Part shown: in pieces, positions 1 through 64,000 of the stretch
How positions within the stretch are numbered: position 1 is the first letter of the stretch
Layout: the number at the start of each line of letters is the position of its first letter
Source: Polytrichum commune
Lineage: Eukaryota > Streptophyta > Polytrichopsida > Polytrichales > Polytrichaceae
DNA: 64,000 bases
Direction of reading: 5' to 3'
NCBI GenBank assembly: GCA_950295325.1
Contig: OX485803.1
Coordinates: 39,571,554-39,635,553 of the forward strand
Position numbers and translations under genes: made by a program
The notes under the pieces: generated by a model
Database searches by the model: none
The model's input: only the letters and a program-made list of their open reading frames with translations
What the model was told of the DNA's origin: nothing

Positions 1-205
1 ATGCAGTTTTGATTGCTCAAGATCAAATTAAGGGACTCAACAAATAGCCTAAGATACTTGTAGGTATAGTCATAGAGGAAAAAAATTCAAGAATACACTA
101 AGATCGAAATTGCATAACTTTAGTGCAAAAAGAAAATTATGTCATGGGGAGCTTGGGATGGAACATTGTCAGCTGACATGAGGATATTTTAATGTGATTG
201 TGCAG

Positions 206-2241
206 CCACATGAAGCGTATGCACCAGATGTTACTATCGATTTAACGAAGCACCATAAACCTGAAACTTGGACGGACTCTATTGCGTTCTGGACAGTGAA
301 GTCACTGCGTCTCCCCACGGATCTCTTCTTCAGGGTACTAACAATGTTCTCTCTGCACATGAACCGAGCAGATGCAGTAACGAAGTAGGGCAGATTCTCT
401 GCAAATTGTATGCAATCTTGTGTGTGGTGGATGTTATTGTTAATGACCGGTTTGGTTCAAGTTTTTGTTGTTTACTACACCTTATATTGAATCTTATATA
501 CAGTTTGGTTTTCCCCTGGATCTTACGTAGTGCTATTAGTTCTACCGAGGATGTAATTGTTCGCAAGTATCACACGACTAGATAGTAAAACATTTTCTGA
601 AACATAAACAAAGCTCTGACGGTTCATTGTAAGAAGTTATAGCACTGTGAAATTCCAAATGGTTTTCCACACTAATCGCAATAAATGGTGCAGTTTTAGA
701 TTGGAATTGTAGGAAGGTTTCTTATATTTGGCATTCTATAATCACCCATAGATGGACTTATGTTGATGGATGTCTTGGATGACCGAGAGCAGTATGAAAT
801 AGGGCAAGGCTCTTTATCCTAGCTACCTCTGCAAGCCAGGAAATGGGCACTCGAAAGCATTTAACAAATTACAGCAGTGCCTGCCTGGTCTGCAGGGAGC
901 GGTGAGGTAAGTAGCGCTGCTGCCATGCTCTATCTCTGTTTCCAGTGGAATATCCGTGGTTTAGTTCATTCCAGTTGTGGTTATTGTAGGGTCACTTGTT
1001 GTAGAGCTTTTAATTTCTTTTGGCCCATCTATTGTTTGCTACCTAGCTGACACAGGTGCGCATATCAGAAACTAGGGATTTGAAAGCTTCACTGTTGGTG
1101 ATGACAGTTGAAGCTGGTGTGAAGGCATCAGGTCCCACTTGGTTCTGACAAGTACAATTTAATTGGGTTTTATGCAGAAACGATATGGATGCCGAGCCAT
1201 GATGTTGGAAACCGTGGCAGCTGTACCAGGCATGGTCGGTGGAATGCTTCTTCACTTCAAGTCATTGAGGAGGTTTGAGACAAGTGGGGGTTGGATAAAG
1301 GCCCTGCTTGAGGAAGCTGAAAACGAACGAATGCATCTTATGACGTTCATGGAAGTGGCAAAACCTGCGTGGTATGAACGTGCGCTTGTGATCACGGTGC
1401 AGGGAATTTTCTTCAACGCGTATTTCCTCCTGTACCTTATGTCGCCCAAGCTTGCTCACAGGATTACAGGGTACCTGGAAGAGGAGGCCATCTACTCGTA
1501 CACCATGTTTTTGAACGAGATTGAAAAGGGCAATATTTCCAACGGCCCAGCCCCACCCATTGCCATTGATTACTGGCGGCTTCCCAAGGACGCGACCATC
1601 CGAGATGTGGTCACGGTCGTTCGTGCAGATGAAGCTCACCATCGTGATGTCAACCATTTTGCCGCGGTAATGCCCTTTTCTTTGTCAATCTGTTATTTAC
1701 TCCTTACCGCATTCGACCAATCTTTCTTTCTTTCCTTTAAATCTCACTACCAGCATGAGTCCTCCACAGTCGTCCTGTGCTTGAAGAAATTTTGTCACTT
1801 GAAGAAATGTGCTGGTAGATTTGCAGCTCTTCCAGTGATGTAGGACAATTTCTTAGTGATCTGTGTCAATAACCAAGTGTTTGATCCTTATTTCATAACC
1901 AATTTGTTTTGGAAGTACTCAGTGCACAATCTAGTGGTCGTGATGTTTTTTCAATAGATGCAATTGTCCTATGTAATTGACGACTATGCCATGGCATGAC
2001 CACTACACCTGGTAATGGACACATGTTGCCCTGTGATTGGTTGCAGAAGAACCCAATCTCTACCTCGCCAGTACAATACTAATACTGTGGCGAGGTGGGT
2101 TGGGCGCCTCCTTCAGAAATTTCTTAGTGTACCGATGAGTGCTTCCAGGGTGCTATCTGACATTATTTTCTACATGTGCAGGATATTCACAAACAAGGAA
2201 AGCAATTGCGAGAATTGCCTGCACCTGTTGGATATCACTAG
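206..2241 (+). CDS. AOX: Alternative oxidase (mitochondrial ubiquinol oxidase), exons 2-4, 5' exon outside window
   Basis: Three coding exons join in frame: 206-334 (129 bp), 1178-1666 (489 bp) and 2182-2241 (60 bp with TAG stop). Exon 2 starts after TGCAG and ends at AGG|GTACTA; exon 3 lies between ATGCAG and GCG|GTAATG; exon 4 follows GTGCAG. These exon sizes match the classic plant AOX gene structure. Exon 2 carries [20 protein letters not shown]; exon 3 carries the di-iron ligand motifs [21 protein letters not shown] and [12 protein letters not shown]; exon 4 ends in PAPVGYH. AOX is an inner-mitochondrial-membrane di-iron protein that oxidises ubiquinol and reduces oxygen to water, bypassing complexes III and IV. 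The first exon (transit peptide and regulatory cysteine region) would lie left of base 1. A residue usually Trp in this family (PWE in many plants) reads His here (PHE). The introns are 843 and 515 bp. Confidence 0.96.
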
Positions 2242-2868
2242 CAAACTGCTCATTCTGAGACGAGACATTTATGTGCAGATTCAATGTGGAGTGACTGATT
2301 ATCTCCTGATCTGTTTAAGGTCATAGCACAAGGTGTCTGGAATTTAGGAGAAAAGAGTAGGTTTCCCAAGACCTCCTCTTACAGGTATGTCTGAAGGCAA
2401 ATGTGTGTGCGAACAGTCATCAGCATATGTGCTGGCAGATTTTTCTTGAGGATTCATTGGGATTGCAACCCATTTAATGAGCTCTCACTGCACACTCATT
2501 TCTCATGACCTAGATGTCTTGCTGGTTTTTTGTTGTCGGTCAGCAGATGGGCATGATTATTCCATGCTGTATGCAATAAATCACACGACATGGCTTTATT
2601 TAATTTGTCAAATTTATATGGCATGTCAATGTTTCATGTTCTATGTTCACTTTTTTTTTCACTGGGATGTTTCTGGAACCCCTAAACCCTAAACCCTAAA
2701 TCCTTTCCTTTACATCATGGACGATGAAGTTATCTCACATCAGAGGGCATTTTTGCATGGTCAGACTTCATGGTAACACTTCCATGGTCCGATGTCTATA
2801 CAATGTCTTTGTGCCCTTGAGTAGGTGTAAAGTAAACCAAATGTGAACCAAGAGAAGTCACCATGCAC
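2242..2868. other. 3' flank of AOX
   Basis: No ORF with family features is seen. The stretch begins with the probable AOX 3' untranslated region; an ATAAAT-like A-rich signal is visible near 2575-2582. It also contains the short telomere-like run listed separately. Confidence 0.5.
2680..2700 (+). repeat. Interstitial telomere-like repeat, 3 units of CCCTAAA
   Basis: Three perfect consecutive CCCTAAA units are present, which is the Arabidopsis-type plant telomere heptamer on the C-rich strand. Three units are too few for a telomere. The run could be a telo-box-like regulatory motif or a repair scar. It lies about 440 bp downstream of the AOX stop. Confidence 0.8.
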
Positions 2869-3137
2869 CAAAGCCCAACATTTTCCTTTTTAATTGCACC
2901 CATACCCAGACCATGCCCATCAGCAATGACCTATGCCCACCCATGCCCACCCATGCTATTCAAATTGCGCCCATGTATTCAAAAATTGTGTATGTGTATT
3001 GTGTAATGTGTCTTGTATGTGTAATTGTGCCCCACCCATGCCCACCCATGAACAATAATATTGCACCCATGCCCACCCAAAACCCATGGGCATGGGTGGG
3101 CACGGGCATGGGCATGGGCACCCAATGTAGGGCTTTG
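2869..3137. mobile_element. hAT-like MITE with internal CCCATG minisatellite
   Basis: The element starts CAAAGCCCAACATT and ends AATGTAGGGCTTTG, its imperfect inverse. Identical 8-bp flanks CCATGCAC (2861-2868 and 3138-3145) are a target-site duplication of hAT length. The first bases fit the YARNG consensus of hAT termini. The interior is mostly CCCATGCCCACC-type repeats on the left and the complementary GGGCATGGG type on the right, so the whole element could fold back. It has no coding capacity, and ORFs rich in Pro-Met or Gly-Met here are repeat translations. Confidence 0.7.
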
Positions 3138-3145
3138 CCATGCAC

Positions 3146-5319
3146 CAAAAAGTGGACGTGTTGATTTTTTTCAACATATGTTCAACAATGGCAGTTTTGG
3201 CAATTTTTTTCATGTTTGACCTTCTCTCCTTCCCTTTCCTTGTAACTGTCAAAACCGTTTGGCATTAAAGAAAAATGATCAAAAAGATTGAAAATGGCAT
3301 TTCTCTGCCATGGTCCCGACATTTGTAGCAAGCGAGTTATGTCATGTTTTTGGACGCGCATACTAATTATTTATGTAGTTTGAGTAAACCGTAGTATAAT
3401 GTTGTAGCAATGCATAACTCCAAATAGTAACCCACATTTATAGGACAATTTAGTGTACACCTTCAAGGGGTTGTTAATGCATGTGTAGCTTCTAGAAACA
3501 TTAGATGTCTCCTTTTCTCTACATGTTAAACTTGAACTTAAAACTAACTTATTAACTAACAACTAACCGATTCAAGTATATAAGTACTATGTTGTCAATC
3601 ATCTTGATATTGGTTTGTTTGTTTGAGTGTTATTGCTCTGGACCTCTCAAATTGTGGGGCTGATGAATTGTTGGAAAGTCATTAAGAAGACTATTTCCAC
3701 GTTAATTGTTTACCTAGATTTGGATATGTCATGTTTGGAGATATTGAATTTGAATGAATCAAGGAATCAAAATCTAGAGTAGGAATAAATTGAGATTTTT
3801 GTGTTGCCTGAGCGGAGAGGAGTGAAGTGGACTTCAGAGTGTCATAAATGTGTTAACAATACATGTTATACACTCCATTGCTATTACTATTTAGTATTTA
3901 GTATTGGTATTGCCAAGATTTGCAGTAATTACAAAATACTGTGGACATGTGAACACTGAAATTTATTGTCTCTCGTTGGTGGAAAATGCCGTGACTATTC
4001 CACTTCACTTGAGTTTTCAAGGGCTTTAAAATACATAAGGGAAGTTTGAATACACAAAATTCTCTCTGTCACACAAGAAACATTTGAGAATGTTCCATTG
4101 GGAAAAATTGCTATATTTCTTTTATATGTCCTACCAACACTTCACCGTCAGAATTCAAAAGCATTGGAAGTAGGGGACAATTCTCTTGGTAATATATGAG
4201 AAACTGTATACAAGGGAAGAAGGAAGGGAGATTCCTAGTGAATGAGGTTGGGAACAATTACAAGTGGAATTATCTCACATGGAATTGTGATAGGAAGCTT
4301 CACATATGAGCAATGAGATCTCTAATGGGAGACTTGAAGGGAATAATCATGGGAACAATCCATAGTTATTGGGATTAATATTCGGACACTTCAAGAGAAT
4401 GATCATGAGAAATTTAACTAGTTTGCGGGAGATATGTTGAGACACTTGAAGGGAATGATGGTCATGTATCACCATATAGCATGTGGGACATTTCATATGA
4501 CAAAGCCGATTGGTGGAAAACTACAATAAATAATGACTAATAATTATTCTTATACTACTTGTGTCCCATAACACATAATATCAATTTCTCTAGTGTCCCA
4601 TTTCATCCATAAGTTGTGCATGCACAAGCCTTGACTTTTTCAATCCACAGACAAGGTCTTAACTTTCATAATTTTTTGCTAATGCTTCAACCCTCACACA
4701 ACTAAAGTGAGCAAATCATCTTTGCACATGCTCTCATGACCCTTGTATAACATATGCATGTGATTTTTCCTTGCTTGAGCATTCGCATTAGTGATTATTA
4801 AGACCAACTCAGATGACCTATGATTTGAACTGCTTCATCATAATAAATCTGCGCAATGATGATTTTATCACCTTTGGAACGTTCCTCAACACCATGTGGA
4901 AAAGAATCATTGTGTTAAGTGCTTGTGGCACATGGAGTATATAAAAATGGGTTGCAAAAAAAAGAAAAAAATGAAATCATGGCATTGAAGTATACTCTCA
5001 AGAAAATGAAACTTCTTACATTGGAAAAGAACCAATAGGGTTATCCTTTAGGCTTTAGCTCGATGGGACTTTACATCGGGAGTTGGTCCCTTATGATAAA
5101 TCTATTACTTGCTTTGCATATAAAATCAACCATTTATTTTCACTTGTGATGCATGTTCAAAGTTAGTGTTTGAATTTGAATGACGAGCGGCCTATTTAGG
5201 TTCATTAAGGATAAAACTCATTTTAGCACCTCTTGACATTCCAAGATAAGTTTGACCCTCATTGAACTAATATAAAGTATTCTTCCTTCAAAACCTTCAA
5301 GCATGCACCAAACACTTAC
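3146..5319. other. AT-rich intergenic DNA, no gene seen
   Basis: No ORF over about 65 codons with recognisable features, no clear terminal repeats and no RNA gene were found. Several short phrases recur (for example variants of GACACTTGAAGGGAATGAT at 4330-4460), suggesting old repeat decay. Confidence 0.6.
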
Positions 5320-5990
5320 CACCGACCAATGTTTGGAACCAACTAACAACTAGTTACAGATGAACCGACTGAATTTAATAAATAACCGGTTGAAGTTGGA
5401 GACTTCAAGAGAATTACCGATCATTTAAGCACGGGGGGTGCACTTCATTGTCAAGTTGAACACCACGTGCGATAAAACAAAATCTACTTTTTACATAAAG
5501 CATCACCAAAATGGTTCAAAAGTTTATGATTTTTTTTTCATGAGTAGATATACATAGTATCTATTACATAGTAAAAATTGGTAACCAAATTTGATGATTT
5601 GTTTTTTTTATAAAACATACCGTTTCTAACTAGAATGACGCAACATTGAACTAAACAAATTACTACAAAAAATGAAGATGACTAAAAATTTCAAAAAAAT
5701 ATACAAAAGATATTATCAATGGTTATGTGTATGTAGAAAAAATATCATAATTTTAAAAATTATCTATGGCATGTAATATAGGGTAGCAAACTTTTATCGC
5801 ACGTGGTTATGAAATGTAAGGGGGTGTGATCCCCCCGTGCATTTAAGAAGCATCTATAGAATATACCTCAAGTGAATCAAGCAAAACCGAAAGATGTCAA
5901 CATGTAACCGCTTGGATGTGGAATCACTAGGATCTTGACCGACTATGCCCAAAAACTTCCCGGGCACTCTTTACCGACCATGGACAATGT
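5320..5990 (+). repeat. Dispersed repeat family A, copy 1 (split by a hAT-like element)
   Basis: The blocks 5330-5429 and 5840-5990 align in order with 16765-17000 (opposite strand) and 37195-37400. Shared phrases include AATAACCGGTTG, ATCTATAGAATATAC and a TAGGATCT..CCGA..TATGCCCAAA stretch. In this copy the sequence is interrupted exactly at CATTTAAG by the 410-bp element at 5430-5839. The other copies run uninterrupted across that point, so they serve as empty sites. Identity of the family is unknown; it may be a decayed retroelement. Confidence 0.7.
5430..5839 (+). mobile_element. hAT-like non-autonomous DNA element, copy 1 (410 bp)
   Basis: The ends are CACGGGGGG and CCCCCCGTG. A second inverted block, CCACGTGCGATAAAA, lies about 30 bp inside each end. 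The 8-bp flank CATTTAAG is repeated at 5422-5429 and 5840-5847. Paralogous empty sites at 16765-17000 and 37195-37400 confirm the insertion boundaries. It has no ORF and must be moved by a transposase encoded elsewhere. It is about 97-98% identical by eye to the copy at 61300-61708. Confidence 0.88.
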
Positions 5991-8900
5991 TGTATGCAAA
6001 ACAACTAGCTCTCAACCAAAAGTGATATTGAGGTGAAGATAACTTTGATTAATCACCAACTTCTCGGCTTGTGTTTGTTGATCCTTTTCAACCATGGAAT
6101 CGCATGCTCAACTTGTACGTTTGTACGACACGGTATCATTTGCTTGTTTGTACTTCATGACTCTCGGCCTTCTTCATTTAAGGTCAACAAACATAAATCT
6201 CACCACCTCATGCACCGATTGGACACCCAATTTTCGATTGTGTTTGACAAAACGGTGGCCATGGCTCCCATGTTTGAATGGAGTCACTTCACAATCAACA
6301 TTGGAATTCGCGATGCTCGAAATTCCTCATCTACATCCGTAAGCCTACAACAATTTAACTTCATTATGTTTGAGGCCCAACATTTGCATATATATCATCA
6401 CCAAAGAGGGTTCATAAGGTAGGTATATTGGAATCATTTTATTCATTTGAATACTCGAGTCAAAATTGGAGTCACTACCATCTTAATATTATGTAGGCAC
6501 AAAGGTCCTTGCATGGTATATATAGATTTAAATGGTTCAAGAAAAATTCATGTATCTTTTAATACTCATATTCTAGCAGTCTTTTAAAATGTAATTTCTC
6601 ATTAATAACTATATTGGACTAATAGGGGATTGGTAGTAAATACTACGATTTTAGCACAATATAGTGGAAAGTTCTTGATCCATGCATAGGTTTAAGCGAA
6701 AGTGATTTTAATTTAAATACTAACTTTGAATTTTGTCAAGTGATTTTTTTAAAACATTGATTTACTAAGCCAAAAAATTTATGTTGAAAAAAAAATCTAC
6801 GTATCCTAGAAGATGTTGCAAGTGGTGTGCAAGTAGGTGATATTGAACGAGTAATCTTCTAGAATTTATTTTAAATATGATAAATTCATATTAAATTAAT
6901 AAATTTATACCAAAATAATTTGATGTCCACAATGTCACGGTATGCAGCGTTGGCGGCCGTACCTTATCCGTTGGGCTTCATTCATTTAGGTTTGGATGAA
7001 TAAATCTAGATGTGGAGAGGAAGGCTCCTAAGTGAGGAGCCTCCTCCTTGGCTTGACATTCTAGCCAAGTCAAGTTTTGTGAGCGAGTGTGTGGAGACTC
7101 TGGAGAGAGTTTGTGTGAGGTGAAGATTGCGTGTTTTTGCAATAAATCTTCAGTTCTTCCTCCCCTACTTACACTCTTGGATTTTCCCGTGGTGGAATGA
7201 GAGATAGCTTGACTCATTGTGTGCATTTGAAGAAAGATTTAGAGCTCTTATGAGTGTTTGACTATCTTCCTTCTCTGTCGAGGTGTGTTGTTTATGTGTG
7301 ACTTTGCTATGTTTTAGTGTTGTTTGTTAGTGGTGGTTGGTACTCGAGCTGCAGTGACACACGATTGCTATCTACACGACAACAAGTTCATTATATATTT
7401 AAGGTCTACGAGGTGAAAATTCAAGTTCAAATACTTAAGTACATGAGATTTAAGTTCCACACCAAATTTAGCCATTTGCTTTTGGCCATGATTTTTAATG
7501 ATATGTTTCGTAGATCTCATCTTGATATTCTACATGCACCATGAAAAAAGATCACTTTAAACATCATTTCACTACTACTTCTAGGTGTTTGACCAAAAAA
7601 CTATGGTGTTATGATACCCGAGCACTTTCTCAGTCCACTTTACCATGCTTGTACCCTCCAACACTGATGAAAATATAGATTTAAATGTACATTTTGAACT
7701 TCGTGATATAAACATAATCACAAAGAATAGCATATACATTGAAGCTTGAAATAACATTCAATTGAAATACAATCATAACAGTGATGTCAATGTTCAAATT
7801 ATATATAATTATATATAATTTATTTTAAAATTATTATGTTTATTTTGTGATTAATTTGATTGAAACACAAATGGTGTGGGCAGTAGTGTCAAGACCCACG
7901 GGGGTTGCACTTATTGTTAGAATAGGAACCATGTGCGCGCATGAGCCTGAGATTAATACCCTTAATTTTTAAGAGTGTATCCTTCTTAGAATTGATATAT
8001 GTACAATATGTAGCTAGGAAATCCCCTCAGATACATAAACAAGTGAGAAGTAAATAAATCATATAGACCCCAATCGTATGTATACATCGGAAATATCACA
8101 TAGAAAATTGGCTAAAATATTCTTAGCAAGACACATTTATTTATCATTGATGACATGTTTGTTTCTACAATATAGGTCATTTTAGCCAATGCAATGATGG
8201 TTTTTTTTTAACTCTACCATTAGATGATTTGTCAAATTGTAGGTCCACATTGACCCATTCTTATTTTGATACCAATATAACCTTATTTCCATATTGAAAG
8301 GTCACTTCTAGAGGGCAATTAGTTACAAATACGCAATCTACATGTTGCCAGTTTTGTGGTGCATCCTATAGACCCTTCCCAAATACCAAGTATTAATGGT
8401 CAATGTTTTAGCCAACTTGCTTCTCTTTTTTGCTTTTTATCTTTTCTTCACTCCTTTAACTACTTCTAGAGAGACAGACGATACCACACATTCACATCTC
8501 AATGTCAATGAGTAATCATTATCCCCAACTCTAGATAGTTGAACTTTAGGTTTGACATACAACATACCATACTTGATTATAGTGAACTTATCCTTGGACA
8601 ATCAAGGATTACCATTCAACTGACATAGGGGATGAAAAATTCATTGGGTCCTCTTGTAGATTACCCACGCGAATATAATTGACTATGGGCCTAAAGGTAG
8701 AAATACAACTAGGGGTATATGAATAATATCTCTAGTATATTTACAAAGTTGGAATAAATAATACCCATACCTTATGTATAGTTTGTAACCCCTATGCACA
8801 ATACATACCCCTTTTGTGCACCCACATGGGTCCATACTTTTAGCAAAGAGTGCACCTCCCGAGTCAAGGCTGCATTGTCATGTTCAAAACTTGCGCAAGT

Positions 8901-9464
8901 TGCATTGATATTTGGGCAATCAACTTTAACTCCTCCCTTAAATTTGTCGACCTTTGGTTAGTTGTAATCAGGGGGTGTAGGTGTGAGAGTGGTTGGCTAG
9001 CATGTTGGTTAGATGATTCTCACTAACCCATATTGTTAAGTAGTTCTCTTAGCTAGGCATGTGGGCGATTTGAGCATATTCTTAATTAGGTAGCATTTTG
9101 GTTTGCTAACCTTCACTAACTCATATTAAATTAGTTCATTCTCTTAACTAGGTGGTGCGGGTGGACCCTAACATTGTTGAGCTCAACTTGCCACTTACCA
9201 TAGACATGAGAATAATATGGCCAAGGGTCAAGAATATACATAATGCGATTCTTCAAAAATGGCATACTCAAATCTTAGACTTGATCCACCACCAAGGCCC
9301 TCATGAAACATGACATCTCTTTTATTAAAAAAAATGATGAGGGAGCACAATGAGGCTTAGCAATGTTAAGTCGGTATGAAAATTCATCCATGGGAAGAAA
9401 TTAATCATTAATATAATACTTGGTGAATTTGGGGGTGCAAACTTATATATATTGGTTGACAATT
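5991..9464. other. Intergenic DNA, no gene supported
   Basis: A 129-codon reading frame at 6033-6422 has no recognisable domain and overlaps another frame; I do not call it a gene. The stretch 6950-7270 resembles an LTR end in style (AATAAA at 7140, then a pyrimidine-rich block and TTTTCCCGTGGTGGAATG), but no matching partner LTR, primer-binding site or polyprotein is visible. A degenerate end of the 410-bp hAT-like family is near 7897. Confidence 0.5.
7897..7950 (+). mobile_element. Degenerate left end of the 410-bp hAT-like family
   Basis: The segment starts CACGGGGGTTGCACTTATTG and continues to an ACCATGTGCG block, in the same order and spacing as the left end at 5430 (CACGGGGGG, TGCACTTCATTG, ACCACGTGCG). 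No right end could be found, so this is an old or truncated relative. Confidence 0.4.
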
Positions 9465-9900
9465 GGTCAATAGAGTTATCTGTAAAAGTCCTTCAAAGAT
9501 GGAGGAGATTGTGGGTTTGATCCTTCTTTGAGAAAACTCTTGTATTATGAGCTTGTTAGCATGTCATGTATCATAGTCTATTTAAAAAGTTGGGCGAAAC
9601 TTTTGGGACCTCCTCTTCTCACCTCTCAAACTTTGAGAAAAATCTAGAATCTTAAATAGGGCATGTGCTTAAGACCGACTGTCCTAAATCTTGGATCGAC
9701 TTATGCAAAGCTAGCTTGGCCCACCCCGCCCTAGCTAGTAGGATGAGCTAGAAAGCTCGGTTCTCAAAAGCCCGACACCACTCTTTATGTACGATGATTT
9801 AAGCATAAGAAAACTTGGAAGACTTTGTGTCAATTCTCATAAATTCCCATGGTCTCATCTGCTTGACTTTTAGCAACAACTCTCCTCATAGGCTCAAGGC
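9465..9900 (+). repeat. Dispersed repeat family B, copy 1 (LTR-like)
   Basis: This aligns collinearly with 42570-43020. Shared blocks include TTCTTTGAGAAAACT, AACTTTTGGGAC, CACCTCTCAAACTTTGAG, AATAGGGCATGTGC, AAGCTAGCTTGGCC-like and CACCACTCTTT..TATGATGATTTAAG. Its length and non-coding nature fit a solo LTR or LTR fragment, but no TG..CA borders or target duplication were defined. The pogo-like element begins just downstream. Confidence 0.65.
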
Positions 9901-9914
9901 CATGAAGTATTAAC

Positions 9915-11520
9915 TATAGCCTAACCTTGTTAGTACGACACTCGTTTATATGACACCCTTAATATTACGACACATTTTTGCGCAACCAAACTTTTCAGTT
10001 CAAAACTCCCTCTTTTATACGACTACGACACTCAATAATACGGCATTTAGAATCTCCGTTTTGTCATATTAAAGAGGTAATTAATGTTAAAATTCCTTTC
10101 ATCTATGTTATGTACATCTAAAATACATTCATTTTCACTTGGGAACTACTTGGGAACTTGATGATAATTAGGGATACTAGTGTAGAATGGACTTGGTTAG
10201 GGTTAGAGTGGTCTCCTTCCTATTCTTTTGTCAGATTATGAGCCTGAAGATGTTTACAACATGGATGAGACTGGATTGTATTTTAGAGCACATCCTAATA
10301 AAACATTAGCACCAGGGAAGGTGAAGGGTCGGAAGTTACATAAGGAGCGTGTAACATTTGCTCTCGCTGTTAAGTCAACTGGGACTAATAAATTGAAGTT
10401 GCTTGTGATTTATACGTCCAAGCAACCACGATGTTTTGGAAGGTGGGAGCCTCATGAGTATGTTCGGTGGCACTCAAACATAACAACTTGGATGAAGGGG
10501 GATATATTTGAAGCTTGGATTTTGCAGCTCAACAATCAATTCAAAGGCCAAAATCAGAAGGTGATTATGATTTTGGATATTGCATCTTCACATGTTGTTA
10601 GCTCTGCCAAAGTTGGTAAGTCTCGTGGTTTTTCAACCTTGGAATTGAGCAACATGACTTTGATATTCCTTCCTCCCAATGTTCCAAGCATAGTTCAACC
10701 TTTGGATCAAGGTATAATAGCATCTTTTAAAAATTTAGTACAAGAATAAACTTTTGTAGTGGGTTTTATCACAATATGATGATGCTACATTGAAGGACTT
10801 AAGGAAGGTGGTGGCCAACATCAGACATGCTATCATGTGGAGTTATGAAGTATGGAATGAGATAGATGCCTAGATAGTCAGGAATTGTTGGAGGATGACG
10901 CGTATATCACCTACAACACGGAATGTTGATTTTGCCCTAGTTGATGAAAGCGGAAAGAATAGAATGCAAGAAGAATCAAATGAACTTGGTGCTCTGATTT
11001 CAAAGTTGTGATTGGGTGATGATGAGATGTCAATTGAGACTTACATTCAGATGGAAAGGGAAGAGAACACTGAGCTAGAATTGAGTACTAATGAGTTGGT
11101 GGATGCTGCTTTGGGACTCAATCATGCACAAGGCTTTGATATTAATGTTGATCTACATTCAGTAGATGTGGATGATGTTGCTCCACCTACAGTAAAACTT
11201 AGTGATGCTAAACGTCATGCATCATTGTCGTCTAATTTCTTATTAGATGACTCTTAACATCTTGGTGTTAATGAAATTACCGATTTTCAAAAGCTAATAA
11301 AAAATTTAGACAAGATGATAGTTGCTAACTTGGGGTAGTTCTTGAAAATATTTGTATTTGTTTGGAGTTATAAGGTATTACTTCATACAATCTACACAGC
11401 TTAAACTCAGTGTATATAACTTTAAGCTCCTATTGCTTATGTTTTGGTATTCCCTCAACAGTACGACACTTTTACGCCATTTGTCATGTTAACGAGAAGG
11501 CGGCACCTCGATAATACGCC
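9915..11520 (+). mobile_element. Decayed pogo/Tigger-like (Tc1-mariner superfamily) element
   Basis: A DDE_1-type transposase remnant (10216-11265) is bracketed by reiterated TACGACAC / GTCATATTA-type motifs: TAGTACGACACTCGTTTATA near 9930, more copies to 10075, and AGTACGACAC, GTCATGTTAACGAG and CTCGATAATACG at 11460-11515. Such subterminal arrays are typical of pogo-like ends. The exact termini and the TA duplication are unclear. The part that should encode the N-terminal DNA-binding (CENP-B type helix-turn-helix) region is missing. Confidence 0.65.
10216..11265 (+). pseudogene. pogo/Tigger-like DDE transposase, C-terminal two thirds, broken
   Basis: The frame from 10216 reads DYEPEDVYNMDETGLYF (first catalytic Asp in NMDETG), then MILDIASSH (second Asp; usually LDNASSH, here Asn is Ile) and SIVQPLDQGIIASFK (third Asp region). 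An in-frame stop follows at about 10747, the homologous sequence resumes at 10768 (SQYDDATLKDLRKVV), another stop falls near 10873, and TGA at about 11009 precedes the acidic tail MSIETYIQMEREENTELEL. The N-terminal DNA-binding half is absent. It cannot make a working transposase. A related C-terminal tail occurs at 18420-18660 on the other strand. Confidence 0.85.
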
Positions 11521-11781
11521 GCTTTTTGTGTTTCCCAAGCGTGTTGTACTAAGGAGGAGGAAGAACAGTACAGACCGAGCGGAAGGGAGCTTTTAATTAA
11601 TGAGGAGCAGGGCCCACAATCTGAAGGCCTGTGTGTGGAGAGAGGAGTCAGCAAGGTTGATGAGGCTCTTTTCCAGTTGCGTGCTAACCAAGGACCTCGC
11701 TCATCAGGCGGCTTTCGAGTTGGAAAAAGTCTGGGCGATCGGCTGTTCTGTAGGAGTGATGATCGATCATGAGCAGACACA

Positions 11782-11782
<1 letters not shown>

Positions 11783-11814
<32 letters not shown>
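11783..11814. repeat. (AC)n microsatellite
   Basis: About 16 dinucleotide units form an uninterrupted AC tract. Val-Cys and Thr-His repeat frames at this place are translations of the tract and not genes. Confidence 0.97.
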
Positions 11815-11818
<4 letters not shown>

Positions 11819-12386
11819 GCTCCTAATTTGCCTTGGAATTTTCATGAGAAACGTGCTCCAATGTGATACCGAATGGGGTGTATTCACCGCAATAGTTTAA
11901 TGGGATCGACAGTAGTTTTCGATTATTTCTAAGCATTGACTGGTAAGGCGCTACAAAGGACAGCCACAAAGCGGTGTGGCTGCAGGCAGGTAATTAAGCT
12001 CATCCCATGCATATATTACCACCTACTGTGAGGTGAGTGACACGCAAATACACTTATTTTTTTACAGCCTACAGTGTCACATGTTAGACCCGTTCAAGGT
12101 GTGATGACCCCAAAACTAGCAACACAGACCTCGGCTTCGTGTTGTGGAACTTGACAGTTGGATCTGACAAACCACCAACGTAATATTCTATGGTAGGTTT
12201 TTACGAGAACCTCACTGTTGACAATGGTAAAGTCTACGAAAGGATCGAGTTCAAGTGCAGATTAGCTGAAATACATGGGAACTGTATAAGAGGTTGTTGT
12301 GTTTGATGATGTGGTAGTTTTTGATGTACAGCGCCTGTATTTTGAAAGAGGAAGGAGGTTGGAGATGGATGCAAAGAACATTCTTA
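11815..12386. other. Intergenic DNA, nothing recognised
   Basis: No supported ORF, RNA gene or repeat pair was seen in this stretch. Confidence 0.5.
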
Positions 12387-12914
12387 GGGCATGTTTAGAC
12401 TTGGGGCCAAGGTCATTAGGAACGAAGGCCAATATGTCCCATGTGGCATGCAAATGGGCCCCCAAGGCCATTAATAAGAAAGTAACCTAACTCCATTCAT
12501 TGCTTTCATGTGTAAACCTATTTAGGTGGGGTTGGGGCCATTTGGAGGCTGCAATTATGAGAGGCTTATCCACGTACTAACGTACTCATGAACTATTCTA
12601 TGGATAATGATTAAAGTATAATAAATTTAGAATTTCTCCCCTCCTATTCAATGCTCAAAGAATAAACTACTACAAGCAAATAAAAGCTCTGACAATGGCC
12701 TCAACTAGAGGGAAAGAGTCCACAAGGTTGGGAGCTCTCTTTTCCAAGGCTTGAGGCCATTGTCATGATGAATAAAATAATTTATTTGTTAATTGGCCCC
12801 AACTCATGGTGTAAACTTGAAGAGGCGAGTCCCAACCTCTCTACCAATGAGAGGAGTGGATTTCTTGCACCCAAGCCCATTTTTGAGCCCTGACTCCAAG
12901 TCTAAACCCGCCCG
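12387..12914. mobile_element. Candidate Tourist/PIF-like MITE
   Basis: The left end GGGCATGTTTAGACTTGGGG is matched in inverse orientation by CCAAGTCTAAACCCGCCCG at the right end, about 530 bp away. The GGGC..GTTTA..AC start resembles the ends of the intact Harbinger element at 57164. The left flank is TTA, but a clean 3-bp duplication could not be fixed on the right (GTAG follows). There is no coding sequence; the frames at 12262-12490 are accidental. Confidence 0.55.
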
Positions 12915-13404
12915 TAGATTGATATGTTGAACTGACGTGTTTTAACTACGTGCTAAATTATATCAAATGTGATGGAAAAGTTAAGGTTATGGGAGCTTAT
13001 GTTTCAAGGTTACCATGTCTCCGACCCTGACATCTTCAACTACTATCATCAAATACACGCTCCAAATCTTGGTTATTGTTGAACGCTTAAGATGCATGAT
13101 AAATTCACTATATCCATCTTCACTCAGTTCAATATGAGTTCTGCCATACATGTGTGAGTTTGCCCAATTATTATGTTGTCCACAAGCTCATTGACACTTG
13201 GTACAAAACGACATCCATTTGGAAGGTATCATGGGGCCTACCGAAACGGAAAACCCTTGACATCCCAACACCACCAAAAGTCACATTTGATGCTATCCAA
13301 CATGCCTTTCTTGGTTTAAGAGAACTATGAATTTGAATCGCACTTGAAGCAATCATTGACACCATCCCAATGCAAATCCATTGTTGCTTGCTGCACCTCT
13401 AATC

Positions 13405-13560
13405 ATAGACTTGCCATTTACTATCCCAATTCCTAGAGACAAAAGATTATGCCAACTGTGTTTAGAAAATTATGCAGTTGAAAAGGAGGCACACTTTTTG
13501 TTGGAGTGTCCCCTCTACAACGTTCATTAGAGATAGGTTCCCCTCCCTATTTTAGGATGT
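13405..13560 (+). pseudogene. LINE reverse-transcriptase zinc-knuckle (zf-RVT) remnant
   Basis: The plus strand reads RLCQLCLENYAVEKEAHFLL, then ECPLYN, and after a frameshift RDRFPSLF. The C-x2-C ... H-x4-C spacing with a following Arg-rich loop is the pattern of the zinc-binding domain at the C terminus of plant non-LTR retrotransposon polyproteins. Stops and a frameshift show it is dead. Upstream sequence to about 13000 may belong to the same copy, but no reverse transcriptase motif is visible. Confidence 0.6.
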
Positions 13561-14318
13561 AGTACTAGGAAGTCTCAAGTCTTCCTTCCAATTGGAATAT
13601 GAAGTCAATATTAACATCTTATTGAGGCCTTTGCACTTTGTTAATCTAGAGCATTAACCTTTTTGACAAGATGTTGATATACTTCTAGTCCCATAAGCAA
13701 TTTGGCAATCTAGACTTTCGAATCAATTTCATCAATTTGTTATGACCTATTAATAGGTTTTATGACATGCTATTTACAGGAGAGGCCATTTTTCTACACA
13801 AGTTCATGAAAGGTACCATAGTAAAATACAAGTTGTTTTTAGTAAATTTGGTAATGCATGTTTATTAATACACAGCTCTCAAATATATGTATGCGATCAA
13901 CCCCTAAATACTTGGACCTAATGTCAATGCACGGCATACTAGTGATTTTATTTACTTGACAGAGTAAAAATTCTAAAGTAATATCCTACATAAGTAGGCA
14001 AATGTACATGGAAGCTCTAACCAAAGTTTCAACATGACTGGACCATATTTGGATTCGTTATACAACACACGCAAAATCGGAAGTAAATATATGGTAAGAA
14101 TAAAACTTCATCGAAAATCTCAGTTGTGGTAGAGTCAGTATGTATACTCAATAAGCAAAGAGTCTCAAAGTAGGAAAAAAAGGAAACAGAAGAAGAAAGA
14201 AAACAATCATCATCCTTGCACATGATTGAAGTATCCCTAGAAGTTGGTTTGCATTTTAGACACTCAGGTCTCATGGTCTCTTAATGATGTAAACTCTACA
14301 AATTAAGCCTTTTGCTCA
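13561..14318. other. Intergenic DNA, nothing recognised
   Basis: No gene, RNA or element boundary was identified. An 81-codon frame on the minus strand near 14029-14274 lacks any recognisable feature. Confidence 0.5.
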
Positions 14319-14327
14319 GTCCCAATA

Positions 14328-16337
14328 GGAGGACGTTAAGTACCCCCCCACGAACTTTTCGGGGGGGGGGGGGGGGGGGGTTTATTATGTCAGGGGCAGC
14401 CCCCCGACATTTTTTCTGCACCCGGCCGAAAACTGCTGCCCACCCGCCCGATTTCGAAAAAACTAGTATACTTGCATTTTTGAAGGCTACTTGTCCACAA
14501 ATCCCATATTGAGTGCACTTCATTTTCAAGGTCTCAAATCCAATATATATGTTCACTTCCATTGAGTAAATAAGCAATTGACTAGATTTCATTTTCAAAG
14601 TGAAACTACCAATAAAGCATGTAATTAACTTGGAAGTCAAAAATATTACAAAATCCTCATTACCATTGAGGTTATAATTTTTTCACTTACAATTGAAAGG
14701 GAATTTGTCATTCTAAAATGAAACTAAAATTTATGTTTTTTTAATTTTTTTTAATTTTTTAATTTTTTAATATTTTAATATCACATATACTATACTATAT
14801 ACTACATAAGATCCAATATAACATAATATCTGATATATATTTAATACCTTCTACAATCACAAAGTTTTCATACGCATTTAAACTAGTTAAGTAAGATTGA
14901 ATGCAACTAAGTCTAATAATTTCTGATTAATCCTAATTAATCCTATTCAAGCCCAAGTAAATCAGAAAATATGCGTACCAAATTAATAACCCTAATTAAT
15001 TATAAAATGTACTTACTGGAATTAGTCATGATTTAAATGGAATTAACTCCAGTAAATATAATTTATGATTAATTAGGCTTAATTAATTTGGTAAGCATAT
15101 TTTCTGATTTAATTGGGCTTAATTAGGATTAACCAGAATATATTAGACTTAGTTGCATTCAATCTTACTTAACTAGTTAAAATGCGTATGAAAACTTTGT
15201 GATTGTAGAAGGTATTAACGATATTATATATTAAAACACATTATATTATTTTAAAATATTAAAATAAATCATAAGTTTTAGTTTCATTTTAGAATGACAA
15301 AGTCCCTTTCAATTGTAAGTGACAAAAATTATAACCTCTGTGGCAATGAGGATTTTGTAATATTTTTGACTTCCAAGTTAATTACATGCTTTATTAACGG
15401 TTTCACTTTGAAAATGAAATCTAGTCAATTGCTTATTTACTCAATGAAAGTGAACATATATATATTGGATTTGAGACCCTGAAAATGAAATGCACTCAAT
15501 ATGGGATTTGTGGACAAGTAGCCTTCAAAAATGCAAGTACACTAGTTTTTTCGAAATCGGGCGGGCGGGCAGCAGTTTTCGGTCAGGTGCAAAAAAATGT
15601 CGGGGGGCTGCCCTTGACAGAATATTCCCCCCCCCGGAAAAGTTCATGGGGGGGTACTTAACGTTTATGTTCCGGGAAAACTGACGACTAGTTCATTATC
15701 AGCCGATGGATTTCCCCTCATGGCTTGTCCAAATTTCCAACCATCGGATGGCAATCCGACTGTAATTTCAGTCCTCCGGCAATTAGCCGATGGACTAGAA
15801 AATGTCCCAGAAATGTAGCCGATTCTTCTTGTGAGTTACTGGATTTCAGCCGAAAGCATCCAGAGCGCTATTTGTCTGGGGCATCTGATGATGCACTTGA
15901 GGAAGTACCCTAAACCTTAAACTTTTTGAATTATGCAACCTTTCCATGACCAAATCCAATTGCTTCTATGAAGAATTGGGGGACCCTTGGCCTTCAAGCG
16001 GTGAAGGCATTGCTAGGTTCAATTCCTGCCAAGGATATTAACTCTTCAAATTTAAAGTTTTGAACATGCCTTTCTTTTCACTTATTCAAGATTTTGTACT
16101 AAGAAATGATTTCTAATAACTTTTCATACATTTTTTGAACAATTAGTGCCGATATGAATTCCATTCAATCGGATATTGGCCCATGAAATTATGAAAATAT
16201 AGGCAATTGGCCGATTGATTTTACAAAAGACCGGCTGTTGCCGATGTAAATTGGGAAAAATCCGACCCTTCGTAGCAACTACCGGCAATTAGCCACTAAG
16301 GCTTCAAAAACTTCCCGAACTCTGCTTAACGTCCTCC
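14328..16337. mobile_element. Mutator-like foldback element with 9-bp target duplication
   Basis: Outer ends are GGAGGACGTTAAG and CTTAACGTCCTCC, perfect inverses. They are flanked on both sides by GTCCCAATA (14319-14327 and 16338-16346), a 9-bp duplication typical of Mutator-like elements. Within it, 14333-15665 is a giant imperfect palindrome: arms of roughly 600 bp (ending in poly-G / poly-C tracts beside a TACTTAACG copy) meet near 15000-15060. The remaining right part (15666-16337) is unrelated to the palindrome and rich in GCCGAT/ATCGGC phrases. No transposase is encoded. Small frames inside mirror each other because of the palindrome. Confidence 0.82.
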
Positions 16338-16346
16338 GTCCCAATA

Positions 16347-16764
16347 GTCAAACGATGCGCTTGTCCCCTCTTATTATATAGGGAAGGAATATCCCCAACA
16401 GAGATTTAGAAATTGATAATTTGGTCCTTTGGCCCTCAATCCACCGTCCAGCCAAGATAAGTAACAACATGCGGCCTGGGCCGCCTGCCCTGCCTTATTA
16501 GTCGTCACCTTCCCTAGATGGGTGCCGAATTGTGGACGCTTGCTCGCTACCACTTTGCTTTGCTTTCCTTTGCTATATATGGACCATTTCCCGTACATTC
16601 ATGATTTGTCGGTCACTTTACTTTGTATTTCCTCTAGCATGTAACTTGGAAGTTGGGGTTTGATGCTCCATGTTTTCATGTGGTTTGTGCAACGGATTTG
16701 ACTTTTCCTCACATCCATTCCGTGGGCATTATTATTATGCGGCCACTTTTCTAATCCGAGTGGG
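16347..16764. other. Intergenic DNA, nothing recognised
   Basis: A 74-codon minus-strand frame at 16374-16598 shows no domain. Nothing else was found. Confidence 0.5.
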
Positions 16765-17000
16765 GCCTATCAAGTGATCGGGGAGATTGTTTGGGCATAA
16801 TCGGTTGAGATCCTAGTGTTTGCAAGTCCAATCGGTTGTTTGTTGACATCCTCCGGTTTTCCTTTATTGAATTGGAGTATATTCTATAGATTCTTCTAAA
16901 ATGATCGGTAATTTTTCTGCAATCTTGAACTCCAACCGGTTATTTCTCAAACTCAACTGGTTCATTTGTAACTAATTGCTGGTTCTCCTTGATCATTGGG
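16765..17000 (-). repeat. Dispersed repeat family A, copy 2 (empty site)
   Basis: Read on the minus strand this gives GAGAAATAACCGGTTGGAG, ATTACCGATCATTTTAGAAG, ATCTATAGAATATAC and CGATTATGCCCAAA. It matches copy 1 at 5330-5429 plus 5840-5990 without the 410-bp insertion. The CATTTTAG at the junction corresponds to the CATTTAAG target site there. Confidence 0.75.
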
Positions 17001-18179
17001 CCTATCATGAGTAGAGGCATCCGTAACTGATCTCATAAGAGATTTTGCGTTAAGGTAGAGGGTGCTTAAACCACCACTTTAAGCTATTGCACATACACAT
17101 GGCTATGTGGTTGATATATAGTATGTGTATTCATGTTAGCCTTTGGGCTTAAAATAGGTGTCAAGAAAGAAGGAAAATATTTTTAGTCTCAATTGAATAT
17201 TTGAGGGAGTATTCAAAGTCAAAAACTACTAGCTTTCTTAAACCAATCCATAGGCCTTGTGTATGGCAACCTCGCATGTGATGAGGACCCCCACCGTCGT
17301 TGCCTAGAACCAACATGACATAGTTGGGTACTAGACCCAAACTACACCAAAGCCCAAGTAGTAATGGTACGCAAAGCCACACAACTACCTCCATGACCCC
17401 ACCCGGTTCGCTTGCAAAACCATCACCTTGCATCCCGGGAAATGACCCTTTTGTGCTTTGTGGGCCTACCTCTTGGGCGCTGTGAATAGGATGGCTAGAA
17501 AAGGCATTGACAAGCCACCTTAATTAATCCCACCTTGAACCAACCCGGGATAGAGTGGAGCTTGTTACCTACCCTACATGAAGGTAGTGGAGGCCACTAT
17601 GAGGTGGCACCACTAATGCCACCTAAAACCGTCACTTTGCGGGCCCAGACACTCCTACACCGCTGGGTACGATTCAAGGTTGTAGAGATGTTGGCAATTG
17701 GGAGGTGTTTATAGGTGTTGGTTTTGGATGGGGTGTTGGTTTTAGCACCCTCTACCTTAAATCTAGAGAAGTATACGGTGGTGCAATTTTTTTCCTTCCG
17801 TGTAGGAAGAGAGAAATTAGGAGGATTGCAATTTTTTCGTGATTCTATTCCATAGATTGAAATTACTGTGAAATGTTTGAAGCCAAAAGTTCGCTTAAAC
17901 ATAAGCGTTCATTTTGAGACAACTTTCTCCTCGCTTCAACACTCAAACCAACGTCACGTGCCTTGGAACTTATCGATTCCGGTCTGATCGAAATTCTGGT
18001 ACCCTACATATTCATGAGGGGGTCTTGATCAAAAATAGGTGGTTCGACTCCTCGAGTGGTATTTGGGAGTGTTAATACAAGTAATGGCCACCAAAAGACA
18101 CGTGTTGCAATGATATTATAGTAGGTGTTTAAATTATTGTTCTCCATGTTTGATATGACATGCTTGGTCATGCAAGAAA
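17001..18179. other. Intergenic DNA, no gene supported
   Basis: A 101-codon minus-strand frame (17597-17902) and a 90-codon one (17161-17433) carry no recognisable domain. I see no terminal repeats here. Confidence 0.5.
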
Positions 18180-18660
18180 GTGTCACATTATCTAAATGTC
18201 GTATTCTCGATAATATGACATTGTGTCCTCAAATGTCATACTATTGAGTTTTTTCAAGAAAATGGCCTATTTCAATGGAGAATGTCATTTGGTGTACACA
18301 ATGAAGATACACATTAAGTATGAATGAGCAATTTTTTTATTGAAGAAACATGTTCACAATTACATCATACAACATGGAGTTTAGAACATATATAATCTCA
18401 TGATGATGTCTTCACCATATCACACACTACGAAAGGAATAATTTATTGCCTTTTGATGATGTTTATTGATGTTTGAATTTGACACCATGTTCAATTTACC
18501 CATAAAAGATTGCATTTTCATCATATCTACAATGGAAACGTCTGAAGAATGCTTCAGTGCAAAATTTGATAGTAATTGGGCATACACACGGGCGTGAAGA
18601 AGCTTGACTATGGGTGTTGGTTGGTCATCCACATCATTCCCCTCCATTGGGTCTTCAATT
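18180..18660 (-). pseudogene. Second pogo-like element: transposase C-terminal tail and terminus
   Basis: The minus strand at 18420-18660 reads MEGNDVDDQPTPIVKLLHAR then a LLSNFAL phrase and KMQSFMGKLNMV. It lines up with the tail of the 10216-11265 transposase (VDDVAPPTVKLSDAKRHA, LSSNFLL, DFQKLIKNLDKM). Toward lower coordinates, 18190-18245 contains AATGTCGTATTCTCGATAAT and ATGTCATACTATTGAG, the same kind of motif found at the ends of the first element. Only the 3' end of the element survives. Confidence 0.7.
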
Positions 18661-20399
18661 ATGCTTCAACCTCCACCCATTATCAAAGATTCTAAGTGCA
18701 ACACTTGTTATGGAACCAAGGTTAAAACAAATAACTTGAGTTAAGCTAAGTTAACCCACCAATGATTATGATTCATGTTCTTCTTCCAATTCCTAGGGGG
18801 TGGACTCTTCATGTACCGCGTACGAACTAACATGAGTGTAAGAAGGGGTATTATTTAAGGCATTAGCACACATATTATGCATAAGGGAGAGGTGCTAATT
18901 CTCTATAATGTGTACATTTAACAAGGCTATTAGGAATTTTGAAGTAAAGTAGATATACAAAAGGGGACCCTAAGGTTTAGAGAAAAATTTGACAATAGAT
19001 GTGTTAATTTAATCTAATTCACATTTTCATAATTCATTGTTGTCATATATGGTAATAGTTTGTAATGACTCCCTTGTCCATTCTTGTTAGGATTCACATT
19101 TGGGTTATAGGACAAGCTAGTTTCGGCTCTTGGAGTGCTCATGGGCTCCCTTGAGATTTGCTCTTCAGATAGTGGCTAAGTCATTGTGCTCTTGTCTTTG
19201 TTTGTTTGATGTAACAGTTGAGTTACATGCTATGGATGAAAAAATGTTCAATGACTTTCTCATTAGAAAGTGACTATGGATTGTACATGTAATAAAGTAA
19301 TATTTAACTCATGCTTTGCATTTTGTATATGTATTGGGAGCATTTATCACCTCAAAATTGAAAAGCTTAGTATAAATACATGAGTCCATTTCACTCTCAT
19401 TAGTATGTATACATTGTTTTTCTTTATAAACTTTTTGTATATAGGGGGTTTGATCTCATAGTGACCCACACACATTATTTCAGTCCACCCCCAAGTTTGT
19501 GATTCATTATGTATTTGGAACAACTCCCTCATTTCTAGGCGAATCCTTAGTGTGGGTCCCACCACTTATGCATATCAATTACCTTAACTATTTGACATCT
19601 CAAGCCTTAAAATGTCATATTATGACAACAATCCATGGTATAAACTTCCCTCATGACTTTGCATCTCAATTCATGCTTTGAAACTAGAAATGACAATTTG
19701 CGTGACTTGTAATTAGGTGAGAGTATCCTTGATCCAATCCAAGGACCAAAACAACATGGGGGAGTTGCAAGTGACCATAATAAAGTCACATATGCCCTCA
19801 AACCCCAAGTATCCAAAATTCCATATCTAGAGGGGAGTCATTCCTTTGTGAGAAAGCCAGGAGAAAACCCCATGGTTTAGGGTAAGATAAATTCTTTTGG
19901 AACTTCAGAATTTGGGAGAATGGGTGGCACTCACTCCCCACATTTATCCTAGTTTTCAATTATTCCAAAATACGAAATCTTACCACTGTCCAACATTCCC
20001 AATATACCAAAAATCGCCGTCAATATGGAGTTGTGCAAACCTCAAGGGGTTAAGGCTTAAACTAACTAACCCCCTAAATGCCTAGGATCATCAACGATTA
20101 GCCCAACTTTATGCTTTCATCTCCTAATAGAAGGGAACAAAGACGCATGATGGCCAAAGTAAACAACTTCACTAATATCACTAATCACGAAGGCTAATTT
20201 GATACGATGAGACACATTACCACTCGTAACCATGGCATTGCCGTGACTTGACCCCTACGTTTGCTTTATGGCATGTGTCGCCCTGCCATTGGCTGTGTTG
20301 GCATCCGATATTTTTACGTTTTGGAAGTTGGGTGCCTTGCCTCCTACATCGCAATAATTACCAAGTGCCTAGGTCATATGACGTGGTGCTTTTTATCAA
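18661..20399. other. Intergenic DNA, nothing recognised
   Basis: No supported ORF, structural RNA or element border was found. Short frames around 19347-20085 lack domains. Confidence 0.5.
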
Positions 20400-22132
20400 C
20401 AAAGGGAGGTTAACTTGTACCACATGCAATATTCCTTGGCCTTTCTCCAGGGCCTAGAGGTCAAGCGGCTTGAGTCGGTGGGCAGTAACTTAGTTTTTAT
20501 CCTCGGCAGCGGAAGCCGCACTGGTGCTCGTCCAGGAGTTCCCGACTGGCTGGCCTACAAGGTCATCGACGATCGGTCGACGGCCGGCAGTATGAAGAAG
20601 TTCGGGAGGGCGCTTGGAGAACAGATTGATGAGAAGAGGTCTCTCACTCGATCTGCACGTATGTAAGTGAGGGATAAGCTTTAGATGATCATTAAACCCG
20701 CCACCCCGCCGAGAGGCTGCCGCAGGGCCTCATCAGCACGATGAGGATGAAACTGGTAGACAGAGCGCAGCAACCGGGAACGCGAGCTTCAGTCGGCGTT
20801 TCGGACATTTGTGTTTTCCGGAAGGTCGCGCACTTCCAGCCTGATGTCTGGTTTATTCCTAGATGAGACAGGAGTTGCGGTGCGACCATATTGTGCTGTG
20901 ATGAAAGGGGAAAAAGGAGGTTAACAGTTTCAGTGAATGGATCGGAGCTACCAGTGCCAGTGAGATTTTCTATTTCATTCTTGTCATATTATCTGGTTCA
21001 TACACGAAATGGGGTGATCCATACTGAACATGAAATCAAACCGGCAGCCATATTAATAAGTCTGCCGGTTTCTCCTAGATGAGGTTAATTTCATGTTCAG
21101 TATTATTGGTTCAACGGATATTAGAATTCATACTTCAAGGTGGAGACAAGTAGGGCCGCAAATGGTGAAGAAACACTCAAAAATCAAAGTTGGGTTTGTG
21201 AATTTCCAGTGGCATGTACATTCGATTTCTATTTATGTTCTAAAATTTCGTCACGCAATGGATTCGTCACGCTTTTGCGGATAATGTGGATTTTCTAGCA
21301 ATTTTCCACAATAACTAAATCCTCCTAATCTGCAGCACTTTCTGGATGTGTCACTTTAAGGAACACACACCTTGCTGCAGATCTTGTTTTGCAGTCCAGC
21401 AGGCGTACAGGACGCAGGAGCTGCATCCAAGCGTTGATCGATCTGACCATTGAAGCTCTGCATCAATTATCTTGAAGATTATAGCCCACAGATGTTTGGT
21501 GAGCTCTCATTCTAGCATTGTTACAAATTCAAGTGGGTGTGCGCCGGCAAATGCATCTTAGAACAAATTATAACCCTGGGATGGCTGTGACCTCTTGTAG
21601 CGCCAGCATAGGTCGAGTTCTTTATTAGAAGCACTATTTTGGAGCTGCTTTCGTAAGAAATTTTTCTGAAGTTTCTTAGGAGTGAATAAACCTAGATAGT
21701 GACCCATGCTTTAGAGAACTTTGCTTCGATCTTTTTGAAATTTTTTTCGGAGATAAATGAAGGCTTGACAAAGCTCGCTCTTAAGTGGCCGATCTAAGAA
21801 CTTCCACAATTGAAAGCGTAAATTTATTCTAATATAGGCAACAATTGATATGATGCGTTCCTCTCATTGCCAACTTCTTTCCAAGCATGTAAGCTGTTTT
21901 TCTTTGTGAACTAACAATTCATCAATTCATTAGAGGCATCAGAAGCCACCTAGAAACATACGTTTTAAAAGGGTACTAGAGGTGCCACCCCGGGACAATG
22001 ATAGTAACGAAACAGTAGTACATGTCTGCATATCTTGGAATATGTGGTAATGTGTGCTTCATCTGAATCAAACTTAGGCTGAGAAGAATCAATATACTCA
22101 TGATGATCCATGTTTCTACTTTAATTAGGTGG
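20400..22132. other. Upstream region of the tandem-kinase gene
   Basis: Base composition becomes GC-richer from about 20440 to 20900 than in the DNA to the left. That fits promoter or untranslated exon sequence of the gene that starts at 22133, as does a possible donor (TTTG|GTGAGC) near 21500 and the acceptor TTAATTAG just before the start codon. An 83-codon frame at 20415-20666 (GSGSRTGARPGVPDWLAYKV) has codon-like composition but no known domain. Whether it is translated cannot be decided. Confidence 0.4.
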
Positions 22133-25100
22133 ATGCAAAACGCAATGTCAGACTACGTGAGCCAGATCTGCGAGGTCGTTCATTCGATCCAGCAGAAATT
22201 AGTTGCCGGAGCGGCCGGGACAGGTGTGATTGTGAACCAACTCCAATCGTTGCACATGTTTGGGAAGTTCAAGGCTGTGAGTGTTGCGCTTGTGGAGCAT
22301 CGGCCTTTCTTCTTGAGCCCAAAGTGGCAGTTGATTTTGAAGGATATTTTTCGACTCGTGACGGAAGCACACAACATTGTGGAGGAATGTGGAATCGACC
22401 AGGCCGGAGATTCCTTTGTGAACACCGCGCTCCTACAGGTGGACAATGAGGAAGCATTTACAAATCTGCTTGGGAGGTTGAAGTCTACCATAGGCCTAAT
22501 TCTCGATGACGAACTAGTCTGCAATGCTCATCATCAACGCATCTACGATACTTTCCAGAAGTTGTGCGCAAGCGTCTGTCCACCTAACAAAACCGCCTTC
22601 AAGTATGACCACGAGCAGTTACTTGTGAAGCTCAAAGACATGGTTGCAGCGAGGATCGGCTTGCAACAGTGGAATAAAGGTCAAAGCTTTCGGGCGGTAC
22701 ATCACCTGATCGAGAAGGTTAATCGCATCCTTGAGCGCAAGAGATCTGAACTGCCTGATCAGGTTGAGGCAGTCGACAGCAATCATGTGACGGAGCCAGA
22801 GTTAAATTGTTTCGTCACGGAGGATTCGCCACTGATTTTGAAAGACAGCGATATCGTTGGTGGGGGAACCAGCGGGAAGGTATACAGAATAGAGTGGTCG
22901 GGGTCAGAGTGCGTCATAAAGAAGTTCTGCTACGCGGTAAGGGAAGAAGAGGCCAAGCTCTTGGTGTCTGCAAACCATCCCAACATCGTCCGAGTGATCT
23001 GTTGCTTGCAAGACAGCGGAGGGACACCCATCGGAATTCTCATGGAGTTGATGCCCATGACGCTCGATAAATTCATTAAAATAATGCACCACCACGACCA
23101 ACACGAAGATGAATCTGACGTGCGTTTAACAACTCGGGTTTTACCATCAGCACTTCCTTTTTATTTCTTATGGCTATTTTCTAATTTTCTTAACTAGTTT
23201 CACTGTTGATATCTGTCCAATAGAGTTATTTGTAAAGTAAAGCAGAGGAAACCATGGGTCACTGTATCTTTATGACTGGGGGTAGTGCCCTCAAGTCCCA
23301 CAATGCCTTCCGCTTAGTGCCTTGCTCTATACATAATCATATTCTCCTAATGAATTTGATATTGGAAAAAACTCAAAAAGATGAATCCAGATTATGTCGT
23401 TTTTGCAATGGTTGATTTTTATATTCACCGGAACCAATAAATAACAAAGAAAATATAAGAAAATATACTATGTAAGGGTCTTACTTGATATGATTAGACA
23501 ATTCACAAGCCTTATTAAATACTTGAATATCCTATATTATGCGCAAATAATAAAGTTTTTAATTATATATTTGCTAAGTTATTATAATTACAACTTCATG
23601 CTTTATTATGGAAGTCTTTTTATAAGTTATCATCTGAACCTTATTTTGACGGTGCCCTTGCTTATTACACAGGAGTACTCACCACGGAGTTTCACGCACG
23701 AGGCGATCATCGACATTCTGTGGCAAATCGCGTCCGCCATGAAGTACTTGCATCAGCGGGGGATTGTGCACCTGGATTTGAAACCGTCCAACATCCTGGT
23801 GTCTCCGAGCCGAATCCCCGAGCTCGCGAGGGATGGGTATGTTCGCGCCAAACTCATCGATTTCGGGTGTGCGAAGCGGACCGACAACTCAAATGCTCAG
23901 TACTTCAACATCCCGCATTTCGGCACGACTCGGTACCGTGCTCCCGATCACCTGACCTTCACAAAAATTGATCCTGAAAAATGTGATGTCTACAGCTTCG
24001 GAATATTGTTTTCGGAGGTGCTTACGGGCCAAATCCCGTTCCCCGACATGGAGTGCAGCAAAATGAGATTCAGTGTCGGGAAGAATAAAGAGCGTCCCGC
24101 ATTGCCAACGGACTGTCCACAGGATCTAGCAGCGCTGATCGAGAAGTGTTGGGCCCATAAACCCAAGGATCGTCCCGATTTCTCCCAAATCTGTGATGAG
24201 CTCTTCAGGGTGAGAGCTCGCCTTCTGATGCACCAATTCTTCCGAGCTCCAAGCCGATCAGCACGGTCGTCGGAGGCCTTGATAAGGGTGAGCCGCAGTC
24301 GACACGCACAAACTCATTGCGATCCAATCGACTTGAGTACAAAACGAGCAAAGTTGCAGGAGTTTCTCAAAAGCGTGTCGGCGAGGCTGCCAAGCCCATC
24401 GCCCATGTCCGTCAAAAGGTAATTAGCTCACGACCACTCCCCGCCAAGTGATAACAAACATCATCTCGTTTTCAATTGAAAATCGTCAACTCACGATTCC
24501 TTAATATTTCTAATTGTAGTACATATTCTTACTATTCCGGTTATTGTGCGTTATGATTTTCAGTTCTAGCTGAAAAGTCCTAGCCCCTATATGCACACAT
24601 GCGTTATTCTGGTAATATGCTCCCTTGCCCTTCATACTCTACTAATCTATTTAAAACAAATAACAAACCATTGTAGAATGTGAAATTTTCATCTTGTTTG
24701 GTGACAATATGGTCTTCAAAATTTAATCATAAGGATCTAATTAAGGTTTGATGGCGTTAGAAATTCTCACGAATAAAATTGATAATTTTTATAATGTCAA
24801 CCCAGGCCGCACGATGCCTCTATCCACTACTGGTGCGGCGATGAAGCATTCACTTACCAAGAGCTTTATGTCGCCACCCACGGCTTCCACTCGCAGAACA
24901 AACTTGCCACTCCAAAGGAGCACACATGCAAGTACGGTAACATGTACAAGGGAACCCTCAAAGACACGGTCACACGTGTGGCGGTGCGCAAGATCCCAAC
25001 CACAGTCATCGATGTCGAGTGCGTCCGGCGGATAAGTCACATTCAACACCCAAATGTTGCCGGGCTACGAGGATGGTGCAATAACCGAGAGAATCTGCTG

Positions 25101-26745
25101 TTGGTGTACGAGTACATGGAGAAAGGGAACTTGAAGAGCATGTTGCAAGATGACCTCGAGGTCAAGTACTTGCGGTGGGTCGTCCGGCGCGACATCCTCA
25201 AGGGTGTCGCGTCGGCGGTGCAGTACTTGCATGACGATTGTGGGCTCGTGCATCAGGGCGTGAAGGCCAGCAACATCTTGCTTGGATGGGATAACAATCC
25301 GCACCTGCGAGACTCGGGCCTGGCACTCCTTGTGCCACAAAATTCAATAAAGCGGAGCAGGTCGATTTCGAAGAAGCGAGGCCACTTGGCGCCGGAGCTG
25401 TGGCACTACAAGGAGCACACGAAAGAAACCGACGTGTTCAGCTTTGGCAACCTTATTTTGGAGGTGGTGTGTGGCGACGTCCACCCCGCGCATCTTCCTG
25501 CTTCGAGCTCCTCAAACGGTACTGCATTCAAACCCACAAAAGCCGTGGAAATTCATCACCTCTCTCGACTATCCAGGTTTAAGGTAGATGGTGCCCTTAA
25601 TGAAAGGGATACATCTACCTATATCCTAGATTTCCGTGAATTCTTATATCACAAATTTGATGAGCAAACATAATGGTTGCAAAGTGGACGTTTAGATAAA
25701 CCCCATCATTATTACCGTTTGTGTCTAAATTAGGGAAGGTGCACGTTTCCACATGTGAATTGTTTAAGACATAAATTGAAGCAATGTTTTGTGATGCAGT
25801 CTGACCAGGGTTGTCCCCCATCCTATCCTTTTTGTCCATCACCGTCCCAGGAGGGGACCGAGATCGGACAAGGGTAATTATTTTTCCAACGTAGAAAAAT
25901 TGATCAACCAAATGGTGTGATTAGTCTACGTCGAATTTGCAAGTCAGGTTACTCCAGGTCAGGTCGACCATTGACCTCCCAGTTCACTTGCCGGCAAAAA
26001 TTAATAAATTTGACTGGTCATCTAGTCTTGTCAACCTGAATTTTCAGGTTGACTGATCGATTACAAAAATTTCTACAGATTCTCGGGTGTTGGTTCTGGC
26101 TGAGGATTTGGTTTTAGCAAGCTCTACTTTACACAAATGATCGCCTAACCTACCCCTGCTCTTGATGCTCCAGATTATGATTGCCAGCTCAGGAAGAGTC
26201 ATGGCTGCTCCCGGCGGTTCCTGCACGACTATGTGTGGGAGTCGTACACGAAGCATGGCAACCTTGGAACACTCGACATGTGGGTCAAAAAGATCGCCGA
26301 CCCTCGCTTGCACGGCAACTTTGAGGTGGCCGATGTGCAGACAGTGCTCATGCTCGGCTTGTGGTGCTGCCACCCGTACTTGAGCATGCGGCCATCCATG
26401 AGCGTCGTTCACCAACTCTTGAGCGCAGATCGGATTTATGATACCCCACCAAAATATCATTTTCATGGGAAAAAGGAGTGTAGAAGATCCTGCCCTCCAT
26501 TAGCTCATCGTCCCGAGTTCACGAAACTGTATGATCAAGTCCCACCCAAGAAGCCAGAGGTCTGGTATGAGCAACCCGGACCACCTGAGTGCAGCAGATC
26601 CTCCCAGGATCATACACATGATGATCATGTCGTTCCTGACAATCATCAAAAGGAGAAGGCCAACTTTGACTGCCCATGTCTTTCAATTTCCACCGCACTC
26701 TTTGTGAAATATGAAAACTGTCTACAACGTCCTCGATTTGCTTGA
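22133..26745 (+). CDS. Tandem kinase-pseudokinase protein
   Basis: Four exons join with exact phase: 22133-23119, 23673-24418, 24806-25518 and 26174-26745, giving 1005 residues. Junctions are GAC|GTGCGT..ACACAG|GAG, AAAAG|GTAATT..CCCAG|GCC, AACG|GTACTG..CTCCAG|ATT. Residues 1-230 form a helical-looking region I do not recognise. Kinase 1 has a glycine loop GGGTSGKV (about 243), CVIKK lysine (263), HLDLKPSN (362-369) and IDFG (391-394), so it is probably active. Kinase 2 (about 590-870) has the lectin-receptor-kinase style TYQELYVATHGF, LRGWC, LLLVYEYM and KASNILL, but its glycine loop is lost, the VAVK lysine is Arg (639), HRD is HQG and DFG is DSG: a pseudokinase. No signal peptide or membrane segment is seen. 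Kinase-pseudokinase fusions include plant immune receptors; that role here is inference. Two separate genes remain possible, since intron 2 begins with an in-frame TAA. Confidence 0.78.
24419..24805 (+). promoter_or_regulatory. Phase-matched intron that decides one- or two-kinase product
   Basis: The donor GTAATT begins with an in-frame TAA when unspliced, so retention would end the protein after residue 578, right behind kinase 1. Splicing to the CCCAG at 24801-24805 completes an Arg codon and continues into kinase 2. The frame before 24806 is closed by a TAA at about 24792, so kinase 2 has no obvious own start codon upstream. Confidence 0.6.
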
Positions 26746-27161
26746 TGTAGACACCGGCAATCTCTGGCTTGTTCTTTCATTTTCTTCCAGGAGTTATATA
26801 TACTGTAGAGCAGCATTTACTGCAGAATTTGCCTTGTAAAATTTGGTAATTTCTACCACTAATTGGAAAAAATGTTTCAACAAATACCTTGTGAGAGAAT
26901 AAGTTTGTAGAATATTGGTTGAAAGAGGATTCAACTACAAGTTGTTCTAAACAAATATAAGCAATGAAGAAAAAGGTTGTCAATTATCAGCTATGTTTTT
27001 GGGTGACAGTCTTATAACAAAAGGAGTGGTCGTTTCACAAGTTCTCAATAGTACAAGAAACACAAAATTGTTTCAATATGTTGACATTTGACATTTTATT
27101 TAGAATTCCTGGATCTGACTCTCGTGATGTTTAAGATCTAGCTAACTAGAAAATTTCTAAG

Positions 27162-30100
27162 CTACTCAATGATGTCAGCTAGGGAAGGATCCCCTGCTGA
27201 CATGGCCTTGATAATACGGTAAAGCTCAACATCACTTGAAGCAGCCCATGGATACACAGCGTGCCAGCTCGGAGTGTACGCAATGGCTGGGTCATCTATT
27301 TCTTCCTTTTGAGAGAGTTGTTTCGTACTACTAAATGCATGTGCATCAAAGTTTTCTGGGTTATCCATTGCCATGAACATCAATGGAAGTGCCAAATCTC
27401 TGTGCAATTTCACTTTTGCTGCTAGGGGTACCAAGGCTGCAAAATCGTCCACCAAGCGGCGCGGTAAATAATAAATGTCGGAAGTGCTCACTACAAAGTG
27501 ATCGTCATCCATCGTCTCTTTGTAAGTCGTGCGATACTCCACAGGCAGACGGCTCACCGTTTTCTTAACCCCATTCTTATTCCCTTTGCTTAGGTACCAA
27601 TCAGAGCCCGAATTGTTGAAGCTGACCTTTTGCCAGGTTGCATTTGCCTGCCACGCAACCACAATTTAGGGTCTAGGAACACCAGCAAAAAGGAATTCTT
27701 TCTAAGGAGAAAATCATAATATCTGTATGAATTATTGCACACAAGGATACGGGCAGACATTTGTGACACCTACCTACAAACAATGAGGACAAAAATTACA
27801 GAGCAGCATTGCACAGCCTGGAGATACCCATTTCTAGCAAAACTGAACCCTGAATGGTAGGTGTCATGAACCGAGATGGGGTCCTTTAAATGGGGGCATC
27901 AGAAGCAGAGGAAAAAAAATCAATCTCCTATTGATTGTTGGTTCATTTAACCATGTGAACCATGGGGAGGAAGCACCACTTGCAGGGTGTAAATGAAACG
28001 ACACCACCTCCTACCCATGTCCACGTGGACAAACCAACATGTGGATAGTTTCCCGAGTAGGGAAAATGACTCTCAAGAAGGTTAATCACCGCAACATTTG
28101 GATGCTTGAGAAATGGAGGCCAGTTCTATGCACACGTATAAAAGATCCACCGTCTTCAAGAGGACTTCTCCATTACACTACCCCATGCATGGTATCTAGT
28201 GTCACTCACTATTTGGAATTACACAATGCTTTTAAGTCCTTGTAACAATAGATTTGATTTTTTACCAAAAATCATTAATAGGTTGTATGGACATCATACA
28301 ACATAAATGACTTTACTTGGTAAGAGATTACATTCTCAGTAAATAGTTATAACATTGTGTACTCCGAATAGAAAGTGACTCTAAATACCATGAATGGTGT
28401 AGTGCAATCAACACAAGTATACACTCAAGCCATATGGCCAAGAATACTCCACTCTTTCCATGACGTGGATCCCTTGTTATATTTTCCTTTTACTAAATGT
28501 TTTTCAAGTGAGAGGAAACTAGTACTAATGAATCAAATGGCGAATAACCTCAGGGCGCCAATCACAAGAAGACACCTTATAAAACACAACTGGTCTGGTC
28601 TCGACTGGCCTTTCCTCCAACTCTCTTGAAACTTCTAGGTACAGTATTACGTAGGACTCAAAGTCCCCATAAACCACACAATGTGCATCCCAAGAGCCGA
28701 ACACAGGATAGAAACAAAGAATGTAAAACATCATGCATGTTAACCACAGATTTCTAAATATTGATCACGATACTTGACCAGACTTAACAAATACCTGATG
28801 CAAGGTCCAGAGCTTTGTCTTGTTGGCGGATGCTAAGTGCCAATAGTTGAACACAACCGCCTCCTTCATCACCACAAAACCCTCTGCCATGGGGTACTTC
28901 TCGAAAATCTTTGGCAATAAGCTGCATCCACAATGGAAGTCGTTTTGTCAAATAAAAGTGATATTCTAGAAGATTGATACTGGTCAATAACCATAAACCA
29001 GACCACAAGTTCTGTCACCTAGATTCTAAATTAGGCTTGTGTATTCCTTTATAAATGTTTCTGAAGTGGGCTTCACAGTTTTCAATATCCTTAGATTTGA
29101 GACTTCCTACACACTTGTCTTAAATATTCAAGGCTTTCAACTGGTATCAACCAACAAGGTCATCACCCAGGTCACCAGAACCAGGATTTGAAGTAAGCCT
29201 GGCAAGAAACAGGAGCTTACTGTAATTGCATCACTCACTGTTCCAAGGTGATGAATTCGCCATTTTCATAACATTTTTCAGGCACTCACTCTGTGCAGGC
29301 ACTAATAATACTCTTGGATATACTAGAATAAATATGCGATGAATCTATAGATCCAGATTCACAGACTGAAGATGGTGCTTCCTGCTCAAGCTTCAATTCA
29401 AATAGGATAATCTCCTTACTTGAGGAGAAATTGAACAATGGGGAGGGAAGCTAGGAAAGTGGTGGGCTTAACAGTCTATACCAAAACAAAAAAGAGGTGA
29501 AGAACTATGGTGTTCAAGAATGTTGTGTTGCACCCCACCAATAATTCTGTAATTGTCATGATTACAGCTACCAAATGCCTTCAAAGGAACACATTTACAT
29601 AAGTGGAAGAAGCTAGAGGAGGGCAGGGATGATGTCTAACTGTGAAACCATGCATTTCAAGTGCAATCTCAGGTTGAAGGACTACGATGTTGAAGAATGT
29701 GTTATTTCATCCCATCGATTCCGCAATTGCGACGAATGCAGCTATCAAATGTCTTGAAAGCAACACAGTAACAATGGTGGAAGAAGCCAGAGAGGGAAGG
29801 GACAATGTGAAACTGTGGCACCATCCATTACAACTGAACCTCAGGTTCTTTGGTCCTCGGAAACTCACCTGTAAGACATCCACCAGTCACTGGCCCGAAC
29901 TCCAAGCCCAGGGGCATTCTCCTGCGACAGCACCACAACATGCTTGAACAAGCGGCCATAGAGCAGGCGCCACGACAGGACAGTATGGTTGAGCGGCCAC
30001 GAGCACTCGAGGACAAGCACCATGTTGCCATAGAATCGACGCCACTTGAGGAAATCCACAAACTCCTCCGTCAGTGAGGTGCCATCCTGCACCCCCAGAT

Positions 30101-32640
30101 GGACTGTTGGAAAAGAACGGGGAACAAATTGCTTGTGTGCAAGGGAGGGATCCGATTCACGACGCATGTCCAGATCACTTCCCAGTAATCTAGGCTGGCG
30201 CCACCCCACAGAAAGAATGTCCTTGAGCCAGTCCGTAACAAGCTCCACGTCCTGTGCACCCCAAAACCCCTCCTCCGCCATGTTGTGGCTGAAGGTTAGG
30301 TAGAATCGCCCGATTCCAATTCCATTTCCATTCGTCAGTGACTTCATTCTGACTCCAAATCTTTCTCCCCAAAGAGGACAGTAGCAGCTAAGTACTTGAA
30401 AGTGAATACTGCTGATATTTTTCTAAGAAATCATCAAAACACAGCTTATTGGTTTGGCTGAGAGATACAAAACATCATCATAAGCTCAACACTATCCGCT
30501 TTGATTTGGGGAAGGGCTATGTACCCACTTTAGATTGCAACTGAAGGAAACCTTGACTTTCATTGACCCTATTTAACTCACAGAATGTTGAAAAACCATG
30601 AATTCAGTTGCATTCACCTCCTTATAGTTTTGCATTTATATTTGATTCCATCCGGCAACGACCCAATTCTGACACCAAATGTTTCCCCTAAGGAGGATAG
30701 CAGCAGCTACGTACTTGAAATGAATACTCTTACTGATTAATTTCTACGGAATCATCAAATACACAGCTCGCTGGTTTGGTTGAGAGATACAAAACAGGAT
30801 CATCATAAGCTCAACAATATCCGCTTTGCTTTGGGATAGGGCTATGTACCCACTTGACATTGCAACTAAGAGATTAATCCTATCGAAGTCCCACAATGCA
30901 AAGAAAATCATGAACTCAATCACATTCACCTCCTTATGGACTTGCAAATTTTTGAGCTTTTTCGTGAGATTTCTCCAGCACATTCAAGGTCTACCTTAGG
31001 TGTACAATGTTGTCCAGGAACATCGATTAACCACTTAATATGAGCTTCAGATTGCAACTGAAAGACACCTTGGCTTTCATTGCTCATATCGAAGTCCCAC
31101 AATGTAGAAATCCCATGACCTCAATCGCATTCACCTCCTTATGGACTTGGAAATGTTTTGACCTTTTCCGACGAGTCAGATTTCTCTAGCACATATAGTG
31201 CTAGTTATAATTTTCTCCTTATTAGTATTGAAATTTTCCGTGAGATTTTTCCAGAAAATTTAGGGGGGCTTACCTTAAGTGCACAATCTTGTCCAGGAAT
31301 GTCGATTTGGGCGATCGCCATTTCACGAGGAAATCGACCAAGCGGCGAGACTCAGCGTGCAAGTCCTTCTCTTCCAAAAAGGAAATTGGCTGTCCACTGT
31401 CCACTCTTGTCACCGTGGGAGGGTAGACCACCATTAGCCCTCCAATTTCCCAAAGCAGACGCTGCGCCCAGTACCCTCGAACAATGTCTGCCGCTTTGGG
31501 GCTAACAGTCACGGGAAGCATCAAGCCCCAAAATCCTGCGGAGTGAAAAAGTGTGTTAAAAGCATTGCAAGGCGCCATGGTGCCATGCGGAAGTGCAACA
31601 CGCGGTGCAGTGGTGTCGAAGTTGATGTCAATTGCATCGTCCTGCGATCTTCGAGTGTTGTAAAAGATGGAGTCCACATCCGGTAACCCATTCGCTAAAC
31701 CTTGTTGAATGATCTGGTTTCCAGGAAAAACCTCGTTATATGAAATGTCAGGTGCAATCTGCTGCACCGATTCCAAAGGAAACCCTCGCGGCCACACCGA
31801 CTTCTGCCCAAAATGAATGAACGGATTCACCACCGTCCGGTTGGGGATGGTCCGATACTGAAGAATCGGGTCCCGGTTCGACTTCTGCCCTTGAAGATTC
31901 ACATCAAACACCATGTCCAAATCATCTCCTAAAACGGAAGCATTCTCATCAGCATCATAGATTTTCTGTGCACCATGTTGAATTGCAAACAGATATCCCA
32001 CATTCTTCCGCAAGAACGAATTGTCAGGAACATGTGCGTTGATCCGGTAGCCTAGCTCCACCTGCGCATCAAGAGACAGAAAAATTGCTCCTGCAACTTT
32101 CCAATCGGCCGGAGAGTTAGATCCCCCAACCGCAAGAACTTGCCATCCACTAACCCGTGTTAATGCTTGCACTTGCATTGTTGGAGGACCCAAAGCGGCC
32201 ACCACAATCCACTTGTCTGTCTTGGTAGTTTTATATCGTCCCTTATCCACCCTCGGTGAAATGTGCTTCAAGTTCAAGTCGGGGTAAGGGATCTGTTGAA
32301 GCTCGCTGGCGACAGATTCGAGGCACAGGAGTGTCTTCTCCCCACCTTGGTTATGCATCACCAGAAGGATTAGAGCGCTCAGAAACACGAACACAACAAT
32401 CACCACCTTGGGCAGATTGTCCATCACCCAAGTGCCAAGCGACCCACCATTTCCACCGCTGCTCTCCGCATCGTAGCCACCGAAGACACTCGATGGGGGT
32501 CTCATCGAGTGACGGCTATATGGCTCCTCAACTTCTTCTTCATCTGACTCATGTTCGATGGCGGCGGCAGCCTCTTCCGTTACGTTCCGAGAGCCGTTTC
32601 CTACCCATGCTGCTTTGCCGTTTGCCTGTTGGACTAGCAT
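27162..32640 (-). CDS. STELLO: STELLO-type DUF288 Golgi glycosyltransferase-like protein
   Basis: Four exons on the minus strand: 32640-31274, 30288-29869, 28921-28795 and 27647-27162, total 799 residues plus TAG, close to the roughly 770 residues of Arabidopsis STELLO1/2. All phases agree (AG|GTAAGC, TTCAG|C; ACAG|GTGAG, GCAG|C; CATCAG|GTATTT, GGCAG|GCA). Residues about 75-96 (LPKVVIVVFVFLSALILLVM) form a type II membrane anchor after an acidic cytosolic tail. The luminal part carries DUF288 landmarks such as VVAALGPPTMQV, GWQVLAVGGSNSPADW, KNVGYLFAIQHGA, YDADENASVLGDDLDMV and VFNYWHLASANKTKLW. STELLO proteins reside in the Golgi, bind cellulose synthase subunits and promote complex assembly and export. 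The gene looks intact. Introns 1 and 2 contain local tandem duplications. Confidence 0.95.
29500..29860. repeat. Tandem duplication in STELLO intron 2, period about 178 bp
   Basis: The block from about 29500 (GTGTTCAAGAATGTTGTGTT, later GCTACCAAATGCCTTCAAAG) recurs diverged at about 29680 (ATGTTGAAGAATGTGTTATT, GCTATCAAATGTCTTGAAAG). The second copy ends close to the exon 2 donor at 29868. Confidence 0.75.
30347..31195. repeat. Tandem duplication in STELLO intron 1, about 2.5 copies of 320 bp
   Basis: Copy 1 starts near 30347 and copy 2 near 30667, 320 bp apart, sharing TTCTGAC-CCAAAT, AGCAGCTA-GTACTTGAAA, GGGCTATGTACCCACTT and CATTCACCTCCTTATGG. A partial third copy spans about 31036-31195. 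The block lies wholly in the intron. Confidence 0.85.
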
Positions 32641-34045
32641 TGCTTCCCAAACTTATGGCTACTTCTACGTCTTTGCAAACTTCGGTGCACAAAATTCTAT
32701 GTCATCTCCGCCTCCGATGTTGTTGGCATGTGGTCGGTCGCAGCCCATCGACAATGATCATTGTAAGTAAATAGCTATGAATGTACCATGGATGCAGGTA
32801 GCCATGGCGTTGGTCGCCAGATCGATTTTAGCACCACACAGTAGTTTTTGAGGCCATGACTAACTCCAAGTGCAGGAATGAATTTGCCAGAAATTGACAA
32901 AACACTTCTCACCGTATGCCAGACTCAAGGTTTGCTCTCTTAGAGTGTCACGCCGCATTTCGGCTATGGTTTGCATGTACCCCTGTCATGCCTTGGCTCT
33001 TGCATCAGGATAATGTTTCACCTGGGGAAAGAAAGTACCTAAATTTGGTAAGAACAATGCCACATCTTCCAGCGATCGGGAAAGGAAACAGCGACCGCGC
33101 ATTCGACAAAAGACGAAGCGTAGGGTCACAGATGCACGCACAGAAAATATCAAACGAGCTTCTTATAGAGCCTCTTCAACTCCCTAGGAAGATCTCAAGG
33201 AAGGACAATGGACTCACAACTACAAACCCACAAATTACTCGACGCTCGATCATCATCAGGATGAGGAGGATACACGGTGCATGAAGGTCTAAGCGTAACA
33301 CACTCCCATAACAATTACTCCAACCATGCATGCAGCTGGAAAGGCGGCCGGGTACCAATCAAATCAATGCCTGCGGACTCCCAGGTCACTATAAATTTCT
33401 ACCACCTCTCCCCAACCAACAGCCAAATTCACAGCATCAAGTACTCCACTTACCGAGAGCCCGCACAAAACACTGAGAGAGATTCCACTCCGCCAGCTAC
33501 ACTAACGCCATAGCCACCCAAAAGCTGCCACCGTCCGCACCATGCACACTGCAGTTTGCCAAACTGAGCCCATTCGGAGACAGCAAGCAGCAGGACCCCA
33601 ACAAGCTCCGCTCTTGCAAACTGCAGGCAGCAGGAATCAATGTTGGAAAGGGTTAAGCTTCCAAACCCCAAACGCAAAACCACGCCAATCTCTCCTCCTG
33701 TCCCACTAAGTTAGATAGCTAGCTCCCAAGACTCCCTCACTCACACACAAGCTGCAACCAATCAACCTGGCAGTGACATTGACACAGCAGCAACTTGAAG
33801 CTCAATGTGTGGGAATAGCAGGCACAAATGAAATGAGCCTGGGGGAAGAGCGGGTGGGCAATCAGTGGAGTGGCGATGGGGCCCCCAGGGACAAGAATAA
33901 TGCACCAGTGTGGTTTTAACTTTGCAAAGGGAGACGAGACGAGACGAGACGAGAGGAAGAGCCTGCAACAAGGACAATATGACGCTCTGCCATCTCCCTG
34001 TCAGTCAGCCTGCCACCCGCTTCAGTGTCCCTGCCCAACGTAGAT
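32641..34045. other. Upstream region of STELLO
   Basis: No gene is supported. The region should hold the promoter and 5' untranslated region of the minus-strand STELLO gene. It contains a small GAGAC pentamer array at 33931-33954. Frames of 60-120 codons are not conserved-looking. Confidence 0.5.
33931..33954. repeat. (GAGAC)n short array
   Basis: Four perfect GAGAC units followed by a broken fifth lie upstream of STELLO, a simple-sequence tract. Confidence 0.85.
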
Positions 34046-34387
34046 GTGCCTTATTTGATCACTCGCGTGCCTTAATCGGACACCTATCCTTGAGTGGTGT
34101 GTGGTTAGGTGTGGCTCCAAGAATGGGTATCAAAAGACATGTGTTTTGAAACGCTTGCACTGCATGTTCAAATATCATACCCATTCTAGGTGCTATAGTC
34201 AACATGATTGGGGGACCGACCTGTATGGCCATTCAATGAGCACAAAAATCTTCACTTTGATCACCAATGAGATATTCATATGTGTTCCAAAAACAATGAA
34301 AAAAGTCGCTACAACCTTGATGTGAATTTTGCTGACCATCTCGAACTAATGTCGTGTCTCATATCCTAGGAGAAGTGGATGAGTTGG

Positions 34388-34459
<72 letters not shown>

Positions 34460-34723
34460 CCGTAGCCACTTTCCTCATTGTTTTTGGAACTCATGTGAAT
34501 GTCATATTGATGATCAAAGTGAAGAATCTTGTGCTCATTAAATGGTCATATAGGTCCCCCTCAAATATGTTGATTATAGAACCTAGAAAGGTTATCATAT
34601 TCTAAACATGCGATCCAAGCTTTTCAAACACACATGCCTTTTTGGTGTCAGTTCTTGGAGCCACACCTAACCACATACCACTCAAACATTGGTGTCCAAT
34701 TAAGATAGGACCAAATTAGGTAT
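34046..34723. mobile_element. Foldback element with CT microsatellite in the loop
   Basis: The left arm (34046-34330) and right arm (34460-34723) are inverted copies along almost their whole length. Examples: GTGTGGTTAGGTGTGGCTCC against GGAGCCACACCTAACCACAT, and CAATGAGCACAAAAATCTTC against GAATCTTGTGCTCATTAAAT. Arms of about 260 bp surround a 66-bp CT repeat. A transcript would form a long hairpin able to feed small-RNA machinery. No clear target duplication or coding region was found, so the class is unknown. Confidence 0.8.
34392..34457. repeat. (CT)n microsatellite
   Basis: About 33 uninterrupted CT units form the loop of the foldback element. The Leu-Ser repeat frame here is a translation artefact. 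Confidence 0.97.
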
Positions 34724-37194
34724 GTCTGGGACATACATAACATTATTAAGCAGTGTACGTTCGTTCATGTGGGCCCCGAGAATATAACCATGGGATGCCA
34801 CAACTAGTGCAAATTCAAATCATTAATAAATGTTATGTAAGAGGCTTTACACTAAACTTAGTTATTCTCACGGTTTCTTATACAAATCTTTGTCTTCACC
34901 CTGACGAGGTGTTGACAAATTACAACAAGGCCATTGTTCCAAATCGTGAGCCTTATTTTCAAGCAATGCAAATTGATAAATTAATTGGACTGAGTTTTTG
35001 AGTTTGACAAGCATAGGGGAAAGATCTTGAGTGAAAGATCAACAAAGGTTGGCTTATGAATTTGGAAGCCCAAGAACATAGTGAGAGTGATACATGCACA
35101 TTGATATGTACATAACATGATTCAGCTAAGTGATCAAGTTGGGTGGGACCGGGAATATGTCATGTAAGGTTCTAAAATTATACCTTACGGATACTTGTCA
35201 GTAAGTAGATTTAGCCTTAAAACCAAGTGAGATTCGGGTGAAGCATTATCACTGAATATTATTGAAATGAAACGGTTGATAGTAGTTGTTATGCACATTG
35301 ATGCTAGTTGGATTTTTTTTAGCAAAGTTTCATTACTTATTCTTATGTTTATGATTGAAATTTAAAAGATGGAGAAAGATGGAAATTGAAGTTCATGAGT
35401 TTCATGGAAATCATGTGGAGATCCTATAGTCAATAATTGAGAGGGATTGTAGCACTAAGTATGGTAAATGTGTAAGGTGTACTTGGGTGTAGGGAAGGGA
35501 GAAGGTTGACTTTTTTCCCTTGCTTAACCTATGATCCTTTAAAAAATACCATTTGTGTTCATTTTTTAAGTATGTCCATTGATATGTGCAATTAAGTTGC
35601 CCCACAATAATTCACCGACATTCCACACCACAGTCTTTGAATACTTGTTACCACTACAATAGAATACATTAAATTTTTTTTAGTATGGTTGCTATACATG
35701 ATGAATTGACAAAGTTATAAGTTTTGTGATCTGATTTTTATCCAAAGTAGATTTGCATGGGTGAAGAGGCAACTTATTTGTAAAGGCAACCTAATTGCAC
35801 ATATCAGTACAGCTCCCCACTGCTTTGGGATGGAGCCAATACAAATCTCATTATTGGATCACGGACGAAATTGGGCGCTTTCACCTTAATCAAATACAGA
35901 AGCTTGAGTGGAACTCTATGTTCATGCATGTGAAGTCCCAGCTCATGACGGCAAATCAATATTGAATTCATATGCCAGAGTTGCTTTCGAAAAAACCTTC
36001 GTGCAATTCACTTCCATATGCCCGATCAATGGGTGTGTGTGAATATTAGGTTTACATTTCTGAAGATTATGTTATGTTCAAAGCTACTCAATTACTACCA
36101 ACATTGTACTTAAGAAAAGGGTTGGATGCATCATAGTCCTCTCAACATTTTCCAAACAATATCAATCTGGAATTCCCACACTTCTAAACAACTGATTTCC
36201 TTAAATGATGAAGTACATTGTATTAAAGATTGTAGAATGATATGCACTGGTGCCTAGGTAGTATCCTGTGAAGGTGGTGTGAGAGTGGTTATGAGTGATT
36301 GAAAGTGGGTGACGAAAAGTTAGCAAGGTGACGAAGAATTAACGGAAATGCTTTGGTACATTGTGACATGGAAATTGGTGTGCCATATTAATTAGAGTGG
36401 TCTTCATGACTTGTTATATACTGGTATCAAGTGTCATACAACACCCGCTCTAGCTCTCAGCCAATGATTGTAACACAACTAATGTGGGTCAATGATGAAT
36501 AGTGTGGGCCACTATAAATCATATGTTCAATGTAGTGGTGGAGGAAGGCAAAGGTTGCACATGCTTGACCACAACGCCGGTTAGGGTTTACTTGTACACT
36601 AGTAAAGTTAGTTAGAAAGTTGCATTAGACCTAGCTAGAGTTACTATTAGCCAATCAAAAAAATATAATTTAGTGTTTCTCATTTACTTTGAGAAGTTTG
36701 AATACTTTAGAAGGGAAATATAATCAAATGATTTGGTCGAGACCAATGACGATGATCTTCACATCCACCATATAGATGCTCTCTCTCTCTCTCTCTCCAA
36801 TTAAAATCTCCAACTCATACTTGATAGTACATCTTTGATTTTTAACTAGACCCTCGGAAAATTAGATGTCAAGTGGAGTTTTATTTATCTTATCATTTTT
36901 CATTTTAAAAAGAAATTCCGAAATGATTTGATGGAGATAAATGGAACCAATCCTCATTCCAATTATGTAGATGGAATCTACAATTCAATCTTTATTGCTA
37001 CATTCTCTCTCATAGGTCAACTCTGAGTGAGGTCTCCAGCTAATATTGTATGATAAATCTTTCATTAGAGTTGGACCCCATGCAATTAAGGGTTGGCATA
37101 CTTGCCAAACTTTTGATGTTTACTCACATCCATTATGAGGAAGTAGGTGTCCATTATATTCCTAAACTCTTCACTAGCACTCATGCGAATTCAC
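34724..37194. other. Intergenic DNA, nothing recognised
   Basis: Frames of up to about 82 codons (34753-35001) have no domain. A short CT tract lies at 36780-36797. No terminal repeats were recognised. Confidence 0.5.
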
Positions 37195-37400
37195 CACGAG
37201 TTTGAGAAATATCGGATGGAAGTTCAAGAATCCAGGAAAATCGCCAATCACTTTAGAGCAATCTATTGAACATACCTCAAATCGACAAAGAAAAACTGAA
37301 AGATCACAACATGCAACCGGTTGGACTTGGAAACACTTGGATCTCCACCGATTTATGCTCCCAAACCTTCCCAGTCTCCGATTAATTGGACCCCCCATGT
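37195..37400 (+). repeat. Dispersed repeat family A, copy 3
   Basis: This is a diverged collinear copy: CGCCAATCACTTTAGAGCAA, ATCTATTGAACATACCTCAA, AACATGCAACCGGTTGGACT and a TTTATGCTCCCAAA phrase correspond to copies 1 and 2. It has no insertion at the CACTTTAG site. Confidence 0.6.
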
Positions 37401-37501
37401 GGTGTTTAGGGGATAGGATAGGTAGTATACATGCCAAACGTGACATTTTCCTCGCGTCCATTCTTAACAAGTAGATTGGACCATTACTGCTAACTCATTC
37501 T

Positions 37502-38889
37502 TCAGTAGCATTGGTGGTTATTCACGGTCGCTGTAGGTTTGGGCCTCATCAGCACTGGACACTTCTCCTTGTTGGGAGGCCTCTGGAATGCATCCACATA
37601 CGTCGAAACTCCACCAAACGTCTCCGTCCTTGGCCCCCATCGCACGGGCTTGATAAACCTGTTGCAATGACCACGAAAATCCAGTTGGAGTTGAGAACTA
37701 GCCAGTTCGTGTTCAAGGCTTCAGGCACGTCACCGGCCAGTTTGGAGGAATCTAGTAAATTTTATCTTTTGAAAATAGAAACAAAAAGGGAAGAAATCAG
37801 CATGTAAGGAACTGTGTAACATGCATATATCTAAAACCAACACTCTGTATTGAGGTCATACATTTGGGGGCGTTGAATCTAATGGTTGTGGTATATTATA
37901 GCACTTAGTTTGTTTTTAGGTTACATGTTGATTTTGGAACTATATATGACTGTCAAGTTCATGAATTGGTTTTTGAACAGTTTTCGGTCGAGACCAATTG
38001 TGCCCAAATTATGTCCATGTTCACTAACGAATCCCCCCAGCGAATAGCAAAAAGGTAACAGTAGCCCGCAAAGAAAGAGGCTCTTTGTTTCTCAAGGCAA
38101 GTCTGCTTGTTGCCGTATCCACATACAAACATTGATCACGGATGAAAAAATGCAAATTATATTGGAAAATGTGTGGTGAGGGTTCCCACCCACCGGCAAC
38201 TGCCATATCCGCAAACATTTGCAGAAAGTGGATACGGTCATCCACATTTTCCAATAAAATGAGCATGTTTATGGTCACCGCCAACTCGCCACAAACATAA
38301 TTAAGGAGATGAGCAATCCACATTTTTAATCCTCCTCGGATTTTCACGTAAGGGTGGCACACTTACCTTGTTGTGACTCATTTCCACTTAAAAGTGAGTC
38401 GTGTATCTAAACTGGTCTAGGATGCTTTACCTGACAAGCTCTTTCTCATGTCCTCTTGCAGGACAATGTGGAATCAATAAAGATGCAAACGCAAAAAATT
38501 GGATGGATCAGCGAGGATTTGTCATGTGGATACGGCAACACGAGGGCTTACCCTAATGAAGTCAACGGCTATATATATATGTGTGTGTGTGTGTGTATCT
38601 ATACACATCCCACAAACATAATTAAGGAGATGAGCAATCGATGTCCTTAATCCTCCTCGGATTTTCGCGTAAGGGTGACACACTTACCTTATTGTGACTC
38701 GTTTCCACTTAAAAGTGAGTCATGTATCTAAACTGATCTAGGATGCTTAACCTGACAAGCTCTTTCTCATGTCCTCTTGCAAGACAATGTGGAATCAATA
38801 AAGATGCAAAAGCAAAAAGTGGATGGATCAGCGAGGACTTGTCATATGGATACGGCAACACGAGAGCTTGCCCTCATGAAGTCAACGAC

Positions 38890-38921
<32 letters not shown>

Positions 38922-41179
38922 TCCCACTTACTCACCTGTTGCTCTCCTGTGGCTTTGGCTGTGGGTAGTGCTCTCGAAACGTGGTGCGGTCGACGAAATC
39001 CGCCGGAGGGATATTAATCACCCTCGCCCTCTCGGTCCCCTCGTCATAAGGCCCCGACCGATGAGGGTGCAATTTCTCGCACAAGCTATACGTGTGTGGG
39101 TAGTGCTCGAGCTTGCGCCACGGTTGCACAGGCCTCGACTTGTCGACGAATTGTTCGGAGTAATGTGTGCTCCCTTGAAACGGCTCTTTGGAGGCTTCAA
39201 ACCCGGGAGGCCGGATCGAGTCTCGGGCGTTTGGCCCCCAATCTTTGTACGAGGCCGTGTAGGTTGTGGCGCCTCCAAACGTCGGTTGGTCGCTCGCCAA
39301 CGGTGTCTTTATCCATGCCCGTCCGGGAAACAAAGGCTTCTCGACATTGTATCGGGAGGAGTACTCTGAGTTGATCCATCTGCAACCACGTCCACTTCAC
39401 TCTCAAAAGAGCCGGTATAAGGTAGAAATACCATAACCCGTGAAAATAAGGTGAAATCTTCGCATTGAAGATCTGGTCTGACAATCATGAGATAATTTCC
39501 CAAGATAGACGAGAAGGATTCATGAAGACTGCAAGTTGTTTCATATTTATCTGTTCTGTACAAAAAAATGCTACAATTTTTCAAACTGGAAAGTTGTCCA
39601 ACCCCCTACTCGTTCACTAGAATCTCCCTACACCGAACATGGTAATCCGCATTTCCATACAAAACATCGCCTAAATCGGTTACCTCATGAGTACATAACT
39701 TTGACTCCCATTGGCTACACAAAGTGTACACACATTGAAGTTGTCGCCGAGCCATGATCCGTTTTAGAAATGGCACTTTGACACTATTATGATGGCGGTT
39801 TAACGCACGGCTAGAGGGTGGTTAATGGGGTATGGTATTTCTACCTTAGATTGCATGGCACACATGAGAGTTTGCACAATCTGCCAACAAGTATGAACCT
39901 CTACATTTATTTGGTTTATGAGGATGAACACCTTATCCAACACAATTTAGAATGAAGAGGTGGTTAAAATATAGTCAGTTATATGTGACGATCGTTGTTC
40001 CTTTGTTTATCGTATTAGCATTTACCTCTAGCTGATGTCATTTTGACTATGCTTTCGATAGTCAACCACTTAATAATATCCCATACATATGCAAAGAAAG
40101 AATATTCTACAAAGGCGCCACCATTTCATTGGCAATGTGATTTAATAATAGTCTAATGAAATAGGTATGACCTATGTTCTCTACTTCCATCCCATCCTCC
40201 CTTCCTTTCTCTTGTCTTCCTTCCTTTCTCTTGTCTTCCTTCCTTGTAATTCTCTCTTCTCTCTCCTCTCTCCCCCTTCCTTGAACTACCTTATGTATTC
40301 TTTGGGTCTTCTAAGGTTGCTCACATATACATGTGTGCATGCTGTAATAATTTCTAGGATGATTGCAACTATGTGATCCAAGAAAAAGAAAGAAAAAGCA
40401 AAAGAAAAGACAGGCATGCAAGAAGCGATGGAATAACCAAGAAAACTTAAGAGACATGCAGCTTTGAATTGCTAGTCAACAAACGAAATATTACATTAAC
40501 AACCTCGATTGTCCGAAACGTCCTTCAACTTGGACTCAAATTAAAATGATCATGATGGTTCTATTATTGTCCATAGAATGAACACAAAACTTGTTTCTCC
40601 TACCCCAATTCTTTGAGCCTTATCTCTAGGTTATGTACTCCTCATTACCTCCTTACTCTCATTTGTTGCTGCTATTCAATGTTCTACACATAGATAGAGC
40701 TCCTCAAACTAATGACCCCAAACAGAATAAAATCCACATGATATTTGAGCACCGACAACTCTTGGACGGGCAAGCAAAACGACCGGTGACACTCATATAT
40801 GTTTAGAAATTGAATATTCATTCCAACCATTCAATTAGAATGTTTAGTTCTAGCTCAACTTTTGTCAGAACTTTTCCTTCCACCTTCCCTATGTCAATAT
40901 CACAACCACAAGGTTTGCTCAAAATTCTACAGTTCGAAGATTGAGGACTCACTTGGGGTAATAATCCCCTGTCGGAAAGACTCCCTTGAGAGAGACTCCA
41001 TCTTTGCACGTTCTGTCCGCATGGGAGCATTGGGGATAATATTTGGAAGTGTACTCACTCGCACCTTGAAATCGGGCATCTGTATCTTTAATATTGAGAG
41101 ATTGATACTTTGATGTCTCTGCAGGCACACATTTATGTTTCCCACAGTTACAAGCTGTGCAGACACATTGCTGAGCAGC
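37502..41179 (-). CDS. SAXO: SAXO/FAM154-like stabilizer of axonemal microtubules (first short exon not found)
   Basis: Three minus-strand exons join in phase: 41179-40953, 39379-38936 and 37658-37502, giving 275 residues and a TGA. Junctions are CCAA|GTGAGT..GTTGCAG|A, AACAG|GTGAGTAAG..CAACAG|G. The N terminus has the cysteine-rich CVCTACNCGKHKC, the SAXO signature that targets centrioles/basal bodies. The rest repeats the microtubule-binding F-x-G-x-(S/T)-x-Y pattern: FQGASEYTSKYYP, GVFPTGDYYP, FGGATTYTASYKDW, PFQGSTHYSEQF, ADFVDRTTFREHY and FGGVSTYVDAFQ. Known SAXO proteins coat and stabilise ciliary and flagellar microtubules. A land plant would need this only in motile sperm. Exon 41179 opens at phase 0 after a T-rich acceptor, so a short upstream exon should hold the ATG; I could not identify it. 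The last intron contains a 319-bp tandem duplication and AT/AC repeats 15 bp from its donor. Confidence 0.85.
38291..38930. repeat. Tandem duplication of 319 bp in the SAXO intron, with AT/GT and AT/AC tracts
   Basis: ACAAACATAATTAAGGAGAT occurs at 38291 and 38610, exactly 319 bp apart. The following TCCTCCTCGGATTTTC, TTCCACTTAAAAGTGAGTC, GACAAGCTCTTTCTCATG and GGATACGGCAACACGAG match throughout. Each copy ends in a microsatellite: (AT)n(GT)n at 38567-38597 and (AT)n(AC)n at 38890-38921. The copies are highly similar, so the duplication looks young. Confidence 0.92.
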
Positions 41180-42569
41180 CTGCCGCAAAAAAAAAACAAC
41201 CAACAAACACAGACAGTCAGCCAGCAGAACATCTCATTCTTCACACAGTTTCTTTTGTTGGGCACAAATTGAGAAATCGATTGTAAGAAAGAACCCAGAA
41301 TACAACCAACCCTGGCGAACCAGCGCAACCTGAGTGGAAATCAAGAAATAATGTTCATCTGCGATCTCTCCATCCACGTGACAACTACGTTACTCTGAGG
41401 CACAATAAGGCTTTTGACCCCCCAAGTCGAATCGAATTCGTTCAGGACGTCTTGGTAGCTAGGCTACATCTCATTCTCCACACATCGAGAATTTGAGAGG
41501 GAGATGAACACTGCATTCTAAGTTGTGTTTATTACACTCACATAGTAGCCTCCCTAACTCCCAATCTCTGCAAACTGATAGGTAGCTGGACTCAGAAGTG
41601 TACTTATTGGGTATATATGCTGGCAAGGCGTCTTTCCTCTTCATCTAACTGGAAGCACTACACTGGATATTGTAATTATCATCTTAATATAGTATTTTAT
41701 GTTACAAGTGGTAACTTTTTCTAATGATACTTATGAACAAGTTTATGAAGATTGCCATCCTAACTTTACTATTGATCCATCCAAATGTCACTTTTTGTTG
41801 AACAAAGTTCGGTATGATCTGCATCCTAACATTTCTGTGATGAGATATTATCATGGATGCTTGAAATGTGGTGGAAAAGCACGTAGGAAGTGACAGTAAT
41901 TGCAGGCATTGGGAATTTATGATGCTATATGTTTTTTACTTGTAAGGAATGACAAATAATATTAGGTCTACATTCAGTGTTGTGACACTACACGGGCGGT
42001 TTACAAATAGTATTGAGCAAGACATTTAGAATTGGTAACACCAAATACAACATTTAGTGTACTTATTCAGCAAAAAGGAAGCAAGACTGCTGCTATCAAT
42101 GATACAAATATCATACATGCTCATAATTACCATGAACTTAGTTATTGTATCAATAACACTCATGAGTTGCTCGCATCTCACTAGACATTTTGACAGTATT
42201 ATAGTTATCTTTAAAGTCTCCCAAAAACTCATGGTTTGGTCGGGAATTTTGGCCCATTTTTTATATTTAGAATGTTTAAGAAGTTTTAAAGTGGTATTGG
42301 AGCCTCCAACTTTTATTGAAATAAAAGAGAGGCATTTGACTGTGGCCAAAAGACAGCTGTATAAATTTAAATTCCATGAAAAACTTGTGCATGCACCTAA
42401 AATGGTGCTCTCCAAAGCTTGATAAGTAGATTTTTTTATATAGCCGCCTTTAGGCCAAAGTCAAGTGCCTCCCCTTAATTTCATCAAAATGGGGGTTCCG
42501 ACACCACTTCAACACTCCTCAATGATTATAAAATGTTGGATGTGGGCCAAAAAACCTTACCACACCATG
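41180..42569. other. Upstream region of SAXO, otherwise unassigned
   Basis: The missing first exon and promoter of SAXO should lie here. A 64-codon plus-strand frame at 41699-41893 (CHPNFTIDPSKCHFL) and overlapping frames on both strands at 42026-42422 have no recognised domain. They may be transposon debris. Confidence 0.45.
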
Positions 42570-43020
42570 CGTTATTGAGAGACATTAGAGTTATTAGTAA
42601 AGTCCATCAAAGGAGGATGAAACCATGGGTGTGATCATTCTTTGAGAAAACTTTCTATTAAGAGCTCGTTAGCTCATTGTGTATTGGAGCCTATTTTAAA
42701 AGTTGGGTGAAACTTTTGGGACATCCTCTTTCCACCTCTCAAACTTTGAGAGAATTTTAGAATCTAAAATAGGGCATGTGCATGGGACCCGCTAGCTCAA
42801 ATCCCAGAACGGCTTATGCAAGGCTAGCTTGGCCTATCCATCCTAGTAAGACAATCTAGAAAGCCACTTTTTTAGAACCCAACACCACTCTTTGTGTATG
42901 ATGATTTAAGTATTAAGGAAACTTGGGTGACTTTGTGTTAATTCTCATAAACTCAGGTTTGGCATGAAATCCATGGTTTCATTTGCTTTACTTTTCAAAT
43001 AACTCCATCAAGGATAACTC
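42570..43020 (+). repeat. Dispersed repeat family B, copy 2 (LTR-like)
   Basis: This is collinear with 9465-9900. The sequence just upstream (ATAAAATGTTGGATGTGGGC, CCACACCATGCG) has the look of plant LTR starts, suggesting this copy is longer, from about 42500. No internal retrotransposon region adjoins. Confidence 0.6.
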
Positions 43021-45076
43021 TATTGCCACTTGAGAAACACATAACTTTTCTGACCTTTCATCACTCTGACATTTATGGTTTTAGCTAATCATGTCTAAAA
43101 GTTTCTCTCATCAAATCAATGAGATTTATGTTTATAGAGAGTCTTTAAGTTTAAAATTTTATATTCAACAGGGAAGGATCGTAAAATGTCTCCAGATTTT
43201 AACATGGACGTGATGAGGCTTTGATGATGTCTCAGAGCTTTTCTTTTGTGACAATTTCCACAAGTCCCTTGAGAACATGGTTTTTACAACACATCTTAGA
43301 CTCTGCAAATTACTCCTGTTGAAAGTTAGTCACTCACATGGAGATCAACGCAGCTAGGAGGGGGTGGTGGTGTGGGCTTTGGGCACGAAGCTGGATTGAA
43401 GTTGGTCGCCATAAAAAATCAAATTTACTCACTATGAAGCACAATGTATGCAGAGTCCCTTCTTAGTTCTGCACAACACCTGAACAAATCAAAGAGCACC
43501 AAATGAGGTTTTTGGACACCTCAGAGAAAAACCAAGAATGGTTGATTGACTTTTAATCATACTTGATAAACAATAGCTATAATTGCCTTCTTTCTTCGAC
43601 AGCAATTAGTGATGTCCAGCTCAAGATTGCTCGAGGTCCAGTGAGAGATTCCCATTTTGAGGATTGGAAACCCCCTACCTCATTTCGCAGTGTTGATCAT
43701 TTTCAAGTTCTGGGTCACCTACAAAGAAATGGACCATGCTCCATTGCCATAGCAAAATCTCGGTAGACATACAGTAATCGAATACATTACACCACTCAAT
43801 TTGTGTGCAAAGTCACACAATCTGGACCCGTGACCCCACTTTCAATATGATAATTGATGAGGTCTGGGTAAGTGCTCGCAGCTGTCCCAAGTGTAAAACA
43901 AGCAGCTCACCCTGTAATGGCTCTGCTAAAATTTTGAAAATGGACTGTACTCCAAGTTACAAAATTTTGTAACAATTCATACACAGATACATAGTCTCTT
44001 CCCTATGGGCAGAGCCAAGAAAACCTCATAAATCGAATGCCACATGCATTTTTTGAACATCCTTGAATGCCAGAATTGGCCTACTCACTGAACTTGTTGT
44101 GCAAGGATATACCTCTTGAGGGGTTTTTCAGCTGCACATTTTTATGTAGCCACATACATTTGAAACCTAAGTTGGAAGTGCCTTCACAATTTGATGAGGA
44201 CTTTTCAACACCTCTATGTCCATTTTCCACCAAGCCTGTTGGAGCCTGGTGTCATTACATTGATGAGCGTAACAACTGGTGAAGTGGTGCTGAAGCCTTG
44301 ATCTGAGACGTGTAGAGGTTTCCTGTGCAATGTATGATTATGAATACTGTGGACTAAACTACCTTAAATTTTTTTAATTATTTGTTGGTTCCCTTTCGGC
44401 TTCACTCCCTGGAAAGATAACTTCATCATACCTCATGGCTTCTCCCTTCAGACCCTCCATATCTTGGATACTGTAGCCCTTGGACACAGAAGCAACTCTT
44501 CACATCCTTGAGACTTTCTAGGAGTGCTTCGCAATGGTTCAACCAAAATCACTCAGAACCACCAACTACAGTACATTTGAATTGCTGTACTGTTTCAATC
44601 ATACATGTGAAAGAAGTCAAACGAAGAGTTTGTTATAAGCATTCGGGTGATGTTTGGACTGTGGTCCTTCTGCTTAATTAGGTAGAATGGAATACAATTA
44701 ATTATCTAGATGTAACTCTGCAGTGATAGATATGTTGTTGGTTGCACTAAGTTTGACCAGATCCATTCTACTGCAATAACAATACTCGATTGGAACCAGT
44801 CATTTTTATGTGTATGCAGTCGCTCTGCTTGCTACCAAAGATGATGATGTATGTTGAGGCGTGAGAACTGAAATGCAAGAATTTAAATTCTTCTGAAATT
44901 GGGGAAAAACAAAACGAGAAAGAAAAAAGGCGACACATCCCTTACTGGACTGCAGCTTGAGAATGAAGTGACACATGGTATGTACAAACATCCCAGAGCC
45001 ATGTTGCTGCCAGATTCTTCCTAAAATCCCAAGACTGATTACCCTTCACCTATTTCTTTGTACCTGCCTGCAAATG
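43021..45076. other. Intergenic DNA and 3' flank of the TcdA-like gene
   Basis: No gene is supported. Frames at 43563-43766 and 44067-44282 are under 72 codons without domains. The right end should contain the 3' untranslated region of the minus-strand gene ending at 45077. Confidence 0.5.
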
Positions 45077-48000
45077 CTAAAATTCCATTGCAGCTCGGTT
45101 CAATGTAGCTGTCACCATGGAGAAATATTCTGGGTCCCGCACAGAGATTTCATCCAGTGTTGTTGAATCATGCTCTTCAGCCTCGTCAAATGTTAATAGC
45201 ACCAGGTTGTCAATGTTAGGTGGTCGTTCACTGTCCCATCTGCAGTTCCCAAAGTCGAGGAAACTTTCTTAATAGTGGAATTACAAGGAATGGAAAAGTA
45301 ACAAAGGTACAAATCCAACATGCAACACTGCATCCAAATATATGATTACTGATATGAAAAAACTACATGATTTATATGCTTTTATGTTACCAAGAAGAGA
45401 CAGTGTTCCATACCAGAAAAAATGTAATCAATCACCTAGTTATCATATGACATGCTCAAAAAAGACTGTCAAAGAAACAAACAGCAAAGAGGAATGTACC
45501 TTGTAAGAGTGAGGTTGTTCATGGAGCGCCACATGCCTCGACCTACGTTAGTGGACTGTTGATCTTTTGCACTGCGGCCTCGCCAAAGTTCTCGCACCAC
45601 ATAAGCAACTTCCTCTTTGTCCACCTTCACGACATAGGTATGATTAGAGACTTCAGCACTGATAACAAGACTTTACAACATGTGCATCTCAGATGTGTCA
45701 CAGTTGAAAAAATATAGATATGAGAGTTATCCTTTGATACAAAGGGACTTTTTGTTGGGAGTAGGTCAGTTTTCAGTGCATGCATGGAGGTAATGTGGAG
45801 GTTTGAACAAAAAACCCAAATATGTTGAACTCATATTGGCATGTCAAGAGCTGCTACACTGAGTTTGGCCCTCAATGAACCAAAATAGGTTGCTCTCCTT
45901 CAAACTCAAACACTACCTTCAAACATGCACCACAACTGGAAACAGTTTATGACATTGTATGCAAAACAACCAATAGAAAATCAGAGGACCAACTCCCAAC
46001 GCAAAGGATAACTCTATTGTGCTTTGAAATACCTCAACAGCCTCAGCAGAGCCACATAGGAGCTCCTCTCGCTCAATAAGCCGTTGGTGCAATATTCCAT
46101 AGTGCTCCACATCCAGATTCACCACTGGTTCTGTTTGGAAGAACATCCCTGCAATTTGGGTGACAACATACGACGCCATCACTTGGCCAAATATGGCTGG
46201 GATAGTACCCAATACTGGTATAATGCGAACCCTAAATCCTGGGACAACCTGCTTCCAGAACGAACTCTTATCATCAGCCACACAACACCCAATGCCCTTC
46301 CGGATTTAAGTTAATCTTGTCCTAGCTAGGGGAGAAACGATAAGATTACCCTATAAATACCAGAGAACATATAGATTCAAGAAGTGTCCAAAGTATTGTA
46401 GAGAATGCAATATTGTACAGAATAATGGAGGTGGACCGACCTGATAGTCGGTTGGGTCAGCATCTTCTCCATTTGGGCCTTTAAATGGCAACAACTTTGC
46501 TTTAGGTTTCTCAAGTGAGAAAACCACTGGAATTCCTCCCAGAATGCCATGCTCTCTTCTTAGGCGATGCCTGACCTGTCAAAATTAATTAGTGTCACTG
46601 TCTCCCAATCATGCTATCCTACGACCAGTAACAACAACTGCCAAGGGACATTATTATTGGCCATTTGTGAAGAGGACATGGAAGAACTTACAGAGCGGGA
46701 CAGAGGGTCATTTGACGACTCCTTCAAATCTGCAATGCGAATGCGAGTAGGATCAACACGGGCCCCAGCTCCTGTTGCTGATAGAACCTTCAAGTTCTTT
46801 TTCACACATGCTGCCAAGAGGGCGACCTATGTCCACAAGAAATATTTATTGTAATTATTTCTAATAAAATAATTACAAAGACACTTAAGTGAAGACATAG
46901 AGATATGCAGGTCTATAAGAATCTTGATTTTGCTTTTTTCATGGCCCTTTGTCATACTTATTATGACAGATCCTTGAAGAAAAGAACATATATTTATCCA
47001 CTGTTGAAAGTCAAAAAAGGCTACCTACTTACTCTCAATATCAATGACAAAATGAATAAGAGAAGAAATGAGGATTAGGTGTGTGCACACCTTTGTGTCA
47101 ATATTGTCAATGCAGTCAAGGACATAGTCAGGAGAACCAGAGAGAAGTTCATCTTGTGCAGATGCTTCAAACATTTGCACACAGGCTTCAACATCACACT
47201 CAGGAAAAATACGCCGGAAGTGATTTTGCAAGCACACAGCTTTGGACATCCCCACATCTGACCTTGTCGCCACTGCATGACGATTCAATGACGAAACTGA
47301 GACCTGGAGGACACGCATGGTCAATTCACTGATGCAAAAAACAGCTAAAACCAAAACTGTGGAAAACGATTAAAAATTATCCACATCTACAAATAGACAG
47401 TAACTCTATTGAGCAAAGTATGCCATTACTCCTTAAATGTCCAAGAAGCCCATTCTGGGGCTCAAGGTGTCATAAGGAGGGGTTTAAATCTACTTCTTCC
47501 TATTTTCAGATTGAAATTCAAAAGCAACTGTACCTCAACTCAGCTCATTGATCATACGCATTATTCCAATCAGAGCTTACATGTGTGTATCATGCATTAT
47601 AGGGACACTTGGGCTCATATAAAAGAGCTAGACTCAAATACATACTATATATTTGTTACATATGAATTTATGTGCACTTCCTCTTTTTAATAGGTTGAAC
47701 TAAATATAGATTCATTATTGTAGATCAGATAAAATATTATATCGATACTTGTTTTGTGAGTTTGTACAAATCGTCACATATCCCACATAAACACACCCCC
47801 GGGCCTTTAAAGGTGAAGCCACCTGATCAAAGTCAATTAAGCGTAATTTGCCAACTCCACACCTCAACAGCATTGCAGCTGCATGGCTGCCAACTCCACC
47901 AAGCCCCACCACAACCACAAAGGAACGGTGGACCTTCAGCTGGCCCTCTTCTCCAAAAAATTGTATGTTTCTGCACAAATTCACAAATATGTATATCAAT

Positions 48001-49889
48001 TTGTTGAAAAACAAGGCACCTATATCTGAACTTGATGGGGATTCCTATCTAAAGACTATCATTTTCATTTGTATGATCAACACCTCGCGAACTCCCACCA
48101 CAATCACATGTATGTGCATACCAATGTTGGACTGGTATGAAGGTGAATGCATGGTAAGAATACACTATATCATTACTGGTATCAAATAACCTACCCAATT
48201 GGTATCATAACTTGTAACACCAGTCAAATATTGATACCTGTTGATCATGACAAGCTGAGAGAATCTTTGTATACCGAAGTAATTATTTGGGTGGAATTCC
48301 ATCCTAATACCATACCGATACTGGGTAATGTTACCTGGATATGAAGATTCTTGGATGGCATTAGACCTTCAGACATCCATAACCTACTAGTATCAGAAAA
48401 ATATAAAAACCTTAGCAAACATACCCAAATGGTATTGGAAAAAGGTGATACCAGTCCAACACTAGTATATACATACCTGGTGAATTGCTCATTCACAATT
48501 TCATCATGCAGATAATGTTCGATTGAGTGCCCATTAGTTGAACAAGGCGGTGATGTAAAATCCTCCAGCGTACTCTCTGCACAAGTAAAAATAATTAATT
48601 CAGGCATACAGAGTAAAAGACCTCTGAGGACATATAGTGTTAGGTAAATAATCGCATGCAGTGTACATTACAATTTCCTACAAAGGGTGTGGAGTTATTA
48701 GGACTGAAGGTTATAATTCCTCAACACCATTGCCTGCTGACCTGTGAAACCCATGCAAGCAAGTCCATCCACATGTAAACAGCACAAAATCTTGCTATGA
48801 CAGGCGTCCACTAAAGCTCACCAGATCCACTTGTTGTGAACTTTTTCCGCTCCGAGGATGCTTCGTACGTTGGATTTTCAGCTACCGATTGATATTCCAG
48901 CTGTTGTCTGCACCGAAATATTTAAAACTTGTTTCAACAATGATTCTAAATAACAACTACTACCATACGAAAACTATTCAGTTACACTAACTAGAGTATT
49001 TGGCTAGTTCGGTAGCAGCGTATGCTCTAAATCTACGTGAAGAGAGATCAAGATTATTAGTTTCAGTTCCATTTGCCTTCGATTCACCATCCTGCATACG
49101 AGCTATAACCTAGCTTGTACCGACCTACACATGGAATTCCAGACTTTTCAACATGCTCATTCAACTTCCTGGTGGAAGAAAACTTTGCCAGTAGCTGCAG
49201 CTTGAAAATCTCAAAAATACACCCAGCACACAATAGCAATGTGTACATCAAAAGTTACTCTTGTGGTCTCCCCATCGTATGTGAAAGCAAGGACATCAAT
49301 TTTCACAGGAGCCCCTGCTGATTTTTCAGAACGTCGAGAGAAAGGTGAACGAATTTGTCAGAAATCTCCAGGAAAATTGTAGCAGAGGATTCTGTCAACC
49401 ATGATTCTAAAGAGCAACTGTTACAAAACGAACACTGTTCATTTACCCTAACTAGGGTATTTGGCTAGTTCGTTGGCAGCATATGTTCTAAGCCTACCTC
49501 AAGACAGATAAAAAGGATTACTACTTTCCGTTTCGTTTGCATTTGACACCAGGACACAACAGTAATCTCTACGTCAAAAAATTCTCTTGTGGTCTCCACG
49601 TTCATTGTACAAGCAAAGGCCATCAAGTTTCACAGGTCCCGCCCTCTGCTGATTAGTGAGGAGCTTGAGAGAAAGGTCAGTGAACTTTTTTTCAGCAATC
49701 TTAGCATAGAATTGGTCCACCCCATGCCAAACCCTAAAGAGCATGAGTGAGAGGGTTAAGTGGAAGAAATCAGAAGACAATCCACCTGGGTGGCGTGGAG
49801 CGCTTGAATGAGAAGAGGGCAAGGGTGAGGGCCGACCCCAACACTGCCCCTGCTCCTAACACCACCAGTGAGTTCGTCGAGACCACCAT
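45077..49889 (-). CDS. tRNA threonylcarbamoyladenosine dehydratase (TcdA/CsdL-like, E1/ThiF fold)
   Basis: Ten minus-strand exons assemble with consistent phases into 474 residues: 49889-49786, 48907-48822, 48576-48477, 47970-47823, 47303-47091, 46826-46692, 46575-46441, 46248-46033, 45624-45500 and 45239-45077 (TAG). The N terminus has a hydrophobic segment (SLVVLGAGAVLGSALTLALF, residues 7-26), a likely membrane or organelle anchor. NIQFFGEEGQ precedes the nucleotide-binding loop VVVGLGGVGSHAA. SSLNRHAVATRSDVG, DYVLDCIDNIDTKV, VLSATGAGARVDPTRI and RVRIIPVLGTIPAIFG follow, typical of the family. These enzymes use ATP to cyclise t6A37 of ANN-decoding tRNAs to ct6A; the yeast homologues Tcd1/Tcd2 are mitochondrial. 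Unlike ubiquitin E1s, they charge no ubiquitin-like partner. The gene looks intact. Its introns hold a MITE, a tandem duplication and a family A repeat. Confidence 0.95.
45830..46020 (+). repeat. Dispersed repeat related to family A flanks, in TcdA-like intron 8
   Basis: TTTGGCCCTCAATGAACC, CTTCAAACATGCACCA and GACATTGTATGCAAAACAAC resemble 5257-5310 (TTTGACCCTCATTGAACTAA, CTTCAAGCATGCACCA) and 5985-6005 (GACAATGTTGTATGCAAAAC). The order is the same but the central part is missing, so this is probably a deleted copy of the same repeat. Confidence 0.55.
48121..48465. mobile_element. TA-flanked MITE in TcdA-like intron 3
   Basis: Ends CCAATGTTGGACTGGTAT and ATACCAGTCCAACACTAG are imperfect inverses flanked by TA (48119-48120 and 48466-48467), as in Tc1/mariner-type MITEs. 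The interior repeats GGTAT/ATACC motifs. On the gene's strand the element begins 11 bp after the exon 3 splice donor at 48476. Confidence 0.75.
48935..49650. repeat. Tandem duplication in TcdA-like intron 1
   Basis: CAACAATGATTCTAAATAAC, GGTATTTGGCTAGTTCG-like, TCTTGTGGTCTCC and GAGAGAAAGGT occur in the same order at 48937-49345 and 49397-49680. The offset is about 461 bp at the left and 326 bp at the right, so one copy carries a 135-bp insertion or the other a deletion. Confidence 0.8.
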
Positions 49890-51136
49890 ACTTGCTTGCA
49901 AATACCAGCAATCTCAGCAGCAATGTTATGATACCATAGCCATATATTCTCTTACTACCACTGCCTCATCATCTTGGAGCAGTAGTCCAACGCTAATTTC
50001 CCAGCTATCCTTAAGTTCACCTTCGTCATGGCCCCCAAATCTCCACCTACAACTCTTCCATTTGAGATAGATAAGTTAAACACTTGCAGTTCCGTTCAAT
50101 CCACCTCCTCACTCACTCAACAGATCCTTGTGGTTCAGGTGCACAGAAACAGCAATGTCGCAAAACCCAAGCCCGCATTCCAGGGGTAAGTTCGTCGACA
50201 ACCGTGCAACAATTAGCGCGGCAAACTTCAAGTTGTCAGAAACCTTGGCCAAAGTCCTGTTGACAATTCCTGTAAGGAATTCCACTGTGAGTGAGTGTCG
50301 AGGTAGAGTGGGGAATGGAATCTCGAGGTGAAGCCGCCGTGCTAAGGTAAATTTAAGAGGGGGCATAAAACGGACACTTTTAGCTCTCCACCCACTTCTC
50401 AAAGAAGAATATTTTATTTTTAAATCCTTGATAGAGTAAAAGTCCTCTGATATTCAAATTTTCGCTTTTAGTTTTATGGTGAATCTTTTATTTTTGGTAC
50501 TTTCCTAGAACTTTTTGCAATCTTGTGGTTCAATCGCAATCTTTCAATTGGAGTCGTCATCTAATTCATCCATTGGTTGGGAGTTGACTAGGTAATTTCA
50601 ATCGATATCATCCATCCGTTGGGAGCTTATTCACTCCAATTTGTACATTCCAATTGTTATTGTTTGATCAAACTAACACCAAGATCTTTTATTAGGAGTT
50701 GTCTAAGTCTCGTGCACAAATCATCATGGAGTTGCCTAGCTCCAATGCACATCACGTCCATCTTGGTTGGTCCAACCATGATGCACAATTCTTTCATGCA
50801 TAGTTGTTTGACTCCATACATCATGCTCACATGCTAAGTATAGCAAAATATTGTATTGTGGTTGGGATAGTCGATAACAAGTTGGTCTCATCCATACTCA
50901 ATTCTCCTTGCTTTGACAAAAACAAGTGTTTTGATTGGGAGGATCAATGTACAATAGCCAACTACTTCTTAAATCATTCACTTTATGATCATCTTCAGCC
51001 TTGGGGCCATGCATGGACATGTTGGAAAACACGGTCCTAGGTATACATAGAACAATGACCCCCAAGTCGCACTCATGCATGAAGTTGATAATCTCCTATC
51101 CCCACCAAGGGCTTGCTTTCTAAAGAGGAACATTAA
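49890..51136. other. Upstream region of the TcdA-like gene
   Basis: The promoter and 5' untranslated region of the minus-strand gene should lie just right of 49889. Frames of 60-107 codons at 49747-51040 have no domains. CCAATTG/GTTGGGAG phrases recur around 50550-50670. Confidence 0.5.
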
Positions 51137-51144
51137 TATGGATT

Positions 51145-51482
51145 CTCGGGGGGGGGGGGGGGGGCAGTGTGTTAAAAAGTTAAGGATATAGGTGCGAACA
51201 GCCACTATTTTATAGGGGGGGTATTACTCTCAATTCTTCTTTTTTTCACATGCTATCATTATGTAATTTTCTACTTTGGGTTAATAGAAAAATGGCTTGC
51301 ATTACTTATAATTCCAAATTACTTGTTATTTCATACTTTAAAGATGTCTAGTGCCATTTTTGATACCCTATATTACTCTTAAGTCCATTTATAATTTTTT
51401 GCTTCCATGTTTTTAAAATACCCTATCATTTGTTCGCACGTATATTGCTACTCCAACCAATGACTACCCCCCCCCCCCTGAG
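51145..51482. mobile_element. hAT-like MITE with poly-G/poly-C ends
   Basis: The element begins CTC followed by a G tract and ends in a C tract followed by TGAG. An inner inverted pair, GTGCGAACA..ATAGGG and CCCTAT..TGTTCGCAC, confirms the symmetry. The 8-bp flank TATGGATT is present on both sides (51137-51144 and 51483-51490). It has no coding capacity. Confidence 0.82.
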
Positions 51483-51982
51483 TATGGATTATGCATGACA
51501 TTACATTACTTCATAATACATATTATATTTGATAAAAAAAAATCAATGTGGCAGACATGAATCCATAAGATATATCATAGTACTAGGTATGATATTGACT
51601 CTAAACCAATGTGGACCACACCAATTTCATAAATGTGAATGCTCCACAAATAATGTGGTACATACTAATTGGAAATAGTAGTTTAGTTGGTGGCATAATT
51701 GCAAAAATCAAGAATTTATCTTGATTAACACAACTCCCTCAAATGGCTTGTACTGGGATACAAAGCCATATATTCAATTTTGACAACCTACAACGAGGGC
51801 ATGCAGGTGAGTGTCGATGCAATCACCATCCCAAAGTTCCAAATTAGTCTGTTATCAACAACGGTATGTTGAGCAGATAGTTGGGAATGGCTATGGTAGG
51901 TGTAACACAAAGAACCCATGCCACCAAGACCCCTAGACTTTAAAAGGTACACTAAATATGATATTTAGTGTCACCAATTCTA

Positions 51983-52491
51983 ATGCCCCCTTTCCACCTG
52001 GTTTTAGCTAACTTAAAGACTAAAAGTTGGTTCTTAAAACCCGGCCTTCACACCATCGTCATTATTCAGTGCCGAGCCTAGTTGGCAAATGATGTGGCAT
52101 GGCTTAAAAGTGGAGGTTTTAAGCCTTAAGCACCAACCCTCCCATCGGTACCTAAACATGAGACAAGAATATAAGACCTTTAAATGTGTCGCCTCACGCC
52201 CTTGTGATTGGTTGTTTTTTAGTCTTAGCTATGAGGGCACGAGGAGCTTCATCAACAAAAAATGATGGTAAGATAGATGAGTAGTAAGACATTTGGGGAT
52301 GGGACAAAATCTACCCAACATTCAGTGCTTGGTAAATAAAACAATGAACGTGTGTGAAAGCTACTGAACTAAAACCTACTTGAAAATCTTTGGAGCAAGT
52401 TCTCGTAGGTGCATTGGGATAGCCGGATGCCTCCGCTAAGTTATAACTGAGGGAGCTTTACCCAGTCTTTAGGAAATACTCATCTGTGCCC
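51983..52491 (+). mobile_element. Tourist-like (PIF/Harbinger) MITE, degenerate copy
   Basis: This copy matches the 55989-56933 element in inverse orientation over nearly its whole length, e.g. GGCAAATGATGTGGCATGGC, CTATGAGGGCACGAGGAGC, GTAGGTGCATTGGGATAGCC and GGGAGCTTTACCC. Its ends (GCCCCCTTTCCACCTG; GGGCACAGATGAG inverse) are degraded. Together with the other copy it forms a widely spaced inverted pair. Confidence 0.75.
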
Positions 52492-53596
52492 TAACAGTTG
52501 TGGAGTTCACTGATGGAGATTGTATTTGGCTTGTGCATCGAAACACGATACAAGTTGATCAGAGACACAGTCGGCAGTTGCTTGATATACATAGATTGTC
52601 ACTTTTCAACCGACCTTCAAACATTACATTACTCTCAGGTTCTAGAGCTTGAGATTTTGTGTCAATATATTGGTGCAGGTATTGTTCTGATAGTTGAGGA
52701 AGATAATCTCAGGCACTTAGCTTGTGCGAATGCCAAGGTGGTGTTCTCCATCGGCAGCCTTGTGATATATCAGTGTGTGACGACATGGACGATCGTATCC
52801 ATCTCCATCCAGATGCTCTGTCATGGATGCGATGATATATTCATTTTGAAAGCAGATTCTCAAGGCGACACCTTTACTCGATGCATGCAATTGTTAGTTC
52901 CATGGCACGCTGTGTGTGGGTGTCCCCTATATACTGTAACTCCATTAGAGATAAATTGCAACCACTATTTGAGAAGGTAGGATTAGAGAGTCTCGAATCT
53001 TTCTTTCAGTAGATCATCGAGTAGATATTAGCCTCTACCTCATGGATGCCACTGCACTCGCACGCCATTTTAAAAAATCAGCTGGTTCGACACGATCTTG
53101 ATGTACTTTTCAGCTTCCCGGACTCAAATCAATTTTATTGTATGACTTTTTGCCCCAGTTATTTAGAATTTAGGGTTTGACGATCATCACATGAGACCTC
53201 TCACTGCGTACTGGTGTATGGAGAAATTCCCAGAGTCACTCTCTCGATCAGACCCGTGGTGGTCACACCAATAAGACCATGCATGCTGTACTTTGATTTC
53301 TGATTGTGGTGGATATTGTGTGCTTTAATGTCAAATGGAACTAAGTCTCCGAGGGCGTAAGTTGAAGGGAATACGATGTTGTCTTCAAAAGATGATATGC
53401 CCCTACTACCATGCTTATTCCATTCGAATCTGCGGTCAGACTCCCATGCATGATTCACTTTTTGTGTGTATACATATTTCTTTCTTTCTCTCTTTCTTTC
53501 AGTCAGTCCCACAGGCTCAAGATGTAGAGGATGGTAGCGTTAGTACTTTGACACTCGTAAGTAACATTTGCAAACAATGAAACCCATTCTCTGGGC
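52492..53596. other. Intergenic DNA with an unassigned 160-codon frame
   Basis: A plus-strand frame at 52498-52980 is open for 160 codons and cysteine-rich (QYIGAGIVLIVEEDNLRHLA). It shows no family signature I know and its likely start is uncertain. It may be an exon of an unknown gene or chance. Confidence 0.3.
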
Positions 53597-53603
53597 CTTT
53601 CTT

Positions 53604-54163
53604 AGGCCTTCTAACAAGTGGCAGATGCCCGTCATAGTGTCACCTTCTGCCATTTTTAAGTTTGTCAAAGTGCCACTTTCAATTTAATTGCACTTGTTGT
53701 GTGTGTGCTACTGATTTTGGATTAGCGACTGAATTTTTAGAAATTTGGGGGTGTGTGATATACCGTTGGAAAGGCATTTTCAAGACGTTTCCAACAGTAT
53801 ATTACATGCCCCAAAATTTAATAAAAATACAATTACAGAATAAAAAAGAGAAATTTGTAGTCATTTAGTGGCTGCAGATGAGGTTGGTCAGAAGACCCGC
53901 AGCCAATTTCGGCTTCAGTTTTTTTGGGCATAGTTTTCTACTAGTGTTTCCATTCTCAAATGGGAGAAGAACGCGAATTGAACTTCACTCACCAACTTGG
54001 CGTCTGGAGGGTATCTTCTATAGCAAGCAGCACGATTGCCTAACCAAAATTTGAACCTAAACAAAACATTGAATTCACCAATGCCACTTTTAATTCGCTC
54101 GGTGTCCCACTTTTAAGCTAAAAGTGGCAAAGGGTGGCATATTCCACTTTTTAGGAGGCCTCC
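53604..54163. mobile_element. Candidate hAT-like MITE
   Basis: AGGCCTTCTAACAAGTGGCA near the left end is mirrored by CCACTTTTTAGGAGGCCT at the right. The 7-bp sequence CCTTTCT flanks both sides (53597-53603 and 54164-54170), close to the 8 bp expected for hAT. The interior is non-coding. Confidence 0.55.
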
Positions 54164-54170
54164 CCTTTCT

Positions 54171-55985
54171 CCTCTTGACGGTATTTGGCTACATGGGCCA
54201 AGCCGGGGCCAACAACAACAACAATTAATTAGAACCAGGCAGAAAACATCAAAATATGTTATCAGACTAATTTCACAGGAGTCCTCCGATATTTACCTTT
54301 TGGATTGTATTTGCAAAGGTGATGTAGGTACATTGAAGCTTCCAGGCACAGGTGCACGAAGAGGAGCTAGGTGAGAAACGGGACAAGAGTGATCAACTGA
54401 TCAGGACTTAGTAGGAAGAGTCATCTGTGTCTGTAGAGTTTGCTAAATACGCCACAAAAACCGACCGAACCTGCTACAGATGTTCAACAATTTAACTATA
54501 TATTTCATGCAGTGAGATGGCTGATACACGAAGACTGAAGCATGTCCCACACCTGGAGAATTTTATAGGCCCCAATAACTGGATTAGACTGCAGAAACAA
54601 CCTTGAACTTGATAGCAGATCGATTGTGAGCAGTCACACCTACGACAGAACAAGCAAAATTAAACCATCAGATCGACGTGCACACACACAGACTACTTCC
54701 ATCGGTAACTGGATTCGAGAAGAATATATATGCAGACCTAGCTACGTCGCTGTCATTGTTGACAAGAATGGCAGTAATCAACATTTTGAAACGCTCTCTT
54801 ATGGATATGGTGCTCTTGCTCAGTTGGGGTGGTGTCCAGCAGTCTTTTCACAAATTTGTGTTAAGCGTAGAATGACTGGAGGCTTGACACTAACTGTTTT
54901 GGAACAGCAAAGTCATGTACAGGATGAGCTTCAGAGGTGCCTCTCAACCACATGAGGACCCGGGATGGCAACTAGTGCAAAATAATTTATAATAGATAAT
55001 CCATCCATATTATCCTTGTACATTCATATCAAAGAACAATTTTACAAAACTTAGAATGGAGTGATGGAGTGCACATTGATACCGTCCATAATACATAATA
55101 AATTTTGGTTTGAACATGTCTATGTATTATAATACGTCAATAATTTGAAAATAATGTGGGCTTTCTATTGGACAGGGAGCTAGGCTTGTCCATAATCCGG
55201 TCTCCATCAGACCTAATTATAATTTAGATCATTTACAAAAAAAAAATTGAAGATAATTTGGATTCTTTTGGCTTGTGAGCCCTAACCCTAACTCTCTTCC
55301 CGACTTCTGTCGGTGGCTTCTCTCCCACTTCTCTTTTGAAACTCTTGAATCCAAATAATTTGAAACATAATCCAGATTATGTGTACGATTATGTGTACAT
55401 AATCTATGCCTTTGTGAAGTTTTTGGACGAACCCCCTGTAATTATTTGTTTGAGCTGCCACCCTGGGCTATCTAGAGCACCTGCAGAAGTCAACATCTTT
55501 GGAACATGATTTGAAGCTGCTAGATTATCTCTAAAAAAAATATTGTCTTGGATTTGCTTTCATATTACAAGCATTCTTGTTAAGGCCATACACTCTAAGA
55601 AAACACTATGAACTCTCTTAGAAGGAAAAGAAATACCTCGATGTCCCCTGGTTTCGAATAATTACTACTAGTTAATCAAAGAACGACATTTAATTAAAAG
55701 TGTAAACCTTTTTCCAAAGCAAACACAATTACGCATATGGGATGGATTCCTCTCAATCCCCATTTTCCAATCATGTGGCTTTGCTTTGTAAAGTAAGAAA
55801 TTATCAATTCATGGGAAGCATGAGCGAGTGATCTAAGAAGCAACCGTGTCAAAGAGGAGAGTTTCCACCCCGGCCAAGAGGATTTCACTGATTCAAGCGC
55901 TAGGCTGACACTGCCTCATAAATGCGGCAAGGGATGATAAGAATCCGCCTCGTCTAATGATCCCACATTTGGGAACATATCATGC
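54171..55985. other. Intergenic DNA, nothing recognised
   Basis: A 109-codon plus-strand frame at 54626-54955 lacks recognisable domains. No repeat or RNA was identified. Confidence 0.5.
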
Positions 55986-55988
55986 TTA

Positions 55989-56361
55989 TGGGGCATTCTC
56001 ACCTGACTTTAGTTAAGACCCAAAGTATTTCCTAAAAACCGGGTAAAGCTCCCTCGGTTGTAGCGGAGGCATCCGACTATCCCAATGCACCTACAAGAAC
56101 TTGCTCCGGAGATTTTCAAGTAGGTTTTAGTTAAGTAGCTTTCACACATGTTCATGGTTTTATCTACCAAGCAATGAATGTTGGGTAGTTTTTGTCCCAT
56201 CCCCAAATGCCTTACTACTCACCTATCTTACCATCAGTTTTTGTTGGCATTGTCTGTAGGACAGAGACTATGCATCAACTTCTTCGTTTCAAGAGCAAAT
56301 TTCCTAACCACTTGGACGTTACTTGTTCTTGTTATTTTTGGTCCACTTTATTTAATGTGGA

Positions 56362-56402
<41 letters not shown>

Positions 56403-56933
56403 ATTGCTCTCTAAAATGCATTGAAAGAAGTTTAGTTAACTATAGTTATTTCGGCGGTTCTTGATTATTCATTTAAAAAGATTTGAGTGATAAATGAGTA
56501 GCTTCAATCCTTGACCCGCATTTGAGAAGAAGGTGCTCAAAATCCAAGAAAGGTTTGGTATAGTGAATAACCATGGATTGGCATGAGTAAAGTGGACAAC
56601 TACAATTGTAGTCTTTCATAATAAAGGACAGAGCCTCACGGTTCTACCGTTTTCTTGTTAATGAAGCTCCTCGTGCCCTCATAGCTAAGACTTAAAAGCA
56701 ACCAATCACAAGGGTGGGAGGCGACACTTTTAAAGTTCCTATATTCTTGCCTCATGTTTAGGTACCGATGGGAGGGTTGGTGGTTGAGGCTTAAAACCTC
56801 CACTTTTAAGCCATGCCACATCATTTGCCACCTAGGCTCGGCACTAAAAAGAGCCGTATGTGTGAACCCTAGATAACTAAAACCGCTTTTAGACTAAAAC
56901 TACTTCTAACTAATGTCAGGTGGGAATGCCCCA
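55989..56933 (-). mobile_element. Tourist-like (PIF/Harbinger) MITE carrying a nested insertion
   Basis: Ends TGGGGCATTCTCACCTGACT and the inverse of TGGGGCATTCCCACCTGACA match closely, with TTA flanks at 55986-55988 and 56934-56936, the usual PIF/Harbinger target. Comparison with the 51983-52491 copy shows about 405 extra bases at roughly 56246-56650, bordered by TTTTTGTT and TTTCTTGTT. That insert carries a (CT)n(TA)n tract at 56361-56402. The element is non-coding. Confidence 0.85.
56361..56402. repeat. (CT)n(TA)n compound microsatellite
   Basis: About 14 CT units pass directly into about 7 TA units, inside the insertion nested in the Tourist-like MITE. Confidence 0.95.
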
Positions 56934-57596
56934 TTAGGCACTACACTGTAGTTAGGAGCGTAAGTGTGTTAACCAACAATGTCATCTGCAAAGGGTGAGA
57001 GTAGTATTGAGTGAGGAATGTTTTGTGTTAACTCCTCCCATATCAATTTTGGTCTTTCGAACATTTTAGTAATATGACATGTATGAAACAACACTTCGAT
57101 AAAAGGAAGCATCATGTTTACATATATGAAGTGCCAAACCGCATGTAGGTGCCAAACATATAAGGGGCGGTTTACACTATGGACCATGAAGTCGTCCCAC
57201 GGCCGTTTAAGCGATGTGATTGGACGTTGAAGTCGTCCCGGGACGACTTGGGTTTACACCAAGGAAAAAATGGCAGAGTGACCACGGAGGTTGAGGTCCA
57301 CAAATTTTGTATTTTAAGCCTACTATATCCACTGGCATGGTCCAACGGGTTTTCCGTTGGGAGGGGCAAAAGAGGTGGTCCTGGAAAAACAGTCAGGGGC
57401 CCATGGCAGAAAAATGCCAAAATAAAATTTTTAATAAATTTTTATTGTCCGCTGCAGGTTACTGTTAAAACGGATTAACGGTTTAATTTCAGGGCACAAT
57501 GAAAAGGCCGTTATATGAAGGATTTGTCATTTCTCTTTCTTGCAACATAGTGATAGAGTGATAGATTTTTTTTCGCAAAATTTTTTTTCCGCAGAA

Positions 57597-58728
57597 ATGG
57601 AAGGATACTTTGTTGATGAGGAAGCACGTAGAGAGTCACAAGGAGAGTGGTCACAAAATTCAGAGTGGATGCAACGAGTGTCAAATCAAAATTTCAGAGA
57701 GAATCAAAATTCGATTTCACGAATGTTGCAAGGTCCGAATGTGCTCCCCAACACTTTTAGTGTATTTCATCCTCCTCCACTTCTGAACATGACAAATTAC
57801 AGACAAGGAGGACAGTTAGATAGTCATCATGTTATAGAAGAAATGTTTGAAGAAAAAGAGGAAACTGAGGGAGCAGCAAAGAGCCAACTAGCAGGAAGAA
57901 AGAGGGGGCGTGTTACAAAAGAATCAACAAAGAAGATGAAGAAAGGCGACAAGAGGAATACAATCGAAATTGGCGAATCGGAAGAAGAAGAAGAAGAAAT
58001 GAGCAGAATCAAATGGAAGGATTTTAAAGTGCATCACCTGATAGCAATTCGCGGGGAGATGGAGGAAGAATTCACAAAAACAGCAAACAAGCAAGGTAAT
58101 ATGTTTTTCAAATTTTTTTGTAATTTGATTTTTGGTAAAAGGTAAATGTGGTAAAAGGTAAATATGGTAAAAGGTAAAAGATAAAAGGTAAACGTATGAT
58201 GTTGGCCGTATGATGGGCCCGTAGAGGCCTTGGCCTTAGCCGTAAGCCCCTATGCCCCCCCCCCCATAGTCGGGCGGCCGCTGCCGCGGGGGCTTCGAGT
58301 TTTGTTACTGTATTTAACAAAAGTTTGTCGATGTCGGGAATGGAACCCGCGTCTCCTCTACCCTAAACCTCTATCCTTACCACTACGTTACACTCCCTAC
58401 TTCGATACCAATGACGTCGCTTATGTCCTTATACTACACTTCAACTATGCTGAATTTTTATTTTCAGGGTCAATTTCAACATCTTTTAGCTTCTGGTTTG
58501 GAGTTTTTAATGTGTTTTCCTGTTGCTACTGTAGGTACCAACTCTTGGCTCAAATTGCAGATTCGAATGGTCGCTGCAATCAAAGGTTTCAACCGTTCCT
58601 GGTTATCGTGCAAAAAAAAATACAAAACCATCTTAAGTGAATACAGAACTGACAAGAGAACAAATGAAATTTATGCCGTAGTTTGTATTGCCACAAACTT
58701 TCTGCCAATGTTTCGTGCATCGTTGTAG
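57597..58728 (+). CDS. Harbinger ORF1: Myb/trihelix-like DNA-binding protein
   Basis: Two exons, 57597-58095 and 58535-58728, join in phase (GCAAG|GTAATA..CTGTAG|GTACC) for 230 residues. The first half is acidic and low-complexity, with a basic cluster AGRKRGRVTKESTKKMKKGD that may be a nuclear signal, followed by IGESEEEEEEMSRIKWKDF. The second half, HHLIAIRGEMEEEF then WLKLQIRMVAAIKGFNRSW and CKKKYKTILSEYR, has the Trp spacing of the Myb/SANT-like or trihelix fold found in Harbinger partner proteins, which carry the transposase to the nucleus and help it bind ends. A tRNA-derived SINE occupies much of the 439-bp intron. The 3' end overlaps the transposase gene tail by 140 bp, so the true C terminus may differ. 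Confidence 0.75.
58140..58395 (-). mobile_element. tRNA-derived SINE in the Harbinger ORF1 intron
   Basis: Read on the minus strand, 58395 onward has an A-box-like TAACGTAGTGG (58390-58380) and a B-box GGTTCCATTCC (58347-58337) at tRNA spacing. An unrelated GC-rich body follows, then a 3' tail of TTTTACC/TTTACC repeats (58200-58140). This is the layout of a Pol III-transcribed SINE. It is not a functional tRNA: no cloverleaf acceptor stem was seen. The target duplication could not be fixed because of the repetitive tail. Confidence 0.65.
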
Positions 58729-60022
58729 CTTCCCGCAGAAGGTCATTAGCCTTCTCATTTTCTCTCAATAAAAATAAATTTGTCTCTTCATCATTTTCTT
58801 CATCTGCAATTGGCATATCTTCCCTAGCTAATATCCTTCTTCGCACTTCCGCAATTCCAGCTCTTTCTCCTCGTAATTCACTGCCTTCTCCTACTTCACC
58901 CTCGCTAATTCTTCTAGATAATTTATTTTCTGCTTCAATAATCCAATCTTCTTCTATACCTTCGTTATTGACAATGCATATATTGTGCAATACTATACAA
59001 GTTGCTACAATATCAGGCATATTCCTCAAAGGTACCTCAGATCGTTTCATTATCAATCTCCATCTGCCCTTCAAAATCCCGAACGCCCTCTCTACGCACA
59101 TCCTCGTCGAAGATTGTATGAAATTCCAATTTCCCTCTTTCCCGGATAGCGCTGTTTTTCCACCCTTAAATGGACAATACATCCAAGGTCGTACCGGATA
59201 TGCCGCATCTCCTATCAACTTGTATGGCTGGAATTTACCCTCAATACAAGCTCGTCCAATTTTTGTCACTTGAAATACTGCCCAATCGTGAAGACTCCCT
59301 GCCCACCCAAACTCATAATCCCAAAACATGCAATCAGGTCCAACAATTCCCTGCAAAATCGCTGAATGAAATGACTTCCTACAGTAATAATCTTCTCCCC
59401 CGAGTATAGGAGCTAAAACAGGAATATGTGATCCATCTATCGCACCTATAATGTAAGGTATTCCGTGCAACTTTTCAAACTTTGAAGCTAAAACCCTAAA
59501 CTGTGATTCACTTGGAGTTTGCACGAAAATTGGTTGAAGATGCTTTCTTACGGCTCTGCAAAATTCTCTCACTATTATAGATATTGTGCTTTTATGTACT
59601 CCATACAAATCACCTATTGTTTGCAATCCATCACCACTACCCAACCGATGCAATGACATCGCTATCCTCTCTTGCACCGGTACCGAAACCCTAAAACGAG
59701 TATCCTCTTTCTTCAAATAAGGACCCAACCTCTCACACAAGAACCTAAATGTCGTATATGTCACTCGCGTTCGCTTTCTAAATTCTTTCTCCGTCCACGA
59801 ACCTAATAGCAACCGGTCCACAAAACCTAACATCCTCTCTTGACTCCATATGTTCCTCTCTTTACGTCTTTCGTAAACCACGCTCAAAATTGCAAATTTT
59901 TCCCATTCTCCTTGCAAAATCAGTGTTTGAATGCCTACAACATTCTTCACAAGCATGTACAAAAATATGTACAATCCTAGTAGCACAACTAGCTTCCTCC
60001 TCCTCTCTTCCATTTCGACCAT
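58589..60022 (-). CDS. Harbinger transposase (DDE_4, HARBI1-like)
   Basis: A single open frame of 477 residues starts at MVEMEERRRK and ends at TAG. After an N-terminal hydrophobic stretch, a helix-turn-helix-like region (RIAMSLHRLGSGDGLQTIGD, GVHKSTISIIV) precedes the catalytic domain. The acidic triad is intact: GAIDGSHIPV (first Asp), KLIGDAAYPVRPWM (second Asp) and RMCVERAFGILKGRWRLI (Glu). The length and motif order match PIF/Harbinger transposases, which cut at TTA/TAA sites. No stop or frameshift is visible. The last 30 residues overlap the other gene's 3' end on the opposite strand and may be non-essential. Confidence 0.96.
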   Translation of the reverse strand: MVEMEERRRKLVVLLGLYIFLYMLVKNVVGIQTLILQGEWEKFAILSVVYERRKERNIWSQERMLGFVDRLLLGSWTEKEFRKRTRVTYTTFRFLCERLGPYLKKEDTRFRVSVPVQERIAMSLHRLGSGDGLQTIGDLYGVHKSTISIIVREFCRAVRKHLQPIFVQTPSESQFRVLASKFEKLHGIPYIIGAIDGSHIPVLAPILGGEDYYCRKSFHSAILQGIVGPDCMFWDYEFGWAGSLHDWAVFQVTKIGRACIEGKFQPYKLIGDAAYPVRPWMYCPFKGGKTALSGKEGNWNFIQSSTRMCVERAFGILKGRWRLIMKRSEVPLRNMPDIVATCIVLHNICIVNNEGIEEDWIIEAENKLSRRISEGEVGEGSELRGERAGIAEVRRRILAREDMPIADEENDEETNLFLLRENEKANDLLREATTMHETLAESLWQYKLRHKFHLFSCQFCIHLRWFCIFFCTITRNG

Positions 60023-60358
60023 ACTTGCTGAATTTTAAGGCGAAAAGAAGAAAAACCTAAGTGAGAAGATAAGTGAAGGCATGTGTAGACAAGTGAAGTC
60101 AACAAAATGGTCAAACTTTGTTTTTTACTAAAACTGCCCTTTTTGGGCTTTATATTAAAAAAATCAGCACATCCACTCCTTGCCGCATGGTCATTCCTCT
60201 TGGTCCACATTCGGTTTACACCTAGTGAGGGGCCCAACGGCTTTGTAAATCAATTTTTTAATAACTCGGACCATGAAATGTAGACCATGAACTCGTACCA
60301 AAGAATAAGGCATCTTCCGTGGGACGAGTTCATGGTCTATGGTGTAAACCGCCCCTAA

Positions 60359-61290
60359 GTTTATGATTTTACCCCAAATTTACTCATCCAATTTGAATCT
60401 CCTCTTTTATGCACTAGAGCAAGCACGTGAGAGCAAGTGATGCTAAATATGAGATCAAATTGGCTTCACAACATTACAAAAGAATTCATTATGTTTTCAC
60501 ATGTTAGATCGATGTGTCATGTATGCATATGGCTAATGAGAAGCATGGCTTTGGTTCCAAGTCCATGCCTAGGTCAACAAAAAACTCACAATACATGTAT
60601 ACAATGTTCAATGTAGTTGAAATATATCTGAATACATGTTTCAGTATAATAATTCTACAGCTATTATACCACACAAGATAGATTTAACACAAATTACCTC
60701 TATAGTAGAATATAATAGTTTCAAAAGTATAGTTTCATAGTATTAAATCATATTTACTTCATTATTTACTTATTAAATGTATTATTCATATCAAATTATA
60801 TTGGAGTGCAAGATGCACTCAAGTGTACATGATCTAGAGTACACCCCTCCACCTATGGTACGTTGAGTGGTTCATTTCATTATTGCCCCTCTCAAAACAT
60901 GAAGCCATTACATCTTCAAGTAGTTGGAGCTCACGTACATTTGATTGTCACATTAAATCATTTATGGGCATTTGATGAAATGTATTTGAAATTCATATTG
61001 ATGAGTTTCAAGTACTTCATGACACTCTAAACACTTTGGAGAAGAAAATCTCAATTGTTTTATTGGTAACACTCATTTTTATAGAATAGACACTTTCAGT
61101 AGGTTGGCAATTTGTGAAATAAAGAATTAGACAAGTCACATAAGATCACCCATTTGTATGAATTTGTATTCAGGTTGTTGAGTCGTGTTCCACAATTATC
61201 TATGATAGTTGCACTTCAGTTTTGGTTTCATGAACATTCTAATTGATTGTTTCATTGTTGTCTATGTGAAGATGAAGGAACACAACTTAC
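60359..61290. other. Intergenic DNA, nothing recognised
   Basis: AT-rich sequence without supported ORFs or repeats. Confidence 0.5.
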
Positions 61291-61299
61291 GATCGTCTC

Positions 61300-61708
61300 C
61301 CGGGGGGTGCACTTCATTGTCAAGTTGAACACCACGTGCGATAAAACAAAATCTACTTTTTACATAAAGCATCACCAAAATGGTTCAAAAGTTTATGATT
61401 TTTTTTTTCATGAGTAGATATACATGGTATCTATTACATAGTAAAAATTGGTAACCAAATTTGATGATTTGTTTTTTTTATAAAACATACCGTTTCTAAC
61501 TAGAATGACGCAACATTGAACTAAAACAATTACTACAAAAATGAAGATGACTAAAAATTTCAAAAAAATATACAAAAGATATTATCAATGGTTATGTGTA
61601 TGTAGAAAAAATATCATAATTTTAAAAATTATCTATGGCATGTAATATAGGGTAGCAAACTTTTATCGCACGTGGCTATGAAATGTAAGGGGGTGTGATC
61701 GCCCCGTG
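61300..61708 (+). mobile_element. hAT-like non-autonomous DNA element, copy 2 (409 bp)
   Basis: The same element as 5430-5839, in the same orientation, with about ten differences. Flanks GATCGTCTC repeat on both sides (61291-61299 and 61709-61717); eight bases are the likely duplication and the ninth may be chance. The left tip has changed from CACGGG to CCGGGG. Confidence 0.9.
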
Positions 61709-61918
61709 GATCGTCTCATGCTTTCAACAAGTTACCAAAAAAATGTCATGAAGTAGTAGTATGTGGTGATGGTTGAGCTAGCTCGTGGCTCAACATTGAA
61801 TCAAAATGGAGAACATGCAAGGAATCAAATGGCCTAACATTCAAGTGACCTACAAGTCACTATCTTTGTCATAAAAAACAAACAAGAAGATGGTGAAAAC
61901 CAATATGATAATGTTATT

Positions 61919-61921
61919 TAT

Positions 61922-61953
<32 letters not shown>
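61919..61953. repeat. (ATA)n microsatellite
   Basis: About 11 trinucleotide units of ATA/AAT form an uninterrupted tract. Confidence 0.95.
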
Positions 61954-61956
<3 letters not shown>

Positions 61957-62179
61957 GAGAAAATATCGTATATACACTAATTGGTTTGATGAAGATTTGC
62001 GGCCTTTGATCTATGTTGCTCTCACTGGATATTGAGGGTTGTTAATTATTTTGAGGTATCTGATAGCATAATAACAATCTTTTTGGACAACTTTGGATCT
62101 TAAATTCAAATATTCCAAAATAAAATATAAAAAAATTGAACTGTAAGTTTCCAAGAATGCCATGTTCAAATGAACCTTA

Positions 62180-62503
62180 TGGCAGTACCCCGGAGTACCA
62201 CATAAATTTCATGCAATCAGGGGTTTAATTATTTAATTGGTCCCTAGCTTCCGTACACTTTGGAATTTGCAAAGGCGGCGCTTGGTCGTCTGAAGAAGTC
62301 CTTGGTTGTGCAGCCATGTCAACAGTCCACCCTCCCATTCTTCCGAAATTATGAGCAATAAATTCTTATATTTTGGTCGGTAATGAGATTGTGCTCATTG
62401 AATGCAGTCCATTGGCACCCTTCTAGTTGAAATTAGAGTTATATTGAGTGGATTTTGACTTCATGGGAGAGCCAGGGTATTGTGGTACCCTGGGGTACCG
62501 CCA
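62180..62503. mobile_element. TA-flanked MITE (mariner/Stowaway-like)
   Basis: The left end TGGCAGTACCCCGGAGTACC is mirrored by GGTACCCTGGGGTACCGCCA at the right, with TA on each side (62178-62179 and 62504-62505). The 324-bp body is non-coding. Confidence 0.72.
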
Positions 62504-62659
62504 TAACGTTTTAATGTTGATATATTTATGAAGTGATGTAATTCTTGTAAAAGCCGCCTAGGTTGGCCACTATAGTTTCAATAGCCACTAGGTTGGCCAC
62601 TTTAGGAGACATGGGACGACCTATACAGATCATATAATTTGTAGATGATTTCATAAGTT

Positions 62660-62677
62660 ACATACATACATACATAC

Positions 62678-62731
<54 letters not shown>

Positions 62732-62758
62732 ATATGTATATGTATATGTATATATATT
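62660..62758. repeat. Compound microsatellite (ACAT)n(GT)n(GTATAT)n
   Basis: ACATACAT tetramers pass into about 16 GT units and then GTATGT/GTATAT hexamers, roughly 100 bp in all. Confidence 0.95.
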
Positions 62759-64000
62759 ATCTACATGTATTTTGGGATGTGTAAGTTATTAAAAGTAAAC
62801 ATGACATAATCTAGTGTACATGATAACCCCATTCTAAAACCCTTGACCCTTACTGGTATGATATGGACCAGAGTTAGACAAACCCATTTCCGATCGATAC
62901 CCCCTCTCCCCAATCTTAATACATAGAGTTCCCTAAAGCCGTGAAGTTCCACACTTGTAGCTGCTATTTTCTAACGTGATGAGAAAAGCCACAAAGAATC
63001 ACACACGTGACCATCACATTCGGTGTGATGAAAAAAGCAAGTTAAAAGGGCACGGATTTGGGTTCTTTAGAAATGACACTAGTTGTAGTCAAGTTTTCAT
63101 CTCGTAGTGATTGGAAATAGGTCAACCTGTGTTATGAATATGGATTAGGAGAGAACCTTGCCTTGGAAAGTTACAATATTTTCAAAACCTAGAAATAATT
63201 TGTGAATTTTTTTGTTAATCATTGTAATATTCCCAAACATGTGAAAATCACTCCAATATCCCTTATGTGAAATTACTTAAGTTATTGGGAATATATCCGT
63301 TTACTCTAAATTAAGGAGGACCACACATTAACCCTTTGAAGTTACTAGGCTATAACTTTTAACTGAAATGACACATTCAAATGTTATTTTGTAAATTGAG
63401 AAGATCATAGTCATTCAATTTGACTTGTATGGTGCATTGCATTACACTCCTAGCAAAGTCAAAGAATGCTCCTCTTTTCTCTCAAGTGTCATCGTTTATG
63501 GTTTTAGTCATGCAATGTTCTTGAATCATCAAGTATAAAAAGAGGGTTGATCTTGAAGATGAAGAACAACGTGACAAAAGTTTTGGACTATAATTGACCT
63601 TAAATGCATAGCCATTTTGATATTATTTTTAATCTCAATAAAACATGAGTCAAATTATTGCACACGTTTTACATGAAAGAATTCTATGTACTAGCCTTGT
63701 CTACACTTTATTGCTTTTCAACTAGAAAACAAAAACACATAATGCAATCGATTAACCTCCCTCAAGGGTTTTGGAGCCCAATTTAGGTCTCTCACACATG
63801 CATTATTATAAAGTGATACAATGTGAATCTAGATTGTGATGCGACTATTTGGTAGATAGTGACAACTTGTTGTCTTACAAGGTTATTCTTCTTGTCACCC
63901 ACACAAAAGTAATGTGAAAGGAGTTTGATGAAGATTACATATCATCAAGTATAATAAGAGATTCCACAAGTAGTATGAACATACCAAAAGTGTTTAGGGG
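62759..64000. other. Intergenic DNA, nothing recognised
   Basis: No ORF above 63 codons and no repeat pair was seen up to the window edge. Confidence 0.5.

Follow-up and report, generated by a model that had tools for sequence, protein, structure and literature searches.

A predicted kinase-pseudokinase fusion gene of a moss with a putative MLKL-type N-terminal domain

The analyzed window is a 64,000-nucleotide stretch of the genome of the moss Polytrichum commune (C1:39571554-39635553), and the genome searched for relatives comprised 407.8 Mb in 64 contigs. A candidate gene lies at window positions 22133-26745 on the + strand. It is predicted to have four exons separated by three GT-AG introns (553, 387 and 655 bp; phases 0, 2 and 1, respectively) and a single reading frame of 1005 amino acids, which reproduces the original prediction. 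Third-position GC is 0.56-0.71 across the exons, compared with an overall GC of 0.31-0.42 in the introns. Scanning the window for Rfam families and tRNA genes gave no matches. The features of the gene are as follows.

22133..23119, + strand: exon 1; start codon at 22133 or 22145, alternative intron-1 donor at 23137
22145..22770, + strand: helical domain at the N-terminus, assigned to the plant-MLKL (HeLo / DUF1221 / RPW8-like) family, followed by brace-like helices
22847..23119, + strand: N-lobe of kinase 1, with the GGGTSGKV loop and the VIKK lysine; the Pfam Pkinase match covers residues 239-505
23673..24418, + strand: exon 2, which completes kinase 1 (with its DFG and the non-RD HLD, 23769-23777) and adds a linker of 64 residues
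24419..24805, + strand: intron 2 (phase 2), at which the fusion is joined; if unspliced, it leads into an in-frame TAA at 24420-24422
24806..25518, + strand: exon 3, the pseudokinase N-lobe and most of the C-lobe; the domain begins at 24849
24978-24989, 25251-25259 and 25311-25319, + strand: the exon 3 motifs VAVR, HQG and DSG, respectively
26174..26430, + strand: exon 4, the end of the pseudokinase C-lobe; the alignment with 6cth bridges the exon 3/4 join
26431..26745, + strand: C-terminal tail, including the stop codon

The exons had been described as joined in perfect phase. The phases do agree, but this is weak evidence because a reader chooses the sites that fit: the number of in-frame site pairs without a stop in the scanned ranges, the proposed pair included, is 19, 17 and 33 for introns 1, 2 and 3, respectively. 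Scored against a splice-site consensus, the proposed pair of intron 2 is clearly the best of its 17 candidates (6.5 vs 2.4), and its donor AAG/GTAATT is at the 99.8th percentile among the + strand GT sites of the window. The sites of the other two introns fared less well: donor 23137 scores slightly above the proposed donor of intron 1, and three pairs, for example 25583 to 26188, outscore the proposed pair of intron 3 (25518 to 26174). Intron 1 gains support from L061, an intronless relative whose sequence runs colinearly across the join of exons 1 and 2 (MELMPM..L..FI, then DI..QIA..M.YLH). A start at 22145 agrees with the starts of the relatives, but the window row had been trimmed to 22145 before aligning. 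The fusion itself depends on the predicted splice from 24418 to 24806.

The N-terminal domain was analyzed with a profile of a 16-member family alignment that includes the window sequence (L017 was omitted, being identical to L016). A PDB profile search with it matched 6ka4 and 6lba, and Pfam at E up to 1 found DUF1221 in eight and RPW8 in six of the 16 members, the window sequence being in neither group. Relatedness to the AtMLKL HeLo domain was thus found through the family profile and not through the window sequence by itself, which gave no AtMLKL HeLo match and no significant direct comparison to two AtMLKL N-termini. An AlphaFold model of exon 1 built from the single sequence (pLDDT 37) was not used for the fold search. 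A later AlphaFold model of the domain (pLDDT 82) predicts a helical-bundle fold like that of AtMLKL, its top VIA-align matches being 6lba and 6ka4; Foldseek with this model returned 366 matches at E<=10, none at 0.001 and no MLKL among the best 50. This structure result strengthens the HeLo assignment but not the proposed function, and it leaves the odds of the readings given below unchanged.

Kinase 1 is a non-RD kinase (HLD) in which GGGTSG, VIKK, HLD and DFG are all present, as expected from its earlier description as active-looking. Among its best 60 PDB matches the best plant entries are again 6ka4 and 6lba, after animal MAP3K12, so that a MLKL-type kinase domain follows the putative HeLo domain. 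An NB-ARC match lies at most 3 kb downstream in 52 of the 149 kinase-1-like matches listed, both lists being lower bounds; in 200 trials of a random control, in which the size of C7 was a guess, the mean was 0.135 and the maximum 2. The kinase-1-like matches are spread over seven contigs. At eight of nine kinase-1-related loci (the exception is L013) a same-strand NB-ARC match follows a short distance downstream, two of these matches containing a stop, and the one kinase-NB-ARC locus that was read consists of a kinase exon, a phase-0 intron and an NB-ARC exon. Behind the window kinase, no NB-ARC was found within 20 kb among the matches listed, and exons 3-4 encode a kinase. Judged by these sequences, kinase 1 is a member of the kinase family found at the front of moss kinase-NLRs, which would make the gene a HeLo-kinase module with a dead receptor kinase replacing the NB-ARC-LRR part.

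Other combinations were also considered. The junction intron is not the kinase-NLR intron, the phases being 2 and 0, respectively. Locus L070 holds HeLo-kinase-HeLo-kinase in one 1167-aa frame (MLKL_N E 1.1e-5, narrowly under the curated cut-off). The HeLo-kinase at C1:994418-996370 adjoins a MAP3K-like kinase pair, but a fusion with it is not proposed, the best in-frame splice being weak (2.69).

A Pfam search of the predicted 1005-aa protein, which the original prediction had proposed as a check, found two kinase stretches, the second half alone giving E 1.4e-26. Given the predicted splice, the gene therefore encodes a tandem kinase-pseudokinase: two kinase domains, one with and one without the key catalytic residues. 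In the second domain the first glycines of the loop are gone and VAVK, HRD and DFG are changed to VAVR, HQG and DSG, respectively, while APE, the catalytic-loop Lys and Asn, and the Asp and Gly of DFG are retained; the motifs are as originally described. The proposed likeness to lectin receptor kinases was also confirmed. Among solved structures, the lectin-receptor-kinase domain 6cth matches best (E 7e-39), followed by BAK1 (7e-28), and the six best relatives in the same genome are frames of 495-841 aa with 39-43% identity. Eight of the ten nearest frames scanned carry a legume-lectin domain, whereas the domain found in its place is plastocyanin-like in L020 (the closest) and of the glycosyl-hydrolase-26 type in L024. 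Lysine, HRD and DFG are all retained in six related receptor-kinase genes that were read. The pseudokinase falls in the L-type lectin receptor kinase clade (branch 100/99, from a bootstrap that had not settled; L040 was omitted from this tree), and in a reduced tree the AU test does not reject its placement on the alternative side (p 0.405). Pfam found no lectin match in the predicted window protein.

The loss of catalytic residues had been called selective. Of 90 columns identical between 6cth and BAK1, 56 are kept in the window pseudokinase; with columns assigned by hand, seven of 12 catalytic columns are lost versus 27 of the 78 other conserved ones. The catalytic loss is clear, yet it is not significantly selective because the Fisher p is 0.11. 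Origin of the two kinases by duplication was rejected, since they share only 34% identity over 109 aa and belong to different families. The idea that intron 3 is common to lectin receptor kinases found no support: six genes from five regions were compared, of which three align unbroken across the site, one more continues in the same frame and two are undecided.

The HeLo-kinase-pseudokinase layout recurs without introns at eight other loci of the genome, seven at C3:43.65-43.81 Mb and one at C1:66.118 Mb. Five of them (L061+L065, L062, L063, L064 and L069) have a full single frame of 911-928 aa, and three (L066, L067 and L068) are broken or short. One more copy, with a frame of 493 aa, lies at C3:43860297, outside the eight loci that were read. 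These genes resemble the window gene in joining HeLo, kinase and receptor-kinase-like pseudokinase, but they are single-exon genes with a far more degenerate pseudokinase and an additional C-terminal fragment derived from a receptor-kinase N-lobe. In L062 the pseudokinase is not recognized by Pfam, yet its best PDB match is again 6cth (1.6e-7). Elsewhere in the genome, the relatives of this pseudokinase are receptor-kinase frames that the window domain also matches, save one 45-aa fragment. The window gene and the cluster may go back to one fusion or to separate ones. Trees holding the two together gave AU p values of 0.25 for kinase 1 (MAP3K12 was omitted from the clade tests) and 0.46 for kinase 2; in the unconstrained kinase-1 tree the window kinase adjoins L060 with low support (67/79). 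The linkers of the window gene and the cluster are only weakly similar, and the idea of a common linker was dropped: the score was reached by 39 of 1000 shuffles for L061 and by 117 to 626 of 1000 for the other four loci.

To follow up the suggestion that selection on the second domain be measured, we calculated pN/pS ratios for the intronless loci, with intervals from a codon bootstrap. Pooled over all eight loci, the ratios are 0.52 (0.36-0.82) for kinase 1, 0.76 (0.55-1.13) for the pseudokinase, 0.96 (0.57-1.66) for the N-terminus and 1.97 (1.09-4.38) for the linker; for the five full frames they are 0.63 (0.42-1.03), 0.72 (0.47-1.17), 0.77 (0.46-1.38) and 2.0 (1.03-8.19), respectively. The pseudokinase ratio is below one, but its interval spans one, so the claim that the second domain is maintained is left unproven.

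The cereal tandem kinases WTK1/Yr15, Rpg1 and Sr62 share with the window gene the order of kinase and pseudokinase and the fusion of different families; the available sections of PMC6170490 indicate that WTK1 likewise has a non-RD first kinase and that lectin-type kinases are among the partners. The window gene is a moss gene and differs from them in the MLKL/RPW8-like domain in front and in a kinase 1 of the moss kinase-NLR/MLKL family. In those same sections of PMC6170490, one Physcomitrella protein is counted and none of 92 proteins has further conserved domains. Pm13, other MLKL_NTD-kinase proteins and the Arabidopsis MLKLs have a HeLo-type N-terminus and a kinase, as the window gene does, but no second, dead kinase attached. 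From the portion of PMC10951266 consulted, the first kinase of Pm13 is active-looking, like kinase 1, and is assigned to the LRR_8B family.

The moss PK-NBS-LRR class (PNL, Pkn-NLR) has the same front end, a helical domain and a kinase of the same family. It is described in excerpts of PMC3352924 as moss-specific, with a phase-0 intron between the kinase and NB-ARC exons; the many kinase-NB-ARC genes of this genome fit a moss, and the window gene differs in its phase-2 junction and in having no NB-ARC among the matches listed within the distance given above. Excerpts of PMC11218826 report that kinase-NLRs are enriched in nonflowering plants and also include wheat Tsn1, and that the kinase domain response was modest and variable for a Physcomitrella kinase-NLR and reliable for Tsn1. 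The text of a fern immunity paper (PMC12512272) contains neither "tandem kinase" nor "MLKL". Our literature search, whose scope stopped short of the atlas of tandem kinases by Reveguk et al. (2025), found no description of the HeLo-kinase-pseudokinase layout. A kinase-pseudokinase fusion is a known kind of protein; what appears to be new, judging from domain content, is the putative executor-type domain in front.

We put at about even the chance that the product of this moss gene is an immune receptor of the kinase-fusion kind, approximately 1000 residues long and composed of a MLKL-type (HeLo) cell-death domain, an intact non-RD kinase from the family of the moss kinase-NLRs and a dead lectin-receptor-kinase domain. 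What was observed are the sequence features, the family to which each part belongs and the repetition of the layout in intronless relatives; the immune role is suggested by the architecture. The original prediction had included neither the MLKL/RPW8-like N-terminus nor the relationship between kinase 1 and moss kinase-NLRs nor the intronless relatives. In such a receptor, the pseudokinase would mimic lectin receptor kinases in their cytosolic region, and an effector that a pathogen directs against those kinases would bind or modify it. The altered contact between the pseudokinase and kinase 1 could then cause kinase 1 to release or phosphorylate the N-terminal bundle, which would assemble at the membrane and cause cell death, the pseudokinase sensing in place of the NB-ARC-LRR of the sister kinase-NLRs. 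The pseudokinase as bait, kinase 1 as relay and killing by the bundle are proposed by analogy with Pm13/AtMLKL (PMC10951266), the cereal tandem kinases (PMC6170490, PMC11006675, PMC12830362) and kinase-NLRs (PMC11218826), as far as excerpts of these sources go.

A broader proposal is plausible but on the doubtful side: mosses may use HeLo-kinase as an interchangeable cell-death front end with varied sensors (NB-ARC-LRR, dead receptor kinases, a second HeLo-kinase), and the window gene may be a tandem-kinase receptor with its own executor that needs no helper NLR. If so, it would bridge cereal tandem kinases, plant MLKLs and moss kinase-NLRs, far from the grasses in which kinase fusion receptors are mainly known, and moss non-NLR kinase receptors and kinase-NLRs would be variants of one module. 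How tandem kinases lead to cell death is an open question, some of them needing a helper NLR; a sensor-like pseudokinase and a MLKL-type executor in one chain would make it testable with one gene and one transient assay.

Several alternatives were weighed against the immune-receptor reading put at about even above. The tandem kinase might sense an effector and activate a separate NLR, perhaps a kinase-NLR with the same front, the helical domain serving for contact rather than killing. Sr62 and RWT4/WTK3 are NLR-dependent according to excerpts of PMC12830362, and many NLRs of this genome have the same HeLo-kinase front end, but the N-terminal family consists of cell-death executors, superfluous for a pure sensor, and we consider this alternative rather unlikely. 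It is improbable that the pseudokinase is an internal regulator of kinase 1 of the kind found in Janus kinases, acting in signalling not necessarily related to immunity: the order of the domains and the kept fold landmarks are consistent with this, as is the need of WTK7-TM for both domains (excerpts of PMC11006675), but the NLR-type front end and the clustered, partly broken copies suggest immune-type turnover.

The locus could also hold two genes, or retain intron 2 in part of the transcripts and yield the full fusion alongside a HeLo-kinase of 578 residues. Without splicing, kinase 1 would stop at the TAA within the donor, and an AATAAA is present at 24772. Against this, none of seven candidate start exons (donor score >=2, splicing to 24806) lies within 24423-24805, where one would have spoken against the fusion as originally predicted; the first in-frame ATG of exon 3 (24942) is already inside the N-lobe, the intron-2 donor is very strong and the intronless relatives hold the fusion in one frame. 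We regard a second product as quite improbable. That the second domain is a functionless remnant in decay is very improbable indeed, even with its long branch, the broken copies in the cluster and a loss of catalytic residues not significantly different from that of other conserved ones. It spans 427 codons without a stop or frameshift, and when decay of 427 codons was simulated, presuming that the codon changes came after the loss of constraint, the frame stayed free of stops in none of 60 runs at 20% codon change, one at 15%, seven at 10% and 17 at 5%. Prolonged neutral decay is unlikely because no simulated frame remained open at 20% and five of the eight related loci are fully open.

Elsewhere in the moss genome, the HeLo domain (the MLKL/RPW8-like N-terminal helical domain) is found in other kinase arrangements. 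On C1, the contig of the window, a HeLo-kinase-HeLo-kinase layout lies in a single open frame of 1167 aa (L070, C1:10902048-10905548, minus strand) with a hydrophobic C-terminus, and two kinase matches fall within a single 1137-aa frame near C1:11.03 Mb. The same contig carries a further locus, L057:

C1:992233-996370, minus strand, HeLo-kinase frame of 651 aa, then a gap of 388 bp, then a frame of 599 aa

The 599-aa frame contains two MAP3K-like kinases with the catalytic motifs HGN/DIG and HRN/DFG, and judging from the sequence it is possibly joined to the HeLo-kinase frame, the best splice being weak.

In the intronless HeLo-kinase-pseudokinase loci L061–L064, L067 and L069, about 60 C-terminal residues beyond the pseudokinase form an extra fragment (for example, FTSQEVRDMTSNFSTPKGYGKYPGTLPNGEKV in L061), which by its sequence looks like the beginning of a third receptor-kinase N-lobe.

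Paired kinases were also found on contig C5. A 676-aa frame (L050, C5:52554667-52556694) with two tandem kinases, both having HRD, looks like a tandem kinase of the duplication type. Among the matches listed, paired kinase frames are repeated three times, at C5:49.367, 49.382 and 49.396 Mb; one of these pairs, L060, has upstream a non-RD kinase with the motifs HLD and DFGC, resembling the first kinase of the window gene, followed downstream by a frame for a HeLo-like kinase.

Two lectin-receptor-type kinases, both among the nearest relatives of the window pseudokinase in this genome, have ectodomains of another kind: L024 (C3:8.124 Mb) carries glycosyl hydrolase 26 (E 1.7e-30), and L020 (C2:47.895 Mb) a plastocyanin-like domain (E 3.2e-10).

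The following also lie in the window:

1163-1840, plus strand, exon encoding alternative oxidase (E 2.7e-75 against Pfam AOX)
10207-10746, plus strand, transposase gene, DDE_1 (Tigger-like)
58592-60034, minus strand, transposase gene, DDE_Tnp_4 (Harbinger-like)
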